From assembly GCF_000024405.1 (NCBI RefSeq), contig NC_013517.1:3627989-3691988 (forward strand): 64,000 nt of DNA, given 5' to 3'. This document shows, piece after piece, positions 1 through 64,000 of this stretch (position 1 is its first letter; each line of letters opens with the position of its first letter). The notes beneath the pieces were generated by a model. The model was not told the origin of the DNA and did not search any database. It was given only the letters and a program-made list of their open reading frames with translations. Both the position numbers and the translations under genes were made by a program. This DNA comes from Sebaldella termitidis ATCC 33386. GTDB taxonomy: Bacteria > Fusobacteriota > Fusobacteriia > Fusobacteriales > Leptotrichiaceae.

Positions 1-69
1 CGCTTCTTTATACTTCTCGATCATCTGACCTTGTGTAAGCAAAGAAGCAACAAAACTTGCCTTTGACAT
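1..69 (-). CDS. N-terminal fragment of an unidentified protein (cut by window edge)
   Basis: Only the first 23 codons lie inside the window, reading MSKASFVASLLTQGQMIEKY and on to the edge. The start is chosen because a strong GGAGG lies 7 bases before this ATG. An ATG 7 bases further upstream, in another frame, meets a stop within 23 codons. The frame is open to the edge. Too little sequence is present to assign a family. It lies just downstream of a decayed reading frame on the same strand (99-287), so the two may once have been neighbours in one operon. Confidence 0.6.
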   Translation of the reverse strand, partial: MSKASFVASLLTQGQMIEKYKEA

Positions 70-98
70 ATTTCATCCTCCTTCCTTTAAGAAAAGTA

Positions 99-287
99 TC
101 ATTTTATAATAAAAATGTCAATTTTCAGAGAACATAAAAACAGAGTTTTATGACCCGGAATAATACTTTTTTCAATTGTAAATTCTGCTGATAAATTTAG
201 ATTTCCTGCCTTTTTGTATTCAAGCTCTCCGGCTGTTCTTTCAGAGTATTCTAAGACATCTATATCTGTGCCTTCGTAATAAAATTT
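99..287 (-). pseudogene. Possible gene remnant without a start codon
   Basis: On the minus strand an in-frame TGA (288-290) is followed by about 62 open codons ending in TGA at 99-101. The translation looks protein-like (for example YYEGTDIDVLEYSERTAGEL, later FTIEKSIIPGHKTLFLC). There is no ATG, GTG or TTG near its beginning and no ribosome binding site. It stops about 15 bases before the ribosome binding site of the partial gene at 1-69. I read it as the C-terminal remnant of a lost gene. The family is not recognised and chance openness is not excluded. Confidence 0.3.
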
Positions 288-345
288 TCAGACACCGCAG
301 TATTAGAGTCTGATTTTTCACTTCTGTCACGCTGTTTCCAAAAGA

Positions 346-400
346 AAAAGAGCAGTTTTAACATAAACATACTGTTTTTTTGTTAGAATACTGCTCTTTT
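346..400 (-). terminator. Terminator after the first autotransporter gene
   Basis: A perfect 10-bp inverted repeat (AAAAGAGCAG at 346-355, CTGCTCTTTT at 391-400) starts 8 bases past the autotransporter stop codon. A- and T-rich flanks on both sides let it work in either direction. Confidence 0.75.
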
Positions 401-407
401 CTATGAA

Positions 408-3400
408 TTAAAATACTGCTTTTAATGTTACTCCTACTCTGTATTCATCTTTTTCACTATTTCCTATACCATATTCCCCTGTCATAAATATACCGTATCT
501 GTCCTCTGCTTCTATTCCAAATACTGCTCTTGTTCTGAACATACCTTTTTCATCCTCAGGCTTTGATAAATCATGATAATTACTTTCTATCTTTGTTAAT
601 CTTGCACTTTCTCTTTCGTTCAGATCTGCCAGTTCATACTCATATGCCAGATCCAAAGCTCCTTTCACCTGCCATCCGCCTGCAGAACCTAAAGGCAGTG
701 ATCCTTTCAGCTCAATACCTGCTCTGGGTTTTACACTCCATGCATCATTTCCTTCTACCTGTAATGATTCCAGACCGCTTTCACTAAATGTTGGTCTTGT
801 AATATATGTTGCTTTTATTCCTCCATATGGTGTCAGACTTGTATTTTTTCCTAAAGCCAGCTCTTTTCCGAATGTATTATCAGAAGATAATGAATATGTT
901 TCATATGTTCCGTTCATTTCTGATCTTCCTGTAGGCGAAGGCCAGTCTATGTTTCTGTCTATATTATGTATGCTCACTCTTCCGATTAAGTTATTTTTCA
1001 AAATCCAGTCATTGGCATCATATTTATTGTGTAATCCCAGCTGAACTGTATTTACCCATTCTTCACTTTCATTTCCGTCTTTAAATTCAAAACCTGTATG
1101 CAGATATCCAAGTGAATATCCGAATGTATGTCTGTAAGTTCTTTCTACTTCTCTTAATGCCAGAACTCCTGTTGTTGTATAATCATAGCCGACTACTCCG
1201 TCTGTATCTTCTTTTGTTCTTCCTCTGCCCGCTATTACATTTATTTTCACATTTTCTTTTGTATTGTTTTTTGAATTTTCCATTAACATTAATGAACTGT
1301 CAAAAGCTCTTGCTATATCATCTGTTCTCTGATTCATATTAGCATAAACATTCCCTGCAAGACTTGCCATTACATGTCTAAAATCGCTTTCTTCCTCTAT
1401 CAAGTCAATTTTATCAAATATACTTCCGGCTTCTCCCGCTGAACCTGCATATTTTTCATCCAGTGCCTGTGCAAACTCCTCATACCACAGTCCGTCCGAA
1501 AAATCCTTATAAGCTAATTTATGCATATAAATATCCACATTTCCGTCATCATTTACTTTCGGCGTTGCTTCCCATGTCAGTGATTTACTTACCATCGGTA
1601 TCTTCCCGTTAGAAGAAATGATCTGTCCCGTGCTTGTCATGAATACATTTTCCAGTTTATAAACATTAGCATTTGTTCCCTGTGAAAAATCAGGAAGTAT
1701 TTTTACCGTATCTGTTATTGTCATACTATTTGCAGATATTGTTCCGCTGTTTAGTACAAAATCTACATCAGGCTGTGTCGATGGAGCAAGTGTATTCAAA
1801 TCCGGCTTTAATGATATCTCCATTCCCTCATTGCTAAAATGACCGTCAACTGTAATTAACCCCATATTTACAAGCTCTGGGAGAGGATAGCTGTCCTGCT
1901 CTTTTACTGCAAAGGCTCCGTTAGTATAATTAATAGTTCCTTCATTTATTATCTTCCCGTTTGGAGCCATTATTCCAACACTGTCAGTACCTGATATATT
2001 TATTGTTCCTTTATTCTCTACTGATGTATTCAAAGTTCCGTAAATTCCCACTGCTTCATTTCCTGATACAGTTATTATTCCGTGATTTATGATATTTGCG
2101 GCATTTTTTCCGGCAATACCTATAGAATTATCACCATATAATGTTATATTCCCGAAGTTTTCTATTCCTGCTCCGCCCTCTGCGAATATTCCTATTGCTC
2201 CGGCCTTTGGTGCTGATGAAGTTCCGGCAGTTATATTCCCATGATTCACAGCCATGACTGTATTATCTTTCACATATATTCCTACTGCATCTGCTCCTAA
2301 AGATATATTCCCTGTATTTAATACCGTCGAGCCTTCAGCATATATTCCCACGGAATATTTACTCTGATCAGGGTCTATTACTCCGTTATTTTTAAACAGC
2401 AGTGAATCTCCCAATGAAATATTACCATTGTTTTCTATGCTTCCTCCGTTATTATAAATACCTATATTTCCTATTCCTGTATCAGCTGTTATTGATGAAT
2501 CATTCTTTATTGTTCCGCCGTTTACAGTATAAAATACTACATTTTCAGATCCTGAAGCTGTTATTGATGCTGTATTTGAGCTTGTTATTATTCCTGCTCC
2601 GTTTCCGTAAACAAAGATACTGCTGTCTCCCAATGTTATTGATCCTGTATTTGTGAGACCAGATCCTGTTTCCAGTACAAATCCGTAACTTCCATCGCCT
2701 AATGTTATTCCAGATGAAGCATTTGTTACAGCTGCATTATTTTTCCCATAAACTCCTATTGCATCTGTTCCGGTTATATTCATTACCGAAGATGTTGTTA
2801 TATTAACAGTTCCGTTTTCTGAGAGTATTCCGGTACCCATGCTTCCTACATTTAATGTACCATTTTCTGTTACTGATCCGCCTTTATCAAATATTCCGAG
2901 GGAATTCGTTCCTAAAGTCAGAACACCATTATTTTGGATTGTACTTCCTAAAATATTATTATATATTCCTATACTTGGATTACTTGCATCAGATGAATTT
3001 CCTACTTTTATTTCTCCGTTATTTATCACAGTTTTTGCTGTTGTCCCTGCAGTATAAATTCCTATTGCATTTTCTCCTGATATATCTATCTTCCCTAAAT
3101 AATCATTTGTTATTGTTGTTCCTGCTGTATTTCCATCTGCATAGATACCTATTGCCGAATTTCCGATACTGCTTATCAATGCATCATTATTTATAGCTGC
3201 AGAGTCAGAACCAAATATTCCTACCCCGTTATTACCCATTTCTATTTTACCGGATATATTACTTGCTGTTCCGTTCTCATTATATATACCTACTCCGCTT
3301 GATCCCAGAATTATATTTCCTTCATTTGATGAGCCGGCATTTTCAGCATAGATTCCTATTGAATTCGTTCCTGTTAAAGTCAGTGTGCCTTTATTTACAG

Positions 3401-6400
3401 CACTTCCGCCTTTGGCTGACATTCCTGCGACATTCTCTGATGTAGAATTTATTACAGCTCCTGTACCAAATACTATCGTTGAATTATCTCCTGCTATTAA
3501 TACTGAATCTTTTCCTGCATTATTTAATGCTCCGTTATATGTAAAATTATTATTTTTTACATTAGCCAGTGTTATTTTCAGACCCGGATCCGCATTTACC
3601 GTTACATTATCCAGTCCTGCTGCTGTTGCCAGTGAATTTACGAAAAACACTGTTGCATTATCGCCTTTTACATTTATTGTACCGCCTGTTGCAGTTAATG
3701 TTGTAGTTCCGTCCAGATATATTCCCGTAGAATCTGAGCCGATAATATCTATTGTTCCTCCGTTTAGAGATACATTACTGTCATTGGCATAGATTCCCAC
3801 ACCTTCATTTCCTACTTTCATGTCTCCGGAAGTAGTCAAAGTTCCTTTATTTATATATAGTGCTGTTCCTTTTGATGCTGTTCCGCTCATATCTATCATC
3901 GAACCGGCATTTAATGTTACTTTTCTAGCTGCTATATTAGTCAAAGAATTTGTATCATTATTATCTGCAAAAATTCCGAATGAGTCAGTCCCTAACATAG
4001 TAATTACACCGCTGTGATCTACCTCAAATGTTCCGTCTCCGTAACCGTTACTTACTATTAAACCTGTCAGCTTATCTATAATATAGCTCTGTGCTACTAT
4101 TCCGGCTCCGTTGTTTCCTGCTTTTATTGTACTTCCTGCAGCAGTTGTTATTTCTGTTCCGTTTACTCCGAATATTCCAAAAGATTTATTTCCTTGTGTA
4201 TCTATTGTATTATTATTATTTATGATTCCGTAATCTGCATAAATTCCCACAGATTCCTGTCCTCCAAGATTAATTGTTCCGTTATTTGTCAATGTTACAA
4301 CTGATTTTGGCAGACCGACACCATTTGCCTGTGCCATTCCCTGCTGTGAATTGCCCGCTCCTTTTATTACATTGTTGTTTAATATGGTACTGTTTGCCAT
4401 CTCAACTCTGGAATAATCAGACATAGGATCATCTAAATTGACTTCTTCATCTATATTCAAAAGACCCTTATATACCAGCATTGTCTTATAGTCATTCCCG
4501 TTTATTGTTACTCCTGGCAATGAAATAGGAGACGAATTTATACTGCTTATTACACTTAATTTTACTGAAGCTTCAGAGAGTGACAATAATCTTGAATCTG
4601 ACTCCATAGTTAACGTCAAATTGGTAGGATTTATCCCCGAGGCCGTTAACAATGTACTCAAATCAGCTATTGAATTTACTTCTGTTACTCCTATACCGCT
4701 TCCTTTTACTGAAAATGCAGTTCCTCTGTCTGCTGATGTAGTTCCGCCTTTAATTGTTCCTGTTGAATTTTGAATAATTATATTTCCGTTGTCCTGTGTA
4801 AAAAATCCTAAACTCTGACTTCCAACAGTAAAATTCATATTATTTAAATTAAGAGTACCGTTCTGTCCGGCTCCAAAGTTAACTCCGCCGTCCTTGACAT
4901 TAATTGTTCCGCCTGTTAGTGTAACTAAACTTGCAGTAGTACTGTCTCCTGCATAAACAGCCACCGATTTTTCTCCTGTAAGATCAGCGGTAAGCGAACT
5001 TCCACCATTTATAGTACCGCCTTTGGCTACAAATCCATATGAGTTATCTCCTGAAATCGAGAATGTCCCGCTCCCTGTGTATTGTCCTCCGTTTGTTACT
5101 ATTACACCATATGACTCATCTGCATTAATATCCACCTTATTAGTACTTGTCCCTGTACTTCCTGCACCTGTAATAAAGAAAGCTTTATTCTGAGTTCCGC
5201 CTGTTATTTTTATTTCTCCGTTATTTGTAACACTCCCACTGGAAGCATACATCCCGATATTTCCTGAACCGCCTGTAATATCTACTACACCATTTGTACC
5301 ACTAACTAAAGTTCCGCCTTCTGATCTCAAACCTATGGAATTTTCTCCTGCAATATTAATGTTTCCATTATTTGCTATCGCATTTGTATTAGCCGAAGTA
5401 GCATAAATACCAAACGAATTTTTAGCAGTTGAAGTTAAATCAATCACTCCGTCATTTTTAGCATTTACCCCTCCTGATAAAACAACTAAACCGCCGGAAT
5501 TTTCTTCTTTTATAGTTATATTACCTGTTGAAGAATTTTCGATTAACGAACCAGCTCTTAGATTTGATCCGGCCATTATAACCAAACCATAACTTCCGCT
5601 TCCGTTCATTGTAATATTTTTATTATTTACAGCAGTTACTAAATGGCCTCCTGCTGCACTGTTTATTGCCATTCCCAGTGAACTATTCCCATTCATGATT
5701 ACAGTTCCATTATTTGTCAAAGCATATGAATCAGCACTATAAGATTGTTCATTTATAAAAATTAATGCTGCCTGACTATTATTATTTCCATTAATTGTTC
5801 CGACATTTGTAGCCTTCGGGCTGCTGCTCGGATTACTCTCCATAGCTATTCCGGCAGTATTTATTGCATTTAATTCCATTGTACCGTTACCATAAAAATC
5901 TACTGTACTTCCATCTATTGAAACTGCTTTTTTTCCGGCTATATCAACTATCATTGTTGAAGCTGCGTCTGAAGTTCTGACTCCGCTGGCACCGCTATAA
6001 TCTATAATAGCATCTACTACTCCATCCCCGCTGATTAGGTTAAGAGGATCGCTTGTTTTATATGTACCGGCAGGCAGATTAGTATCTCTTCCATATACCA
6101 GATCCGGTTGTCCGTGATTATATACAGCCAGATTAGGAGGTGTTATAGATACTGCAGCCGGAGTCAGCGGAATTATTTCAGGCTTTAGCGGATTAAACTC
6201 GAATAATTCCAATACAGGAACATCTAATGAATTTACCGGATTCATTCCCTGTATAGCTGAAATTAACGGCTTAGTTACATTTGGATTTATATTTACCTGC
6301 AGTCCCTCTCTGTTTATTCCTTTTAACGGTATACTTATCCCTAATTCTATTGTTTTAGGTTCCTGTTTATCTTTATACGGCTTCCCTGAAGATGATGACA

Positions 6401-6752
6401 CATATTTTCCGTTTTCATCAAAGTATCCTTCAGTCTTTGAATTATATCTTGCATTCCCGCTTGTATTATCTCCATTCCCTCTTTCAGCATAAAAGCCTGT
6501 TGCAAAAATCTGCCATTCTAAATATTCGGGCTTTACTATGTAGTCTCCCTGTGCATATAAGTCTTTTAATTCTCTGTTTCTCTGAACGAGTATTCGCTCT
6601 ATTAGTTTATATGAATCATTATTTGATTTTCCAGTTGTAATATTTTTTGTTATTTTATCATACATTTTATCATAGCCTATTTCTTTTGCACTTACAAAAG
6701 ACGACGCTGCATTCAATGCTAAAAATAATAACAATTTATTCTTGTTCTTCAT
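408..6752 (-). CDS. Giant autotransporter (type Va), fusobacterial type, 2114 aa
   Basis: A secreted surface protein. It has a signal peptide at about residues 1-22 (basic start, hydrophobic core, FVSA cleavage site). Next comes the N-terminal domain typical of fusobacterial autotransporters (about 25-110, with IVKPEYLEWQIF). A proline-rich linker follows (about 150-220). The passenger (about 220-1780) is built of degenerate beta-helix rungs such as NNGTINLGGQESVGIYA and INISGTDSVGIMA. The C-terminal beta-barrel (about 1830-2114) ends in LKAVF, a terminal aromatic as expected for BamA-dependent insertion. I see no cysteines. The start has GGAGG 4 bases upstream. The barrel and N-domain are closely similar to the autotransporter at 7438-14403, so they are paralogues. 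The ligand or adhesive role is unknown; adhesion or aggregation is only an inference from the family. The gene is monocistronic, with its own promoter and terminator. Confidence 0.93.
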   Translation of the reverse strand: MKNKNKLLLFLALNAASSFVSAKEIGYDKMYDKITKNITTGKSNNDSYKLIERILVQRNRELKDLYAQGDYIVKPEYLEWQIFATGFYAERGNGDNTSGNARYNSKTEGYFDENGKYVSSSSGKPYKDKQEPKTIELGISIPLKGINREGLQVNINPNVTKPLISAIQGMNPVNSLDVPVLELFEFNPLKPEIIPLTPAAVSITPPNLAVYNHGQPDLVYGRDTNLPAGTYKTSDPLNLISGDGVVDAIIDYSGASGVRTSDAASTMIVDIAGKKAVSIDGSTVDFYGNGTMELNAINTAGIAMESNPSSSPKATNVGTINGNNNSQAALIFINEQSYSADSYALTNNGTVIMNGNSSLGMAINSAAGGHLVTAVNNKNITMNGSGSYGLVIMAGSNLRAGSLIENSSTGNITIKEENSGGLVVLSGGVNAKNDGVIDLTSTAKNSFGIYATSANTNAIANNGNINIAGENSIGLRSEGGTLVSGTNGVVDITGGSGNIGMYASSGSVTNNGEIKITGGTQNKAFFITGAGSTGTSTNKVDINADESYGVIVTNGGQYTGSGTFSISGDNSYGFVAKGGTINGGSSLTADLTGEKSVAVYAGDSTTASLVTLTGGTINVKDGGVNFGAGQNGTLNLNNMNFTVGSQSLGFFTQDNGNIIIQNSTGTIKGGTTSADRGTAFSVKGSGIGVTEVNSIADLSTLLTASGINPTNLTLTMESDSRLLSLSEASVKLSVISSINSSPISLPGVTINGNDYKTMLVYKGLLNIDEEVNLDDPMSDYSRVEMANSTILNNNVIKGAGNSQQGMAQANGVGLPKSVVTLTNNGTINLGGQESVGIYADYGIINNNNTIDTQGNKSFGIFGVNGTEITTAAGSTIKAGNNGAGIVAQSYIIDKLTGLIVSNGYGDGTFEVDHSGVITMLGTDSFGIFADNNDTNSLTNIAARKVTLNAGSMIDMSGTASKGTALYINKGTLTTSGDMKVGNEGVGIYANDSNVSLNGGTIDIIGSDSTGIYLDGTTTLTATGGTINVKGDNATVFFVNSLATAAGLDNVTVNADPGLKITLANVKNNNFTYNGALNNAGKDSVLIAGDNSTIVFGTGAVINSTSENVAGMSAKGGSAVNKGTLTLTGTNSIGIYAENAGSSNEGNIILGSSGVGIYNENGTASNISGKIEMGNNGVGIFGSDSAAINNDALISSIGNSAIGIYADGNTAGTTITNDYLGKIDISGENAIGIYTAGTTAKTVINNGEIKVGNSSDASNPSIGIYNNILGSTIQNNGVLTLGTNSLGIFDKGGSVTENGTLNVGSMGTGILSENGTVNITTSSVMNITGTDAIGVYGKNNAAVTNASSGITLGDGSYGFVLETGSGLTNTGSITLGDSSIFVYGNGAGIITSSNTASITASGSENVVFYTVNGGTIKNDSSITADTGIGNIGIYNNGGSIENNGNISLGDSLLFKNNGVIDPDQSKYSVGIYAEGSTVLNTGNISLGADAVGIYVKDNTVMAVNHGNITAGTSSAPKAGAIGIFAEGGAGIENFGNITLYGDNSIGIAGKNAANIINHGIITVSGNEAVGIYGTLNTSVENKGTINISGTDSVGIMAPNGKIINEGTINYTNGAFAVKEQDSYPLPELVNMGLITVDGHFSNEGMEISLKPDLNTLAPSTQPDVDFVLNSGTISANSMTITDTVKILPDFSQGTNANVYKLENVFMTSTGQIISSNGKIPMVSKSLTWEATPKVNDDGNVDIYMHKLAYKDFSDGLWYEEFAQALDEKYAGSAGEAGSIFDKIDLIEEESDFRHVMASLAGNVYANMNQRTDDIARAFDSSLMLMENSKNNTKENVKINVIAGRGRTKEDTDGVVGYDYTTTGVLALREVERTYRHTFGYSLGYLHTGFEFKDGNESEEWVNTVQLGLHNKYDANDWILKNNLIGRVSIHNIDRNIDWPSPTGRSEMNGTYETYSLSSDNTFGKELALGKNTSLTPYGGIKATYITRPTFSESGLESLQVEGNDAWSVKPRAGIELKGSLPLGSAGGWQVKGALDLAYEYELADLNERESARLTKIESNYHDLSKPEDEKGMFRTRAVFGIEAEDRYGIFMTGEYGIGNSEKDEYRVGVTLKAVF

Positions 6753-6829
6753 TTATCCTCCATTCGTTTATGGTAAAAATTTTATTTCCCGGATATCCAC
6801 AGATTTCCTTAGAAAATAATTAGTAATCT

Positions 6830-6858
6830 ATTTTACTATTTTATTTTTAATTTGTCAA
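6830..6858 (-). promoter_or_regulatory. Promoter of the first autotransporter gene
   Basis: On the minus strand there is a -35 TTGACA (6853-6858), a 17-base spacer and a -10 TAAAAT (6830-6835). A second TTGACA lies at 6861-6866, just upstream. The transcript would have a leader of about 70 bases. Confidence 0.7.
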
Positions 6859-7038
6859 CATGTCAATTTCTTAATTTTAATCAAAACATTTTAACAACCT
6901 TAATAAATATCCAACTAACCGGATAGCCGTATTTAAAAATTTATATTCTTCAAAAAAAATTAAATAAAAATAATGAATACTTATTATTAACACTGTATTG
7001 TTATAAGATATATAATCAATATATGAGAGATAAAATGA

Positions 7039-7368
7039 TATGCCGAAGGCTTTACAGCAGTTTATGACATAATGACACCTCCTTACCCTTTTGGATCAAA
7101 ATTATTAGCATGACCGGCTCTGCCAAATGAAAATAATATCTTGATAAAAGTTCCTGAAGAAACTTTTAACTGTGTCAAACTGAAAATCAAAAACGGAGCA
7201 TGCATCCGTGCCGTACCGTCTAAACATCCTGATTCTGCTGTAAAAATCCCTGAAGATTGTACAGACCGCCTAAGGTTGTCATATGTCACAGGCTCCGGTG
7301 CTTATCCGAATAAAAAATACAGAATCTGTATTTACCTTATTATATATAAAAACTATCTGTCAAAATAA
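7039..7368 (+). pseudogene. Possible decayed gene fragment between the two autotransporters
   Basis: One frame reads from 7039 to the stop at 7366-7368, interrupted by a single TGA at 7111-7113. The translation on both sides looks protein-like (AEGFTAVYDIMTPPYPFGSK, then the stop, then NENNILIKVPEETFNCVKLK and onward). The only ATG (7072) lacks a good ribosome binding site and would give 13 codons before the TGA. I interpret it as a remnant of a disabled gene, family unknown. It could be a chance open frame. The rest of this 685-base gap is AT-rich and holds only the promoter at 6830-6858 and the terminator at 7374-7430. Confidence 0.35.
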
Positions 7369-7373
7369 GAAAG

Positions 7374-7430
7374 GAGTATTTCCGGATCGAACATACCACT
7401 ATTTTATCCGAAAATACTCGCTTTTTTATC
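7374..7430 (-). terminator. Terminator after the second autotransporter gene
   Basis: A 14-bp inverted repeat with one mismatch (GAGTATTTCCGGAT at 7374-7387, ATCCGAAAATACTC at 7406-7419) starts 18 bases past the stop codon at 7438. It has an 18-base loop and T-rich sequence on both sides. Confidence 0.75.
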
Positions 7431-7437
7431 TGATTAA

Positions 7438-10400
7438 TTAAAATACTGCCTTTAATGTTAATCCTGCCCTGTATTCTTCCTGATCATCATTTCCTATCAG
7501 ATATTCTCCTGTTAAGAATATTCCGTAACGGTCGACTACTTCTACTCCTATTGAAGCTCTCGTTCTTAACGAACCTTTTTCATCTTCCGGTTTTGATAAG
7601 TTATGATATCCGTCTTCTATAGCTATGAGTCTTGCTTTTTCTCTTTCGTTCAGATTTGCAAGCTCATATTCATATGCTGCATCAAGGCTTCCTTTTAGCT
7701 CCCATGCAGTTTTTGGTCCTAACGGCAATGAAGCCTTTAATTCTATTCCCGCTCTTGGTTTTGCACTCCATGCGTCATTTCCGTCTACCTGCAGACGCTC
7801 AAGACCGCTTTCTTCAAATGAAGGTCTTGTTACATACATTGCTCTGAATGCGCCATAAGGCATTATGCTTGCTCTTTTCCCAAGTGCTATTTCTTTTCCT
7901 AAAATATTATCCGAAGTAATAGAATATGTTTCAAAATTTCCGTTCATTTCAGATCGTTCCACACCGGATGTCTGGTCAGGCCAGTCTATATTTCTGTCTA
8001 CATTATGAAAGCTTACTCTTCCTGTAAGATCATTCATCAGCTTCCATCCGTTCAGCGTATATTTATTATGTAATCCTAATTGTATTGTATCTACCCATTC
8101 CTCACTGTCATTATGATCTTCGAATTCAAAGCCTGTATGAAGATATCCGAGTGAATATCCGAATGTGTGTCTGTATGTACGTTCTACTTCTCTTAGTGCA
8201 ATTGCTCCCGTCGCAGTATATTTATACGGCACAACCCCGTCAGTATCCTCTTCTGTTTTACCTTTTACAGCAATTACATTTATCTTTATATTTTCTTTTG
8301 TATTATTTTCAGAATTCTGGAGCATATGCAGTGAATTTTCCAAAACTCTTGCCATATCCTCTTCTCTCTGGTTCAGGTTAGCATATACATTTCCTGCAAG
8401 ACTGGCCATTGAGTGTCTGAAATTAGGTTCTGTCTGTATCATATCAATTTTGTCGTATATTTTCAGAGCATCTCCTGTCTGGTTAGCATATTTTTCATTT
8501 AATACTTTTCCAAAATCCTCATACCATAATCCGTCAGTAAATTTAGTATACGCTATTCTTGTCATTACTATATCCATTCCCTGACCTGTTGCATCCCATG
8601 TAAGCGACTGGCTGATATATTCTCCCGTTCCGTCCATTCCTCTGAATATATTTTTAAATACATATCTGTCAGATGATGTTCCCTGTGAGAAATCAGCGGC
8701 TATTTCCAGTTTTTCCGGAATTGTAGTACCTGAAAATCCTATTTTATCAGTAAAATTCGTTGTAGCTTCATTTGTGGAAGGATCTAATTTTACGATTACA
8801 CGCATTGAATCATAAGAAAATTTATTTCCTACATCTATGGTAATTTCTCCAGAATTTATAAGGGTAGGTAATTCAGGCAGCGAATATCCCGCTGTTGTAT
8901 ATCCGTTATTTATGTATCCTGTACCTGTAATATTTCCCAGTCCGCCTACCAAACCTGTTGCTTCATCAAAATCAGATGTATATCTTATTCCGACCCCTGT
9001 ATCATCTGACGGATCTCCTGTATTGGTAATTATGATATGACCTTTATTTTCTACCTTTGTTGCTGCTCCCGACAGATAAATCCCGGTTACGTCTTTTCCT
9101 GTTACCTGTATCACACCTGTAGACGCATTATAGATATATGCTCCGTTTCTTCCCGCCATACCTATAACTCCGTCTCCTGTCATCTGTATCAGTCCGTGGT
9201 TCTCTATTCTTGTATTATCAGCAAACATTCCTATTGCTCTGTCTCCATTACCTATTATATTCCCGTAGTTATATGAGGTAGTTCCCGCATCACTGGCAAA
9301 TATACCCACGCCCTCTTTTCCTACAGTTATAGTTCTTCCTCCATTATTAACCACGCTTGATCCTTCACCGTACATACCAACCGAATATCCCGTTTTTACA
9401 CCGTATGCATCAGTAACAAGAAATGAATCTCCCAAGGTTATATCTGCGTTATTTTCTATATACCCTTCAGTTATAAGCCCTTCCAGCTTCATAGTTCCGT
9501 CTGCCTGAAGTACTTCTGTAGTATAAACGCCTCTGTTATAAATACCTATATTTCCGGTTCCCGCAGTACCTGTAATATTGGCATTATTTATTATACTTCC
9601 GCCTTTTACCATATAAAAGACTGTATTATCTGAACCGGTAATATTTACAGCACCGTTATTTACTATTCCGCCTGAATTATTTCCGTAAGTAAATATACTG
9701 TTGTCTCCTAAAGTTATTGCTGCCGAATTCAGAAGAGTAGCCCCCGATTCCGCAATTATTCCATAGCTTCCGTAACCTATATTAAATATTGCCCCGCTGT
9801 CCGCAGTAATTCCGGCTCCGTTTATACCGTATAATCCGGCTGCTTCTCCGGCAAGCGCTTCTATTACTGCACCTGAATGAATTCTTAATAATCCTGTATC
9901 CTTATATATTCCTGTTCCCTCACTACCCGCCTTTATAGTTCCGGATACATGGTCGACCTGAGTTCCCAGACTGTAAATACCGAGTGATCTTGAACCAGCT
10001 TCTATGTTTCCTGTATTAATAATTGTATCAGTTATATTATTAGTGTATATTCCTATACTTGGATCGTTCATCAGAGAAGAATTCCCCAGTTTTATAGTTC
10101 CTGAGTTAATAATATTCTGTGTGCTGCCCATTGCATAAATTCCTATTGATTTATCGCCCTGCAGATCTATCAGAGCTGTATTATTAATTATCCCTGTATT
10201 ACTATCGGTATACATTCCTACAGCACCTGTTCCTGTTCCGTTTATAGTACCGTTATTTATAATGTTTGTTCCATTATTCTGATAAAGTCCTGTAGAATTA
10301 TTACCTAAAGTTATTATCCCGATATTTTCCGTTTCAGAATTAACTCCGACGTTATAAACTCCTACGGAATTTGATCCAAGTGTAATATTTCCGCTGTTTT

Positions 10401-13400
10401 TCAGCCTTGTTCCATTTTTACCGTAGACAGCCGCTGAATCATTTCCTAATACTATCGTTCCTGCATTTTCTCCATCTGCTGAGTAGCCCGCAGGAAAGGG
10501 CAGTCCGTATCTTCCGTCCAGAAGCATTACTACGACTCCTGTGGAAGAAGAGCTAATATTTGAAGTACTGTCTATCAGCATTGCCGAATTATTTCCATTT
10601 AGAAGAACACTGTTTGAAAGCAGTGTATTTGTCCCTGAATGAGTATAGACTGCATTTGAAAGATTTCCTACTACGTATGTAGAACCCGGAGCAGCATTTA
10701 CTGCCAGATTATTTGTAAATGATGAATTTACAAGATTAAACAGTACGACATTTTTTCCGGTTATATTTATTGTCCCTGAATTTCCGTTAAACTGGCTGTT
10801 TGTAAGATAAAAACCTACTGCATTATCTCCGTTCAGATTTATTTCCCCGCTGTTTATATTTATTTCAGAGTCATCTGCATATACTGCTATACCATTTTTC
10901 CCCACAGTTATTTTTCCGTCATTTGTCAGTGTAGATTTAAATGCACTAACTCCCACGCCGCCGTCCTGAGCCGACATATTTATTTCTGAGCCTGCAAATA
11001 ATTTAATCGTAGAATCTGCCCTTGTTAATGAAACATCATTATTTAGTGCATAGATTCCATAGCTTGTTGCACCGGCTGTCGCAGTTGTATTTATTAATCC
11101 TTTATTTTCTATCTCTATTTTTGCGTTACCGTAGCTGGCATTTCGTTTATTTTCTCCGTAAATTCCGGTACCGCCTTCTCCTACTGTCACTGTATTGTTA
11201 TTTTGTGCAAATGATCCGTTATAAGATACTATTCCTATAGAATTTGTCCCTGTAGCAGAAATCAGCCCGTTATTTATTATCTCTCCGTAATTGGCAATTA
11301 TTCCTGCCGAACCGGAACCTGTCATATTAATGACACCGCCGTTATTTACCACTATGGAAATCTCATTTCTTCCCAAAGTCCCTGCGTAATTCTCCTGTCC
11401 TATTGCATATTTGCCTGCTGTAACACTTGTCATTGTTTTTCCAGCCTGCAGTGTTACTTTTGAAGATAAAAATTCTGATCTGTTATATGCATCTGTGCTG
11501 TTATCAATATTTACGTCCATATCTATATTTAATCCGCCTTTAAATACAGAATACGGCTTATAGTTGGGATCACTTGAAGCATCTATTGTAACATTGGAAG
11601 GCAGACTCCCAATTATTCCCGCCGAAGTAGTATCACTCAAGTTTATTACCCCTCCGGGATTGTCAAGAACAAAAAGACTTGAAGTGGAATCTGTCAGTTT
11701 TATATTTAATGATCCCGGACCTATTATCATGTTGCTTAAGAAGGTATTGATTCCAGACGGTATTCCTTTGAAGTAAAAAGCTGTACCTCCTGCATTTATA
11801 TCTGCCTGTATTACAGCTCCTACATTAAATTTACCTACGGGGTTTCCGCTTGTACCTGAGTAATTATATAACATAAGACCGCTGCTGTTTACTTCCAGCT
11901 TTGCAGTTCCCGAGAGATTTATTGTTGCACCATTTCCCAGATTTCCTTTATCATCTGCATAAAGTCCTATTGCACCATCAGCCACTCTAATGGTTCCTCC
12001 GGAAATTGTAGTAACTGCCGAACTATTTTTAGCATATACTCCTATCCCTTTATTTACTGAAACATCTATAAGACCTGCTGTCATATTAAAGGTTCCTTCA
12101 TTATAAACACCAACAGAGCTTTCGCTTAGATCAGCTGCCGAAACCTTGGATATCAGAATATTCCCGGAGTTAGCCCCGCTTGCATCGGCAAGTATTGCCA
12201 TTCCCTGTGAAGCTTTTACATCATTATTTATTTTTATTGTTCCCGTATTATTTATAAATCCTCCGAAAGCCTCATTGCTTTTTACGGCAAGCATACCAAC
12301 CGACTTTTCTATATATGAGCCGGGAGTTGCATCATTATCTTTTATTTCAATCAAAGCATTGTTTTCTGCCACGGCACCGTTTGTTCCGTTGCTATCCACA
12401 GCTATCATTCCAAAGTTTTCAGATCCTGTAACATTAATTTCAGCTGATCCGGTTTTGTTATAAGCTGCGGGACTTCCTGTAAGAGCCCCTACCGAACCAT
12501 AGTCCACTCTTATTCCGGCATTTTTCACTCCTGAAACATTTATTATTCCTTCATTGGTTATATCGTCCGGAGCTTTTATTTTCAGGTACATACCTGTATT
12601 TCCCCTGCTTCCGGAAACATTTATCGTCCCTAATGATGTATTTTTTACCAGACCGGTATATGCTCTTATTCCTGCTGCATTTTCTTCCAATACTGCCATT
12701 CCTGACGAAACTGAGTCTACTACTCCGTCTCCTCCGTTTATGTTTATTATTCCTCTGTTTTCAAAAACATTGTTTGTAGTATTTCTTAAAATAGAGGAAA
12801 GCTTCATCCCGTAACTTTCTATACCTCCCATTGTAATAGTCCCGGTATTTACTGCTGCCACTTCCGTATTGCCGAAATTAGGTGCAAAAATCTGTATTCC
12901 TATAGATTTTTCTCCTTTAAATGTGATTGTCCCATTATTAAATAAATTGTAAAAACGTCCGGCTGTATTATCTTCTGCAGTTAAGATCAATCCTACCTTA
13001 TATCCCGTATACCCTTCAGCTGTACGTTTTACAGTAATAGTTTCGTTTCCTGCTGACGGTGAAGTTATAAGGCTTGTTTGTGTTCCTTTGGCAAGTACTC
13101 CGTCCAGTGCTGTTGATGTAGTTTCGCCTAAATCTGTTATAGTCCCTGAATTTCTTAATGTTACAGTACCATTCCCGATACTGTCTGTCTGCATTTCAAA
13201 GGCCACAACCAATGGACCTACAAGATTTATTGTACCCGTACTGTTTAGTTCCGTACCGGTTCCTACATTATCTACAGTTGCTATTCTTGATCCTCCGACC
13301 AGAAAATCCTGTGTATTCCATGTTCTGCCGCCTTCAGCAGTCTTTTGTGCAGCACTAAGCGGATTTATTGAATCAATTGTCAGGTTATCGGAAAAATTAG

Positions 13401-14403
13401 ACACGATACCTCCGCCGCCTGTCAAATCAAAATATGCCCGTAATAAAGTAGAACTATATGCACTCCATGAATATCTTAAAGATGAAGTTCCGTCTGCTAT
13501 ACCTGATATAGCTCCGCCGCTGTACGAACGTGCTGTTCCTATAGCCGGATTATAAGCAGCTCCGTCTATTCCCACACCGCATGAGGTCATATTATTACAA
13601 TAAGAACTGAGTTTTATGTTAAAAATAGGTGCAACGGCCAGTACCGGTGTATCTACCTGAGGACTTACCGGATTAAATGCTTTTATTGTAAGTGAAGGAA
13701 CTGTCGGTGTAAGCGGTGCAGTAGGGACGAATGACGGTGCCTGTACATTAGGCGGTGCCGGAATTCCCGGTGTCGGATTTAACGGCTGTCTGTTTATTAT
13801 CTTGGGAGGTATGTTAATCCCCAGATCTATTTCTTTTGGATTTTGAGGATGCTTGTATATCTTGAACCCGTCAGTTTTATTTATACTGTCCAGTCCTGAA
13901 TAAAGCATTTCCCTGATTACTTTTTGCTCGCTCACTCCGAGGCTGTTTATTACATTATAATGTCCCGCCATTATTGCACTAAGCTGAACATCACTTAAAA
14001 GACCTGTGGCAGCAAGGTCTGAGTATAATTTATTATATGCATCCTCGTTATAAGTTTTTTTCCCGCTGTAAGTCTGGGAAACTGAATAATAACGGGCATT
14101 TTCAAGAGTGTTGTCCCCTCTCGTTTTTTCAGTATAAAGACCTGTAAAAAATACCTGCCATTCGAGATATTCAGGTTTTACAATATAGTCACTCTGCAGA
14201 TACAAATCCTTTAATTCATTATTTCTTTTCTTTAGTACCTGTTCGACTATCCGGTAGTTGTTTTCGTTGGATTTTCCCTGTTCTATATTTTTTATAATAC
14301 TGCTGTACATTCTTTCATACTTGGCAGTGGCGGCTTCTCCATAAGATGCCACTATTGCATGTAACGCTAAAAAAGATATTAATAATTTTTTATTTCTTTT
14401 CAT
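7438..14403 (-). CDS. Giant autotransporter (type Va), fusobacterial type, about 2321 aa
   Basis: Paralogue of the autotransporter at 408-6752. It has a signal peptide (about 1-26), the fusobacterial N-terminal domain (IVKPEYLEWQVF), a proline-rich linker (about 205-255), a long passenger of beta-helix-like rungs (repeated NNGTI and GSNSVGVY patterns), and a beta-barrel (about 2030-2321) ending in LKAVF. Two ATGs are adjacent. The GGGAGG lies 1 base before the first (14404-14406) and 4 before the second, so I chose the second; the choice changes only one residue. Unusually, the passenger has a CysX5Cys pair (residues 269 and 275). It is the last gene of an operon with the two small exported proteins at 14417-14982, the first only 13 bases away. 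Its ligand is unknown. Confidence 0.92.
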   Translation of the reverse strand: MKRNKKLLISFLALHAIVASYGEAATAKYERMYSSIIKNIEQGKSNENNYRIVEQVLKKRNNELKDLYLQSDYIVKPEYLEWQVFFTGLYTEKTRGDNTLENARYYSVSQTYSGKKTYNEDAYNKLYSDLAATGLLSDVQLSAIMAGHYNVINSLGVSEQKVIREMLYSGLDSINKTDGFKIYKHPQNPKEIDLGINIPPKIINRQPLNPTPGIPAPPNVQAPSFVPTAPLTPTVPSLTIKAFNPVSPQVDTPVLAVAPIFNIKLSSYCNNMTSCGVGIDGAAYNPAIGTARSYSGGAISGIADGTSSLRYSWSAYSSTLLRAYFDLTGGGGIVSNFSDNLTIDSINPLSAAQKTAEGGRTWNTQDFLVGGSRIATVDNVGTGTELNSTGTINLVGPLVVAFEMQTDSIGNGTVTLRNSGTITDLGETTSTALDGVLAKGTQTSLITSPSAGNETITVKRTAEGYTGYKVGLILTAEDNTAGRFYNLFNNGTITFKGEKSIGIQIFAPNFGNTEVAAVNTGTITMGGIESYGMKLSSILRNTTNNVFENRGIININGGDGVVDSVSSGMAVLEENAAGIRAYTGLVKNTSLGTINVSGSRGNTGMYLKIKAPDDITNEGIINVSGVKNAGIRVDYGSVGALTGSPAAYNKTGSAEINVTGSENFGMIAVDSNGTNGAVAENNALIEIKDNDATPGSYIEKSVGMLAVKSNEAFGGFINNTGTIKINNDVKASQGMAILADASGANSGNILISKVSAADLSESSVGVYNEGTFNMTAGLIDVSVNKGIGVYAKNSSAVTTISGGTIRVADGAIGLYADDKGNLGNGATINLSGTAKLEVNSSGLMLYNYSGTSGNPVGKFNVGAVIQADINAGGTAFYFKGIPSGINTFLSNMIIGPGSLNIKLTDSTSSLFVLDNPGGVINLSDTTSAGIIGSLPSNVTIDASSDPNYKPYSVFKGGLNIDMDVNIDNSTDAYNRSEFLSSKVTLQAGKTMTSVTAGKYAIGQENYAGTLGRNEISIVVNNGGVINMTGSGSAGIIANYGEIINNGLISATGTNSIGIVSYNGSFAQNNNTVTVGEGGTGIYGENKRNASYGNAKIEIENKGLINTTATAGATSYGIYALNNDVSLTRADSTIKLFAGSEINMSAQDGGVGVSAFKSTLTNDGKITVGKNGIAVYADDSEININSGEINLNGDNAVGFYLTNSQFNGNSGTINITGKNVVLFNLVNSSFTNNLAVNAAPGSTYVVGNLSNAVYTHSGTNTLLSNSVLLNGNNSAMLIDSTSNISSSSTGVVVMLLDGRYGLPFPAGYSADGENAGTIVLGNDSAAVYGKNGTRLKNSGNITLGSNSVGVYNVGVNSETENIGIITLGNNSTGLYQNNGTNIINNGTINGTGTGAVGMYTDSNTGIINNTALIDLQGDKSIGIYAMGSTQNIINSGTIKLGNSSLMNDPSIGIYTNNITDTIINTGNIEAGSRSLGIYSLGTQVDHVSGTIKAGSEGTGIYKDTGLLRIHSGAVIEALAGEAAGLYGINGAGITADSGAIFNIGYGSYGIIAESGATLLNSAAITLGDNSIFTYGNNSGGIVNNGAVNITGSDNTVFYMVKGGSIINNANITGTAGTGNIGIYNRGVYTTEVLQADGTMKLEGLITEGYIENNADITLGDSFLVTDAYGVKTGYSVGMYGEGSSVVNNGGRTITVGKEGVGIFASDAGTTSYNYGNIIGNGDRAIGMFADNTRIENHGLIQMTGDGVIGMAGRNGAYIYNASTGVIQVTGKDVTGIYLSGAATKVENKGHIIITNTGDPSDDTGVGIRYTSDFDEATGLVGGLGNITGTGYINNGYTTAGYSLPELPTLINSGEITIDVGNKFSYDSMRVIVKLDPSTNEATTNFTDKIGFSGTTIPEKLEIAADFSQGTSSDRYVFKNIFRGMDGTGEYISQSLTWDATGQGMDIVMTRIAYTKFTDGLWYEDFGKVLNEKYANQTGDALKIYDKIDMIQTEPNFRHSMASLAGNVYANLNQREEDMARVLENSLHMLQNSENNTKENIKINVIAVKGKTEEDTDGVVPYKYTATGAIALREVERTYRHTFGYSLGYLHTGFEFEDHNDSEEWVDTIQLGLHNKYTLNGWKLMNDLTGRVSFHNVDRNIDWPDQTSGVERSEMNGNFETYSITSDNILGKEIALGKRASIMPYGAFRAMYVTRPSFEESGLERLQVDGNDAWSAKPRAGIELKASLPLGPKTAWELKGSLDAAYEYELANLNEREKARLIAIEDGYHNLSKPEDEKGSLRTRASIGVEVVDRYGIFLTGEYLIGNDDQEEYRAGLTLKAVF

Positions 14404-14416
14404 CATTCCTCCCTTA

Positions 14417-14683
14417 CTACCTAATATTATTTTCCGCTTTATATTGTTCTATTCTAAATAATAAATCCTCTATTTCCTGTATTTCACTCACCTTCTTATC
14501 TATCTGTCTGTCTACCTTTGTCAGCTCTTTTTCCAGTCTCTGACCGCTGTTCAGGTGTTTTCTCAGATTTGTCCACTTTCCTCTGGCTCCCTCTCTTAAT
14601 TCTCTTCTATACTCATAAGTAGGTGCTGCATGCATTATTGTTCCCATCATTACCAAAAATATCCATACTATTATTTTTTTCAT
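14417..14683 (-). CDS. Small exported coiled-coil protein, 88 aa
   Basis: It has a signal peptide at about residues 1-19 (MKKIIVWIFLVMMGTIMHAA). The mature part is short, highly charged and helical, with a heptad-like pattern from about 40 to 88 (ELTKVDRQIDKKVSEIQEIE). It has no cysteine after the signal, so it is probably a soluble periplasmic protein rather than a lipoprotein. Size and layout resemble small fusobacterial helical hairpin proteins such as the FadA group, but I see no sequence motif that proves this. It sits 13 bases before the autotransporter and 20 bases after the 14704-14982 gene. That suggests a role with the autotransporter, such as chaperone or partner, by position only. 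Confidence 0.75.
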   Translation of the reverse strand: MKKIIVWIFLVMMGTIMHAAPTYEYRRELREGARGKWTNLRKHLNSGQRLEKELTKVDRQIDKKVSEIQEIEDLLFRIEQYKAENNIR

Positions 14684-14703
14684 TTTACCTCCTGCTTAAA
14701 GTG

Positions 14704-14982
14704 TTATTTTCTTCTTATTCTTGCCTTTTCATCAGGCATCAGCTCATCCTCTTCTGCTTTTATTCTGTCAAGAATCGTATACCAGTAACCTCTTTTTTCC
14801 GGTAACGTTACATATATTGAACCCTGTGCATTTCTTAAAGCTCTTTCATATGAAGAGTATTTCCCGTCCTGATCATAATCTTTTGTTACGCTTTCTTCTA
14901 CTGACTTGTCTACGCTTATTTCATTACTGCAAAAACTAAATGACGATATAATTAATAATAAAATAAATATAAATTTTCTCAT
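14704..14982 (-). CDS. Small exported protein of unknown function, 92 aa
   Basis: First gene of the second autotransporter operon. It has an N-terminal signal sequence (MRKFIFILLLIISSFSFC). A cysteine at 18 sits near the cleavage site, but SFSFC is a poor lipobox, so lipoprotein status is uncertain. The mature part is charged (DKSVEESVTKDYDQDGKYSS) and ends in a basic helix (DEKARIRRK). The ribosome binding site is AGGAGG, 5 bases before ATG. I recognise no domain. By position it may act together with the coiled-coil protein and the autotransporter downstream. Confidence 0.7.
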   Translation of the reverse strand: MRKFIFILLLIISSFSFCSNEISVDKSVEESVTKDYDQDGKYSSYERALRNAQGSIYVTLPEKRGYWYTILDRIKAEEDELMPDEKARIRRK

Positions 14983-15146
14983 TTTACCTCCTATTTTATA
15001 AGTTTATCAGGATATTTTATTTTTTTATCCGGTTTCGTTTTATGCTATAAAATTTCCTTTTTGAAAGTGACCTGATTATTTCTTTATTTTTCCTCCTTTC
15101 AATATTGTTTACAAGTGCTGCTTTTTTTGAATAATCTCTTATAAAT

Positions 15147-15175
15147 ATTTTACTAAATCTCATCTTTAAAGTCAA
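15147..15175 (-). promoter_or_regulatory. Promoter of the second autotransporter operon
   Basis: Minus strand: -35 TTGACT (15170-15175), exactly 17 bases, -10 TAAAAT (15147-15152). The leader to the first gene is about 155 bases. It contains an AAAGGAGG sequence (rc near 15090) that no start codon follows. Confidence 0.7.
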
Positions 15176-15610
15176 TTTTAATTCAAAAGGAATAAAATTA
15201 TAATAATTTGTCAGACTATTATCCGTTTGTTAATTTGTTAATTTTAACTGCAAAATATAGAAAAATCAACTGTCTAACTAAAAAATAAAAACTTTTTCGT
15301 AATTTCCCTATATATTTTAATATTATTTTTTTACAATTCGAAAACAACTTTTACTTTTGTTCTTTACAAAGTCATAAAACACTTGTTTCAAAAAAATAAT
15401 TTTATTTTTTTTATATATAATATGTAAAATATTTTATATAAAATTAATTAATTTTCATTTTTTTATTGTAAAAACATTTGTTAATACATGTTTATTTGGA
15501 AACAATTTTTATTTCACAGCTATTTTTAAACTATCAGTCCACTTTCATTCAAATACATATGAAACTGAAAAATAAACAGAATCTTCTTTTGTAATATCAA
15601 AAATAAATTA
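15176..15610. other. AT-rich gap with no gene seen
   Basis: About 435 bases of very AT-rich sequence between the autotransporter operon promoter and the terminator of the dehydrogenase operon. All frames are broken by stops, and I see no tRNA-like or repeat structure. Confidence 0.6.
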
Positions 15611-15665
15611 TTATAAAAAAATAAACAGAAGTTATAGTTTACATGATTTATACTATAACCTCTGT
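15611..15665 (-). terminator. Terminator of the dehydrogenase/aldo-keto reductase operon
   Basis: A 13-bp inverted repeat (CAGAAGTTATAGT at 15626-15638, ACTATAACCTCTG at 15652-15664, one wobble pair) is followed on the minus strand by a run of T (rc of 15611-15624). It lies 19 bases past the stop codon. Confidence 0.75.
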
Positions 15666-15683
15666 CTTTTTATTTTCAGTATT

Positions 15684-16478
15684 TTAAAAAATAGTAGGAA
15701 CCAAACCTCCGTCTAGCCTTAATGCGGCGCCGGAGAAAGAAGATGCAAAAGGACTGGATATATACGCTGCAAATCTTCCGATTTCTTCCGGGCGGATAAG
15801 GCGCTGAATCTGAGAAAGCGGTCTGTGATTCTTCATAAAGTCAGACTCCCATTCAGATTCCGGAATTGTACTGTTTTGATACATTTTTCGTATCATATCC
15901 TCTACTCCTTCTGTTAAAGTCGAACCCGGCATAATTGTATTAACTGTAACATTTGTCCCTTTTGTAAGCTTGGAAAGACTTTTTGCCAATGACAGATTCA
16001 TAGTCTTTGTCATACTGTACTGCGCCATTTCTCCGGACGGCATAACAGCCTCCTCGCTTGCTATAAATATAACTCTGCCAAAATTATTTTCCAGCATCTT
16101 CGGCATATAAAACTTCGCTAAGGCATTCCCTGACAGGACATTTGTATCAAAGAATTTATTCCATATATCATCTGTAATATCCCAGTATTTCATAGGCTGA
16201 AATATTCCCATATTGTTTATTAAAATATCAATCTCGGGAACCTGTTCAAATAAAAAGAATCTCTCTGCTTCTTTTGCCAGATCAGCTGCTGCACCTGTTA
16301 TTGAGACATCGGGAAATTGATTTTGCAGATTCTCGACGATCTGGTTCACTTCTGTTATATTACGTCCGTTGATAACAACATCGGCACCCTCACGTGCTAG
16401 TTCTGCGGCAATAGCTTTCCCTATTCCTTTTGTCGAACCGGTTACCAGAGCTTTTTTCTTTTTCAAACCTAATTCCAT
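15684..16478 (-). CDS. SDR-family oxidoreductase, 264 aa
   Basis: An NAD(P)-dependent short-chain dehydrogenase/reductase. It shows the Rossmann glycine motif TGSTKGIGKA (about 14-23), the NNMG structural motif (about 88), the catalytic serine in FIASEEA, and the YxxxK pair in AQYSMTK (about 153-159). The C-terminal LRLDGG is typical. Length fits the classical SDR class. The ribosome binding site AGGAGG supports the start. It follows the aldo/keto reductase gene by 12 bases in one operon divergent from an HxlR regulator. That suggests reduction of reactive carbonyls or quinones, but the substrate cannot be read from the sequence. Confidence 0.88.
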   Translation of the reverse strand: MELGLKKKKALVTGSTKGIGKAIAAELAREGADVVINGRNITEVNQIVENLQNQFPDVSITGAAADLAKEAERFFLFEQVPEIDILINNMGIFQPMKYWDITDDIWNKFFDTNVLSGNALAKFYMPKMLENNFGRVIFIASEEAVMPSGEMAQYSMTKTMNLSLAKSLSKLTKGTNVTVNTIMPGSTLTEGVEDMIRKMYQNSTIPESEWESDFMKNHRPLSQIQRLIRPEEIGRFAAYISSPFASSFSGAALRLDGGLVPTIF

Positions 16479-16490
16479 GCTTCTCCTCCT

Positions 16491-17333
16491 TTAAATAAAA
16501 TCAAATGTATCCGGATTTGGTCCCACACGAAGATTTTCATTTAAATTACTGATTATATCCATTTCTTCCTTTGTCAGTGAAAAATCATCAAGTTCTGCAT
16601 TGCTTATTATTCTCTCTGTTTTTACAGATTTAGATACCAGTAAGATATTATTTTGAAGCCCCCAGCGAAGAACAATCTGAGCGGCATTACGGTTATGGAT
16701 TTCTGCAATTTTCAGTATTGTCTCATTTGTTAAAATCTGTCCCTGCATCAGAGGAGACCATGCCTGTACTAAAATATCGTGTTTTTTACAAAAATCGATC
16801 AAATCTCCCTGAGTCAGCTTTGGATGGTATTCAATCTGATTTAATACAGGTGTGACTGATGAAAAAGAAAACAGCTCTTCTAAATGTGATTTATTAAAAT
16901 TACTCACACCGATTGCACGTATTTTTCCCTCTTTATACAAAAATTCCAGTGCCTTCCATGATTCTTCAAAAGCATGATTTCCCGGCCAGTGAATCAAATA
17001 CAGGTCAAGATAGTCCAGACCCAGCTTGTTTAGGCTTTCATAAAAAGCCGCGATAGTTTCATCATAAGAAATATGATTATTCCAAACTTTTGATGTAATA
17101 AAAATATCTTCTCTTTTCAGACCTGCCGCTTCAAGCCCTGCTTTTATTCCCCGTCCAGTCCCTTCCTCATTGCCGTATATCTGGGCGGTATCAATCAAAC
17201 GATAACCATTAATAATTGCATTTTTTACATTTTCTCCGGCTTCATCATCCGATACCTTAAAGACTCCCAGCCCAAACTCAGGAATTTCCACTCCGTTATT
17301 TAATTTCACTTTCTTTTTTAATATATTTGACAT
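16491..17333 (-). CDS. Aldo/keto reductase, 280 aa
   Basis: A soluble NADPH-dependent reductase of the 2,5-diketo-gluconate reductase type (AKR5-like). The conserved DTAQIYGNEEG (about 47-57) holds the catalytic Asp and Tyr. The Lys lies in FITSKVWN (about 78) and the His in LIHWPG (about 113). The C-terminal cofactor motif LVSKSVKTERI has serine in place of the usual proline of IPKS. The start has AAAGGAGG 9 bases upstream. First gene of an operon with the SDR, transcribed away from the HxlR regulator. Its substrate is unknown, probably small aldehydes or ketones. Confidence 0.9.
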   Translation of the reverse strand: MSNILKKKVKLNNGVEIPEFGLGVFKVSDDEAGENVKNAIINGYRLIDTAQIYGNEEGTGRGIKAGLEAAGLKREDIFITSKVWNNHISYDETIAAFYESLNKLGLDYLDLYLIHWPGNHAFEESWKALEFLYKEGKIRAIGVSNFNKSHLEELFSFSSVTPVLNQIEYHPKLTQGDLIDFCKKHDILVQAWSPLMQGQILTNETILKIAEIHNRNAAQIVLRWGLQNNILLVSKSVKTERIISNAELDDFSLTKEEMDIISNLNENLRVGPNPDTFDFI

Positions 17334-17351
17334 CTAGTATGTCCTCCTTTT

Positions 17352-17398
17352 GACTAATTATTTAATATATTATATAATAATATATATAAATTAGTCCA
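17352..17398 (-). promoter_or_regulatory. Promoter with an overlapping inverted repeat for the reductase operon
   Basis: Minus strand: TGGACT (17393-17398), 18 bases, TATAAT (17369-17374). The same stretch is bounded by an 8-bp inverted repeat, GACTAATT (17352-17359) and AATTAGTC (17389-17396). This could be an operator or a leader hairpin. Confidence 0.4.
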
Positions 17399-17400
17399 GT

Positions 17401-17437
17401 ACCTACTTTTAAGTTCTATACAGACAAAAAAGTAAGT
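17401..17437. promoter_or_regulatory. Candidate HxlR operator
   Basis: A 10-bp inverted repeat with one mismatch, ACCTACTTTT (17401-17410) and AAAAGTAAGT (17428-17437), lies in the divergent intergenic region 33 bases before the HxlR gene. AT-rich palindromes at this place are usual targets of HxlR-family dimers. Assignment is by position. Confidence 0.4.
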
Positions 17438-17469
17438 TTTGTAAAAAATATGGCTTTAAGGAGAATAAA

Positions 17470-17829
17470 ATGAATAAAAAAATTTATAATATAGGTGTAG
17501 AAGCAACTATGGAAGTAATTGGCGGAAAATGGAAGCCCATTATTTTATGCAACTTACGGTATGAGACATTAAGACCAAGTGATTTACAAAGAAAAATTCC
17601 GGAAATCAGTCAGAAAATGCTTATACAGCAATTAAGAGAACTCGAAAAAGATAATATTGTTACCAGAAAAGTATATCAGGAAGTCCCGCCAAAAGTAGAA
17701 TATTCATTAAGCAGCTACGGAAAATCTCTGGGAAAGGTTTTGGATATTTTGTGCAGCTGGGGCGAGCTTCATGTTAATCATCTGATTGAAAAGGGTGAAA
17801 ATGTTCAGCTAAACTGTAATAATATATAA
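17470..17829 (+). CDS. HxlR-family transcriptional regulator, 119 aa
   Basis: A winged helix-turn-helix protein of the HxlR group. It has the family opening TMEVIGGKWKPIILCNL (about 13-29) and the recognition region SQKMLIQQLRELEKDNIV. The wing region is VPPKVEYSLSSYGKSL (about 75-90). Family members often sense electrophiles through cysteines; here cysteines sit in ILCNL, DILCSW and near the C-terminus (QLNCN). It is transcribed divergently from the aldo/keto reductase-SDR operon, which it probably controls along with itself. The ribosome binding site is AAGGAG, 7 bases before the ATG. Confidence 0.88.
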   Translation: MNKKIYNIGVEATMEVIGGKWKPIILCNLRYETLRPSDLQRKIPEISQKMLIQQLRELEKDNIVTRKVYQEVPPKVEYSLSSYGKSLGKVLDILCSWGELHVNHLIEKGENVQLNCNNI

Positions 17830-17865
17830 AAAAGTACGGTTAAATCGAAACCGTACTTTTTATTT
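17829..17865 (+). terminator. Terminator after the HxlR gene
   Basis: A perfect 12-bp stem (AAAAAGTACGGT at 17829-17840, ACCGTACTTTTT at 17850-17861) with a 9-base loop and a T-rich tail, directly after the stop codon. Confidence 0.85.
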
Positions 17866-17947
17866 ATTTTCAGAATTAAACTAATTCAGATATATTGCAA
17901 AATTTTTAAATAAGCAAAAAAAACAAGTACTTTTGCTCTGTTTATTA

Positions 17948-18955
17948 TTAGTATATTACTTGATTTTCTATCCATTTATTATATAACTGAAGTAATTCAC
18001 GCCTGTTTGATACATCTGTTTTGATAAAAATATTATGTACATGAGTTTTTACGGTACCAATCGATATATAGAGACTCTCGCTGATAAGCTTGTTATTTTT
18101 ATCTTCCAGCAGATGTTTAAAAACTTCCTGTTCTCTGACTGTAAAAAGATATGTACTGCAAAATAAATGAAAAATATAATAATCATGCTCATTTTCATCT
18201 GTTTTATCTTTCAGTGCAGAGTCATTGTCATTATCTGAAACTGCTGTATCTGCAGCTTCTTTTTGCCTGGACTCGGCAAAAAAGAGATTCAGGAGATAAG
18301 GTATAAGTATCAGAGACTGACTGATTCTAAGAATATCTTCCGAAAAATTTCTGTTCGTAATATTCAAAATCGTGTCCGAATAAACATCAATGTTAAATAT
18401 CACAAAGCTGTCCTCGACAAAAACAAGACACGACATAAAAAGAGTGTATGTCAATAATTTATTAACATGAATAAATATACCTTTTCTTTCAATTACTTTA
18501 TTATTTTTTGACACAATTAACAAATAAGAATTAAATAAAACAAAGAAAAGATCTCCCGGCACAAAAAACAGCCAGGACTTGAAAGCAGTCCTCTGCATAA
18601 CAGGAATAATAAATAAAAATATAGTCAAAAGCCCTAAAGCAAAGTACCATATTTTGGAATTCTTTAAATTAAAAAACATAGTATTAAGTGCAATATACAC
18701 AGCTAATATCGAAATTATGATCAATGTCTTATATGTCGGAACAGCAATAAAGAGTTTATTGTATGAAATAGAGAAAGTTTTGATGAATTCTGTCATATAT
18801 ATTACAACATTATCAAATAAATATAAACTAAACAAAATACTAATTGCAAAATAGCAGTTATTCTTTGTTTTCAAATAATAAAAGCCGGACAAAGTAAGCA
18901 CAACACTATATAAAATTATCAAAAATACATTATAAATGAAAATTGTAACTTCCAT
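17948..18955 (-). CDS. aguR: Membrane-bound LuxR-type regulator, AguR-like, 335 aa
   Basis: The N-terminal two thirds hold seven predicted membrane helices (about 5-27, 33-55, 74-92, 101-118, 125-148, 167-185, 208-226). An acidic linker follows (about 232-255). The C-terminal LuxR/GerE helix-turn-helix (about 270-325) has TVREQEVFKHLLEDKNNK and SIGTVKTHVHNIF. The same architecture is known for AguR of Enterococcus and Lactococcus, a one-component membrane sensor of agmatine that activates aguBDAC. Here the gene lies just downstream of a complete agmatine operon, on the same strand, with its own promoter, so AguR is the best reading. The symbol is inferred from architecture and context. The ribosome binding site is AGGAGG, 10 bases from ATG. 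Confidence 0.7.
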   Translation of the reverse strand: MEVTIFIYNVFLIILYSVVLTLSGFYYLKTKNNCYFAISILFSLYLFDNVVIYMTEFIKTFSISYNKLFIAVPTYKTLIIISILAVYIALNTMFFNLKNSKIWYFALGLLTIFLFIIPVMQRTAFKSWLFFVPGDLFFVLFNSYLLIVSKNNKVIERKGIFIHVNKLLTYTLFMSCLVFVEDSFVIFNIDVYSDTILNITNRNFSEDILRISQSLILIPYLLNLFFAESRQKEAADTAVSDNDNDSALKDKTDENEHDYYIFHLFCSTYLFTVREQEVFKHLLEDKNNKLISESLYISIGTVKTHVHNIFIKTDVSNRRELLQLYNKWIENQVIY

Positions 18956-19001
18956 TAACTTTTATCCTCCTAAAAATGAATCCATTTTTTTAGATATCAA
19001 A

Positions 19002-19030
19002 ATTATATCACAAGACAGGAAATCTGTAAA
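19002..19030 (-). promoter_or_regulatory. Promoter of the AguR-like regulator
   Basis: Minus strand: TTTACA (19025-19030), 17 bases, TATAAT (19002-19007), about 40 bases before the start codon. It lies below the agmatine operon terminator, so the regulator can be expressed independently. Confidence 0.65.
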
Positions 19031-19099
19031 TGAAAGTATTCTTATATTTTATCAGTCGAAAAGAATAACAGCATTAAATAAAATATTCATAATTTATAT

Positions 19100-19135
19100 A
19101 AAAATTAAAAGAGCATCCCGAAAAGGATACTCTTT
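19100..19135 (-). terminator. Terminator of the agmatine operon
   Basis: An 11-bp stem with one wobble (AAAGAGCATCC at 19108-19118, GGATACTCTTT at 19125-19135). On the minus strand it is followed by TTTTAATTTTTA. It lies about 195 bases past the carbamate kinase stop; the intervening 3' region is AT-rich with no gene. Confidence 0.65.
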
Positions 19136-19328
19136 GGCGTATAAATTTTTATAATAAATCTTGACATACCAAATTCAAATTTTTTGTAGATATCTTTATT
19201 TATACTCTTTTACATTTACTTTTATTATAATATTTTTTGGATTATGAAAGAATTTCTTTTTTTAATACTTAATAATTTAAAACAGATACTGTAAGCTCAA
19301 TCTGTGATTATTTAAAATCAGAAAATTA

Positions 19329-20267
19329 CTATTGTGTTATTAAAGTTCCGCTTTCACCTTTTACTGCAAGCTGTACTTTTTCCAAAGAACAGATTACAGC
19401 TTTTCTGTTGCTTCCGCTCTCTACAAACATCATAGCAGCTTCAACCTTAGGGAGCATGCTTCCAGGTGCGAAATGTCCTTCTTCACAGTATTTTTTAGCT
19501 TCTTCGACTGTCATTTCCGCTAAATCTTTCTGTTCTGGTTTTCCAAAGTTTACAGCTACTCTGTCAACTGCAGTCAAAATAAATAAATAATCTGCACTGA
19601 CAAGCTCTGCAAGTTTTTCCGCAGCAAAATCTTTATCAATAACTGCAGAAACTCCCTCTAAAGTGCCGGCATCATTCTTTATAACCGGAATACCTCCCCC
19701 GCCGCAGGCTATTACAATAAACTTATTTGCAGTTAAATCCAAAACTGCTGTTTTTTCTGCAATATCAATCGGTCTTGGAGAAGCAACAACCGTTCTGTAG
19801 CCTCTGCCTGAATCCTCCACAAATGTCAGATCAGGATTTGATTTTTTTATTTCATCAGCTTTTTCTTTCGTATAAAAGCTTCCAATCGGCTTTGTCGGGT
19901 TTGAGAAAGCTTTGTCATCTTTATCGACTATAACTTGTGTTACTATAGTAGCAACATTACGGTCAACCTGTTGATTTAAAAGTTCTTTTTTTATACCCTG
20001 CTGCAAATGATAGCCAATATAGCCCTGACTCATTGCTGTGCACTCTGCAAGCTCCATTTCACAAACTTTATCGTTAACAGCTGATGCTGTATCAAATGCA
20101 AGTTTTATTGTCCCGACCTGTGGTCCGTTTCCATGGCTTACAATAATTTCATGTCCGTCTTTTATAAGTCCTACTAATGGCTTAGCCGCTTTTTCAATCA
20201 TCTCGATCTGTTCTTTAGGATTATTTCCTAGTGCATTTCCACCCAATGCAATAACAATTTTTGACAT
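19329..20267 (-). CDS. arcC: Carbamate kinase, 312 aa
   Basis: Last enzyme of the agmatine deiminase pathway: carbamoyl phosphate + ADP gives ATP + carbamate (then CO2 and ammonia). It has the amino-acid-kinase fold with the opening IVIALGGNALG (about 4-14), VSHGNGPQVG (about 44-53), the central IACGGGGIPV (about 188-197) and a conserved DKDFAAEKLA (about 211-220). Length is the family's usual. In agmatine operons the gene is called aguC. It follows aguA by 11 bases. This step makes the pathway ATP-yielding. Confidence 0.95.
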   Translation of the reverse strand: MSKIVIALGGNALGNNPKEQIEMIEKAAKPLVGLIKDGHEIIVSHGNGPQVGTIKLAFDTASAVNDKVCEMELAECTAMSQGYIGYHLQQGIKKELLNQQVDRNVATIVTQVIVDKDDKAFSNPTKPIGSFYTKEKADEIKKSNPDLTFVEDSGRGYRTVVASPRPIDIAEKTAVLDLTANKFIVIACGGGGIPVIKNDAGTLEGVSAVIDKDFAAEKLAELVSADYLFILTAVDRVAVNFGKPEQKDLAEMTVEEAKKYCEEGHFAPGSMLPKVEAAMMFVESGSNRKAVICSLEKVQLAVKGESGTLITQ

Positions 20268-20278
20268 CTCTACACTCC

Positions 20279-21379
20279 TTATTTTGCTTTTGGCATATGC
20301 TGTGTTATACAGTGGACATTTCCACCGCCGTATACTACTTCTTTAGTATCAACACCTACCACTTTTCTATCAGGGAACATTTCTTTTATTTGTTCTATTG
20401 CTAAACTGTCATTTTCGTCACCATATTGAGGAACAATTACTCCTCCGTTTACGATAAGGAAATTCATATATGAAGCGATACATATGTCGCCGTCTTCACG
20501 CGGAAGAGTTCCTTCGACAGAATCAATAGCTTCGGCTCCCTGCAAAAGAATAGGTTTTTTTGTTAAACATAATTTGTGGACTTTCAGCTTACGTCCTTTA
20601 GCATCAGTTGCTTCTGTCAAAGTTTTATATGCATCCTGTGACTGCTTGTAAAATGGATTTTCCGGATCATCAGTCCAGATACATGCTACTTCACCTGGCT
20701 TTACAAAGCATGCCACATCATCAATATGACCGTTTGTTTCTTCAGGATCAATTCCGTCTTTTATCCATATTACCTTATCTATACTTAAATAATCTCCCAA
20801 TTTTTGCTCTATCTCTTCTTTAGTCATATGAGGATTTCTGCCTTCACTCAAAAGACACATTTCTGTAGTAAGCAGTGTTCCTTCACCGTCAGCATGTATA
20901 GAACCGCCTTCCAGAACGAAGCCGTCTGTTCTATAGCTGTCTACTCCTTCAATTTCACACACTTTCTGAGCAATCTGATCATCATTTGCCCATGGGAAAT
21001 ATAAACCGTCTACTAAACCGCCCCATGCATTAAATTCCCAGTCACAGCCGCGAATATCTCCTTTATCGTTAATTACGAAAGTCGGACCGCAGTCACGTAC
21101 CCATGCATCATCATTACTGGCTTCTACAACACGGATATTTTTTGGAAGAATGTTTCTGCAATTTTTGTATTGTGCATTTGATACTAAAACTGTAACCGGC
21201 TCAAATTCACTTATAGCTATAGCTACATCAGCAAATGATTTCTGGGCTGGTTTCCCGCCGTTTCTCCAGTTATCCGGTCTTTCAGGCCAGATCATAAATA
21301 CACATTTTTGTTCTTCAAATTCACCCGGCATTCTAAATCCGTCTTGTCTTGGTGTCGAACCTTCAATTCTTTTAGCCAT
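20279..21379 (-). CDS. aguA: Agmatine deiminase, 366 aa
   Basis: Hydrolyses agmatine to N-carbamoylputrescine and ammonia. It is a guanidino-modifying (PAD-like) enzyme with the substrate-binding DDAWVRDCGPTF (about 88-99), the GGSIHADGEGTLLTTE segment, NGHIDD (about 215-220), and the catalytic cysteine in YGGGNVHCITQ near the C-terminus. The frame is open six codons upstream, but AAGGAAG lies 7 bases before the ATG at 21379 (MAKRIEGSTPRQDGF), which is also the usual family start. It sits between the antiporter aguD (21 bases upstream) and arcC. Confidence 0.95.
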   Translation of the reverse strand: MAKRIEGSTPRQDGFRMPGEFEEQKCVFMIWPERPDNWRNGGKPAQKSFADVAIAISEFEPVTVLVSNAQYKNCRNILPKNIRVVEASNDDAWVRDCGPTFVINDKGDIRGCDWEFNAWGGLVDGLYFPWANDDQIAQKVCEIEGVDSYRTDGFVLEGGSIHADGEGTLLTTEMCLLSEGRNPHMTKEEIEQKLGDYLSIDKVIWIKDGIDPEETNGHIDDVACFVKPGEVACIWTDDPENPFYKQSQDAYKTLTEATDAKGRKLKVHKLCLTKKPILLQGAEAIDSVEGTLPREDGDICIASYMNFLIVNGGVIVPQYGDENDSLAIEQIKEMFPDRKVVGVDTKEVVYGGGNVHCITQHMPKAK

Positions 21380-21400
21380 TTTCATACTTCCTTTCAACTA

Positions 21401-22768
21401 TCATTTTATTTTTTTAACTATAATTATTAATTCGCCTATAAAAATACATATAATTGCCCCAATTGTAATCGGCAGTGTTCCTGCTAATGTTTCCGCGTCG
21501 AAACTTAACGGAACCCCGGTAAATATAATTGAAATAACCAATAAAATCATCGGAATTACAACAAGAATTTTTAAGAATGTATCACTTCCCGAGACTTTGA
21601 AAGGTCTCTCTTTGTCAGGATCAATTTTACGAAGTTTATAGAAAGCTGGGAATACTGGTATATAAGCAAGCAAGAACATAACTAAGTTCAATGCAAAGAA
21701 ACTCCAGAATAAATCCTGATTAGGCAGTATCGGTGCTAATAACAATACAATTGATGCAACAATACCGTTAATTACTGCTGTTCCTACAGGCATATCATTT
21801 TTTTTGCTTTTCTTTGCGAAAGCTTTTGGCAGATCTCCATTTTCTGCTGCATAACTTGCAGTGCTGTTTACACCTAAAGACCATGAAGTCATATTTCCAA
21901 ATAGAGTAAGTAAAAATAATACTGATATGATACTAATAAACGGCCCTGTCATTTTCCCCGTCATTAATTGTATAGCATCTATTAAACCGCTGCTTGTACT
22001 TACTTCAGCAGTCGGGATAGCTACCCCTATACCAAAAGCCGAGAAAATATAAATTGCAGCTATAACAAGTCCTCCGGTAACAATAGCTTTCGGGATTTGT
22101 TTATTTGGGTTTTCCATATCTCCTGCAAAGGTACAGATGATTTCAAAGCCTAAAAAATTAAATAAAATTACCGAAATAAATGAAAGACTGTGTAAATCAA
22201 ATGAAGGCAGCAGTGATGAAACTGTGTATTCATTGGCAACACCTTTTGTAAAAGCAATATAAGTACCAATGACTCCGACAGTTACCGCAAGCAGTACTTT
22301 TATTACTGCAGCTCCGTTCAAAATCCACGTACTGTCAGAAACAGGGAAAAAACTTATATATACTATTATCCAGACAAATGCCAATTCTATCAGTAATGAC
22401 GGGATAAGTCCTATCTGCATGCCAGTTGCTAAAGATATAATTTCCGGAAATAATACAGCCAGCGATGCCATCCATAATGGGAAATTAATCCAGTAATACC
22501 ATGAAACCCGTGAGCCCCACTTTCTGCCGAAAGCATTTCTGACCCAGTCATATATTCCTCCTTCACTGTCATACGTTGTCCCTAGTTCTGATGAAATTAG
22601 ACCGTATGGCAGTAAAAATGTCAGCATCAGGAATATCCACCAAAAATATTGGGAATTTCCGATTGCCGCAACCGGAGCTGCTGCTTCTACTACGAATACA
22701 ACACATATTACTGCCAGTATTGCATCCAACATTCTAAACTTCTTTTTACCTTGACCTGCTTCACTCAT
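21401..22768 (-). CDS. aguD: Agmatine:putrescine antiporter, APC family, 455 aa
   Basis: An integral membrane protein of the amino acid-polyamine-organocation superfamily with about 12 hydrophobic segments across its length. The N-terminal APC signature is FVVEAAAPVAAIGNSQYFWW (about 20-39), followed by GGIYDWVRNAFG. It has a lysine-rich C-terminus. Operon position between putrescine carbamoyltransferase and agmatine deiminase, as in Enterococcus aguBDAC, points to agmatine import coupled to putrescine export. General APC annotation alone would not fix the substrate. A stem-loop lies between it and ptcA. Confidence 0.88.
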   Translation of the reverse strand: MSEAGQGKKKFRMLDAILAVICVVFVVEAAAPVAAIGNSQYFWWIFLMLTFLLPYGLISSELGTTYDSEGGIYDWVRNAFGRKWGSRVSWYYWINFPLWMASLAVLFPEIISLATGMQIGLIPSLLIELAFVWIIVYISFFPVSDSTWILNGAAVIKVLLAVTVGVIGTYIAFTKGVANEYTVSSLLPSFDLHSLSFISVILFNFLGFEIICTFAGDMENPNKQIPKAIVTGGLVIAAIYIFSAFGIGVAIPTAEVSTSSGLIDAIQLMTGKMTGPFISIISVLFLLTLFGNMTSWSLGVNSTASYAAENGDLPKAFAKKSKKNDMPVGTAVINGIVASIVLLLAPILPNQDLFWSFFALNLVMFLLAYIPVFPAFYKLRKIDPDKERPFKVSGSDTFLKILVVIPMILLVISIIFTGVPLSFDAETLAGTLPITIGAIICIFIGELIIIVKKIK

Positions 22769-22810
22769 GAATAATACTCCTTTAATTACTAGTATTTTGT
22801 TTAACTTATA

Positions 22811-22867
22811 TTTAGTACCTCATCATCTTATTCAGCTTTGAAAAGATAAATGAGACAAGGTACTAAA
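22811..22867 (-). other. Intercistronic stem-loop between ptcA and aguD
   Basis: Outer arms TTTAGTACCT (22811-22820) and AGGTACTAAA (22858-22867) pair perfectly. Inside them CATCATCTTATT and AAAAGATAAATG can extend the stem with small bulges. No T-run follows on the minus strand, so it is more likely an RNA processing or stability element, or a weak terminator, than a full stop. Confidence 0.5.
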
Positions 22868-22872
22868 ATATG

Positions 22873-23889
22873 TTATAAAGTTTTAAAAAAATCTTCTAAA
22901 TCCTTTTTAGAATCATTATATTCTGTTTCATTAATTTCTTTAGCCTGCTTGTTCATGAAATAAACAAGTAATCCTCTTATCGATGTAAGTCTGTTTTCAG
23001 CTTCGTCAAATACTATTGAGTAAGGTGCATCTATTACTTCATTAACTACCTCTTCACCACGTGATGCAGGTAAGCAGTGCATAAATTTAACTGTTGGTAA
23101 TGCTTTTGCCATCATTTCAGGAGTTACCTGGTATTTAGGATAGAATATTCTCATACAGTCCTCTTTAGAACGCTCTGCATCATATAATCCGTACCAAACA
23201 TCTGTGTATACGAAGTCTGCATCTTTTAATGCTTCATCTTCATCTTCAGTAATAGTTATTTTTCCGCCAGATTTTTCACAGTTCTCTCTACCAATTTTTA
23301 AATAATCCTCATTTAACTGATATCCTTTTGGTCCGTACTGCACAAAATGCATTCCCATTTTTGTTGTAATAAACATAAGAGAAGCACATACCTGTGTACA
23401 GTCACCTACAAATACGACTTTACAATCTTCCAGCTTTTTCCCTTCAGGCAGATGTTCTATCATTGTACATAGATCTCCCATTTCCTGAGTAGGGTGATTA
23501 TAATCTGACATTCCGTTAATTACAGGAATAGTTGCATGATTAGCTAAGTCATAAACACTTTTATGTCTGTCTACACGCGCCATTAATATATCTACTAATC
23601 TTGATAAAACAGCACTTGTATCTTCGATAGTTTCGTGTCCGCCTAATTGAATCTGACCCGGAGCCAAATATTGACCATGTCCTCCTAATTGTTCCATCGC
23701 AGTTTCAAATGATACTCTTGTTCTTGTAGATGATTGTTGAAAAATCATACCTAATGATTTATTTTTTAATAGTTGTGGATAATAACCCGCTTTTATGCAA
23801 CGTTTAATTTTCAGTGAAAGGTTAATTATGTCCATTAATTCCTCTTTAGTGAAATCTGTTGTTGTAATAAAATCTTTTTTTACCGCCAT
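22873..23889 (-). CDS. ptcA: Putrescine carbamoyltransferase, 338 aa
   Basis: Converts N-carbamoylputrescine and phosphate to putrescine and carbamoyl phosphate. It has the carbamoyl-phosphate site [10 protein letters not shown] (about 53-62). The segment [20 protein letters not shown] (about 73-92) is characteristic of putrescine rather than ornithine transcarbamoylases. [11 protein letters not shown] and [13 protein letters not shown] are the remaining active-site blocks, and the C-terminal extra helix of this family is present. First gene of the operon ptcA-aguD-aguA-arcC, with the ribosome binding site AAGGAGG. Also named aguB in enterococci. Confidence 0.94.
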
Positions 23890-23938
23890 TGTTATTTCCT
23901 CCTTGAAATTTGATATGTTTTATTTCTTCTATGAGCTA

Positions 23939-23944
23939 ATTCTA
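23939..23944 (-). promoter_or_regulatory. Candidate -10 element of the agmatine operon
   Basis: TAGAAT on the minus strand with TTG just before it, about 50 bases before ptcA. No good -35 lies at 16-18 bases; TTGATT is 21 bases away. A poor -35 would suit a promoter that needs an activator such as AguR. Between here and 24149 the sequence is AT-rich with no gene. Confidence 0.35.
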
Positions 23945-24149
23945 CAAGAAAAATTCACGGTTTAAAATCAACTCTGCTGGTTTAGATTTATATATATTTT
24001 TAGATCATTTATATAAACCTCACTAATCTTTTTTCTGAAAATACCATAAATTAAGACTTTCTCTGTTATAAAATTTTCAGAAAAAGCTAAAAATACAAAA
24101 ATTATTTTTAGATTTTTATTGAAATTTTCGTCTATTCTTATATTTTTGA

Positions 24150-24452
24150 AAAAGAAAGGAATATTTTTTCGAATTTATTGATGACAAAAATAAAGATAAA
24201 TACAAAAAAGAAGATAATCTAAATACTTTTCAAAGTATTATTATTAATACAGAAAATTTTATAATTATTGATTTTCAAAATTTAATTTGGAAGTCAAAGC
24301 TCTTTAAATTCAATATATTAAGCGGTGTGAAAGTGTGTATTCACTTAATTTACAATTTTGCAGACTTACCTAGAGACTTTTTCAATAAAAATTATTTTAA
24401 AAAATTTATGAATATTTTTTTACTCTCCCAATATAAAAACAGTCTTTCATGA
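24150..24452 (+). pseudogene. Start-less open frame of about 100 codons, possible gene remnant
   Basis: After an in-frame TGA (24147-24149) one frame stays open to TGA at 24450-24452. The region is so AT-rich that stops should be frequent. The translation is mixed rather than low-complexity (FFEFIDDKNKDKYKKEDNL, later LIYNFADLPRDFFNKNYF). There is no ATG until residue 87 and no ribosome binding site upstream. Just before it, another frame gives IFVYSYIFEKERNIFSNLL, compatible with a frameshift near 24170. I read it as the 3' part of a decayed gene, family unknown. Its end overlaps the terminator arm at 24439. Confidence 0.35.
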
Positions 24453-24476
24453 TTTTTATTTATCATGAAAGACTGT
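24432..24476 (-). terminator. Terminator of the sugar ABC transporter operon
   Basis: A perfect 15-bp inverted repeat (ACAGTCTTTCATGAT at 24439-24453, ATCATGAAAGACTGT at 24462-24476). On the minus strand it is followed by TTTTTATAT. It lies 86 bases past the last gene of the operon. Confidence 0.85.
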
Positions 24477-24561
24477 CATGGTTTACGACATATAACTTTA
24501 TTCAAAAACTGGGTATCTGAATTTTATGTATAAATATTTTCTTTGCTGTAATTTATTATTT

Positions 24562-25542
24562 TTACCATTCTCCTTTGAAGCTCTCTACATTACTTTTATT
24601 TACTTCTACCTGCTTCATTTGTGTTACAGGCTCTACTTTTTCACCGTTCAGATATTTTACGGCTGCTGTTATCGCTGTATAGCCTTCCTCTACTGCCGAC
24701 ATATAAGTAGTCCCGTCAATTAATCCGCTTTTTACCGCATTCAGACCTTCTGTACTCCCTCCTAATCCGATTACTAAGATTTTATCCTTTAAATTAGCTT
24801 CTTTCAGAGCCATTCCTGCACCAATAGCTGAATTATCATCCTGAGCAATTATTACATCAATAGTTTGATTTTTTTGTATTAAATCTTCCACTATTTTTAA
24901 AGCCTGCTCTTTTTCCCAGTTACTTGTCTGAGTATAAACAACCTCAAAGTTTTTATTTGTATCCAATGCTTCCATAACACCTTTTCTTCTGTTAATCTGA
25001 GGGCTTGTTCCTGGTCTTCCTTCAATAAGAACTACCTTCCCGCCTTTTTCACCTAACAGGCTTTTAGCCAGCTCCCCTGTTAATTTCCCTGTTTCTACTT
25101 CATTTTGACCAACATAAGTAATTAATCCTTCGTACTCTCCGTTTTCTTTATCTCCTATTGCATTTGTAAAAGCCAGTATCGGGATATTAGCTTCATTCGC
25201 CATTCTTACTGCTGTTTTTGCTGCATTTGAATCTACTGCTGCTATTGCTATCAAATCAACTTTTTTAGAAATCAAATCTTCTACCTGTGATAACTGCTTG
25301 CTTGCATCCCATCCGGCATCACTGTATGTGATTTCAACGTTATTTTCTGCTGCTGCCTTATCTATTCCCTCTCTTACAGCAACAAAGTATCCTACAGGAC
25401 CGGGAATTAATACCCCTATTTTTTTCTTTGCTTCTTTTGTTTCGGCAGTATTTCCCGCCGCTCCCTCTGCTTTAGTTTCCTGTTTATTTCCACAACTCAT
25501 TATCAGCAAGAGAATTGTGAATAAAAATATTATCTTTTTCAT
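24562..25542 (-). CDS. Sugar ABC transporter substrate-binding lipoprotein, 326 aa
   Basis: A lipoprotein with signal peptide and lipobox LIMSC (Cys about 17), then a low-complexity tether. The periplasmic-binding fold of the ribose/galactose class (Peripla_BP_4) follows, with KKIGVLIPGPVGYFVAVREG, ISKKVDLIAIAAVDS and IDVIIAQDDNSAIGAGMALK. The start at 25542 is chosen because GGAGG lies 8 bases upstream. Last gene of a six-gene operon with the ABC permease and ATPase. It delivers the sugar to the permease; the ligand is not predictable from sequence alone. Confidence 0.9.
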   Translation of the reverse strand: MKKIIFLFTILLLIMSCGNKQETKAEGAAGNTAETKEAKKKIGVLIPGPVGYFVAVREGIDKAAAENNVEITYSDAGWDASKQLSQVEDLISKKVDLIAIAAVDSNAAKTAVRMANEANIPILAFTNAIGDKENGEYEGLITYVGQNEVETGKLTGELAKSLLGEKGGKVVLIEGRPGTSPQINRRKGVMEALDTNKNFEVVYTQTSNWEKEQALKIVEDLIQKNQTIDVIIAQDDNSAIGAGMALKEANLKDKILVIGLGGSTEGLNAVKSGLIDGTTYMSAVEEGYTAITAAVKYLNGEKVEPVTQMKQVEVNKSNVESFKGEW

Positions 25543-25560
25543 TAATACGACCTCCAAAAT

Positions 25561-26505
25561 TTATTTTTTTCTTTTACTATAACTATCTAAACCAACTGCT
25601 GCTAATATTATAAGACCCTTAAATATGTACTGGAAATATATATTTACTCCCAACAGATTAAAGCTGTTGCTGATAACACTTATCAGCAAAACACCGATAA
25701 TAGTCATTAATATATTTCCTTCTCCTCCTGATACGCTTGTTCCTCCGATAACTGCCGATGCTATCGCATCCAGTTCATATCCCTCGCCTGCGACAGGAGT
25801 GGCAGTACCGAGTCTTGATACCAGAATTATACCTGCCAGTGCTGCAAAGCACCCGTTTATAATGAATACAAGTATTTTGTATTTATCTACATTAATTCCG
25901 GATAATCTTGCCGCTCCTTCATTTCCACCTACGGCAAATACATATCTCCCGAACTTGGTATAGCTCAAAACTATAAATGACAGTATTATTCCTGTAAAGA
26001 ATACAATTACCGGTATTGGAATCCCCAGAAAATAGTCATTCCCTATAGCTGAAAGTACATTATTAAATCCTGAAACCGGATAACCGCCCGTATACAGAAG
26101 TAATATTCCCCTGGTAATAGTGACCATTCCCATTGTGGCAATCAGTGAAGGAATGTTTACCTTAGCTACCAGCACCCCGCTCACAGCTCCTATTAATGCT
26201 CCTACACTAAGAGAGACCAGTATTGCCAAGAACAGGTTCTGTCCGCCTGACAGAAAAGTCATTGTTATTGCACCGCTCAAAGCCGCAATTGCTCCCACAG
26301 ACAGATCAAAATTCCCTGATATGACTACAAAAGTCATTCCTGTAGCTATAATTCCGATTATAGATGACTGTCTCAGCAGATTCAGTATATTTGTTTTGGT
26401 CAAAAAATTAGGCGTGGCAAAGCTTATGATTGTACAAAGTATTAAAAAGCCGATTATAACACCATAATCTTTAAAGTTTATTTTATGCATTGCTTTTAAT
26501 TTCAT
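25561..26505 (-). CDS. Sugar ABC transporter permease, RbsC-like, 314 aa
   Basis: A membrane protein with about 8-10 hydrophobic segments. It has the RbsC-family signatures ILNLLRQSSIIGIIATGMTF (about 40-59), FDLSVGAIAALSG and AVGGNEGAARLSGINVDKYK. ELDAIASAVIGGTSVSGGEG is the cytoplasmic coupling loop that meets the ATPase. Length is usual for the family. The start has AAGGAGA 8 bases upstream. It lies 14 bases after the ATPase gene and 18 before the binding-protein gene. Forms a homodimer channel with the tandem ATPase. Confidence 0.92.
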   Translation of the reverse strand: MKLKAMHKINFKDYGVIIGFLILCTIISFATPNFLTKTNILNLLRQSSIIGIIATGMTFVVISGNFDLSVGAIAALSGAITMTFLSGGQNLFLAILVSLSVGALIGAVSGVLVAKVNIPSLIATMGMVTITRGILLLYTGGYPVSGFNNVLSAIGNDYFLGIPIPVIVFFTGIILSFIVLSYTKFGRYVFAVGGNEGAARLSGINVDKYKILVFIINGCFAALAGIILVSRLGTATPVAGEGYELDAIASAVIGGTSVSGGEGNILMTIIGVLLISVISNSFNLLGVNIYFQYIFKGLIILAAVGLDSYSKRKK

Positions 26506-26519
26506 TTCTCTCTTCTCCT

Positions 26520-28010
26520 TTATCCGTTTAAAGAATAATAATTTATTTTATCTATTGTAATTTCATCTTCCCGGAGTTCTTTTACTATTTTTCCTTCTTT
26601 CATAATAACAACCCTGTCTGAAACTCTTTCCACCTCTTCGAGATCAGAAGATATGAATATAACGCTCATTCCTTTATCCGCAAAATCATCTATAATTTTG
26701 AAAATATCTTCTTTGGCTCCTACATCTATACCCTTTGTCGGTTCATCAAATATAAGTACTTTCAGATCCATATCCATCCATTTTGAAACTACCACTTTCT
26801 GTTGATTTCCGCCGCTGAGATTTGATACTTTTGCATATGGATCGCTTACTTTTATGGACATTTCTTCAATGGCTCTGTTAATATAATTTTTTTCTTTTTT
26901 CCTGCTTATGAACACATTGGAAATTATTCTGTCCAGCTGTATCAAAGTCGCATTTTTCGTAACAGAATGCTTCTGTATCAGTCCTAAATTTTTTCTGTCT
27001 TCCGGTATCAGTCCTATTCCTTTTTTTATAGCTGCTTCCGGAGATTTTACCAAAACCTTTTCATTATTTATAAATATCTCCCCGGAATCAAACTTTTCTT
27101 TTCCGTATATAATCTCGGCAAGCTCAGTTCTTCCGGCTCCGACCAGTCCGGCTATTCCCAGAATTTCCCCCTGATTCAGAACCAGATTTATATCTTTTAA
27201 TATGGACCCTTTATTTACTGATTTCAGTTCCAGAATCTTTTCTCTTTCTGTTCCGCTTTTTCTCTTCTTTAGATCTGCACCTTTTTTTCTCTCGCCTATC
27301 ATTAAAGAAATTATTTTATCCTTAGTCATATCTTTAACTTCATAGGTTCCTTCATAAACACCGTCTTTCAGTATGCTTATTCTGTCACATGTTATGAATA
27401 TTTCCTCAAGCATATGAGAAATATATAAAATAGTTTTTCCTTCATCTTTAAGCATTCTTATTATTTTGAACAATGATAATTTTTCATTTTCCGATAATGA
27501 GGTTGTCGGCTCGTCCATTATTATAATATCTGCACTCTGATGAATTACTTTCATTATTTCTATCATCTGCTGTTTTGATATACTTAAATTTCTTACCTTC
27601 TCTCTCGGATCTATATCAAATTTCAGTCTTTTACAAAGCTCGTTAAATTCGCCTATCATTTTCTTTTTGTTTATAAACTTACTGTTACCCGTGATTTCTC
27701 TTCCTAAAAAAAGATTTTCCACTGCTGTCATTGTTGGGATAAGACTTAACTCCTGATATATTATATTAATTCCTTTTTTCTGTGCTTCACTGGGAGAATT
27801 AAAAGATGTTTCCTCCCCTTTGTAATACAGCTTTCCGGCTGTCTGCTTCTGAACTCCGCCGATTATTTTCATAAGAGTGGACTTTCCGGCTCCATTTGCT
27901 CCCAAAATAGCATGTACTTCTCCTTTATTTATCCCGAATGATAAATCTTTCAGTACTTCTACCTTTCCAAATGATTTACTTAAATTACTTATTTTTAAAA
28001 TTTCTTCCAA
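26520..28010 (-). CDS. Sugar ABC transporter ATP-binding protein, RbsA-like, 496 aa
   Basis: It has two tandem ABC domains. In the first, Walker A is GANGAGKST (about 38) and Walker B is DIIIMDEPTTSL. The second has a degenerate Walker A, GLVGAGRTE (about 288), and a full signature and Walker B (LSGGNQQKVVVSKW, LIFDEPTKGIDVG). This asymmetry is normal for RbsA-type proteins. The start is best placed at TTG (28008-28010), since GGAGG lies 8 bases before it; a GTG further up overlaps that site. It powers sugar import with the permease and lipoprotein downstream. The gene before it ends 12 bases upstream. Confidence 0.92.
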   Translation of the reverse strand: MEEILKISNLSKSFGKVEVLKDLSFGINKGEVHAILGANGAGKSTLMKIIGGVQKQTAGKLYYKGEETSFNSPSEAQKKGINIIYQELSLIPTMTAVENLFLGREITGNSKFINKKKMIGEFNELCKRLKFDIDPREKVRNLSISKQQMIEIMKVIHQSADIIIMDEPTTSLSENEKLSLFKIIRMLKDEGKTILYISHMLEEIFITCDRISILKDGVYEGTYEVKDMTKDKIISLMIGERKKGADLKKRKSGTEREKILELKSVNKGSILKDINLVLNQGEILGIAGLVGAGRTELAEIIYGKEKFDSGEIFINNEKVLVKSPEAAIKKGIGLIPEDRKNLGLIQKHSVTKNATLIQLDRIISNVFISRKKEKNYINRAIEEMSIKVSDPYAKVSNLSGGNQQKVVVSKWMDMDLKVLIFDEPTKGIDVGAKEDIFKIIDDFADKGMSVIFISSDLEEVERVSDRVVIMKEGKIVKELREDEITIDKINYYSLNG

Positions 28011-28022
28011 ATGTCTCACCTC

Positions 28023-29201
28023 CTATAACTTATTTTCATTCCATAATTTTATATATATATCCAGATGTTCCAAAGGCATCCTCATAAGATCCCATGACAG
28101 TACTATTCCGTCTGTTCCTGAATTATAGAAACTGTTTATTGATCTTTCCAAATAATCCGTATCGGATAATGCAATATCTTTTATTTTGTTGAATTCCAAG
28201 CCGGAACAGATATTCTTTATATCAAATTCTTTTTTTAACTGACAAAGCTCATTTTCCATATATCTATCGCTTATTTCTTCCTCTGATTCATTTATAAATC
28301 TAAAAAACTCCTTTTTTATATTTTCAGAATCTTTATTTGGAAAGCTTTTTGAATAACTTTCTATTTCAAACGGTATTCCCGCAGGTGCATATGTGGCTCT
28401 GTAGTACATCGGCTTTATGAAGTCCGCCATACTGCTTAATTTTATGATGTTCTGTCCTGTAAAATAGGCAATATGCGGTGCAAACAGATCAAGTCCTATT
28501 TTCAGATTCTTTGATCTGAAAAAATCCGTTAATTCTTCCAAAGTATCATTTATACTCTCTTCTTTAAATTTGAAAAAGCTGTCTATTATCGGATCCGAAA
28601 AATCAAACTTAAAATTTTTGTAGTCTGATATACCCATTGGATTTTTATTTTCCGAATTGCTGTCTGAAAATATATCTTCTATTTTTCTTTGTAACTCAGC
28701 AGCATTTATTCCGCTTTTTTTCATTTTATCCTTACATGTATCGCAAAAACATGTAAATACGGATTCGGGATTATTTGAGAAAGAAGGATATCTTATTTTA
28801 TCCAGAAAAACTCCGTCTATATCATAATCTGCCAGATACTCCAAAAAGATTGATTTTATATTTTCTATATTATTCTTATCATTCGGACAATAAAAATTAA
28901 AGTTTTCGTCTTCCTGAAATCCGGTACTTTTGATGTTTTCATTCCGGTAGTTTATAACATCCTGAAATTCCCTGAAATAATCCAGCTCTGAAAATACAGG
29001 AAGCCAGAAATGAAGCTCAATATTATATTTCTTCAGTGATTTTTTCAGTTTTGCATAGAATTCCTTATTAAGCGCCCAGCCTATAATTACTCCGTTAACA
29101 TCTGCCTTTTGAGCCACAAACTTAATTTTTTCCATTAATTCCTCTAAATTTATAATTTGGTTTTTAAAGCCTCCGCTAAAAACCTGCAGATAAGTTTTCA
29201 T
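28023..29201 (-). CDS. Cytoplasmic TIM-barrel, glycoside-hydrolase-like protein, 392 aa
   Basis: No signal peptide. The fold reads as an (alpha/beta)8 barrel resembling hypothetical glycoside hydrolase groups (DUF4015/GHL10-like). The key strand YDIDGVFLDKIRYPS (about 147-161) matches their DGV-x-LD-x-IRYPS motif. Other strand ends are NGVIIGWALN (about 36), ELHFWLPVF (about 63), KIGLDLFAPHIAYF (about 248) and DGIVLSWDLMRMP (about 371). A CxCDTCK cluster lies at about 171-177 (FTCFCDTCKDKM), possibly metal-binding and seen in related proteins. It overlaps the kinase gene by 26 bases, suggesting coupled translation. Likely it opens or trims the imported glycoside, but the substrate is unknown. 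Confidence 0.65.
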   Translation of the reverse strand: MKTYLQVFSGGFKNQIINLEELMEKIKFVAQKADVNGVIIGWALNKEFYAKLKKSLKKYNIELHFWLPVFSELDYFREFQDVINYRNENIKSTGFQEDENFNFYCPNDKNNIENIKSIFLEYLADYDIDGVFLDKIRYPSFSNNPESVFTCFCDTCKDKMKKSGINAAELQRKIEDIFSDSNSENKNPMGISDYKNFKFDFSDPIIDSFFKFKEESINDTLEELTDFFRSKNLKIGLDLFAPHIAYFTGQNIIKLSSMADFIKPMYYRATYAPAGIPFEIESYSKSFPNKDSENIKKEFFRFINESEEEISDRYMENELCQLKKEFDIKNICSGLEFNKIKDIALSDTDYLERSINSFYNSGTDGIVLSWDLMRMPLEHLDIYIKLWNENKL

Positions 29202-30111
29202 AATTTTCTCCTTTTGAATCTAATATTTCCAAAGCTAAATTCAGGCATCCCTCCACTGCTTCCTTATCATTTAGAATAATATTTATATTTTTCATTTTGT
29301 CAGTATGCTGTATTTTTTCCTCCAGCAGTCCGTAAATCTTTTTATTCTTTATAACACTTCCTGACAGAACCAGATCAGCCTTCTCACTGTTAAAATCTGC
29401 GTAGAGCTTTTCAGTAACTGTGTAAAAGAAATCAGAAATTCTGAGTGCCAGCTTATCGGCATATTCGCTTTCCGCAGTAAGAACAAATTTAGTTACTGAT
29501 GCAATTGATTTTACATCTGTAAAGTTTTCCTGAATATATTCAAAAGGATCGCTGTCTTTTATATATTTTTCAATAAATTCCTGAAATATTGCATCTTTTG
29601 GGTATAAATTTTCCAGATATAAAAGCAGATCTTTCAAAAATTTTCTTCCAATCCAGTATCCCGAACCGATATCGCTTATCTCTGCACCCCAGCCGCCAAG
29701 TCTGTTTTCCCTGTTTTGATTATATGAAAAACTTATTGACCCTGTTCCTGAAATAATAATTATTCCGTCTTTGGCAGAACAGGCCTTAAAAGCTACCTTG
29801 GCATCATTGTAAATAAATACCCTGTCTTTTATCCCGATGTCTTTTAGTATCTCTTTAAATATTTCATAATCTTTTTCTGTATCACAGCCTGCTGCTCCCA
29901 GTACAAAACAATCAATATCCTTTATTTCGAGCTTTTCCTGCTTTAGTATTTCCTGCAGTCCTGCTTCCATATTTTCTTTTGTCTTTTCAATACCGATATT
30001 TTTAAAGTTTGTTTCACCGGTTTTCAAATAATGTTTTCTGTTTTCAGCAGTATTCAGCAGACAAAAACTGGTTTTTGTACCGCCGCCGTCAATCCCTATA
30101 ATATAAGCCAT
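29176..30111 (-). CDS. BadF/BadG-family sugar kinase (GlcNAc-kinase-like), 311 aa
   Basis: A cytoplasmic ATP-dependent kinase of the ASKHA fold, closest to N-acetylglucosamine kinases. It has the phosphate-1 motif GIDGGGTKT (about 6-14), IIISGTGSISF (about 119) and GGWGAEISDIGSGYWIG (about 138), where family members usually have DEGS. The frame is open 21 codons further up, but AGGAGA 6 bases before the ATG at 30111 and the family's usual N-terminus decide the start. It lies between the ROK regulator and the glycosidase-like gene. It probably phosphorylates the sugar released from the imported glycoside; the exact sugar is an inference. Confidence 0.85.
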   Translation of the reverse strand: MAYIIGIDGGGTKTSFCLLNTAENRKHYLKTGETNFKNIGIEKTKENMEAGLQEILKQEKLEIKDIDCFVLGAAGCDTEKDYEIFKEILKDIGIKDRVFIYNDAKVAFKACSAKDGIIIISGTGSISFSYNQNRENRLGGWGAEISDIGSGYWIGRKFLKDLLLYLENLYPKDAIFQEFIEKYIKDSDPFEYIQENFTDVKSIASVTKFVLTAESEYADKLALRISDFFYTVTEKLYADFNSEKADLVLSGSVIKNKKIYGLLEEKIQHTDKMKNINIILNDKEAVEGCLNLALEILDSKGENYENLSAGF

Positions 30112-30121
30112 TCTGTTTCTC

Positions 30122-31141
30122 CTAATCCTTTGAATAAAATATTTCCAATGCATTTGTAATTGTACCCTCTTCACCTAAACCATCATTTTCTATCAGTATT
30201 ATTTTAGGAAGATATGTTTTTTTAAAGAATGTTTCTAATCTTTCATTCAAAATTTTAATTTCATTTTTTTGTATATAATTTGTCTCAATAAAAAGTATTT
30301 CAGGATTCAGTGTAACTATAATTCTCAAAAAGACAAATAATAAAAATTCTATTTTTTCCTCTGATTTCATTTTTTCCACAAAATATTTTTCGGCATTTTC
30401 AGAACTCATAACATCATATCTGCTTAAATATTCTTTATCTACTCCCAGATATGTGAACTCCCCGCTTAAATTGGAATATCCTTTATATAGGGTTCCGTCA
30501 GATATTATTCCGCCTCCTATATTGTTTTTTATGAAAAAATACACCAAATTTTTGTATTTTTTATACTGATTCCTGTTATGGAGAGCCTTAATTGTAAGGT
30601 TAATGTCATTTTCCACTATTACAGGAATCTGTAGTTTTTTATTCAGGGCAGCAATGATATTTTTTCCTTCCAGTTTCGGAAATGAAGGTATTTCTGTTAT
30701 TTTATTGTCTTCTCCCAAAATCCCCGGTATCCCTATGGATATTACACTAATGCAGTCTTTTAGATCAAGCTCTTTTATGACCTGTAAAATTTCAGAACAA
30801 AGAATTTTTTCAGTAAAGCTGTTTCTGTTTTCTATATCAAAAACTCTTGTTTCCTGAATGCTTCCCAAATTATCGGTTATCGATATTTCCAGTCTGTCTT
30901 TTTCGAGATACACTGCCATCAGTTTTCTGTAGCTGCTGTTGATTTTATAAAAAGACGGAGGCTTCCCCTCAGTTTTCTTACGATCTGAAACTTCCTCCAT
31001 AAGAAAGTTTTTTTCTACTAACTCATTTACATATTTATTTATTGTAGTTAAGCTGACAGACATCATTTCAGAAATTTGGGGCTTGGTTAAAGTATTATGT
31101 TCTTTTACGAGATTTAGTATAATCTTCTTCTTTTCCAGCAT
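30122..31141 (-). CDS. ROK-family transcriptional regulator, 339 aa
   Basis: An N-terminal winged helix (about 1-60, NTLTKPQISEMMSVSLTTIN) is joined to a sugar-kinase-like ROK domain with SIGIPGILGEDNKI and VIVENDINLTIKAL. The usual ROK zinc motif (CxCGxxGCxE) after GEFTYLGV is absent. It therefore senses its ligand without that zinc site, as some family members do. The start at 31141 follows GTGGAAAA; the frame is open further up but lacks a better start. First gene of the glycoside operon and probably its autorepressor. A 25-bp palindrome lies 27 bases before its ATG. Confidence 0.85.
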   Translation of the reverse strand: MLEKKKIILNLVKEHNTLTKPQISEMMSVSLTTINKYVNELVEKNFLMEEVSDRKKTEGKPPSFYKINSSYRKLMAVYLEKDRLEISITDNLGSIQETRVFDIENRNSFTEKILCSEILQVIKELDLKDCISVISIGIPGILGEDNKITEIPSFPKLEGKNIIAALNKKLQIPVIVENDINLTIKALHNRNQYKKYKNLVYFFIKNNIGGGIISDGTLYKGYSNLSGEFTYLGVDKEYLSRYDVMSSENAEKYFVEKMKSEEKIEFLLFVFLRIIVTLNPEILFIETNYIQKNEIKILNERLETFFKKTYLPKIILIENDGLGEEGTITNALEIFYSKD

Positions 31142-31167
31142 TTTTCCACCACTTTTCAATTTTTTAG

Positions 31168-31192
31168 TTAATAAATCAAGTTGATATATTAA
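31168..31192 (-). promoter_or_regulatory. Candidate ROK operator (25-bp palindrome)
   Basis: TTAATAAATCAA (31168-31179), one central base, then TTGATATATTAA (31181-31192); 11 of 12 positions are symmetric. It lies just downstream of the -10 box, so a bound repressor would block the start of transcription. Confidence 0.65.
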
Positions 31193-31198
31193 TGCTAT

Positions 31199-31226
31199 AG
31201 TTTACCCTGAATTTTTTTTTTGTCAA
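31199..31226 (-). promoter_or_regulatory. Promoter of the ROK/sugar ABC operon
   Basis: Minus strand: TTGACA (31221-31226), 16 bases, TAAACT (31199-31204), followed by the palindromic operator. The rest of the divergent gap to 31376 is AT-rich with no gene. Confidence 0.65.
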
Positions 31227-31376
31227 TATGCCGGAAAAATTTTCAGGCAATATTTTTTTAAAATAATAGTCAACGCCTGAATAATCAGCTGCAATATAAG
31301 TCGAAAAAAAATTGTCTGAGTTTTTCAGCTTTATCTTTTAGTAATTTATCTTCTGATTTTCGGCTAAATATAAAAG

Positions 31377-31405
31377 TTGACAAGCAGAGTTAATAAAGGT
31401 AAAAT
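31377..31405 (+). promoter_or_regulatory. Promoter of lacR
   Basis: TTGACA (31377-31382), 17 bases, TAAAAT (31400-31405). TAACA elements follow directly at 31411-31415 and 31431-31435, with a weaker AAACA between them, in 10-base steps. They match the array before lacA, so autoregulation is likely. Confidence 0.7.
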
Positions 31406-31464
31406 TAAAATAACAAATAAAAACATTTTGTAACAAAAATATATAAACACTTTTGGGAGTTGAA

Positions 31465-32223
31465 ATGAAAGAACAAAGAATAGACCTTATAATGAAAGAA
31501 GTGGAAAAGCACGGAATTGTCTCGGTAAGTGATTTGATGAAAAAACTCGGCGTTACCAGAATGACTATAGGACGTGATCTGAAGCTGCTGGAAGATTCCG
31601 GCATGCTGAAAAGAACTCATGGCGGTGCTGTGAAAAATGATGATTTGAATCTTGTAGAGCTGACACACCTGCAGAAAAAAAATATAAATATATCAAAAAA
31701 AGAAGAAATAGGAAAGCTCGCAACTGATTATATAGAAAACGGGGATATAATATTTATAGGTGCAAGTACTACTAATGAATGTCTGCTGAAAAATATAAAG
31801 AATAAACGGATAAGAATCATTACCAATTCTTTTTATATATTTGAACAGTATAAAGGAAATAAAAATTTTGAGCTGATACTCACAGGTGGAGCATGGCGGG
31901 AAAAATCAGGTGCATTCATAGGAGAAATAACAGACAGAATTCTGTCAGAGATAAAAGTAGACAAGAGCTTTATAGGGGCTAACGGAATCAAGGATAATAA
32001 TGTAACGAATTCCAACAAGGAAGAAGCAAGCCTTCAGGAGATCATTATGAAAAATTCCCAGAAAAATTATGTACTGATTGACAGTAATAAATTTGATTTA
32101 AAAGATTTATATACTTTTTACCCTACTGATAAAATCGACGGGATAATAACAGACAGCAGACTTAACCCGAATATCAAGAAAAAATATGAAAAATACACTA
32201 AGGTTATTAATACTTTTAAATAA
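31465..32223 (+). CDS. lacR: DeoR-family regulator, LacR-like, 252 aa
   Basis: An N-terminal DeoR helix-turn-helix (about 1-57: VSVSDLMKKLGVTRMTIGRD, LKRTHGGAV) is followed by a DeoR sensor domain of the ribose-isomerase-like fold. That domain has EIGKLATDYIENGDIIFIGA, the ITNSF segment, ELILTGGAWREKSGAFIGE and YVLIDSNKFD. Such domains bind phosphorylated sugars; in LacR the inducer is tagatose 6-phosphate. The start is the ATG with GGGAG 5 bases upstream. It precedes the lactose operon on the same strand and is separated from it by a terminator and a second promoter. The lacR identity rests on this context. Confidence 0.8.
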   Translation: MKEQRIDLIMKEVEKHGIVSVSDLMKKLGVTRMTIGRDLKLLEDSGMLKRTHGGAVKNDDLNLVELTHLQKKNINISKKEEIGKLATDYIENGDIIFIGASTTNECLLKNIKNKRIRIITNSFYIFEQYKGNKNFELILTGGAWREKSGAFIGEITDRILSEIKVDKSFIGANGIKDNNVTNSNKEEASLQEIIMKNSQKNYVLIDSNKFDLKDLYTFYPTDKIDGIITDSRLNPNIKKKYEKYTKVINTFK

Positions 32224-32226
32224 AAG

Positions 32227-32252
32227 AACATCTTTTTTGAAGATGTTTTTTT
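32227..32252 (+). terminator. Terminator between lacR and lacA
   Basis: AACATCTT (32227-32234) and AAGATGTT (32240-32247) form a short stem, followed by a run of T. Confidence 0.7.
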
Positions 32253-32260
32253 ATTTTCTA

Positions 32261-32288
32261 TTGACAAATAAAAAAAACAGGTTATAAT
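32261..32288 (+). promoter_or_regulatory. Promoter of the lac operon
   Basis: TTGACA (32261-32266), 16 bases, TATAAT (32283-32288). Strong consensus, directly upstream of the phased TAACA array. Confidence 0.8.
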
Positions 32289-32295
32289 AAACATA

Positions 32296-32330
32296 TAACA
32301 AATTGTAACATTTTATAACAAAATTTAACA
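32296..32330 (+). repeat. Four TAACA repeats in exact 10-bp steps, probable LacR operator
   Basis: TAACA occurs at 32296-32300, 32306-32310, 32316-32320 and 32326-32330, all on one face of the helix. The array begins 8 bases past the -10 box and ends 22 bases before the lacA start. Similar spaced copies follow the lacR promoter. This layout suits cooperative binding of a DeoR-family oligomer over the transcription start. Confidence 0.65.
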
Positions 32331-32352
32331 AACAAAAAATGGAGGAAGACAA

Positions 32353-32775
32353 ATGAAAATAGGTATAGGCAGTTCAGAAGGCGGAAAACATTTAAAAGAA
32401 GAAATAAAAGAATATCTATCGGCTAAAGGCTATGAAATAACCGATTACACAGATGAAAAAAATGATATCTTTGATATTTCACATAGAATATCAGAAGCAG
32501 TAATAAACTCCGAAATAGAAAAAGGAATCATTCTGGATGATTACGGAATTGCACCTTTTATGATATGCTCAAAGCATAAAAAAATAGTCTGTGCACAGGC
32601 TGCAGACGAGCATTCGGCCAAAATGACAAGAGATCATAATAATACGAGCATTATAACAATCGGATATGAAATTACCGGTAAGGCTCTGGCAAAAAGTATC
32701 TGTAATGTATTCGCAGCTTCTGATTATTCAGGCGGAAGACATCAGGTAAGAGTAGATATGCTCAATAAAATGTAA
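32353..32775 (+). CDS. lacA: Galactose-6-phosphate isomerase subunit LacA, 140 aa
   Basis: Together with LacB it converts galactose 6-phosphate to tagatose 6-phosphate in the tagatose pathway. It is a RpiB/LacA/LacB-fold protein whose C-terminus GGRHQVRVDMLNKM is the LacA signature. MTRDHNNTSIITIGYEI is the conserved core block. Length is typical for LacA, shorter than LacB. The ribosome binding site GGAGG lies 7 bases before ATG. First gene of the lac operon, 42 bases before lacB. Confidence 0.92.
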   Translation: MKIGIGSSEGGKHLKEEIKEYLSAKGYEITDYTDEKNDIFDISHRISEAVINSEIEKGIILDDYGIAPFMICSKHKKIVCAQAADEHSAKMTRDHNNTSIITIGYEITGKALAKSICNVFAASDYSGGRHQVRVDMLNKM

Positions 32776-32817
32776 TTAATCAGAAAAAAACTAAATAGTA
32801 CAGGAGGAAACAAAATA

Positions 32818-33333
32818 ATGAAAATAGCAGTCGGATGTGATCATATTGTAACAGATACTAAAAATGAGGTTGTTAAATATCTCAGAGAAAAAGGACATGA
32901 AGTTTTTGATGAAGGAACTTATGATTTTCAAAGAACACATTATCCTATATATGCCAGAAAAGTAGGTGTAAAGGTATTAAATAAGGAAGCAGATTTCGGA
33001 ATAGTAATATGCGGAACCGGTGTAGGAATATCAAATGCGGCAAGTAAGGTTCCCGGTGTAAGAATTGCACTTGTAAGGGATGTTCTCACGGCTAAAACAG
33101 CAAGAGAAAAACTAAATGCAAATGTATTGGGACTCGGAGCAAGAATAACAGGAATAGGTCTTATTCAAAATATAATAGATGAGTTTCTTGCGGCTGAATA
33201 TATAGAAACAAAGGAAAGTAAAGAACTGATTGAAAAAATAGATAATTTGAAAAAAGAATATGAAGAGATAAAACAGGAGAATTTTTTCGATGAATTTATT
33301 GAAAAATGGGATCAAGGATTTTATCACGATTAA
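32818..33333 (+). CDS. lacB: Galactose-6-phosphate isomerase subunit LacB, 171 aa
   Basis: Partner subunit of LacA in the heteromeric isomerase. It opens with [20 protein letters not shown] and carries [17 protein letters not shown]. The catalytic-cysteine block is [14 protein letters not shown] (about 62-75). The C-terminus [16 protein letters not shown] is LacB-specific. The RpiB fold is shared with ribose-5-phosphate isomerase B, but the extended C-terminus and pairing with LacA decide the call. The ribosome binding site AGGAGG precedes the ATG. Confidence 0.93.
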
Positions 33334-33356
33334 AAAAACAGGAAAAGGAGAGAGTT

Positions 33357-33671
33357 ATGACTAAAGAAGAAGTAACTATGATAGGATTTGAAATAGTGGC
33401 CTATGCCGGCGAAGCAAGATCGAAGCTTTTAATGGCAATAAAAGAAGCAGAAAACTCAAATTTTGAAAAAGCGGAGAAGCTTATAGCCGAAGCTAATGAG
33501 GTATTGCTGGAGGCTCATGGGCAGCAGACAGAAATGATACAGAAAGAAGCTGCCGGGGAGACTAATGAACTTGGCTTTATAATGGTTCATGCACAGGATC
33601 ACCTTATGACAGCTATGTTATTAAAGGATCTTACACAGCATTTTATAAATTTATATAAAAAGTCTAATTAG
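33357..33671 (+). CDS. lacF: PTS lactose-specific EIIA component, 104 aa
   Basis: A cytoplasmic phosphocarrier that passes phosphate from HPr to the EIIB domain of LacE. An all-helical EIIA-Lac fold is indicated by IGFEIVAYAGEARSKLLMAI and AEKLIAEANEVLLEAHGQQT. The phosphorylated histidine lies in FIMVHAQDHLMTAML (about 74-78). The start is the ATG with AGGAG 6 bases upstream; the frame is open further up without a signal. It lies 23 bases after lacB and 16 before lacE. Confidence 0.93.
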   Translation: MTKEEVTMIGFEIVAYAGEARSKLLMAIKEAENSNFEKAEKLIAEANEVLLEAHGQQTEMIQKEAAGETNELGFIMVHAQDHLMTAMLLKDLTQHFINLYKKSN

Positions 33672-33687
33672 GACAGGGGTGAGAAAT

Positions 33688-35328
33688 ATGATGAAACTGG
33701 TAAAATGGATAACGAAAATGCAGCCGTTTTTTAATAAAATATCTAATAATCCATATCTTCGTGCAATAAGAGACGGATTTATAAGTCTGATTCCCGTAAT
33801 ATTATTTTCAAGTATATTTTTACTTATAGCATTCGTACCAAATGCTTTCGGGTACTTTTTGCCCGATAATATTGTTACAGTATTGATGAAGGCTTATTCA
33901 TTATCTATGGGGATTCTGGCAATTCTGATGTCAAGCACTATTGCAAGAAGTCTTACAGATAATTTCAACCTTAAAATGCCTAAAACAAGACAGATAAATA
34001 CAGTATCAGTAATGATAGCAGCAATAATATCATTTCTTCTGTTAAGTACTGACCTGAAAGACGGGGCTATTTCTCTTGATTATCTGGGAACAAAAGGTCT
34101 TCTTACATCATTTATAATAGGCTTTACAATTCCTAATATATATAAATTCTGTGTAGGAAGAAATATTACAATCAAGCTTCCCAAGGAAGTTCCGGGAAAT
34201 ATATCACAGACATTTGCTGATATAATTCCTATATCACTCTCAGTATTATTTTTCTGGGTATTTGATATTTTAGTAAGAAAATTCATAGGGGTAGGTTTCA
34301 GCGAATTTATTCTGGAATTATTCAGACCGTTGTTTTCAGCAGCTGACGGATATATAGGACTTGCAGTTATTTTCGGAGCTATGGCATTTTTCTGGTTTGT
34401 GGGAATACATGGTCCGTCAATAGTGGAACCGGCAGTTGCCGCTATATATCTTACAAATGTAGAAGTGAATTTTCAGATGTTCAGTAAAGGAGAGCATGCT
34501 ACAAAAGTTCTTTCACAGGGCTCTCAGTATTTTGTGGCAACTTTGGGAGGAACCGGGGCTACACTTGTAATAATATTCATGATGGCATTTATAGCTAAAT
34601 CAAAGCAGCTGAAGGCAGTAGGAAAAGCCTCTTTGATTCCGGGACTGTTCGGTGTTAACGAGCCTATTCTGTTTGGTGCTCCTCTGGTATTGAATCCGGT
34701 ATTTTTTATACCGTTTATACTTACACCTATTATCAACGTATGGCTACTGAAATTTTTTATAACTTTAGGGATGAACGGCTTCGTCTACAATCTTCCGTGG
34801 ACAACACCGGGACCTCTTGGATTAATAATAGGAACTGGATTTTCTCCTCTGGTATTTCTACTGGTTCCGCTGCTTCTTGCAGTAGACTTTGTAATTTATT
34901 ATCCGTTTTTGAAAACTTATGATCTGCAGCTCATCAAACAGGAAGAAGAGGATAATACTGCCACAGAACGGCCGAAGGAAGAAATTAAGGATGAAAAAAT
35001 CTATGATATAAAAGATAAAAAAATATCCGTGCTTGTCTTATGTGCAAACGGAGCAACAAGTGGAATGCTTGCCAATGCAATAGCAGAAGGAGCAAAACAG
35101 AAAAATATGGATCTTGAGTCGACTGCAATGGCATATGGTCAGCATAAAGAGGTGCTGGATCAGTTTGATCTGATTATACTGGCACCGCAGATGGCTTCAA
35201 TGCTTGATGAACTAAAAGTGGAAACAGATAAAGCAGGAATAAAATCAGTTTCTACAGGGGGAAAAGAATATGTAGGTCTGACCCGGAACCCTGAAGAGGC
35301 ATTAAAATTCGCACTTAAGAATATATAG
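33688..35328 (+). CDS. lacE: PTS lactose-specific EIICB component, 546 aa
   Basis: The membrane permease and phosphotransferase for lactose-type beta-galactosides. The EIIC domain (about 1-420) has about 8-10 helices and the family blocks PYLRAIRDGFISLIPVILFS and SLIPGLFGVNEPILFGAPLV. A charged linker follows (about 425-445). The EIIB domain (about 448-546) has the phosphorylated cysteine in VLVLCANGATSGMLANAI. Three starts are possible (GTG 33679, ATG 33688, ATG 33691). AGGGGTGAG overlaps the GTG, so one of the ATGs is used and I took the first. It imports lactose as lactose 6-phosphate for LacG. Confidence 0.92.
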   Translation: MMKLVKWITKMQPFFNKISNNPYLRAIRDGFISLIPVILFSSIFLLIAFVPNAFGYFLPDNIVTVLMKAYSLSMGILAILMSSTIARSLTDNFNLKMPKTRQINTVSVMIAAIISFLLLSTDLKDGAISLDYLGTKGLLTSFIIGFTIPNIYKFCVGRNITIKLPKEVPGNISQTFADIIPISLSVLFFWVFDILVRKFIGVGFSEFILELFRPLFSAADGYIGLAVIFGAMAFFWFVGIHGPSIVEPAVAAIYLTNVEVNFQMFSKGEHATKVLSQGSQYFVATLGGTGATLVIIFMMAFIAKSKQLKAVGKASLIPGLFGVNEPILFGAPLVLNPVFFIPFILTPIINVWLLKFFITLGMNGFVYNLPWTTPGPLGLIIGTGFSPLVFLLVPLLLAVDFVIYYPFLKTYDLQLIKQEEEDNTATERPKEEIKDEKIYDIKDKKISVLVLCANGATSGMLANAIAEGAKQKNMDLESTAMAYGQHKEVLDQFDLIILAPQMASMLDELKVETDKAGIKSVSTGGKEYVGLTRNPEEALKFALKNI

Positions 35329-35339
35329 GAGGAATAAAA

Positions 35340-36746
35340 ATGGAAAGATTGCCTGAAGATTTTATTTTCGGGGCTGCAACTGCGGCATTTCAGGCTGAAG
35401 GAGCAGTTAACGAGGACGGTCGGGGAAAATGCTACTGGGACGAATACCTTCACAGGGCAGAAAGTACTTTTAACGGTGATACTGCCAGTGATTTTTATCA
35501 TAAATACCGTGAAGATACTGCCTTGTGCAGGGAATACGGAATAAACGGGATAAGAATCTCGATAGCATGGACTAGGATAATACCGGACGGTTCGGGAAAA
35601 GTAAATCAAAAAGGAATAGATTTTTATAATGACATGATTAATGCCTGTCTGGAAGCTGGAGTAGAGCCGTATGTCACGCTTCATCATTTTGATACTCCTC
35701 TGGAATTGTTTAAAAACGGCGATTGGCTGAACAGAGAAAATACAGAGCATTTTGTAAGATTCGCAAAAATATGTTTTGAAAACTTTGGAGACAGGGTAAA
35801 AAAATGGATTACAATAAACGAGCCTTGGTCTGTAGTAGCAGGACAATATATAATAGGACATTTTCCGCCGAATATAAAATATGATGTGCCAAAAGCCGTA
35901 CAGGCAATGCATAATATGTGCACGGCACATGCAAAAGCCGTTATTGAATATAAAAAAATGAATTTAAACGGGGAAATAGGAATAATTCATATTCTGGAAT
36001 CTAAATACCCAATATCTGAAAAGCCTGAGGATATAAGAGCAGCTCTTCTTGAGGATACGCTGGCAAATAAATTTATGCTGGATGCTTCGTTAAAAGGCTC
36101 TTATTCCGAAAGTACAATGCAGATTATACTGGAAATTCTGGAAAAATATGATGCAAAGCTTGATATAAATGAGGATGAACCGGATATTCTGAGAAAAGGA
36201 GCCGAGTTAAATGATTTTCTGGGAGTTAATTATTACGCAAGCCACTTTTTGAAAGGATATGAAGGTGAAACTGAAATATATCATAATGGCACTGGAAAGA
36301 AAGGGACAAGTATTTTTAGAATAAAAGGCGTGGGTGAAAGAGTAAAAAATCCTGAAATTGAAACAACTGACTGGGACTGGCCTATTTATCCAAAAGGTTT
36401 ATATGATATGCTTGTCAGAATAAAAAATGAATATCCTGACTGTCAAAAATTATACGTAACAGAAAATGGCATGGGATATAAGGATGAATTTATAAACGGT
36501 AAAATAGAAGATATTCCAAGAATAGATTACATAAAAAAACATTTAGCAGCTATAAATCAGGCAATTACTGCGGGAGTTAACGTAAAAGGATATTTTGTCT
36601 GGTCGTTAATGGATGTTTTGTCATGGACAAACGGCTTTAATAAAAGATACGGGTTATTTTATGTAGATTTCCAGACACAGAAAAGATATCCTAAAAAAAG
36701 TGCTTACTGGTATAAAGAAACAGCAGAAAGTAAAGTTATAAAGTAA
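35340..36746 (+). CDS. lacG: 6-phospho-beta-galactosidase, GH1, 468 aa
   Basis: Cleaves lactose 6-phosphate to glucose and galactose 6-phosphate. A family GH1 (alpha/beta)8 barrel. The acid/base glutamate lies in WITINEPWSVV (about 160) and the nucleophile in LYVTENGMGY (about 375). LacG-type blocks include PEDFIFGAATAAFQAEGAV, TLHHFDTPLELFKNGDWLNR and the phosphate-binding region near WTNGFNKRYGLFYVD. Closer to LacG than to 6-phospho-beta-glucosidases, as the HHFDTP block and operon suggest. It has AGGAGG before its ATG, 11 bases after lacE. Last gene of the operon; no lacC or lacD follows. Confidence 0.92.
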   Translation: MERLPEDFIFGAATAAFQAEGAVNEDGRGKCYWDEYLHRAESTFNGDTASDFYHKYREDTALCREYGINGIRISIAWTRIIPDGSGKVNQKGIDFYNDMINACLEAGVEPYVTLHHFDTPLELFKNGDWLNRENTEHFVRFAKICFENFGDRVKKWITINEPWSVVAGQYIIGHFPPNIKYDVPKAVQAMHNMCTAHAKAVIEYKKMNLNGEIGIIHILESKYPISEKPEDIRAALLEDTLANKFMLDASLKGSYSESTMQIILEILEKYDAKLDINEDEPDILRKGAELNDFLGVNYYASHFLKGYEGETEIYHNGTGKKGTSIFRIKGVGERVKNPEIETTDWDWPIYPKGLYDMLVRIKNEYPDCQKLYVTENGMGYKDEFINGKIEDIPRIDYIKKHLAAINQAITAGVNVKGYFVWSLMDVLSWTNGFNKRYGLFYVDFQTQKRYPKKSAYWYKETAESKVIK

Positions 36747-36782
36747 GAATACAAATATAAACTGAATTGAAAACAGAACTAA

Positions 36783-36826
36783 AAAAATCCAGTCTTTTAT
36801 CAAAATCTAAAGGACTGGATTTTTTC
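36783..36826 (+). terminator. Terminator of the lac operon (shared with the convergent gene)
   Basis: A perfect 12-bp stem (AAAAATCCAGTC at 36783-36794, GACTGGATTTTT at 36813-36824) with A and T runs on both sides. It lies between convergent genes and probably works in both directions. Confidence 0.85.
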
Positions 36827-36838
36827 TGAAAAGTCTTA

Positions 36839-37408
36839 TTATTTTAACTTGACTATTCTTCCATCTCTGTAGTAATTATTTTTATCTTTTGCATTATATT
36901 CAACACTTGATCTTATCATTTCGGGATAAGACCTAAAAGTCTTTATATCAAAATTTTTCAATTCTTTTGATAAATAATATACTTTTTTGTTATCTTTGGA
37001 ATAACCGTTTTCTAATATCTCAAACTTTTTTATATTCGCATTTTCAATTATTCCATCCATGTAAAAACCTCTTTGAATATAAATATTTTTTCCGTCTGAC
37101 ATATAATAAATTTGTGACTTTTCTCCGAGTGGCTTAACAGTTTCCGGATTTATACCGTCTATTACTTCAAAGCCTATATACATACTGTTGTTGTCCTTGT
37201 AAAAATAAACATTTTCTTTATCCTTATACCAGCTGCCTATTACATGTTCAAATGTTTCACAATTCATTTTATATGTGGCAAACTGCGGATGTGTAACTCC
37301 TTTTTTGACGGCTGCACCGCACTCTCTCTCTCCAATACCTTTGATTTCTTCAAAAGAAAAAAGATTTACCGACAATGATAGACACACTACTGCCATTAAC
37401 TTTTTCAT
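36839..37408 (-). CDS. Exported DKNYY-repeat protein, 189 aa
   Basis: It has a signal peptide at about 1-19 (MKKLMAVVCLSLSVNLFSFE). The mature part holds repeated tyrosine-rich units of the DKNYY type: YKDKENVYFYKDNN, MSDGKNIYIQRG, SKDNKKVYYLSK and NAKDKNNYYRDGR. Such proteins are frequent in fusobacteria and Bacteroidetes and have no known biochemical role. Two cysteines (about 28 and 45) could form a disulfide. The ribosome binding site is AAAGGAG. It is convergent with lacG and unrelated to it by content; the gene at 37462 lies 53 bases upstream. Confidence 0.8.
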   Translation of the reverse strand: MKKLMAVVCLSLSVNLFSFEEIKGIGERECGAAVKKGVTHPQFATYKMNCETFEHVIGSWYKDKENVYFYKDNNSMYIGFEVIDGINPETVKPLGEKSQIYYMSDGKNIYIQRGFYMDGIIENANIKKFEILENGYSKDNKKVYYLSKELKNFDIKTFRSYPEMIRSSVEYNAKDKNNYYRDGRIVKLK

Positions 37409-37461
37409 TTTAATTTTCTCCTTTGTTTTAATTTAGATGCTGATATTTCTTTTACCAGATT

Positions 37462-37878
37462 TTATTCTGTATATTCTATCCATATATCATTTTTTTCTTC
37501 TGCTGTTACTATTTCTTTCTCAGAATTTATAATTTTATTTCCATTATTGTCTATCCATATACTGTTTTTTGCGGCGGCTTCCTTTTCTGTAATTCTAATT
37601 TGATTTTCTTTTTCTTTTTTGATTCTCTCCTGATTTTTTTGTATTATTACTGATTTTATATATTTTACACCTGTCCATAAAATTTTTACAGAATAAACAA
37701 CTATAAACATAGCAGCATAAAATATAAAAATAAGTAAGCTTTTCCAAAGTGAGTCAGAGGAAAGCTCAGAATCTTCAAAATTAGTGTGATTTTTATAATC
37801 AGTATTACTGTGATTTTTGTATTTTTTACTGTTCATACTTTTTTCAAACTCTCTTTTTCTTCGTTCGGATTTATACAT
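37462..37878 (-). CDS. Single-pass membrane protein of unknown function, 138 aa
   Basis: A basic, Asn/Lys-rich N-terminal part (about 1-45) is followed by one strong membrane helix (about 48-70, LLIFIFYAAMFIVVYSVKIL). A charged helix follows (KNQERIKKEKENQIRI), then a tail with two similar pieces, KNSIWIDNNGNK and KNDIWIEYTE. No domain is recognised. Its start has GGGG 7 bases upstream. It may be cotranscribed with the DKNYY-repeat gene (53-base gap). Confidence 0.65.
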   Translation of the reverse strand: MYKSERRKREFEKSMNSKKYKNHSNTDYKNHTNFEDSELSSDSLWKSLLIFIFYAAMFIVVYSVKILWTGVKYIKSVIIQKNQERIKKEKENQIRITEKEAAAKNSIWIDNNGNKIINSEKEIVTAEEKNDIWIEYTE

Positions 37879-38306
37879 TTTTTCCCCCTGTCAGATTAAA
37901 AAATTATATACTATTTTCATTATTAAAAAACATATCTATTTACCTGATATATTAATTATATAAAAAAACACCGACTTTGTCCAGTCTTCTGAATATTTAT
38001 AATACTTTTTGCAAAAGAATAACACATATATTTATCTTTCTCTCTTGAAAAAAACAACATTAATTTTAAAAATATAATCATAAAAATAAAATTAATATAT
38101 CAGAGAAAAATAATAATAAATAAATATTTTGTATATCAAAAATTTTTATATAAAGTATAATATTTTTATCTATATAATATAGTATCATTATCCTAGACAC
38201 AGATATAAAATTTATACATTATTTAAAATACTTTGATTTACTAATTAAAATTTAAAATATATTATATAATAATCAAAAGTTTAAAAAGATAAAAATATAT
38301 TTTAAA
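37879..38306. other. AT-rich gap with no gene seen
   Basis: Roughly 430 bases of extremely AT-rich DNA upstream of the hydrogenase operon promoter. All frames are stop-rich. I see no stem-loop or repeat that stands out. It could hold the promoter of the 37462-37878 gene, not identified with confidence. Confidence 0.6.
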
Positions 38307-38342
38307 TTGACAAGATTAGATATTATCTATAATATTTAATCT
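38307..38342 (+). promoter_or_regulatory. Promoter of the hydrogenase operon, covered by a palindrome
   Basis: TTGACA (38307-38312), a short 15-base spacer, TATAAT (38328-38333). An inverted repeat fills the spacer and -10: AGATTAGATATTA (38313-38325), TCTA, TAATATTTAATCT (38330-38342), with 12 of 13 pairs. The short spacer and overlapping palindrome suggest a regulated promoter whose regulator is unknown. Confidence 0.5.
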
Positions 38343-38408
38343 ATAGATGCAATATATATTTTAATGTGTTAATATCAAACAACTCAAAGATAAAAAAATC
38401 ACAATCTT

Positions 38409-38431
38409 TTGATAAAGTTATTTTTTATCAA
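38409..38431 (+). promoter_or_regulatory. Second inverted repeat in the hydrogenase operon leader
   Basis: TTGATAAA (38409-38416) and TTTATCAA (38424-38431) with 7 bases between, about 75 bases before the first gene. The outer TTGAT/ATCAA resembles FNR/CRP-family half-sites, but the spacing (13 bases between the five-base cores) is not the FNR one (4). An operator or RNA hairpin. Confidence 0.4.
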
Positions 38432-38505
38432 TTGTAAATATAGATATTAAATCAAATATTTGTGAAAAAATAAACTAAAATATCAAAATGAAAGGAGTGA
38501 TAATT

Positions 38506-38754
38506 TTGGAACTGGCGGTTTGCATAGGAAGCTCATGTCATTTGAAAAAATCAAGAGAAATTATCCAGTTAATTGAACAGGAAATCAAAGCTAATAAATT
38601 AGAAGATAAATTGGTTTTGGTAGGCTCTTTTTGTATGAATGAATGTTCGAATCACGGAGTTTGTATAAGATTTAATGATAAAAAATATTCATTAAATACA
38701 GAACAGATAAAAAGTTTTTTTGCCAAGGAAGTTCTCGGTATTTGTTATAATTAA
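38506..38754 (+). CDS. Thioredoxin-like [2Fe-2S] ferredoxin, 82 aa
   Basis: A small NuoE/HydC-like electron carrier domain. The four ligand cysteines are in VCIGSSCHLKKS (CxxxxC) and GSFCMNECSNHG (CxxxC), spaced as in thioredoxin-like [2Fe-2S] proteins. An ATG lies six codons upstream (38488), but it has no ribosome binding site. AAAGGAGTG lies 8 bases before TTG at 38506, giving the usual family start MELAVCIGSSCHLK, so TTG is chosen. First gene of the hydrogenase operon. It probably shuttles electrons to or from the sensory hydrogenase encoded next. Confidence 0.82.
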   Translation: MELAVCIGSSCHLKKSREIIQLIEQEIKANKLEDKLVLVGSFCMNECSNHGVCIRFNDKKYSLNTEQIKSFFAKEVLGICYN

Positions 38755-38802
38755 TCTGCTTTTTACCGGAAAATCCTGTTTTTGACAAGTAAGGAGAGAA
38801 AA

Positions 38803-40533
38803 ATGAGTTACATAAGCGTAAAAAGTTTAAATTGTAAAAACTGTTACAAATGCTTGAAATACTGTACGGTTAAGTCAATAAAATACAGAAATGACAAGGT
38901 CGAGGTTATTGATGAAAAATGTATTTTATGCGGCGAGTGTATAAATATATGCCCTCAGGAAGCTAAAAAAGTAATAAGTGACATTGATAAAGTAAAAGAA
39001 TTAGTAACAAATAAGAATGTGAAAAAAATAGTAAGTATCGCACCATCATATATATCAGCCTATCCTGATAAAAATAAACTGGTTTCCGGATTATTAAAAT
39101 TAGGATTTGACGGTGTAGAAGAAACAGCAGTCGGAGCTGCATATGTAACAGAAGAATATAAAAAATTAATTAATAAAATGGAAATGGACAATATATTAAC
39201 AAGCTGCTGCCCCACTATAAATCTGATGATATCAAAATACTCTCCGGAATTGATAAATAATCTGGCTCCTGTACTATCCCCTGTCTTAGTACATGGAAAA
39301 CTTATAAAAGAAAAATATGGTCCGGAAACATCTGTTATTTTTATAGGCCCTTGCTTATCAAAAATATATGAGATAAATCAAGATGAAGACAGCAGAAATG
39401 TTGATTTTGCAATAACATTTCAGGATTTGGACAAATGGCTCCTTGATGAAAATATAAATTTAGAGACCATTACACCAAAAGAATTTGATACGGACTCTCC
39501 GTATTCAAGAGTCTACCCTATCTCTCAGGGAATATTATATGATTTGAAAAATCATTTCAAAGATAAAGACAGCGGAGATAAAATCAGTAAATATGACTTA
39601 TTAAGTGTAAGCGGCCTGAAGGATGTAGAAAATATACTGAATGAAATCTCAAACGGAAAAATCAAAAATGTCTTTATAGAGATCAACGCCTGCTCCAATG
39701 GCTGTGTAAACGGTCCAATGATGCCCAAGAACAGGACTTCTGTTTTGGAAGACACTATCAAAATAAAAAGATATGCTGAGGAAATTAAAGATAACGAAAA
39801 TAAGTTTGATCGAAATGATTTGAATAAGAAATTTTTTAATGAAAAAATAGAAGATTTTATTCCGGGCGAAGATAAATTAAAGGATATACTTATGCAGATA
39901 GGGAAAATCAAAAAAGACGACGAGCTGAACTGCGGAAGCTGCGGCTATGATACATGCCGGGATAAGGCAATAGCTGTTTATCAGGGAAAAGCAGAGCTTT
40001 ATATGTGCCTGCCCTATATAAGTGAAATGGCTCAAAGCCTTTCTAATGTCACTTTGAATGTTACTCCTAATTATATTATAGCAGTGAATGAAGATATGAA
40101 AATTAAAGAGTTTAATCTGGCAGCACAAAAATTATTTAAAATTTCCAGAAATGATGCACTGAATAAGTATTTATTTGATTTTATAGATCCTTCTGATTTT
40201 GTAAAAGTATTTGAAACTCAAAAAGATATAAGAAAGAAAAAGGTAAGATATGAAAATTTGGGAATTACTATAATACAGACAATAGTATATGTCAAAGATC
40301 AGAAAATAGCCATGGGAATATTAAAAAATATAACAGAAGAAGAAGAAAACGTAGAAAAAATGTATAACTTAAAATTAGATACGGTTAATATGGCACAAAA
40401 TGTTATTAATAAGCAAATGAGAGTAGCTCAGGAAATAGCAAGCTTATTAGGGGAAACTACTGCCGAAACCAAAGTTACACTGAATAAATTAAAAAAATTG
40501 ATAATAAATGAAGGAAATAATATAAATGAATAA
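38803..40533 (+). CDS. Sensory-type [FeFe] hydrogenase with PAS domain (HydS-like), 576 aa
   Basis: Domains in order: two [4Fe-4S] clusters (Cys 11, 14, 17, 21 and 40, 43, 46, 50), then the [FeFe] H-cluster domain. H-cluster motifs are TSCCP (133-137), FIGPCLSKIYE (about 183) and NACSNGCVNGP (about 304). An additional Fe-S domain (CGSCGYDTCRDKA, about 380-415) and a PAS domain (about 425-530) follow. Ahead of the C-terminus is a helical tail (about 535-576). This architecture is that of group C, putative H2-sensing hydrogenases. Both cysteines of TSCCP are present. The start is the ATG with AAGGAG 7 bases upstream. It overlaps the phosphatase gene by 8 bases. Maturases HydE, HydF and HydG are not in the window, so they must be encoded elsewhere. 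Function as sensor rather than catalyst is an inference. Confidence 0.85.
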   Translation: MSYISVKSLNCKNCYKCLKYCTVKSIKYRNDKVEVIDEKCILCGECINICPQEAKKVISDIDKVKELVTNKNVKKIVSIAPSYISAYPDKNKLVSGLLKLGFDGVEETAVGAAYVTEEYKKLINKMEMDNILTSCCPTINLMISKYSPELINNLAPVLSPVLVHGKLIKEKYGPETSVIFIGPCLSKIYEINQDEDSRNVDFAITFQDLDKWLLDENINLETITPKEFDTDSPYSRVYPISQGILYDLKNHFKDKDSGDKISKYDLLSVSGLKDVENILNEISNGKIKNVFIEINACSNGCVNGPMMPKNRTSVLEDTIKIKRYAEEIKDNENKFDRNDLNKKFFNEKIEDFIPGEDKLKDILMQIGKIKKDDELNCGSCGYDTCRDKAIAVYQGKAELYMCLPYISEMAQSLSNVTLNVTPNYIIAVNEDMKIKEFNLAAQKLFKISRNDALNKYLFDFIDPSDFVKVFETQKDIRKKKVRYENLGITIIQTIVYVKDQKIAMGILKNITEEEENVEKMYNLKLDTVNMAQNVINKQMRVAQEIASLLGETTAETKVTLNKLKKLIINEGNNINE

Positions 40534-41704
40534 ACAAAAATATGTGGATGTCAGTTATAAAAGCCTGAATAAATATACAGAAGAGCTTTGCGGAGACCGG
40601 GTAGAAATAGTAAATACGGAAAACGGTGTAATTATTGTTTTATCAGACGGATTGGGAAGCGGTGTAAAGGCTAATATATTGTCAACATTAACTTCTAAAA
40701 TTATTTCCACAATGATGAAAGAAGGCGCTGACATAGAAGATACTGTTGATACCATAGTAAAAACCCTTCCTGTATGCAGTGTAAGAAATCTGGCATATTC
40801 TACTTTTTCTATTTTACAGATCTCCCATCAGGGTGAAGTCTATCTGGTAGAATTTGATAATCCGGGCTGTATTTTTATAAAGGATGGGAAATTAAGCAGG
40901 ATTGAATATACTCTAAGAGAAATTGCCGGAAAAAATATTAAGGAAGCAAGATTTAATGTTAATGAATCGGATGAACTGCTGTTAATAAGTGACGGTGTAG
41001 TTTATGCCGGAGTCGGAGCACTGCTGAACTTAGGATGGAGCTGGGATAATGTAGCAGATTTTGCTGTCGAAAAATTCAAACAGGAAAAGACATCGGCAAG
41101 AATGACATCTCTGCTGTCAGAGGCATGTGCCGACCTTTATATGAATGAACCCGGCGATGATACTACAGTAGTAACTGCAAAGATTATCCCCAAAAAAGTC
41201 GTTAATATATTTTCCGGTCCGCCCGAGAGGATAGAAGATGATGAAAGAGCCGTTTCTGATTTTATGCAAAATGAAGGATTAAAAGTAGTATGCGGCGGAA
41301 GTACAGCGAATATTACAAGCAGAATTCTAAAAGAAAGTATAACAACTGAATTAAACTATATAAATCCGAATATTCCTCCAATTGCCAGAATAAAAGGAAT
41401 AGATCTGGTGACAGAGGGTGTATTGACACTTAGAAAGGCTTTGGAAATAATAAAAAAATATTTGGATGATCCCACGGAAAAAATAAACATAAATCTGATA
41501 GATGAGTCTCATGGTGCATCATTACTGGCTAAAATACTAATGGAGGAATGCACTCATTTACATTTATTTATCGGAAAAAAAATTAATCCGGCACATCAAA
41601 ATCCTAATCTTCCTGTTGATTTAAGCATAAAGCTGAGATTATTAGAAGATTTATACAATGTAATGGAAAAAGCCGGAAAGGTAGTTGAACGCAAATATTA
41701 TTAA
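40526..41704 (+). CDS. SpoIIE/PP2C-type serine phosphatase, 392 aa
   Basis: The N-terminal half (about 1-215) is a PP2C-like phosphatase of the SpoIIE group. It has metal-binding aspartates in VIIVLSDGLGSGVKANIL (about 37-48), LLISDGVVYAG (about 155) and NEPGDDTTVVTAKI (about 208). The C-terminal half (about 220-392, from FSGPPERIEDDERA) is a conserved extension of these hydrogenase-linked phosphatases, with no function I can name. It starts inside the end of the hydrogenase gene (ATG 8 bases before its stop), so translation is coupled. It likely carries the redox or H2 signal from the PAS hydrogenase to a phosphoprotein target not seen here. Confidence 0.85.
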   Translation: MNKQKYVDVSYKSLNKYTEELCGDRVEIVNTENGVIIVLSDGLGSGVKANILSTLTSKIISTMMKEGADIEDTVDTIVKTLPVCSVRNLAYSTFSILQISHQGEVYLVEFDNPGCIFIKDGKLSRIEYTLREIAGKNIKEARFNVNESDELLLISDGVVYAGVGALLNLGWSWDNVADFAVEKFKQEKTSARMTSLLSEACADLYMNEPGDDTTVVTAKIIPKKVVNIFSGPPERIEDDERAVSDFMQNEGLKVVCGGSTANITSRILKESITTELNYINPNIPPIARIKGIDLVTEGVLTLRKALEIIKKYLDDPTEKININLIDESHGASLLAKILMEECTHLHLFIGKKINPAHQNPNLPVDLSIKLRLLEDLYNVMEKAGKVVERKYY

Positions 41705-41719
41705 AAAGAAGGAATCTAT

Positions 41720-43186
41720 ATGGATGAAATTAAAGATGCTGATCAGATAAAAAATGAAGTCTTACAGAAAACAGCAGAATACGCTTTTAAAAATATACTG
41801 GCAGAAAAAGCAGAAGATATACCGTTTGAAATAATATCCGGAATAAAGCCTCAATTCAGATGCTGTGTTTACAGGGAAAGAGAAATCATAAGACAAAGAG
41901 TCAGACTGTCAATGGGGCAGCTTCCGAGAGATGCGGTATATACAGAATTAGAGCCTACCCAGGTAGTACATGTAATACCCTGTGCATGTGAAGGATGCCC
42001 GATTGTTAGATTTACAGTTACAGATAACTGCCAAAACTGTTTAACAAAGAAGTGTATCAAATCTTGCGCATTTGGAGCTATTTCAGCTACCAAAAAAGGT
42101 GCATATATAGATAAACAGTTATGTAAAAAATGCGGTAAATGTGTGGCAAGCTGCCCTTATCATGCGATAGTAGATATAGAAAGACCGTGTAAAAAGTCGT
42201 GTCCTGTGGATGCAATAGAAATAGACGAAAACGATATAGCAATAATAGACAGCACAAAATGTATTAATTGCGGACTCTGCATAAATAACTGCCCTTTCGG
42301 AGCCATTTCCGATGTTTCCATGATGACAAATGTTATTAATACTTTACTTACTAATGATAATGTTTATGCTATGATAGCTCCGGCAATAGAAGGCCAGTTC
42401 GGACCTGATGCATCGATAGGGGTAATAAAAAACTGGATTAAAAAGCTGGGCTTTAAGGATGTATATGAAGTAGCCTTAGGAGCTGATGCAGTAGCATACA
42501 GAGAAGCAGAGGAATTATCGGAAAATTTTAAAAACGGGAAAAAAATGACTTCATCATGCTGTCCCAGTTTTGTAAATTTAATATCTAAATATTATGGTAA
42601 TTTAGTCGAAAATATATCGACAACAATTTCTCCAATGGTTGCTACAGCACGCCTGATAAGAGAAAAGGATCCTGAAGCTGTCACAGTATTTATAGGTCCC
42701 TGCGTTACCAAAAAAAATGAAGCATTGAGCCTGTATATAAAAGAAGTTAACTATGTTATTACTTTTGAGGAGCTGGCAGCTATGTTTGCAGGGAAAAATA
42801 TAGACTTATCTGCCGGTGAATGTGATGAAAATTCGGCAACCAGCTATGGAAAAGGCTTTGCCAAATCAGGCGGAGTTGCTGCTGCGGTGTTAAAAGTACT
42901 GGAAGAAAAAGGAATAAACGAGGACATAAAAATATTAAACTGCAACGGAATCGATGAATGTAAAAAAGCATTGCTGATGTTAAAAGCCGGAAGACTGAAA
43001 GAAGACTTCATAGAAGGCATGTCCTGTGTTCACGGATGCTTAGGAGGTCCTGTAAATCTAAAAGCTGTAAATGAATCCAGAAAAACATTTGATAAATATC
43101 AAAAAAATCAAAATGATAATATCTTAAAAAACAATGTCTCAAAAAAATTGGACACAATAGATATTCATAAGGTATCTAAAACTTAA
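41720..43186 (+). CDS. [FeFe] hydrogenase, group-B-like, 488 aa
   Basis: After a unique N-terminal region (about 1-85) come cysteine-rich cluster-binding segments: CACEGCPIVRF, then NCQNCLTKKCIKSC, CKKCGKCVASCPYHAI, CKKSCPVDAIE and CINCGLCINNCPFGAI (about 93-198). The H-cluster domain has SSCCPSFVNLI (about 275), FIGPCVTKKNEAL (about 325) and MSCVHGCLGGPVNL (about 435). These variants fit the poorly studied group B of [FeFe] hydrogenases rather than the prototypic group A. The ribosome binding site is AAGGA, 6 bases from ATG. It closes the four-gene operon. It may produce or consume H2 under control of the sensor upstream; this is inference. Confidence 0.87.
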   Translation: MDEIKDADQIKNEVLQKTAEYAFKNILAEKAEDIPFEIISGIKPQFRCCVYREREIIRQRVRLSMGQLPRDAVYTELEPTQVVHVIPCACEGCPIVRFTVTDNCQNCLTKKCIKSCAFGAISATKKGAYIDKQLCKKCGKCVASCPYHAIVDIERPCKKSCPVDAIEIDENDIAIIDSTKCINCGLCINNCPFGAISDVSMMTNVINTLLTNDNVYAMIAPAIEGQFGPDASIGVIKNWIKKLGFKDVYEVALGADAVAYREAEELSENFKNGKKMTSSCCPSFVNLISKYYGNLVENISTTISPMVATARLIREKDPEAVTVFIGPCVTKKNEALSLYIKEVNYVITFEELAAMFAGKNIDLSAGECDENSATSYGKGFAKSGGVAAAVLKVLEEKGINEDIKILNCNGIDECKKALLMLKAGRLKEDFIEGMSCVHGCLGGPVNLKAVNESRKTFDKYQKNQNDNILKNNVSKKLDTIDIHKVSKT

Positions 43187-43225
43187 GATATTTTTACTAT
43201 TCTTTTATTAAAGACTGTGCAGAAG

Positions 43226-43265
43226 AAAAGCTTTCCAGTTTTTACACCGGAAAGCTTTTTCTTTT
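43226..43265 (+). terminator. Terminator of the hydrogenase operon (bidirectional)
   Basis: A perfect 11-bp stem (AAAAGCTTTCC at 43226-43236, GGAAAGCTTTT at 43249-43259) with a 12-base loop and a T-rich tail. It lies between convergent genes. Confidence 0.85.
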
Positions 43266-43299
43266 TACTGACTTTTTTATACAGCATTCTTATAATATT

Positions 43300-44061
43300 T
43301 TATTCCATATAAGAAACATCTCCTACTTTGACAAGAGTATATACTCCGTTTTGAACTTTTACAATAGTAAGACTGCAATTCCCTATACTCTCTCCCTTAT
43401 ACTGCTCAGGAACATATATAGATAAAATAGTAGGAATTTCACTCCCGTGAGAAACAATAAGTGCATTTCCTCCGCCCTTCATTTCTGTTTCTTTTACCAT
43501 CTGTTCAACTGCTTCTTTTGAACGCTTTATTATAGCATCATAGTTTTCGGCTGTTTGTGTAGGATCATTTTTAGCTATTGCATTAGCCATTTCTTCATCA
43601 GTCATAGCTGCTGTAAGCTCTTCCCATGTTGACCAGTCTGCCTTAAATTCTATACCTTTTTCTTTAAACAGCGGTGTCCATAAATCAGCATCATCCCGTC
43701 CTTCATATCCGCCGTATCCCCATTCACGAAGTCCTGTAAGCTCTTTTATTTCCAACTTTCCGTTTTTATTTTCAGACAGGATTATTTTTGCAGTAGAACG
43801 TGCTCTTCCCATATCACTTGAATATGCTGTACGAAAAACAACATTTTTCAATCCTTTCCCGGCCTTTTCAGCCTGTGAAATCCCTACATCGGTTAACGGA
43901 CTGTCAGCCCATCCCTGAACCTGACCTGTAGTATTAAACATTGTCTTTCCATGTCTTATAAAATAAAGATAAACTGCTTTATCCTGCTTGTCAGTCTTCC
44001 CATAAAGAATTGAAGCTGTAAGGATAAAAATAAACAGAACTAAAAATGACTTTTTTTTCAT
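43300..44061 (-). CDS. Exported histidine phosphatase (phosphoglycerate-mutase-like), 253 aa
   Basis: It has an N-terminal signal peptide (about 1-21, ending SILYG). The histidine phosphatase domain has the catalytic FIRHGKTMFNTTG (about 34-46), the second arginine in SSDMGRARSTA (about 101), the acid-base LREWGYGGYEG (about 126-136) and the second histidine in ALIVSHGSEIPT (about 206). A phosphatase acting outside the cytoplasm is likely, on an unknown phosphorylated substrate. It follows the 6-phospho-beta-glucosidase gene by 37 bases with no terminator seen, so it may be read with the bgl operon. The ribosome binding site is GGAGG. Confidence 0.85.
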   Translation of the reverse strand: MKKKSFLVLFIFILTASILYGKTDKQDKAVYLYFIRHGKTMFNTTGQVQGWADSPLTDVGISQAEKAGKGLKNVVFRTAYSSDMGRARSTAKIILSENKNGKLEIKELTGLREWGYGGYEGRDDADLWTPLFKEKGIEFKADWSTWEELTAAMTDEEMANAIAKNDPTQTAENYDAIIKRSKEAVEQMVKETEMKGGGNALIVSHGSEIPTILSIYVPEQYKGESIGNCSLTIVKVQNGVYTLVKVGDVSYME

Positions 44062-44098
44062 ATCTTCCCTCCAAAAATTTGTAATTTATAATATTTTT

Positions 44099-45556
<1,458 letters not shown>

Positions 45557-45574
45557 TTAATTTCTAAAATATAC

Positions 45575-47422
45575 TTATACTATTACCGTAAAAATTTCAC
45601 AGTCTTTTGTTACAGCACCGGATGCTGTAGGAATCACATCCAGATAATCCGGAGTATTTGCTACAATTACAATAATTGTCGGATCATAGCCTGCTTCTAT
45701 TATTCCAGAAAAATCAACTTTTGATAATAACTGCCCCGGTACTACCCTGTCTCCTTCTTTAACAACTGTTTCAAAATACTTTCCTTCAAGCTCCACTGTG
45801 TCCACTCCGATATGAATCAAAACCTCAATACCGCTGTCAGTTTTAAGCCCTATTGCATGTTTTGTAGGAAATACCACAGTTACTTCCCCTTCCAGCGGAG
45901 AAACAACCTCATTGGAACTTGGTATAATTCCTATACCTTTCCCCAATGCCCCTGTTGAAAACGCCTGATCCTTTATATTTTCAAGCTGCACGGCCTCTCC
46001 CTCTGCTGCTGATGAAAAAATGACTTTTTTATTTAACGGCTTGCTGTCCCCGCCGGGAGCCGCCACGGTATCTTTCGATTTTTCTTCAGAAGGAATTCCT
46101 AAAATATATGCTGCTATTGCTGCACCGATAAAAGCTATAACAACACTGGCAACCATAAAAATCAAGTTGGAAAAATCCTGATTCTGGGCATAAGACGGTA
46201 GTCCCATTAATCCCCAGACCATAGAATAAGTCTTGACTTTCATAAATCCGGCAAACAATCCCCCAAGACCTCCGCCTATTATAACAGCAATAAACGGTCT
46301 TCTAAATTTGATAAACGCCCCGTAAATTGCCGGCTCAGTAACACCCATCAATGCACTGAAGCTGACTGTTCCAAATAACTGTTTCTGTTTCATTTCTTTG
46401 GCTTTGAAAAAATAACCCAGCATAGCACCTGAAACTGCTATATCAGAAATCGTTGCTGCTCCAAGAAAAATAGGATCATAACCCAATTTATTCAAAAAAT
46501 TTAATGAAAGCGGCATCATGAAATTTCCCGCACCCAGCATAATTAAGAAAGGCTGCAGGGCAGCATATAACATTACTACTATCCAGCTTCCGAATGTATT
46601 ATTCAACAATTCAAAAAACCATCCGATTCCGTCTCCGATCCATATACCGATCGGCCCGAAAAACAGTAATGTTACAGGCAGGCAAATAACCATGATCAAT
46701 ACAGGATTTAAAAAATACTGCAGGAACTGCGGAATTCGTTTTTGCAGAAAAACTGTTAATTTCCCCATAAACCACACTGCTAAAATTATCGGAATAAATG
46801 AATTCGCATAAGTAGTCTGCGGCAGTGAAATTCCAAAAATACTTAATCCCTCAACCCCGTTAATAGAAGTCGATACTAAAGTCGCTGCTAAAGCTACCGC
46901 TAAATACGGGCTGGCTTTCAAACGTTTTGCACATGACATTGCAATTAAAATAGGCAGAAAATAAAATACTGCTTCACGAATTGAATTCAACAGCAGAAAC
47001 GTAGACCCTTCCTCAGACAGAATCCCAGTAATGGTAAATAATGATAAAAAACCTGCAAGCAGACCTGATGCAATGATCGGCTCAATAACCGGCGTCATTA
47101 TCTCTGATACCAAGTCAAGCATTGCTTTTAACGGATGCTTCTTTTCCTTGGGCATATCGTCTCCCTCAGCATTTTTTAGATCAAGCATTGAAATTAATTC
47201 GGCATGAACCTCATTTACGTGGGTTCCTACTATTACCTGATAAGCCACATTATTGGAAACAACATCAACTACTCCGTCCAGAGCTTTTAGTTCATCTGTT
47301 TTTGCTTTTGATCTGTCTTTAAGTGTAAATCTCAATCTGGTCATACAATGAACGACACTTTGAATATTCCCTTTTCCTCCTACCAATTCTATAATTTTTT
47401 TATTAAATTCTTTATATTTCAT
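45575..47422 (-). CDS. bglP: PTS beta-glucoside EIIBCA permease, 615 aa
   Basis: All three PTS domains lie in one chain. EIIB (about 1-85) has the phosphorylated cysteine 26 in VVHCMTRLRFTLKD. EIIC (about 105-445) has about ten membrane helices and the conserved SALMGVTEPAIYGAFIKFRR. EIIA (about 480-615) has the phosphorylated histidine in EVLIHIGVDTVELEG. B-C-A order and sequence match the BglP/BglF family for aryl-beta-glucosides (salicin, arbutin). Its ATG overlaps the stop of the antiterminator gene by four bases, so translation is coupled. Imports and phosphorylates the substrate for bglA. Confidence 0.94.
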   Translation of the reverse strand: MKYKEFNKKIIELVGGKGNIQSVVHCMTRLRFTLKDRSKAKTDELKALDGVVDVVSNNVAYQVIVGTHVNEVHAELISMLDLKNAEGDDMPKEKKHPLKAMLDLVSEIMTPVIEPIIASGLLAGFLSLFTITGILSEEGSTFLLLNSIREAVFYFLPILIAMSCAKRLKASPYLAVALAATLVSTSINGVEGLSIFGISLPQTTYANSFIPIILAVWFMGKLTVFLQKRIPQFLQYFLNPVLIMVICLPVTLLFFGPIGIWIGDGIGWFFELLNNTFGSWIVVMLYAALQPFLIMLGAGNFMMPLSLNFLNKLGYDPIFLGAATISDIAVSGAMLGYFFKAKEMKQKQLFGTVSFSALMGVTEPAIYGAFIKFRRPFIAVIIGGGLGGLFAGFMKVKTYSMVWGLMGLPSYAQNQDFSNLIFMVASVVIAFIGAAIAAYILGIPSEEKSKDTVAAPGGDSKPLNKKVIFSSAAEGEAVQLENIKDQAFSTGALGKGIGIIPSSNEVVSPLEGEVTVVFPTKHAIGLKTDSGIEVLIHIGVDTVELEGKYFETVVKEGDRVVPGQLLSKVDFSGIIEAGYDPTIIVIVANTPDYLDVIPTASGAVTKDCEIFTVIV

Positions 47423-48276
47423 TTTTCTTCTCCTTTCAAAGTTTGTTTGTCTGAAATACGATGAATATGAAGCATTAAATACGTTTCTTCATCAATTGTT
47501 AAATTACAGTTATATTTTTTCTGAACATAAATCCTTATTTTTTGGACACAGTCATAGGCATTGCTGTATAAGGTTTTTATCTGCTGGTTCAAAACTTCGT
47601 CACCAATTACAGAATAAGGGCTGTTACTCGACACACGCTGTATAAAATATTGGAGATGGGTCATTAATCTCATATAATCCAAAGAATTTTCATCAAATGT
47701 TATCTGAAAATGATAATGAATAATGGAGATGATATCTTTCAGTGTTTCCATAGAATGTATTGCTTCATCAAGATTACTTTTTCCTTCTTCCATATTTACA
47801 AAGTGCAGTGCGATTGATACTGCCTCATCAACGGGGAATTCAGAGCCGATCTGCTCTTTTATTAAATCCAGTGCATAAATACCAATCTGAAAATGCTTCG
47901 GATAAAATCTTTTGACCTCCCATGTCAGAGGACTGCGGATAAACTGCCCTTTTTGCGCACGTTTAAGCGCAAATTCAATATGATCCAGCAAAGTCAAATT
48001 TAAGTAGTCGTTAGATTTTTTCCCTAATTTATCTTCACCGTATTTTATGATCTGATTGACCAGGGTAATATGATTCGGTTCAGAATGAGACAGTAAATAA
48101 CTAAAATGCTCTAACATATCATTTGAATCCAGCACATACGTTTTTTCAATTTCATTTTCATATATAACTTGTCCAACTTTCTTTCTAAATGCTATCCCTT
48201 TCGCATAGACAATAATCTCATTCATTCCTCGTTTAACAATGACTACATTGTTATTCAGAATTTGACTTATTTTCAC
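47419..48276 (-). CDS. licT: BglG/LicT-family transcriptional antiterminator, 285 aa
   Basis: An RNA-binding regulator that stabilises an antiterminator hairpin when the sugar is present. The CAT RNA-binding domain (about 1-55) has KISQILNNNVVIVKRGMNEI and GKGIAFRKKVGQ-like features. Two PRD domains (about 75-175 and 180-285) have the regulatory histidines in LLDHIEFALKRAQKG, ALHFVNME, DYMRLMTHLQYF and YLMLHIHRI. A matching RNA target and terminator lie just upstream (48294-48373). First gene of the bgl operon, four-base overlap with bglP. The name bglG would serve equally. Confidence 0.93.
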   Translation of the reverse strand: MKISQILNNNVVIVKRGMNEIIVYAKGIAFRKKVGQVIYENEIEKTYVLDSNDMLEHFSYLLSHSEPNHITLVNQIIKYGEDKLGKKSNDYLNLTLLDHIEFALKRAQKGQFIRSPLTWEVKRFYPKHFQIGIYALDLIKEQIGSEFPVDEAVSIALHFVNMEEGKSNLDEAIHSMETLKDIISIIHYHFQITFDENSLDYMRLMTHLQYFIQRVSSNSPYSVIGDEVLNQQIKTLYSNAYDCVQKIRIYVQKKYNCNLTIDEETYLMLHIHRISDKQTLKGEEK

Positions 48277-48293
48277 TTAATTTTCTCCTTTCC

Positions 48294-48345
48294 AAAAAAA
48301 AATCCCAAACTAACTAAAAAAGGACATTTTTAGCTAATTTGAGTT
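48294..48345 (-). terminator. Attenuator terminator in the bgl leader
   Basis: On the minus strand ACTCAAATTAGCTAAAAA can pair with TTTTTTAGTTAGTTTGGG (three wobble pairs) and is followed by nine T. Its 5' arm overlaps the end of the antiterminator element at 48339-48373, so the two hairpins exclude each other. Confidence 0.8.
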
Positions 48346-48373
48346 CTGCCTGCATCTATATCAGTTACATACT
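48339..48373 (-). promoter_or_regulatory. Ribonucleic antiterminator (RAT) of the bgl operon
   Basis: The minus strand carries GTAACTGATATAGATGCAGG followed by CAGAACTC. The TTACTG-like and GCAGGCAAAACC-like halves match the known LicT/BglG/SacY target RNA, with G in place of one A. It lies between promoter and terminator, where the LicT-like protein would bind. Confidence 0.8.
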
Positions 48374-48418
48374 CACTAAAAGTGACTGCTGCGCCACTCT
48401 CATTATTTTTATGTTACA

Positions 48419-48447
48419 AGTATATTACATAAATGTTATTTAGTCAA
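48419..48447 (-). promoter_or_regulatory. Promoter of the bgl operon
   Basis: Minus strand: TTGACT (48442-48447), 17 bases, TATACT (48419-48424). The leader RNA is about 140 bases and carries the RAT and attenuator. The remaining gap, 48448-48617, is AT-rich; it has one small inverted repeat (TTAGAAAT 48502-48509, ATTTCTAA 48518-48525) without a T-run. Confidence 0.75.
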
Positions 48448-48617
48448 GAGAGCAGATAAAAAATATTATTTTTTTTGCTGAAATGAACAGGGCTCTAATA
48501 TTTAGAAATGCAGCAATATTTCTAATTTATTAAAAATATAAAACTTTACCATTCCTTCGTAAAATTTCATTATACTATAGCAAATAAATTTTCTCTATAA
48601 ACTTTATGATAACAATT

Positions 48618-48857
48618 CTATTTATTTAGAATCTCTAATAATAATTTTTCAATTTTATCAATCTTAAAATGTAAATATTCAATCTGTTTTTCTATTTCTT
48701 TATTTTTATTGTAAGATTCTAACATACTTTCAATCAAAATTTTCTTTAAAGTTTCATGATTCTCAATCAATTCAACAGTTCTGTTTTCTGTATTATAAAT
48801 ACTTTTTCTAAGCTGTGCTTCTAATACATCATCTATAATATCCCCAATTAAACTCAT
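48618..48857 (-). CDS. Small coiled-coil protein of unknown function, 79 aa
   Basis: No signal peptide or membrane segment. The chain is charged and helical throughout, with a heptad-like C-terminal half (EIEKQIEYLHFKIDKIEKLL). It has a good ribosome binding site (AAGGAGA, 8 bases before ATG). It lies 36 bases after the 157-aa gene on the same strand, probably in one transcript. I recognise no family; a cytoplasmic oligomer or small partner of its neighbour is possible. Confidence 0.6.
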   Translation of the reverse strand: MSLIGDIIDDVLEAQLRKSIYNTENRTVELIENHETLKKILIESMLESYNKNKEIEKQIEYLHFKIDKIEKLLLEILNK

Positions 48858-48893
48858 AACTTACTTTCTCCTTCAAAATTTTTATCCATAGAA

Positions 48894-49367
48894 CTAAAGT
48901 ATCATCAAACTCCATTTTTCACTTCTGTAACGTCTGTTTTTATAACTATCAATTTTCCATAAACCGGCCTTTTTTAATAAAATAAAAAGATACTCGTCAG
49001 AAAAATTGGTATCGGTTTTTACAAATACTTCAGCACGATTCTTATTTTTTAAAATTACAGAAGTTTCGACCGGTTTTTCTATACCTGCGAATTTTAAGGG
49101 AAAACCAAAACTTGTTCTGTTTTTACCTCCATAAACCCGGTTTTTATCAGTACAAAATTCATCAAATAATGGTGTAATAAAACTAGAAAACTTGGCAAAC
49201 CAATCTGTACGTTTTACATAATAATAGTCATCTCCCTGAAATTTCAGCTTCAATTCTTCTTCTTCCTGTTCATGCAATTTATAAATATTATCTTCTATCT
49301 CATTCCATTTTCCTCCATACTTCATAACTATATAAATTAAATAATCTTCAAGAGTCTGTTCATTCAT
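48894..49367 (-). CDS. Protein of unknown function, 157 aa
   Basis: A soluble, acidic N-terminal helical part (TLEDYLIYIVMKYGGKWNEI, about 5-24) and a mixed alpha/beta middle with KRTDWFAKFSSFITPLFDEF are followed by a basic tail. The middle and end (TSFGFPLKFAGIEKPVETSV, then RAEVFVKTDTNFSDEYLFIL) look like a small beta-sheet domain such as NTF2-type folds, suggested only by the pattern. No catalytic motif is seen. The ribosome binding site is AAAGGA. Likely cotranscribed with the small coiled-coil gene. Confidence 0.6.
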   Translation of the reverse strand: MNEQTLEDYLIYIVMKYGGKWNEIEDNIYKLHEQEEEELKLKFQGDDYYYVKRTDWFAKFSSFITPLFDEFCTDKNRVYGGKNRTSFGFPLKFAGIEKPVETSVILKNKNRAEVFVKTDTNFSDEYLFILLKKAGLWKIDSYKNRRYRSEKWSLMIL

Positions 49368-49454
49368 AAATATCCTTTCCTAAAAAAATAATTTACTCCG
49401 CTTTCTAAATATAGTTTTTTAATAATAATTTTACTTATATAAATAAATTTATTT

Positions 49455-50171
49455 TCACTTTAAAGCATATTTGAATTTATCTCCTCTCACTACCTGCTTT
49501 GTAATATGAAGCGGCTTATTATAACTGTCATAAACATAATCTTCCACCAGCATTAAAGCTGACCCTCTGGGTACATCAAGAAGCTCTGCTTCCTGTGCAG
49601 AAGCATAGCATAACTCAATAGTTTTACTGCCGGCAGATGGTTCTATTTCATAATCTTTCCTTAACACTGAGTACAATGAACCGTTTAAATTTTTTGTCAG
49701 CAAAGAATCATAATCTTTTGTGAACCAGGTTGTTTCAACACAAATCGGAAGTGCTTCAATACTTCGAAGACGAATAATCTTTAGAAGTTCTTCTGCTCCG
49801 TCTAATTGAAAAAAACGTTTCTGATCCGGTGTTGCAGTTTCATAATACCTGCTAATTGTATTAGTGATTAAAGATTTTCCCATAGCATCTACATTTTCCG
49901 TAAAACTTAAAAAAGTAGATGAAGAATTTTTAAATTTAGGACTTGCCACAAAAGTCCCCTTACCATGTATTTTTACTAGAAGCCCCTCTTCTGACAAAAG
50001 TGAAATCGCTTTACGGACAGTGCTTCTGCTAATTTTATAAATATGGCTTAAGTCAAATTCAGAAGGTATTCTTTCATCCTGTTTAAACCGACCTTCAAAA
50101 ATGTCATTTCTGATTATATTGGCAAGCTGTTTGTATAAAAGCTCGCTAGTTTCGTTATTTAATGTATCCAT
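49455..50171 (-). CDS. GntR-family (HutC/UTRA) transcriptional regulator, 238 aa
   Basis: An N-terminal GntR winged helix (about 8-75: LANIIRNDIFEGRFKQDERI, SRSTVRKAISLLSEEGLL, KIHGKGTFVASP) is followed by a UTRA ligand-binding domain (about 95-235). UTRA features are IRLRSIEALPICVETTW and LMLVEDYVYDSYNKPLHITK. UTRA domains bind small effectors, often phosphosugars. It is transcribed divergently from the SIS/mannose-PTS operon, and a common ATCAAGAYGTMTT motif stands in both promoters, so it probably represses both. The ribosome binding site AGGAGG supports the start. Confidence 0.9.
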   Translation of the reverse strand: MDTLNNETSELLYKQLANIIRNDIFEGRFKQDERIPSEFDLSHIYKISRSTVRKAISLLSEEGLLVKIHGKGTFVASPKFKNSSSTFLSFTENVDAMGKSLITNTISRYYETATPDQKRFFQLDGAEELLKIIRLRSIEALPICVETTWFTKDYDSLLTKNLNGSLYSVLRKDYEIEPSAGSKTIELCYASAQEAELLDVPRGSALMLVEDYVYDSYNKPLHITKQVVRGDKFKYALK

Positions 50172-50218
50172 ATCGGACCTCCTGAGTACTTATCTATTTA
50201 CAATAAAATATATTTCTT

Positions 50219-50255
50219 AATATACACCTTAATTCATAAAAAATCAAGATGTATT
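50219..50255 (-). promoter_or_regulatory. gntR promoter with overlapping operator motif
   Basis: Minus strand: TTGATT (50242-50247), 17 bases, TATATT (50219-50224). The plus-strand motif ATCAAGATGTATT (50243-50255) covers the -35 and matches ATCAAGACGTCTT before the PTS operon. Confidence 0.5.
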
Positions 50256-50325
50256 GTGATGTCCTATATAAATATTACAAAAAATATATTTTCCATATAA
50301 AATAAATTATAAAAACAAAAAATAC

Positions 50326-50354
50326 TTTACATAAAACTACAAGTATGCTAATAT
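50326..50354 (+). promoter_or_regulatory. Promoter of the SIS/mannose-PTS operon
   Basis: TTTACA (50326-50331), 17 bases, TAATAT (50349-50354), about 65 bases before the first gene. Confidence 0.65.
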
Positions 50355-50368
50355 AGCAATATAACAAG

Positions 50369-50388
50369 AGACGTATCAAGACGTCTTC
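50369..50388 (+). promoter_or_regulatory. Candidate GntR operator of the PTS operon
   Basis: AGACGT (50369-50374) and the perfect palindrome AAGACGTCTT (50378-50387) lie just after the expected transcription start. The sequence ATCAAGACGTCTT (50376-50388) recurs, with two changes, over the gntR promoter. Confidence 0.5.
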
Positions 50389-50419
50389 TATTTTAAAAAT
50401 TTTAGAAAAGGAGAACAAA

Positions 50420-51412
50420 ATGACTATTCAAGAAGAGGTAAAAAAAGTAATAAAAAAAGTTTTAAAAGAAAAAGAAACATCCGGAGGTATCAAAAATGTA
50501 GTGTGGATTGCGGCCGGAGGATCATATGGCGGTTTCTATCCAGCTCAGTATTTCATGGACAGAGAATGTCGAAATCTGCGTTCACAATCTTTTACAAGCA
50601 ATGAATTTGTTTATGCTGTACCGGAATTTGTCGGCGAAAATACTTTAGCAGTTATTTGTTCTATGAGAGGTACAAAAGAAACCTGTGTCGCAGCGAAAGT
50701 TGCAAAAGAAAAAGGAGCAGCTACAATTGGATTATATGTCCAGGAATCGGAATTAACTGAAATATGTGATTACAATATTAAATATGAAAGCATTGCCATT
50801 GACACAAGCAAAACAGAAAAAGTAAATTCCAGCATTGGTCTTAATCTTGCTATGACATTGGTAGAAATAACTGAAGGTTATGATAATTACAGTGATGCGA
50901 TGGATGCATTCGATATTGTGGACGATACTTACCGAAAAGCTGTAAATTACACTACTCCTCTGGCCAAAGAGTGGGCGGAAAAGAATAAAAACGAAAAAGT
51001 CATTTATGTGATGGGAAGCGGTCCGGCCTGGGGCTCAGCTTATATTTTTTCCATATGCAATATTGAAGAAATGCTCCAAATTGATTCTCCCGCCATAAAT
51101 TGCTGTGAGTTTTTTCATGGTCCGTTTGAAGTCCTTGATAAAAATACTTCTGTTTTTTTGTTAGTATCTGAAGGAAGAGTTCGTCCGGCTGATGAAAGAG
51201 TTATTACATTTTTAAAAAAATACGGCGGAGAAAAAATAAATATTCTTGATGCTAAAGAATTGGGAATTAACAGAATTAAAGACAGTGTAAGTGAATATTT
51301 CAATCATGTGCTTTTCTCTCCTATTTTGAATAATGTATATATGCGTCAGTTGTCTTATGCCATTAAAAAAGATTATAATACCCGCAGATATATGTGGAAA
51401 GTAGAATATTAA
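50420..51412 (+). CDS. SIS-domain phosphosugar enzyme, FrlB-like, 330 aa
   Basis: Two SIS (sugar isomerase) domains are present (about 25-160 and 185-310). IAAGGSYGGFYPAQY (about 31-45) is in the first and YVMGSGPAWGSAYIFSICNI (about 195-214) in the second. CCEFFHGPFEVLD (about 228-240) contains the conserved Glu/His region, and the C-terminus is NTRRYMWKVEY. The overall form matches fructoselysine-6-phosphate deglycase (FrlB) and related deglycases or isomerases. It is the first gene before a mannose-family PTS, as in Salmonella gfr-type operons for glucoselysine and fructoselysine. It probably acts on the 6-phosphate made by that PTS; deglycase versus amino-sugar isomerase cannot be decided here. 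Confidence 0.82.
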   Translation: MTIQEEVKKVIKKVLKEKETSGGIKNVVWIAAGGSYGGFYPAQYFMDRECRNLRSQSFTSNEFVYAVPEFVGENTLAVICSMRGTKETCVAAKVAKEKGAATIGLYVQESELTEICDYNIKYESIAIDTSKTEKVNSSIGLNLAMTLVEITEGYDNYSDAMDAFDIVDDTYRKAVNYTTPLAKEWAEKNKNEKVIYVMGSGPAWGSAYIFSICNIEEMLQIDSPAINCCEFFHGPFEVLDKNTSVFLLVSEGRVRPADERVITFLKKYGGEKINILDAKELGINRIKDSVSEYFNHVLFSPILNNVYMRQLSYAIKKDYNTRRYMWKVEY

Positions 51413-51437
51413 AAAAAGAAAAGGAGAAGGTAGTGCA

Positions 51438-51875
51438 ATGAGAAAATTTTTAATTGCTTCCCATGCTTATTTGGCAAAGGGAATGTATAGTTCTTTGGAG
51501 CTTATTATGGGTAAACAGGAGCACATACATATATTATGTGCATATACTTCAGAGGAATTTGACATAAAACAGGAAATTCAAAAAATTTTACTTGATCTAT
51601 CTCGGGAAGATGAATTAATTATCCTGACAGATGTATTTGGCGGAAGTGTTAATAATGAATTTTTTGAAGTAATGGCAAAAAATCCGGATAATATATTTCT
51701 TGTATCTGGTGTAAATTTACCTTTAATTATGAATCTGATTTCCAGAAGCAAAGATGAGAAACCAACATCTGAAATCATAAATGAATCCATACAGGAAGCA
51801 ATTGATTCTATCTGTTTTTGCAACGAACTGACTGAGAACGAAAATGGAAATGTTGAAGAAGATGAAGAATTTTAG
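51438..51875 (+). CDS. PTS mannose-family EIIA component, 145 aa
   Basis: A cytoplasmic phosphocarrier of the ManX-A type. The phosphorylated histidine is 9 in FLIASHAYLAKGMYSSLEL. The LILTDVFGGSVNNEF segment (about 58-72) matches the DLxGGSP block of the family. The N-terminal and central parts are typical and the acidic C-terminus (ENENGNVEEDEEF) is an extra. It lies 25 bases after the SIS gene and 15 before EIIB, with GGAGAAGG before its start. It receives phosphate from HPr and passes it to EIIB. Confidence 0.9.
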   Translation: MRKFLIASHAYLAKGMYSSLELIMGKQEHIHILCAYTSEEFDIKQEIQKILLDLSREDELIILTDVFGGSVNNEFFEVMAKNPDNIFLVSGVNLPLIMNLISRSKDEKPTSEIINESIQEAIDSICFCNELTENENGNVEEDEEF

Positions 51876-51890
51876 AAGGAGGATGAAAAA

Positions 51891-52361
51891 ATGATATTGC
51901 TGACAAGAGTAGATTTTAGATTACTTCACGGACAAGTGGCTGTTTCATGGACTTCTGGTTTAGGCGCTGACTGTATATTAATTGCAAATGATCAAGCAGC
52001 AAATGACAAACTGCGTAAAACAACAATGAAGCTTGCCAAGCCGTCAGGAGTAAAACTGGTTATTAAGAGTATCGAAGATGCTGTTCAGGCATTAAACAGC
52101 GGTGTAACAGATAAATATAAGCTGTTTATTGTCGTAGAATCTGTTGAAGATGCTGCAAAACTGGTCAGAGCAGTTCCTGCTGTAAACAAGGTAAATTTAG
52201 GACTTATTAAGGCTAAAGAAGGAAGCCGTAATATTTCTAAATCAATAAACGTACTTCCTGAGGAAGAAATATTAATTCAGGAAATGCTGAAATCAAATGT
52301 AGAAGTGGAAATACGCCAAGTACCTAATGATATGAAAATCATGGCTGCTAATGTGTTATAA
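51891..52361 (+). CDS. PTS mannose-family EIIB component, 156 aa
   Basis: Opens with the family signature LLTRVDFRLLHGQVAVSWT, with phosphorylated His 13. ADCILIANDQAANDKLRKTT and the later VNLGLIKAKEGSRNISKSIN and LPEEEILIQEMLKSNVEVEI are typical of ManX/LevE-type EIIB. Full length. The ribosome binding site GAAGGAGG precedes the ATG. It phosphorylates the sugar as it passes through EIIC and EIID. Confidence 0.92.
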   Translation: MILLTRVDFRLLHGQVAVSWTSGLGADCILIANDQAANDKLRKTTMKLAKPSGVKLVIKSIEDAVQALNSGVTDKYKLFIVVESVEDAAKLVRAVPAVNKVNLGLIKAKEGSRNISKSINVLPEEEILIQEMLKSNVEVEIRQVPNDMKIMAANVL

Positions 52362-52377
52362 ACAAAGGAGGAAGTTT

Positions 52378-53157
52378 ATGGTAAAAGTATTTTTAATTTT
52401 TTTAATTGCTTGTTTTGGATATAGTGATTATTTTACAGGAAAATCACTGCAAACAAGACCTCTGGTATTAGGTCCTTTGGTAGGCTTAATTATGGGAGAT
52501 TTACAGGCAGGTTGTGTTATTGGTGCAACACTAGAACTTGCTATGATGGGAGCAGTAGGTGTTGGAGCAGCACTGCCTCCTGAAGTAGTATCCGGCGGTA
52601 TTCTTGGAACTGCATTTGCAATTGCAGGTCATAAAGATGCAGGGATGGCTATTGCTTTAGGATTACCTATTGCCATGCTTGTTATGTTACTTCGTAATTT
52701 TTTATTTATTGTGGTTGTTCCGTTGTTTGCTAACCGGGCAGATAAATATGCAGAAGCCGGAGATATAAAAGGAGTATCAAGAATGCATTGGTTTGGAGGT
52801 ATTTTTGGTATGTATCTTCCGCTCGCTCTTCTTGTTGCTGTTTCTTATTATCTTGGCATCAGTGTTATGGAACAGGTGCTTAATACAATTCCTCAATTTG
52901 TACAGGATGGTCTGAGCATCTCAGCAGGAATTCTTCCGGCACTAGGATTTGCTATTCTTCTCCGAATGATTCTGAATAAGAAAATTGCGGCATTCCTGGT
53001 TATTGGTTTTTTGCTCACTGCTTATATGAATCTCCCTGTTCTCGGAGTAGCTATCATGGCAATATGTATTATTATGCTGATCTCTTACGGAAATCTTGGA
53101 AATAAAACCGGTATTATTAGTGCTGGAGAAATGGAGGCGGAAGATGATGACTTCTAA
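52378..53157 (+). CDS. PTS mannose-family EIIC component, 259 aa
   Basis: A membrane subunit of the mannose/sorbose class (ManY/AgaW-type) with about seven hydrophobic segments. It has the conserved LVLGPLVGLIMGDLQAGCVI and GATLELAMMGAVGVGAALPP (about 27-64). The ATG at 52378 with AAGGAGG 6 bases upstream is the start; the frame opens slightly earlier without a signal. It overlaps the EIID gene by 14 bases. Together with EIID it forms the sugar channel. Confidence 0.92.
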   Translation: MVKVFLIFLIACFGYSDYFTGKSLQTRPLVLGPLVGLIMGDLQAGCVIGATLELAMMGAVGVGAALPPEVVSGGILGTAFAIAGHKDAGMAIALGLPIAMLVMLLRNFLFIVVVPLFANRADKYAEAGDIKGVSRMHWFGGIFGMYLPLALLVAVSYYLGISVMEQVLNTIPQFVQDGLSISAGILPALGFAILLRMILNKKIAAFLVIGFLLTAYMNLPVLGVAIMAICIIMLISYGNLGNKTGIISAGEMEAEDDDF

Positions 53158-53995
53158 TACACAAAATATAAAACCTAATATAGAGGAAACAGCTGTAATC
53201 ACAAAAAAGGACTTAAGAAAAGTCTTCTGGAAATCTCTTCCTTTTGAAATTTCTTGGAATTATGTACGGCAGGATCATATGGGCTTTGCCTATTCCATGA
53301 CTCCAATCCTTGAAAAATTATATAATACAAAAGAAGAAAAGGCAGAAGCCCTGAAACGTCACATGGAATTTTTTAATATTACTGTATATTTTTCAACATT
53401 AGTTTTAGGAATTGTAACTGCAATGGAGGAAAGACGTGCAAAGGATCCTGATTTTGACACAGCTTCAATTAATAATGTCAAGGTCAGTCTGATGGGGCCG
53501 CTGTCCGGAATCGGCGATTCTATATTTCTTGGAACGTTAAGAATTATTACTGCAGGTATCGGTGCATCACTGGCAATGAATGGGAGTATTTTAGGTGCGG
53601 TTGTCTTCTTGCTTCTTTACAATATTCCGGCCTTCGCTGTCCGATATATAGGAATGATGAAAGGCTACCAAGTGGGAACAGATTTATTGGATAAAATACA
53701 GAAATCCGGTTTAATGGATAAAGTTAGTAAAATGACTGGAATACTTGGTTTAATGACAATAGGTTCTATGATAGCTACAATGGTTACTGTGCATGTACCT
53801 CTAAAATTCGGTTCAGGAGATGCAGTAACAACATTACAGTCAATTTTAGATTCTATCATGCCATGTTTTCTGCCTGTCTGTGTAACAAGTGTAATTTATT
53901 GGCTGTTAGGAAAAAATCTCAAAACTACAAGTATCTTACTCGGAATTATTACAGTATCTATTCTATGTGCCTTCTTCAATATTCTTACTGTATAA
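53144..53995 (+). CDS. PTS mannose-family EIID component, 283 aa
   Basis: A membrane subunit paired with EIIC. It has a cytoplasmic N-terminal half with VFWKSLPFEISWNYVRQDHM and MTPILEKLYNTKEEKAEALK. VSLMGPLSGIGDSIFLGTLR is the EIID hallmark, and C-terminal membrane helices follow (about 205-283). Of two adjacent ATGs (53144, 53147) the first has GGAGG 6 bases upstream; the site lies within the end of the EIIC gene. Last gene of the PTS operon. The next structure is the inverted-repeat element at 54137-54262, whose ends could also stop transcription. Confidence 0.92.
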   Translation: MMTSNTQNIKPNIEETAVITKKDLRKVFWKSLPFEISWNYVRQDHMGFAYSMTPILEKLYNTKEEKAEALKRHMEFFNITVYFSTLVLGIVTAMEERRAKDPDFDTASINNVKVSLMGPLSGIGDSIFLGTLRIITAGIGASLAMNGSILGAVVFLLLYNIPAFAVRYIGMMKGYQVGTDLLDKIQKSGLMDKVSKMTGILGLMTIGSMIATMVTVHVPLKFGSGDAVTTLQSILDSIMPCFLPVCVTSVIYWLLGKNLKTTSILLGIITVSILCAFFNILTV

Positions 53996-54136
53996 TTTAG
54001 AAGCTCTCCAAACTGCTCTGTTTAATATACAGAACCTCAGCATAAAGATCTGGAAGATTTACTAAAATTACATGTTAAAAACTTCTTCTTCAGCATTCAA
54101 AATTTATATCAAATAGTATGCCAAGGGCAGTAATAT

Positions 54137-54262
54137 AAAAGGGGCTGTATCAAAATAGAAATATTTAGAAATTAGTGACAAGATATTGATAAATTTATTT
54201 TTATAATCAGCATATCTTATACTAACATAAAAAAATATATCTATTTTGATACAGCCCCTTTT
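54137..54262. mobile_element. MITE-like element with 22-bp terminal inverted repeats
   Basis: The arms 54137-54158 and 54241-54262 are perfectly complementary (core GGGGCTGTATCAAAATAG) and enclose about 80 bases of AT-rich DNA without a reading frame. GGGGCTGT-type ends are familiar from IS1182-like insertion sequences, so this may be a non-autonomous derivative. Short TATA copies flank it, possibly a target duplication. The preceding stretch 53996-54136 holds no gene. An alternative is an unusually long terminator for the convergent PTS and MATE genes; it may serve as both. Confidence 0.55.
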
Positions 54263-54303
54263 TATAATTACTTATTTTTTTAGAAATAGCTGCATACATT
54301 TTA

Positions 54304-55651
54304 TTACCGTTTTGTCAGATTCTGTGCCCATGTATATTTCCTGTAATACCAGAAAACAATTGGTATTTTGATACACTCATCAAGACATAAGATAAAATAA
54401 ACTGCAAGTACCGGAAGTTTAAAGTAAAATGCTGCTGATAATGCAGCAGGCATTACAATCAGCCACAGCACTACCCCATCACAAATACACCCGAATTTTG
54501 ATTTTCCTCCTGCACAGAATATACCGCCGATTACCATATTATTAATAGAACCTGCTATCATATAGTAGCTGCAAATCAAAAGCATTCCAGAAAGATATCC
54601 GGTTGCAGTTTCTGTGAGACCGGAAAACTTTAAAATCAGGGGACGCATTAAAATTAAAAGTATGCAGGTAACTACACCTATGATACCCGCTAATTTTACA
54701 GAATGTTTTGCCAGTCCGATATTATTCTTCCCTAATTCATTTCCCACCAAAATCACACCTGCAGTACCAAGACCTTTAGATACACAGGCAAGAGTATTCC
54801 GCACAATATTCACAAGAGAGCTGGCTGCTACAGCATCATTGCCTAGATGTCCTATAATTGCTGAAAAAATCGTCACTCCCCCGCCCCAGAAAAAATAGTT
54901 GCCGACAATCGGCAGGGTATATCGATTAAAATCTTTTTGAATTGTTTTATCTGTATGAAAAAGATAAGACACCTTGATTTTTATACTATTTTGTTTTATA
55001 GATTCACTTAATGTCCATACCAGCTGAATACACACAGCTAATACAGTTGCTATGGCAGCACCCGGAATTCCCATACCCGGAATTCCGAATATTCCAAATA
55101 TAAAAATCACATTGAATATGATATTCAATATCATTGAAGAAGAACCAATCAGCGTACTTTTGGCTGTTTTTCATAATACAGAGATACATCTGTGACAGTC
55201 CGAGAGGTACATACGAAAATCCTACAATCTGGAGGTACTCTGCCCCCCGTTCAATTAATGCCGGCTCATTCGTCAGCATCCCCATAATCTGTTCCGGAAA
55301 AACAAAAGTACATATTAAAAATATGGTCACTACAATTATTACATATTTTACAGCCAGCGCAAGAATCATTTCAACTGTATTCCGTTCTCCTTTCCCCCAA
55401 TATTGTGCTGCCAGTATTGTTGTTCCCTGTACCAGAACAGTTATGCATAAATTCAAAATGAAAGTTATCTGCCCAGCCAAAGAAACTGCTGCTAATGCTT
55501 CCTGTTCCAAAAATCCAAGCATTACCGCATCAGAAGCACTTACCATAGCTGTCATAAAATTTTGAAATGCTATGGGAATAACCATCGCAGCCAAGGTACG
55601 GTTAAATTTCTGCTGTTGTTTCTGGGTTACCTCCAGTATATTCTCATTCAC
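54304..55651 (-). pseudogene. MATE-family multidrug efflux gene with a frameshift
   Basis: Two overlapping minus-strand frames together make one MATE transporter of about 445 residues. The N-terminal part (55651 to about 55162) has IPIAFQNFMTAMVSASDAVM and ILAAQYWGKGERNTVEMILA, ending YLCIMKNSQK. The rest (from about 55158 to 54304) has MILNIIFNVIFIFGIFGIPG, ASSLVNIVRNTLACVSKGLG and the remaining helices. The join falls at an AAAA run (rc of 55158-55161); one more A would restore the normal NSQKSTLIGSSSMILN. This is a recent one-base loss or a sequencing error; all other parts look intact. It would export cations or drugs in exchange for Na+ or H+. Divergent from a LysR regulator. Confidence 0.85.
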
Positions 55652-55811
55652 GTTAATTCTCCTCTTTTATAAAATTTTATATTAAGTAGTAAATCTGCCT
55701 TTTGATAAACATCCTCATTTTTTTCCACTCTGCTGTCTCTGTCTTTATTATATTTATTGTAATCTTCCTTTATCAAAATAGCAAATACCTAATTCAAAAA
55801 CCATATTTTGC

Positions 55812-55858
55812 TTTACAGGCATATTAGAGAATTGTATAATAGAAACAAAGTATATACT
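55812..55858 (+). promoter_or_regulatory. Promoter of the LysR gene with downstream palindrome
   Basis: TTTACA (55812-55817), 17 bases, TATAAT (55835-55840). A perfect 10-bp palindrome AGTATATACT follows at 55849-55858, near the expected transcription start, and could be the autoregulatory site. Confidence 0.65.
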
Positions 55859-55878
55859 ATTTTGCAGGAGGTTTATAA

Positions 55879-56772
55879 ATGGAAATACGGGTTCTTCGTT
55901 ATTTTTTAGCTATAGCCAGAGAAGGAAGCATCACAAATGCTGCTAATTTTCTTCATGTAACACAGCCTACGCTATCTCGTCAAATCAAAGACTTAGAAGA
56001 TGAGCTGGGAAAAAAACTGTTTGTCCGCGGCAGCCATAATATGTCACTTACCAGAGAGGGAATTATATTTTACAAAAGAGCAGAGGAAATCATATCTATG
56101 GTGGATAAAACCGAAGCTGAATTTAAAACTATGGAAGATTCAATTGCAGGAGACATTTATATTGGCGGCGGAGAGACCGAGGCTATAAAACTAATTGCAG
56201 AAGTTATCAGTGAATTACGGGAAAACTACCCAAACATACACTATCATCTTTACAGCGGCAATGCATTTGATGTAACAGAGCGAATTGACTGCGGATTATT
56301 AGACTTCGGAATTCTTATCCAGCCGGCAGATATTTCTAAATATGATTATATTCATATTCCGGCAAAAGATACATGGGGTGTTGTTATGAGAAAGGACAGT
56401 CATTTAGCAGAAAAAAAATTTGTTACAAAATATGATTTATTAAAATTGCCGTTGATATGCTCCAGACAGGCTGTATCAGACAGCAGCACAGGAAATGAAT
56501 TTGCTGATTGGTTTGGCAGAGATTTTAAAAAGCTGGATATTGTAACTACCTTCAATCTTATTTATAACGCCGCTATTATGGTAGAAGCCGGAATTGGATA
56601 TGCTATCACAATTGATAAAATTGCCAACACAACAGTAGGCAGCAACCTTTGTTTTCGCCCGCTGGAACCAAAATTAAACTCCGATCTGGATATAATTTGG
56701 AAGAAACATCAGGTATTTTCTTCTGCGGCTGAACTATTTTTAAAAAGAATTATGACACATTTTCAGAAATAA
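55879..56772 (+). CDS. LysR-family transcriptional regulator, 297 aa
   Basis: An N-terminal LysR helix-turn-helix (about 1-60: MEIRVLRYFLAIAREGSITN, VTQPTLSRQIKDLEDELG, LFVRGSHNMSLTREG). A coiled linker and a substrate-binding-like effector domain (about 88-297: GDIYIGGGETEAIKLIAEVI, DFGILIQPAD) follow. It is transcribed divergently from the MATE gene, which it may control; the effector is unknown. The ribosome binding site AGGAGG lies 8 bases before ATG. With the frameshift in MATE its target may now be inactive. Confidence 0.92.
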   Translation: MEIRVLRYFLAIAREGSITNAANFLHVTQPTLSRQIKDLEDELGKKLFVRGSHNMSLTREGIIFYKRAEEIISMVDKTEAEFKTMEDSIAGDIYIGGGETEAIKLIAEVISELRENYPNIHYHLYSGNAFDVTERIDCGLLDFGILIQPADISKYDYIHIPAKDTWGVVMRKDSHLAEKKFVTKYDLLKLPLICSRQAVSDSSTGNEFADWFGRDFKKLDIVTTFNLIYNAAIMVEAGIGYAITIDKIANTTVGSNLCFRPLEPKLNSDLDIIWKKHQVFSSAAELFLKRIMTHFQK

Positions 56773-56819
56773 AAATAGTATATTTCACTATATCAAAAGA
56801 GAATAATTTTGCAAATAAA

Positions 56820-56858
56820 AAAACACCTTTTTTATTTTTAATATCAGGTGTTTTCTAT
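56820..56858 (+). terminator. Bidirectional terminator between LysR and IclR genes
   Basis: AAAACACCT (56820-56828) and AGGTGTTTT (56846-56854) form a 9-bp stem between convergent genes, with A- and T-rich flanks on both sides. Confidence 0.7.
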
Positions 56859-56884
56859 TTTATTTATCATTCATAGTAAACTTA

Positions 56885-57637
56885 TCAAAAAGAAAATAAT
56901 CTGTTTTCAGTCAGTTTTTTATGTTTGTTCATTATTTCCAAAATGGGCTTTAAGTCCGCCTGTTCCAAAGTATAAGCGGGAAAAGTCACACTAAAAGCTG
57001 CAAACATTTTATTTTGCTGGTAAAGCGGTAAAGCGACACAGCCGGCATACATATTTGCTTCTCTTAATTCAAGTGCATAATGATCGTTTCTGATTTTATT
57101 TAAGTTGTCAATAAGAGTATCTATATCGCCCACTGAATATTCAGTTAGCTTTTGAAAAGTATAGTCTTTATACAGCTCTTTTATTTCTTCATTCGAATAC
57201 TGGCTTAAAAGCATTTTGCCCACAGAAGTACAATGTGCAGGAAGCCGTAAACCTACATTATACATCAATGACAATTCGTTATTGACTTCATATTTTGATA
57301 AATAAACAATGCTTTTATTGTCAATAATTCCGACATGACAGGTTTGATTTATCTCCTGACTTAGTTCCTTGGTCAAAATCGAAAGTACCTGTGATAAGTC
57401 AATATTACCTATACATACAGCACAAAGCTTTACAAATTCAATTCCTGCATAATATTTTTTTGCCTCTTCATCATACATTATGTAGTCATTTTCCAAAAAT
57501 TCTTTTATTAGACTAAACACAGAGCTTTTAGGTGCTTCCAAAGCATTTTGTATTTCCGTAAAAGTTAGTCCGCTTCTGTTATTGGCTAAAAATTCAAGGA
57601 ATCTAAAAGTTCTATTTGCCGATTTTACTTTTGACAT
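56885..57637 (-). CDS. IclR-family transcriptional regulator, 250 aa
   Basis: An N-terminal winged helix (about 5-65: SANRTFRFLEFLANNRSGLT, EIQNALEAPKSSVFSLIKEF) is followed by an IclR effector domain (about 75-245) with GIIDNKSIVYLSKYEV, LRLPAHCTSVGKMLLSQYSN and GCVALPLYQQNKMFAAFSVT. The start at 57637 has GGAG 6 bases upstream; the frame is open 10 codons further. It is transcribed away from the RhaT-like/deoxysugar operon and is the likely regulator of it. GTTC/GAAC half-sites stand at that operon's promoter. The effector is probably a sugar acid or intermediate of the pathway. Confidence 0.9.
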   Translation of the reverse strand: MSKVKSANRTFRFLEFLANNRSGLTFTEIQNALEAPKSSVFSLIKEFLENDYIMYDEEAKKYYAGIEFVKLCAVCIGNIDLSQVLSILTKELSQEINQTCHVGIIDNKSIVYLSKYEVNNELSLMYNVGLRLPAHCTSVGKMLLSQYSNEEIKELYKDYTFQKLTEYSVGDIDTLIDNLNKIRNDHYALELREANMYAGCVALPLYQQNKMFAAFSVTFPAYTLEQADLKPILEIMNKHKKLTENRLFSF

Positions 57638-57756
57638 ATCAATCTCCATTATAACTTTATAATACACTATTAATACTGAATAGATAGTGACAGTATAACA
57701 TACATTTTTAATATTTCAAAATATAAGCTTATTATTGAAAAAATAAAAAAATTATA

Positions 57757-57784
57757 TTGACAAATAAATTTTTTAGGGTACAAT
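57757..57784 (+). promoter_or_regulatory. Promoter of the deoxysugar-type operon
   Basis: TTGACA (57757-57762), 16 bases, TACAAT (57779-57784). The leader to the first gene is about 135 bases. Confidence 0.65.
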
Positions 57785-57795
57785 CAAATTGATTA

Positions 57796-57831
57796 GTTCA
57801 TAAATAGAACCTATAGTTCTCAAATGTGAAC
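57796..57831. promoter_or_regulatory. Candidate IclR operator cluster
   Basis: Alternating half-sites GTTC (57796-57799), GAAC (57807-57810), GTTC (57816-57819) and GAAC (57828-57831) make three overlapping inverted pairs just past the -10 box. IclR-family dimers or tetramers often bind such clustered sites. Confidence 0.45.
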
Positions 57832-57925
57832 AAAATTGTTTCAGCATCTATAAAATAATATGGCCGTATTATATAAGTAAAAAAGTAAAAAAATTTTCTA
57901 ATTTTTGTCATAGGAGGAACAGAAA

Positions 57926-58927
57926 ATGTTTATTTATGGTTTTGGAGTATTATTATTGGCATGTCTATTCCAAGGAAGCTTTGGAATTTGTTTTAAAAAA
58001 TATCAGCCGTTTTCATGGGAAGCTTTTTGGGCATTATTTTCTATTATAGGGGTTTTATTTATTCCACACATGTGGGCATACATAGAAGTTCCGAATTATA
58101 TGGAGTATATTTTACAAACACCGGCTCATGTATTATTTATAGGAGCACTGGCAGGCTTTTTCTGGGGAATCAGCGCTATTTGGTACAGCAGAGCTATTGA
58201 CACTATCGGTGTCTCGCTGACTTCCGGAATCAATGTCGGTGCTTCGACTATTTTAGGAAGCTTAATTCCAATGGTTATATTAAAAACTGTACCTGCCGCA
58301 AATGTTCTGATGGTATTACTGACTGGTCAGGCGATTATGCTATTAGGGGTCGGTGCATTAACTAAAGCAGGCTTAATGAAAGGCTCTGCTGATTCTGCCG
58401 GTAAAGGTTCGTCTTCTGCCATGAAAGCCGGTATTATTCTTGCTCTTATTTCCGGTTTAGGAAGTGCCTCTTTAAATATAGCCTATTCTTATACACAAGT
58501 TCCGGTGCAAAATGCAATTGCCGACGGAATTCCGGCAATCAGTGCAAGTCTGATTTCATGGCCTGTTGTATTTTTCGGCGGGTTTCTGGCTAACTTCTTT
58601 TTTGCCCTATCAAAATTAATCAAAAACAAAACATATAATAACTATTTTGAAAAAGGCTGCGGAATCGCTTATGCAAAAGTTATACTTACTTCTTTTGTAT
58701 GGTTTGCGGCACTTGCAATTTATGGTAAAGCATCATCAATGCTGGGACCTTTAGGACCTGTTGTCGGCTGGATATCATTTAACGGTATTGCACTTGTAAT
58801 AGCTAATTCATGGGGTTTAAAGGACGGAGAATGGAAGGGTTATCCGGAGGCTAAAAAAGTTATGCTTATCGGTAACGGTATATTGATTCTGTCATTTATT
58901 GTACTTGGTATAGCTAACGGCATGTAA
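57926..58927 (+). CDS. RhaT-like sugar permease (L-rhamnose/H+ symporter family), 333 aa
   Basis: An integral membrane protein with about ten helices of the drug/metabolite-transporter fold. The sequence pattern matches RhaT: an N-terminal ACLFQGSFGICFKKYQPFSW with WEAFWALFSIIGVLFIPHMW, GALAGFFWGISAIWYSRAID (about 73-92), GINVGASTILGSLIPMV, and repeated-half symmetry around ALISGLGSASLNIAYSYTQ. Length is close to RhaT. First gene of an operon with a mutarotase and sugar-acid type enzymes, which supports a 6-deoxy-sugar or similar substrate. The exact sugar is not fixed by sequence. The ribosome binding site is AGGAGG. Confidence 0.8.
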   Translation: MFIYGFGVLLLACLFQGSFGICFKKYQPFSWEAFWALFSIIGVLFIPHMWAYIEVPNYMEYILQTPAHVLFIGALAGFFWGISAIWYSRAIDTIGVSLTSGINVGASTILGSLIPMVILKTVPAANVLMVLLTGQAIMLLGVGALTKAGLMKGSADSAGKGSSSAMKAGIILALISGLGSASLNIAYSYTQVPVQNAIADGIPAISASLISWPVVFFGGFLANFFFALSKLIKNKTYNNYFEKGCGIAYAKVILTSFVWFAALAIYGKASSMLGPLGPVVGWISFNGIALVIANSWGLKDGEWKGYPEAKKVMLIGNGILILSFIVLGIANGM

Positions 58928-58973
58928 ATTAAAATAAATATTTTATAATTGTATATTCTAGGAGGTTTAAGAA

Positions 58974-60050
58974 ATGGTAAAAAATGTATCTGAAATGACT
59001 TACGCACCTGTTACACCTGATAATGCAAAAAATATTGTTATAATCGGAGCAGGCGGGATTGTATCAGGAACTCATCTGCCGGCATATAAAATTGCTGACT
59101 ATCCTGTTAAAGCTATTTATGATATTGATTTTGAAAAAGCTAAAAAAGTGGCACAGGAAAATGATATTCCCAATGTCTTTGAAACGCTGGAAGAAATTAT
59201 TGATTTCGGTGTAAAAAATGATGCAGTATTTGATATAGCTGTTCCGGCTTCTGTCTTAGGAGATATCCTTGAAAACATTCCGGAAGGTTCTGCTGTATTA
59301 ATGCAGAAACCTATGGGTGAAAATATTGAACAAGCTGACAGAATCATGAAAATATGCAGAGAAAAAAAATTAACAGCAGGTGTTAATTTTCAATTGCGTC
59401 AAGCCCCTTATATGATTGCAGCCAGAAAGTTAATCGAAGACGGGGTTATCGGTGAAATAGTCGATATTGACTGGAGAGTAGTCGAATTACATCCGTGGTA
59501 TTTGTGGAGCTTCTTATTCGGACTGCCTCGTATGGAAATATTATATCACAGTATTCATTATATCGATGCTATCCGAAGTATAATCGGAGATCCTGATAAA
59601 GTATTCAGCAAAACCATGCCGCATCCCAAAATGGAAAACCTCAGTCAGACAAGAACCTCTATCATTATGGATTATGGTAACACAATAAGAGTAAATTTAC
59701 ATATTAACCATTGCCACGATTATGCCCTCGACTATCAGGAAAGTACTTTAAAAATTGAAGGGCTAAAAGGTGCCATAAGAATAACCCTCGGATTAATTTT
59801 AGATTATCCTGCAGGACGTCCTGACAAGCTTGAGTATATTACTGATGACGGAAAAGGCTGGAGAGAAGTAGAAATTCAAGGTTCTTGGTTCCCAGAAGCA
59901 TTTATAGGTACAATGGGCGGACTTATGAAAAAAATAGAAGACCCTGATTATAACTACATGAATAGTATTGACGAAGCTTATAAGACTATGTGTGTCGTGG
60001 AATCCTGCTACGAATCAAATGAAATAGGCGGACTTAAAGTAAAATATTAA
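58974..60050 (+). CDS. Gfo/Idh/MocA-family oxidoreductase, 358 aa
   Basis: An NAD(P)-dependent sugar dehydrogenase-type protein. The Rossmann fold has IVIIGAGGIVSGTHLPAYKI (about 21-40) and YDIDFEKAKKVAQ. The nucleotide-ribose/catalytic motif is VLMQKPMGENIEQAD (about 104-118), with QKP where EKP is usual. The C-terminal substrate domain has the catalytic histidine region ILYHSIHYIDAIRSIIGDP (about 187-205). In this operon it would oxidise the imported sugar to a lactone, preceding the lactonase. It lies 46 bases after the permease, with AGGAGG upstream. Direction and substrate are inferred. Confidence 0.87.
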   Translation: MVKNVSEMTYAPVTPDNAKNIVIIGAGGIVSGTHLPAYKIADYPVKAIYDIDFEKAKKVAQENDIPNVFETLEEIIDFGVKNDAVFDIAVPASVLGDILENIPEGSAVLMQKPMGENIEQADRIMKICREKKLTAGVNFQLRQAPYMIAARKLIEDGVIGEIVDIDWRVVELHPWYLWSFLFGLPRMEILYHSIHYIDAIRSIIGDPDKVFSKTMPHPKMENLSQTRTSIIMDYGNTIRVNLHINHCHDYALDYQESTLKIEGLKGAIRITLGLILDYPAGRPDKLEYITDDGKGWREVEIQGSWFPEAFIGTMGGLMKKIEDPDYNYMNSIDEAYKTMCVVESCYESNEIGGLKVKY

Positions 60051-60069
60051 AGAAATAGGAGAAAACTAT

Positions 60070-60954
60070 ATGATTAAAATTATTGATACGCACCTTCATA
60101 TCTGGGACAGAAATTATTTGAACCTGCCATGGCTTGACGGTGATACAAGTGTACTCTCAAGAAATTATTCTTTAGCTGATTATGAAAATTCTTTAAATGA
60201 AAAGACTCTTTATAAAGTGGAAAAGGCAGTGTATATCGAAGTTGATGTTTTAGACAGCCAAAAAGAAAAAGAAAATGAACTTATTATTGATCTTTGCCGG
60301 ATTAAGGGCACTTTAATCAAAGGAGCTGTTATTTCAGGTGATTTAACTAAAGAAAGTTTTGCGGACTATATCAAAAAATATAATGACATCAAATGTATCA
60401 AGGGAGTCCGGCAGGTTCTTCATGTTCCTTCTGCTAAGCCAAAAACTTGTTTAAGTGAAATTTTCATAAAAAATGTTAAGCTTCTGGGGAAACTGGGACT
60501 GGTTTTTGAAGGCTGTGTCCGTGTAGAAGAGCTGGGCGACTTGTACATGCTGGCTAAAGAATGCAGAGATACTGTGATAATTTTGAATCATATGGGTATT
60601 GTTGATCCTGATATTATAAGCTCTGTCACTCCTACCGACAAAGAAACAAAATATAAAGAAGACTGGATAAAAAATTTAAAGGATTTGGCATCATTATCTA
60701 ATGTTGTCTGTAAAATATCCGGTCTTAATCCGGCAGGCGAGTGGAATACAGATACTCTCCGGCCGTCTGTAAATACTGCTTTAGATATTTTCGGCGAAAA
60801 CAGGGTTATGTTCGCAAGCAATTACCCGGTTTGTAATATATCTACTAAGCTGGATCCCTGGATCAAAGCAGTAATTGAAATTACAAAAGACAGAACAGAG
60901 AAATTTGTAAATAAACTTTTTTATGAAAATGCAAATAAAATATATAAATTATAA
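60070..60954 (+). CDS. Amidohydrolase-family lactonase-like protein (COG3618), 294 aa
   Basis: A TIM-barrel metal hydrolase of the L-fuconolactonase/L-rhamnono-lactonase/2-pyrone-dicarboxylate lactonase group. It has the N-terminal HxH in IIDTHLHIWDRN (about 5-15), the family NLPWL and a conserved IKGVRQVLH (about 113-121). VILNHMGIVDP (about 171-181) and the C-terminal MFASNYPVCN (about 249-258), with S and N in place of the usual GSDWP, complete the pattern. It hydrolyses the sugar lactone made by the oxidoreductase upstream; the change near the usual catalytic Asp deserves checking. It lies 19 bases after that gene. Confidence 0.82.
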   Translation: MIKIIDTHLHIWDRNYLNLPWLDGDTSVLSRNYSLADYENSLNEKTLYKVEKAVYIEVDVLDSQKEKENELIIDLCRIKGTLIKGAVISGDLTKESFADYIKKYNDIKCIKGVRQVLHVPSAKPKTCLSEIFIKNVKLLGKLGLVFEGCVRVEELGDLYMLAKECRDTVIILNHMGIVDPDIISSVTPTDKETKYKEDWIKNLKDLASLSNVVCKISGLNPAGEWNTDTLRPSVNTALDIFGENRVMFASNYPVCNISTKLDPWIKAVIEITKDRTEKFVNKLFYENANKIYKL

Positions 60955-60976
60955 AATATTTACGGAGGAAGAATAT

Positions 60977-61300
60977 ATGGCAAATATACAAAGATTCGGA
61001 AGTGTTTCAAAAGTAAAACCTGAAAAGCTCGAATATTACAAAAAGCTGCATGCTAATCCATGGCCGCAGATTAACAGTATGATTAAAGAATGTAATATTC
61101 AAAACTATTCCATTTATTATAATGACGGGTATTTATTTACTTATTTTGAATATATTGGAAATGACTATGAAGCTGATATGGCTAAAATGGCATCTGACCC
61201 TGAGACCCAGAGATGGTGGGCAGAATGCATACCCTGCCTGAACCCTCTGTCAGATGACGGTCCCTGGCTTAATATGGAAAGAGTTTACAGATTAGATTAA
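60977..61300 (+). CDS. L-rhamnose mutarotase-family protein (RhaM-like), 107 aa
   Basis: A small alpha/beta-barrel dimer-type protein that interconverts sugar anomers (pfam RhaM/YiiL). Family blocks are VKPEKLEYYKKLHANPWPQI (with the active-site His and WP), NYSIYYNDGYLFTYFEYIGN, and ETQRWWAECIPCLNPL. The ATG at 60977 is chosen for its GGAGG 8 bases upstream; the frame is open earlier inside the previous gene. Its presence indicates a rhamnose- or fucose-like sugar as the operon's substrate, since these mutarotases act on the free sugar. Confidence 0.88.
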   Translation: MANIQRFGSVSKVKPEKLEYYKKLHANPWPQINSMIKECNIQNYSIYYNDGYLFTYFEYIGNDYEADMAKMASDPETQRWWAECIPCLNPLSDDGPWLNMERVYRLD

Positions 61301-61315
61301 AAAGGAGAAATTATT

Positions 61316-62185
61316 TTGACTAAATTTTATGTTGCCTCAGTAACACCTTTTGACATTGATAATAAAATCAATGAGAAGGTATCGGAGGAATTAATGAATA
61401 TGCACATTAATCAAGGTGCGGACGGATTTTTTATCGGCGGCAGCAGTGCTGAAAATTTCTTAATGACTGAAGAAGAAAGATTAAAATCATTTGAACTGGC
61501 GGGAAAATTTAAGGACAAGACTGATTTAATTGCACATATTGGTGACATTAGTACTGATAAAGCAATATTTTATGCCGAATATGTAAAAAAACTCGGATAC
61601 AAAAAAATATCAGCTGTTCCTCCTTTTTATTTTGGATTTGGTCAAAAGGAAATTGCAGATTATTTTTATGACATTTCAAATGCTGTCGACATGCCTGTAA
61701 TATATTATAATATTCCTATAAATACTCATAAGGAAATTGATCTGAACAACAGTGATACTTTAAAATTATTAAAGTCCGGAGCAATCAGCGGAATCAAGCA
61801 TACTAATTTTGATATTAACCAGATCGAGAGAATAAAGAATGTTAATAATAATCTGCACTGTTTCGGAGGATTAGAACAAAATATGCTGCCGTTCTTATCA
61901 TTTGACTGTGATGGTTTTATTGGAAGTACCTTTAATTTTATGCTCCCGCATTATAAAAAGATAGCTTCACTATATTCGGAGCATAATAAAGAGGCATTAA
62001 CACTACAGACAAAGGCCAACAATATTATGTCGGTTATTTGGAACATCGGATTATTTCCGGCTATAAAATATATTCTTACAAAGCAGGGTATTGATGTCGG
62101 AACTGCAAGAAAACCTTTTATTCAATTAACAGATGAAGAGAAAAAAATAATCGACAAAGTAATTGCTGAAAATTTATGTAATTAA
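61316..62185 (+). CDS. DapA/NAL-family aldolase or dehydratase, 289 aa
   Basis: A class I (Schiff base) lyase of the dihydrodipicolinate synthase/N-acetylneuraminate lyase superfamily. The pyruvate-binding block is DGFFIGGSSAENFLMTEEER (about 36-55), the tyrosine is in MPVIYYNIPINTHKEI (about 132-147) and the Schiff-base lysine in GAISGIKHTNFD (about 158-169). It starts with TTG preceded by AAGGAGA. In this operon it would split a 2-keto-3-deoxy sugar acid into pyruvate and an aldehyde such as lactaldehyde. No dehydratase to make that intermediate is seen in the window. Confidence 0.87.
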   Translation: MTKFYVASVTPFDIDNKINEKVSEELMNMHINQGADGFFIGGSSAENFLMTEEERLKSFELAGKFKDKTDLIAHIGDISTDKAIFYAEYVKKLGYKKISAVPPFYFGFGQKEIADYFYDISNAVDMPVIYYNIPINTHKEIDLNNSDTLKLLKSGAISGIKHTNFDINQIERIKNVNNNLHCFGGLEQNMLPFLSFDCDGFIGSTFNFMLPHYKKIASLYSEHNKEALTLQTKANNIMSVIWNIGLFPAIKYILTKQGIDVGTARKPFIQLTDEEKKIIDKVIAENLCN

Positions 62186-62225
62186 GGAATCCTGTTAATT
62201 GATAAAAAGAAAGGAATGAAGTATA

Positions 62226-63359
62226 ATGGGTATAAAATTAAAAGGAATAACATGGGCGCATACCAGAGGGTATGTTCCTATGGTTGCCACAGCACAAAGA
62301 TTTAACGAACTTAATCCGGAAATTGAAATAGAATGGGAAAAACGCTCTCTCAGAGATTTTGAAAATGCTCCTGTGGAACAATTGGCTGAAAAATATGACT
62401 TACTGATTATTGATCATCCGTGGGCTGGATTTGCATCAAAAAACGGCGTTTTAATTCCGCTTGAAAAATATTTATCCAAAGATTTTTTAGATGATCAGCT
62501 TAAAAATTCCGTTGGCCAGTCTCATTTGAGCTATAATTTTGACGGGTTTCAGAGTGCCTTGGCTGTTGATGCCGCCTGTCCAGTTTGTGTTTACAGACCT
62601 AAATACTTTGCTGATAAAAATCTGCCTAAAGACTGGAATGAATTATTGGAATTAGCGAAAACAGGTATAGTTATTTTTGCAGGACAGCCGATTTATCTAT
62701 TGATGGATTTCTACATGCTCTGTTCTACATTAAGTGATAACCTGTTTAAAACAGATAAAGTTATTGATGATGATACTGGTATTTTGGTATTAGAAAAGAT
62801 GCGGGAGCTTGCCGGTTACTGTACAAAAGAAATTTTCAGCTGGAATACAATAAAAGTTAATGAAATTCTGTCTTCAGAATCGGATTATTATTACTGCCCT
62901 TATGTTTACGGCTTTTCCAATTATTCAAGAGCCGGATATGCCAGGCATATTTTGAAAGCTGGCGATATCATTCAATATGAGGGAAGACAAATGAGTGCTG
63001 TATTAGGCGGAACAGGTTTGGCAGTTTCGAGCAAATGCAGGAATATTGGCGCTGCAATAAAATATGTTGAATTCACCGCTTCCAAAGAAATTCAAAAAAC
63101 TTTGTTATTTGATAACGGCGGACAGCCGGGACACAGAGAAGCCTGGCTTGATAATGAAGTCAACAGAAGAAGTCTGAATTTCTTCAAGGATACACTCAAA
63201 ACACTTGATAATTCTTATTTAAGACCACGTTATGACGGCTATTTATATTTTCAGGATAATGCCGGAGAGATAGTCAGAGATTTTATTAAAGACGGCGGAA
63301 ATGTTAAAGACACTTTAGAGAAGATAAACAGTTTATATAAAAAATCTAGGAGTAAATAA
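62226..63359 (+). CDS. Solute-binding-protein-fold protein without signal peptide, 377 aa
   Basis: The whole chain looks like an ABC-type extracellular solute-binding protein (class of maltose-type binders). The N-terminal lobe is [20 protein letters not shown] and RYDLL-type [16 protein letters not shown]; later parts are [20 protein letters not shown] and [20 protein letters not shown]. Yet it begins directly with the mature fold ([12 protein letters not shown]). An in-frame TGA sits 7 bases before the ATG, so no signal peptide or lipobox can exist. It must be cytoplasmic. It lies between the aldolase and a CaiB-type CoA-transferase, with no ABC permease or ATPase nearby. I infer an intracellular binding or enzymatic role; none is known to me. 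Confidence 0.75.
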
Positions 63360-63360
63360 G

Positions 63361-64000
63361 ATGAATTTATTAGATGGTATTATTGTTTTAGACTTTAGTC
63401 AATATCTGGCCGGCCCTTCAGCGACTTTAAGATTAGCTGATTTAGGTGCCAGAGTTATTAAAATCGAAAGAGTTAACGGCGGAGACGGCAGCCGGTCTAT
63501 GCAGCTTAAAAATCTGACTGTTGATAATGACAGTTTACTATTTCATACAATAAACAGAAATAAAGAAAGCTTTACCTGTGATCTTAAAAATAAAAATGAC
63601 CTGAAAATGGTCAAAAGGCTTATTGCTAAAGCTGATGTCATGGTGGAAAATTTCAGACCGGGAGTTATGGACAAAATAGGTTTAGGCTACGATATAGTGA
63701 AAGAAATTAATCCGAAAATTATATACGGTACTGTTACGGGATACGGGTCAGAAGGTCCGTGGGCTAAAAAGCCCGGTCAGGATTTACTTTTACAGTCTAT
63801 GTCAGGTCTAACATGGCTGAATGGCAACAGCGACCAGCCTCCTATGCCGTTTGCTCTGAGTATAACCGATATTTATACCGGAGTCCATTTGTCAGAAGGA
63901 ATTTTAGCCTGTTTATTCAGAAGATTTAAAACGGGAAAAGGCGGACTGGTTCAGGTAAGCCTGCTCGAATCCATTCTTGATATGCAGTTTGAAGTTATTA
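63361..64000 (+). CDS. CaiB/BaiF-family CoA-transferase (cut by window edge), at least 213 aa
   Basis: The open frame runs from ATG 63361 to the window end. It has the type III CoA-transferase N-terminus [37 protein letters not shown], the [12 protein letters not shown] block and [20 protein letters not shown]. The active-site aspartate lies in [14 protein letters not shown] (about 143-156), then [15 protein letters not shown]. It would move CoA from a donor such as an acyl-CoA to a carboxylic acid. One base separates it from the preceding gene and AGGAG precedes it, so it belongs to the same operon. A CoA-transferase is unexpected in a deoxysugar pathway. Confidence 0.9.

Follow-up and report, generated by a model that had tools for sequence, protein, structure and literature searches.

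Gene content and organization of the locus

The window, a 64,000-nucleotide stretch of the 4,418,842-bp Sebaldella termitidis chromosome, contains the genes hfsA, hfsB, hfsC and hfsD, all of which are intact and follow one another in this order on the plus strand (Table 1). Given a promoter-like site at the 5' end and a strong terminator at the 3' end, they form a candidate transcription unit, in keeping with the original prediction of four genes in one transcript. An Rfam scan of the operon and its leader found no RNA element, and a Rex-like operator, judged by eye, was rejected: the leader holds no convincing palindrome, and the stretch in question is not kept in the sister genome G088.

Table 1. 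Features of the hfsABCD locus, with positions counted from the first base of the window
Feature	Position	Strand	Basis
Putative sigma-70-like promoter (TTGACA, then TATAAT/TAATAT)	38307..38335	+	consensus match; kept in sister genome G088
Shine-Dalgarno sequence of hfsA, AAAGGAGTG	38491..38499	+	sequence; kept in G088
hfsA, small thioredoxin-like [2Fe-2S] ferredoxin, TTG start	38506..38754	+	domain matches; homologue in clostridial loci
hfsB, [FeFe] hydrogenase with PAS domain and group C, M2f architecture; putative H2/redox sensor, 576 aa	38803..40533	+	Pfam domains
H-cluster domain of HfsB, residues 76-305	39028..39717	+	Pfam and alignment
C-terminal [4Fe-4S] domain of HfsB (PF04060), residues 375-404	39925..40014	+	Pfam
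PAS domain of HfsB, residues about 421-512	40063..40338	+	Pfam and predicted structure
Putative signal tail of HfsB, residues 534-557, VINKQMRVAQEIASLLGETTAETK, proposed HfsC contact	40402..40473	+	conservation and genome distribution
hfsC, SpoIIE/PPM-type Ser/Thr phosphatase with unnamed C-terminal domain, 392 aa	40526..41704	+	SpoIIE 5e-12
Switch helices alpha-1/alpha-2 of HfsC, residues 46-80	40661..40765	+	inside most conserved HfsC segment
C-terminal alpha/beta domain of HfsC, residues 223-392	41192..41701	+	motifs CGGTTANI, GVDLVTEG, VNxAHQNPxLP
hfsD, group B1 [FeFe] hydrogenase, 488 aa	41720..43186	+	NCBIfam TIGR04105
Intrinsic terminator, hairpin and T-tract 3' of hfsD	about 43222..43268	+	fold z = -4.3

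The longest reading frame of hfsA opens with an ATG at 38488. The TTG at 38506, which had been proposed as the start, is nevertheless the better choice, because it is preceded by a Shine-Dalgarno sequence and both elements are kept in G088, where the upstream ATG is replaced by CTG. HfsA is described as a thioredoxin-like ferredoxin on the basis of a Pfam match below threshold (19 versus 24.8 bits), backed by the cysteine spacing Cx4C...Cx3C and by a homologue that scores above the threshold (38 bits). An HfsA homologue lies near hfsB in 42 of the 73 clostridial loci whose upstream sequence is long enough. At the other end of the operon, HfsD reaches 595.4 bits against the group B1 model TIGR04105, well above the curated cut-off of 450, and the earlier "group-B-like" label is thereby confirmed; the protein also matches Fe_hyd_lg_C (3e-63), and its H-cluster cysteines and proton-relay cysteine are invariant in 23/23 aligned sequences. 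The 8-base overlap reported between hfsB and hfsC is present at 40526-40533. As 49 of 77 homologous hfsB-hfsC pairs overlap, most commonly by 4 bases, this arrangement is normal for hfsABCD operons.

In gene order, PAS hydrogenase, serine phosphatase and group B hydrogenase, the locus matches the published description of hfsABCD in Thermoanaerobacterium saccharolyticum and T. thermosaccharolyticum (PMC5707799, PMC11837493). It is thus a complete hfsABCD operon of a kind already known from Thermoanaerobacterium, here in a fusobacterial host and with an HfsA that is recognizable as a thioredoxin-like ferredoxin, whereas HfsA has been reported to align poorly with known proteins (PMC11837493). 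HfsC is 48-49% identical to its counterparts in Tepidanaerobacter and Thermoanaerobacterales, and the operon was probably transferred from gut clostridia into the fusobacterium. With at least 570 HfsC relatives in the genome scan, the operon itself is ordinary. The view of the arrangement as largely unexplored therefore has to be given up: a link to the phosphatase has been proposed before (PMC11837493, PMC6776011), and the signalling idea is in print, because deletions in Thermoanaerobacterium have established hfsB as a regulator of hydrogenase activity and ethanol flux. What is new is the comparison across genomes, which exposes a conserved tail on HfsB.

The putative sensor hydrogenase HfsB

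HfsB is indeed a PAS-bearing [FeFe] hydrogenase, with Pfam matches to Fe_hyd_lg_C (7e-52), PF04060 (FeS, 5e-10) and PAS (1e-6) and with N-terminal 4Fe-4S clusters. Since the M2f architecture is complete (two N-terminal 4Fe-4S sites, H-cluster domain, C-terminal Cys-motif cluster and PAS), we infer that the protein is a sensory-type hydrogenase of group C. The ligand cysteines of the H-cluster are intact in HfsB as they are in HfsD, and in HfsB all four (C136, C184, C297 and C301) are invariant in 53/53 relatives. HydE, HydF and HydG are all encoded in the genome, so the lack of maturases that would have spoken against an assembled H-cluster does not apply. The combination of an H-cluster with an extra C-terminal [4Fe-4S] cluster is shared with TmHydS, which also has a PAS domain, and with related sensory hydrogenases; HfsB differs from these in keeping the proton-relay cysteine (C135), which is found in 31 of the 53 aligned HfsB sequences. 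By motif, Gly182 and Asn295 occupy the positions of M353 and M497 of CpI.

The phosphatase HfsC

The assignment of HfsC as a SpoIIE/PP2C phosphatase holds, with a SpoIIE match at 5e-12 and metal-binding aspartates (24, 41, 156, 211 and 212) that are invariant in 61/61 sequences. Its closest solved folds are SpoIIE, RsbU and RsbX, and a Foldseek search with the whole protein gave only PP2C folds among the best 50 matches listed. The PP2C fold starts near residue 6 with no N-terminal linker helix ahead of it, and the best-conserved segment of the protein is the switch region 46-90 (mean identity 0.74). The C-terminal domain has no Pfam or PDB sequence match above chance level; asparaginase, phosphoheptose isomerase and I-DmoI were rejected as relatives, being chance-level matches only. 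Within Fusobacteriota, this domain was not found outside full-length HfsC, apart from four matches at E about 0.01 that we take as chance.

In RsbU/RsbP-type phosphatases, coiled-coil linkers switch the enzyme via alpha-1/alpha-2 (PMC12143880). HfsC resembles these systems as a SpoIIE-type phosphatase with a putative sensor, PAS or other, whose helices would act on alpha-1/alpha-2; it departs from them in having no N-terminal linker of its own, in that sensor and phosphatase are separate proteins, in its extra C-terminal domain, and in a genome without a matching anti-sigma kinase.

A conserved HfsB tail accompanies HfsC

Within the HfsB tail, 13 of the 24 positions (534-557) are invariant in 53 HfsB sequences and, cluster ligands aside, it is here rather than in the active site that HfsB is most strictly conserved. 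The predicted structure of the tail is of low confidence (pLDDT about 58-79). Using a nearly invariant 42-residue tail segment as a profile, we searched 98 Fusobacteriota genomes and obtained 18 copies, located in exactly the 17 genomes that have HfsC. Every copy lies directly upstream of HfsC on the same strand, 18-47 nt from the HfsC match. Among clostridial loci with enough sequence, HfsB directly precedes HfsC in 70 of 73. The predicted link between sensor and phosphatase is strengthened by the one-to-one association of tail and HfsC in Fusobacteriota. Two shorter, PAS-less relatives of HfsB of the group D kind (in loci L051 and L070) have neither the tail nor an adjacent HfsC.

Because four of the 18 tail copies sit on stand-alone PAS proteins without a hydrogenase domain, what constantly accompanies HfsC is the PAS domain with its tail and not the hydrogenase domain. 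The four fusobacterial loci concerned encode a ferredoxin, the stand-alone PAS protein, HfsC, a second ferredoxin and a hydrogenase, and in two of them (L121 and L122) adhE adjoins. Taken together, the conservation and distribution of this short tail make it the probable route of signalling between sensor and phosphatase.

A proposed split sensor-phosphatase and its alternatives

We propose, with a probability of roughly 0.55, that HfsB and HfsC form a split sensor-phosphatase, in which HfsC, acted on by H2 or redox state by way of PAS and tail, controls H2 and ethanol flux. The H-cluster and Fe-S chain of HfsB would register H2 or electron pressure, with electrons possibly exchanged through HfsA, and the PAS domain would hand this state on to the helical tail. 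In direct contact with HfsC, the PAS-and-tail unit might then supply in trans the linker that HfsC is missing and set the alpha-1/alpha-2 switch, upon which HfsC would dephosphorylate a putative protein that restricts how much H2 HfsD forms, shifting flux between H2/acetate and ethanol. More tentatively, and at somewhat less than even odds, it is tempting to speculate that the conserved tail is this missing linker, that the second half of HfsC is a domain of a new kind that binds a ligand or substrate, and that the core of PAS-tail and HfsC is re-used with different inputs, namely the H-cluster in HfsB and a ferredoxin-linked stand-alone PAS elsewhere.

Published genetics agree with the earlier suggestion that the phosphatase output may regulate the second hydrogenase. 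In Thermoanaerobacterium, where hfsB has been shown to be a regulator that acts upstream of hfsC and hfsD, deletion of hfsB raises both hydrogenase activity and adhE expression, and its high-ethanol effect depends on hfsC and hfsD (PMC5707799). Yet in T. thermosaccharolyticum lacking all four hfs genes, overexpression of hfsD gives the phenotype of the hfsB deletion (PMC11837493), and HfsC is therefore not strictly required downstream. A group C cluster of Ruminococcus albus likewise combines a PAS hydrogenase with a Ser/Thr phosphatase and has been tied to the regulation of another hydrogenase and alcohol dehydrogenase; there, however, the co-transcribed hydrogenase belongs to group A1 instead of group B, and the cluster includes an alcohol dehydrogenase gene (PMC6776011), whereas no adhE lies beside the operon in S. 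termitidis.

In a related group D enzyme, H2 fails to reduce the C-terminal [4Fe-4S] cluster (PMC13104023), a result that calls a simple electron relay to PAS into question, and the four PAS-only loci, which keep the PAS-phosphatase pair without a sensor H-cluster, also count against the model. The unit might instead sense general redox state via PAS and Fe-S clusters, with H2 binding at the H-cluster not being the signal. We consider this unlikely, though the best placed of the alternatives: the invariance of the four H-cluster ligands argues against a vestigial site, and the PAS-only loci all fall into a single divergent clade (support 100/100, branch 1.56) and may therefore be a derived exception.

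A second alternative, to which we give rather less credence, takes HfsB as mainly a working hydrogenase subunit, with HfsA, HfsB and HfsD exchanging electrons with ferredoxin and PAS and HfsC only fine-tuning. It can draw on the proton-relay cysteine, kept here and in 31/53 HfsB compared with 17% Cys in sensory enzymes generally (PMC10055695), and on a 2026 paper that suggests HfsABC as a possible functional hydrogenase (PMC13277313). A working subunit is hard to reconcile, however, with the rise in total hydrogenase activity on hfsB deletion (PMC5707799), with the lack of the Met residues of catalytic enzymes, or with conservation that is strictest in the tail.

The anti-sigma or STAS-type target that was to be sought in the genome proved doubtful. 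A single STAS protein is encoded, bearing a DSTFLG motif and unlinked to the hfs operon, and the 99.98% complete genome holds no RsbW-type or RsbW-sized kinase: its three HATPase_c_2 matches all lie in sensor-kinase frames of 470-511 aa, which weakens an anti-sigma reading. Many other fusobacteria with HfsC carry small RsbW-like and STAS genes, in several cases about 10 kb from hfs; we rejected these pairs as HfsC partners and ascribe their position to synteny, because such pairs also occur in genomes without HfsC. Classical partner switching, in which HfsC would dephosphorylate a STAS anti-anti-sigma protein and so free a sigma factor for hydrogenase and adhE genes, is thus improbable despite the SpoIIE, RsbU and RsbX folds, the STAS protein and the RsbW/STAS genes of other HfsC-bearing fusobacteria, the more so as a second SpoIIE phosphatase in the genome, with a receiver domain, is the likelier partner of the STAS protein.

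Whether any [FeFe] hydrogenase senses H2, and how this is signalled, is an open question in the field, and a 2026 study of TamHydS called identification of the interaction partner critical (PMC13104023). The association of tail and HfsC names a candidate partner and a short contact segment. The effect of hfsB loss on hydrogenase activity and ethanol yield is known only from Thermoanaerobacterium and other thermophiles (PMC5707799), and, given the higher ethanol yield of thermophiles with hfsB deleted, knowing how the chain works has practical value. If correct, the split sensor-phosphatase reading would provide PAS-type [FeFe] sensory hydrogenases with the signalling partner they have been missing.

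The hfsABCD unit

Gene calls place four consecutive genes on the forward strand (see table), with a promoter-like site 5' of the unit and a strong terminator hairpin 3' of it. Domain matches bear out the original prediction of a ferredoxin, a PAS hydrogenase, a SpoIIE phosphatase and a group B hydrogenase in that order, including the overlap between hfsB and hfsC. Its choice of start codon for hfsA is likewise preferred over an upstream ATG, since the TTG and its Shine-Dalgarno sequence are kept in the sister genome (G088) and the ATG is not. By gene order and domains as described, rather than by sequence alignment, the four genes are hfsABCD as in Thermoanaerobacterium (PMC11837493). Chance is not at issue, since each domain can be identified and many genomes share this gene order. 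The operon is real, intact and already known, though its host group has received little study.

Genes of the hfsABCD unit and its 3' neighbor, in window coordinates
Gene	Position	Strand	Product and features
hfsA	38506-38754	+	small thioredoxin-like [2Fe-2S] ferredoxin, TTG start
hfsB	38803-40533	+	N-terminal 4Fe-4S sites, H-cluster domain, additional Fe-S motif, PAS domain
hfsC	40526-41704	+	SpoIIE-type phosphatase; 8-base overlap with hfsB
hfsD	41720-43186	+	group B1 [FeFe] hydrogenase, well over curated cut-off
	43300-44061	-	histidine phosphatase superfamily (branch 1) protein, signal-peptide-like start, convergent with hfsD

In Thermoanaerobacterium, deletion of hfsA or hfsB raises ethanol yield about 1.8-fold, deletion of hfsB raises hydrogenase activity, and the deletion effect requires hfsC and hfsD (PMC5707799); in Ruminococcus albus, an H2-sensing role has been proposed for a PAS hydrogenase with a Ser/Thr phosphatase (PMC6776011). 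Given this genetics and this proposal, the predicted signaling role lies close to published hypotheses, and the system itself is not new.

Hydrogenase competence and possible outputs

The H-cluster ligands are all invariant among aligned sequences of both hydrogenases (HfsB, 53/53; HfsD, 23/23). The first Cys of the proton pathway, found in 17% of sensory [FeFe] enzymes in general (PMC10055695), is kept in the window's HfsB and in 31 of 53 aligned HfsB sequences (Ala in 13), a sample biased towards relatives of this operon. Its retention leaves room for a catalytically competent HfsB. The genome (4,486,650 bases; chromosome, 4,418,842) encodes HydE, HydF and HydG, so the objection that the H-cluster could not be made for want of maturases fails. 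Its four [FeFe] hydrogenase catalytic genes are hfsB, hfsD and those of two group A sets, both with NuoF- and NuoE-like subunits.

The original prediction had also suggested searching the genome for an anti-sigma or STAS-type target. The genome does encode one STAS protein (L130:3421-3906), but a search for a small RsbW-type kinase found none, and classical anti-sigma output is therefore unlikely here; a Hanks-type kinase elsewhere in the genome keeps such an output conceivable. The same genome carries, besides this Ser/Thr kinase, a cluster that includes FHA-like and PP2C proteins (L115, G000:C1:1311000-1319000). A receiver-domain SpoIIE phosphatase of 486 aa (L114, G000:C1:1885000-1893000) is a likelier partner of the lone STAS protein than HfsC. 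In five other genomes (G055, G056, G058, G060 and G063), RsbW-like/STAS gene pairs lie about 8-11 kb from hfsC, probably reflecting synteny; in loci L120 and L121 this neighborhood includes an L21-like ribosomal protein gene.

A constant HfsB-HfsC pair

A scan of 84,980 genomes yielded at least 570 confirmed HfsC relatives, the best 80 of which are Bacillota almost throughout. Among the loci of these 80 with enough sequence, HfsB stands immediately 5' of HfsC in 70/73, and HfsA lies nearby in 42/73; HfsD is found 3' of HfsC in 27/72, and a group A hydrogenase set in 21/60. HfsB and HfsC are thus the constant pair, while the hydrogenase served varies.

In the HfsC tree, the two Sebaldella copies fall within a clostridial clade (100/99), separate from two other fusobacterial lineages, a placement that suggests acquisition from gut clostridia. 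The gene was seen in two of four Sebaldella genomes, one of the two lacking it being incomplete. In locus L053 hfsB, and in L061 hfsD, is broken into two frames, which may reflect operon decay or mis-assembly there.

A conserved HfsB tail and the HfsC switch

Near the C-terminus of HfsB, the stretch VINKQMxVAQEIASLLGETTAETK matches the cluster ligands in conservation. When 98 fusobacterial genomes were searched with a profile of this tail, 18 copies (E < 1e-20) turned up. All 17 genomes that encode HfsC contain the tail and the remaining 81 do not, and each copy lies 18-47 nt from an HfsC match; the association is exact, its nominal significance being inflated by kinship of the genomes. One further match (E = 0.007) was read as chance. 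HfsB relatives of 431 and 439 aa (loci L051 and L070; group D-like, no PAS) have neither the tail nor an adjacent HfsC, a sign that only proteins partnered with HfsC may carry the tail. Among fetched loci, the sole copy not adjoining HfsC belongs to a second HfsB-type PAS hydrogenase (L097:4198-5925), 5' of an ordinary hfsA-hfsB-hfsC set.

The 18 copies are carried by 14 PAS hydrogenases and four stand-alone PAS proteins (about 161-171 aa). The latter (L121, L122, L123 and L124, in G063, G045, G040 and G047) occupy five-gene loci ordered as thioredoxin-like ferredoxin, PAS protein with tail, HfsC, second thioredoxin-like ferredoxin and group B-like [FeFe] hydrogenase. They form a single divergent clade in the HfsC tree, so that loss and gain of the hydrogenase domain are both possible directions. 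In L121 and L122 the gene immediately 5' of the set is a bifunctional adhE, which echoes the hfsB-adhE link known from genetics.

In the AlphaFold model of HfsC (pLDDT 91), the PP2C fold begins at about residue 6; after it comes an alpha/beta domain (223-392) that has no Pfam match and no PDB sequence match. Among the matches listed, the PP2C fold of HfsC is nearest to those of SpoIIE, RsbU and RsbX. Its metal ligands do not vary across 61 sequences, and the most conserved segment of HfsC is the switch region, 46-90. RsbU/RsbP-type phosphatases are switched through coiled-coil linkers fused to the N-terminus (PMC12143880), whereas HfsC has no such linker. The HfsB end is predicted, at low model confidence, as helix-kink-helix, and we infer that the tail may work in trans on the HfsC switch. 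The tail offers a testable clue to how the sensor HfsB talks to the phosphatase HfsC.
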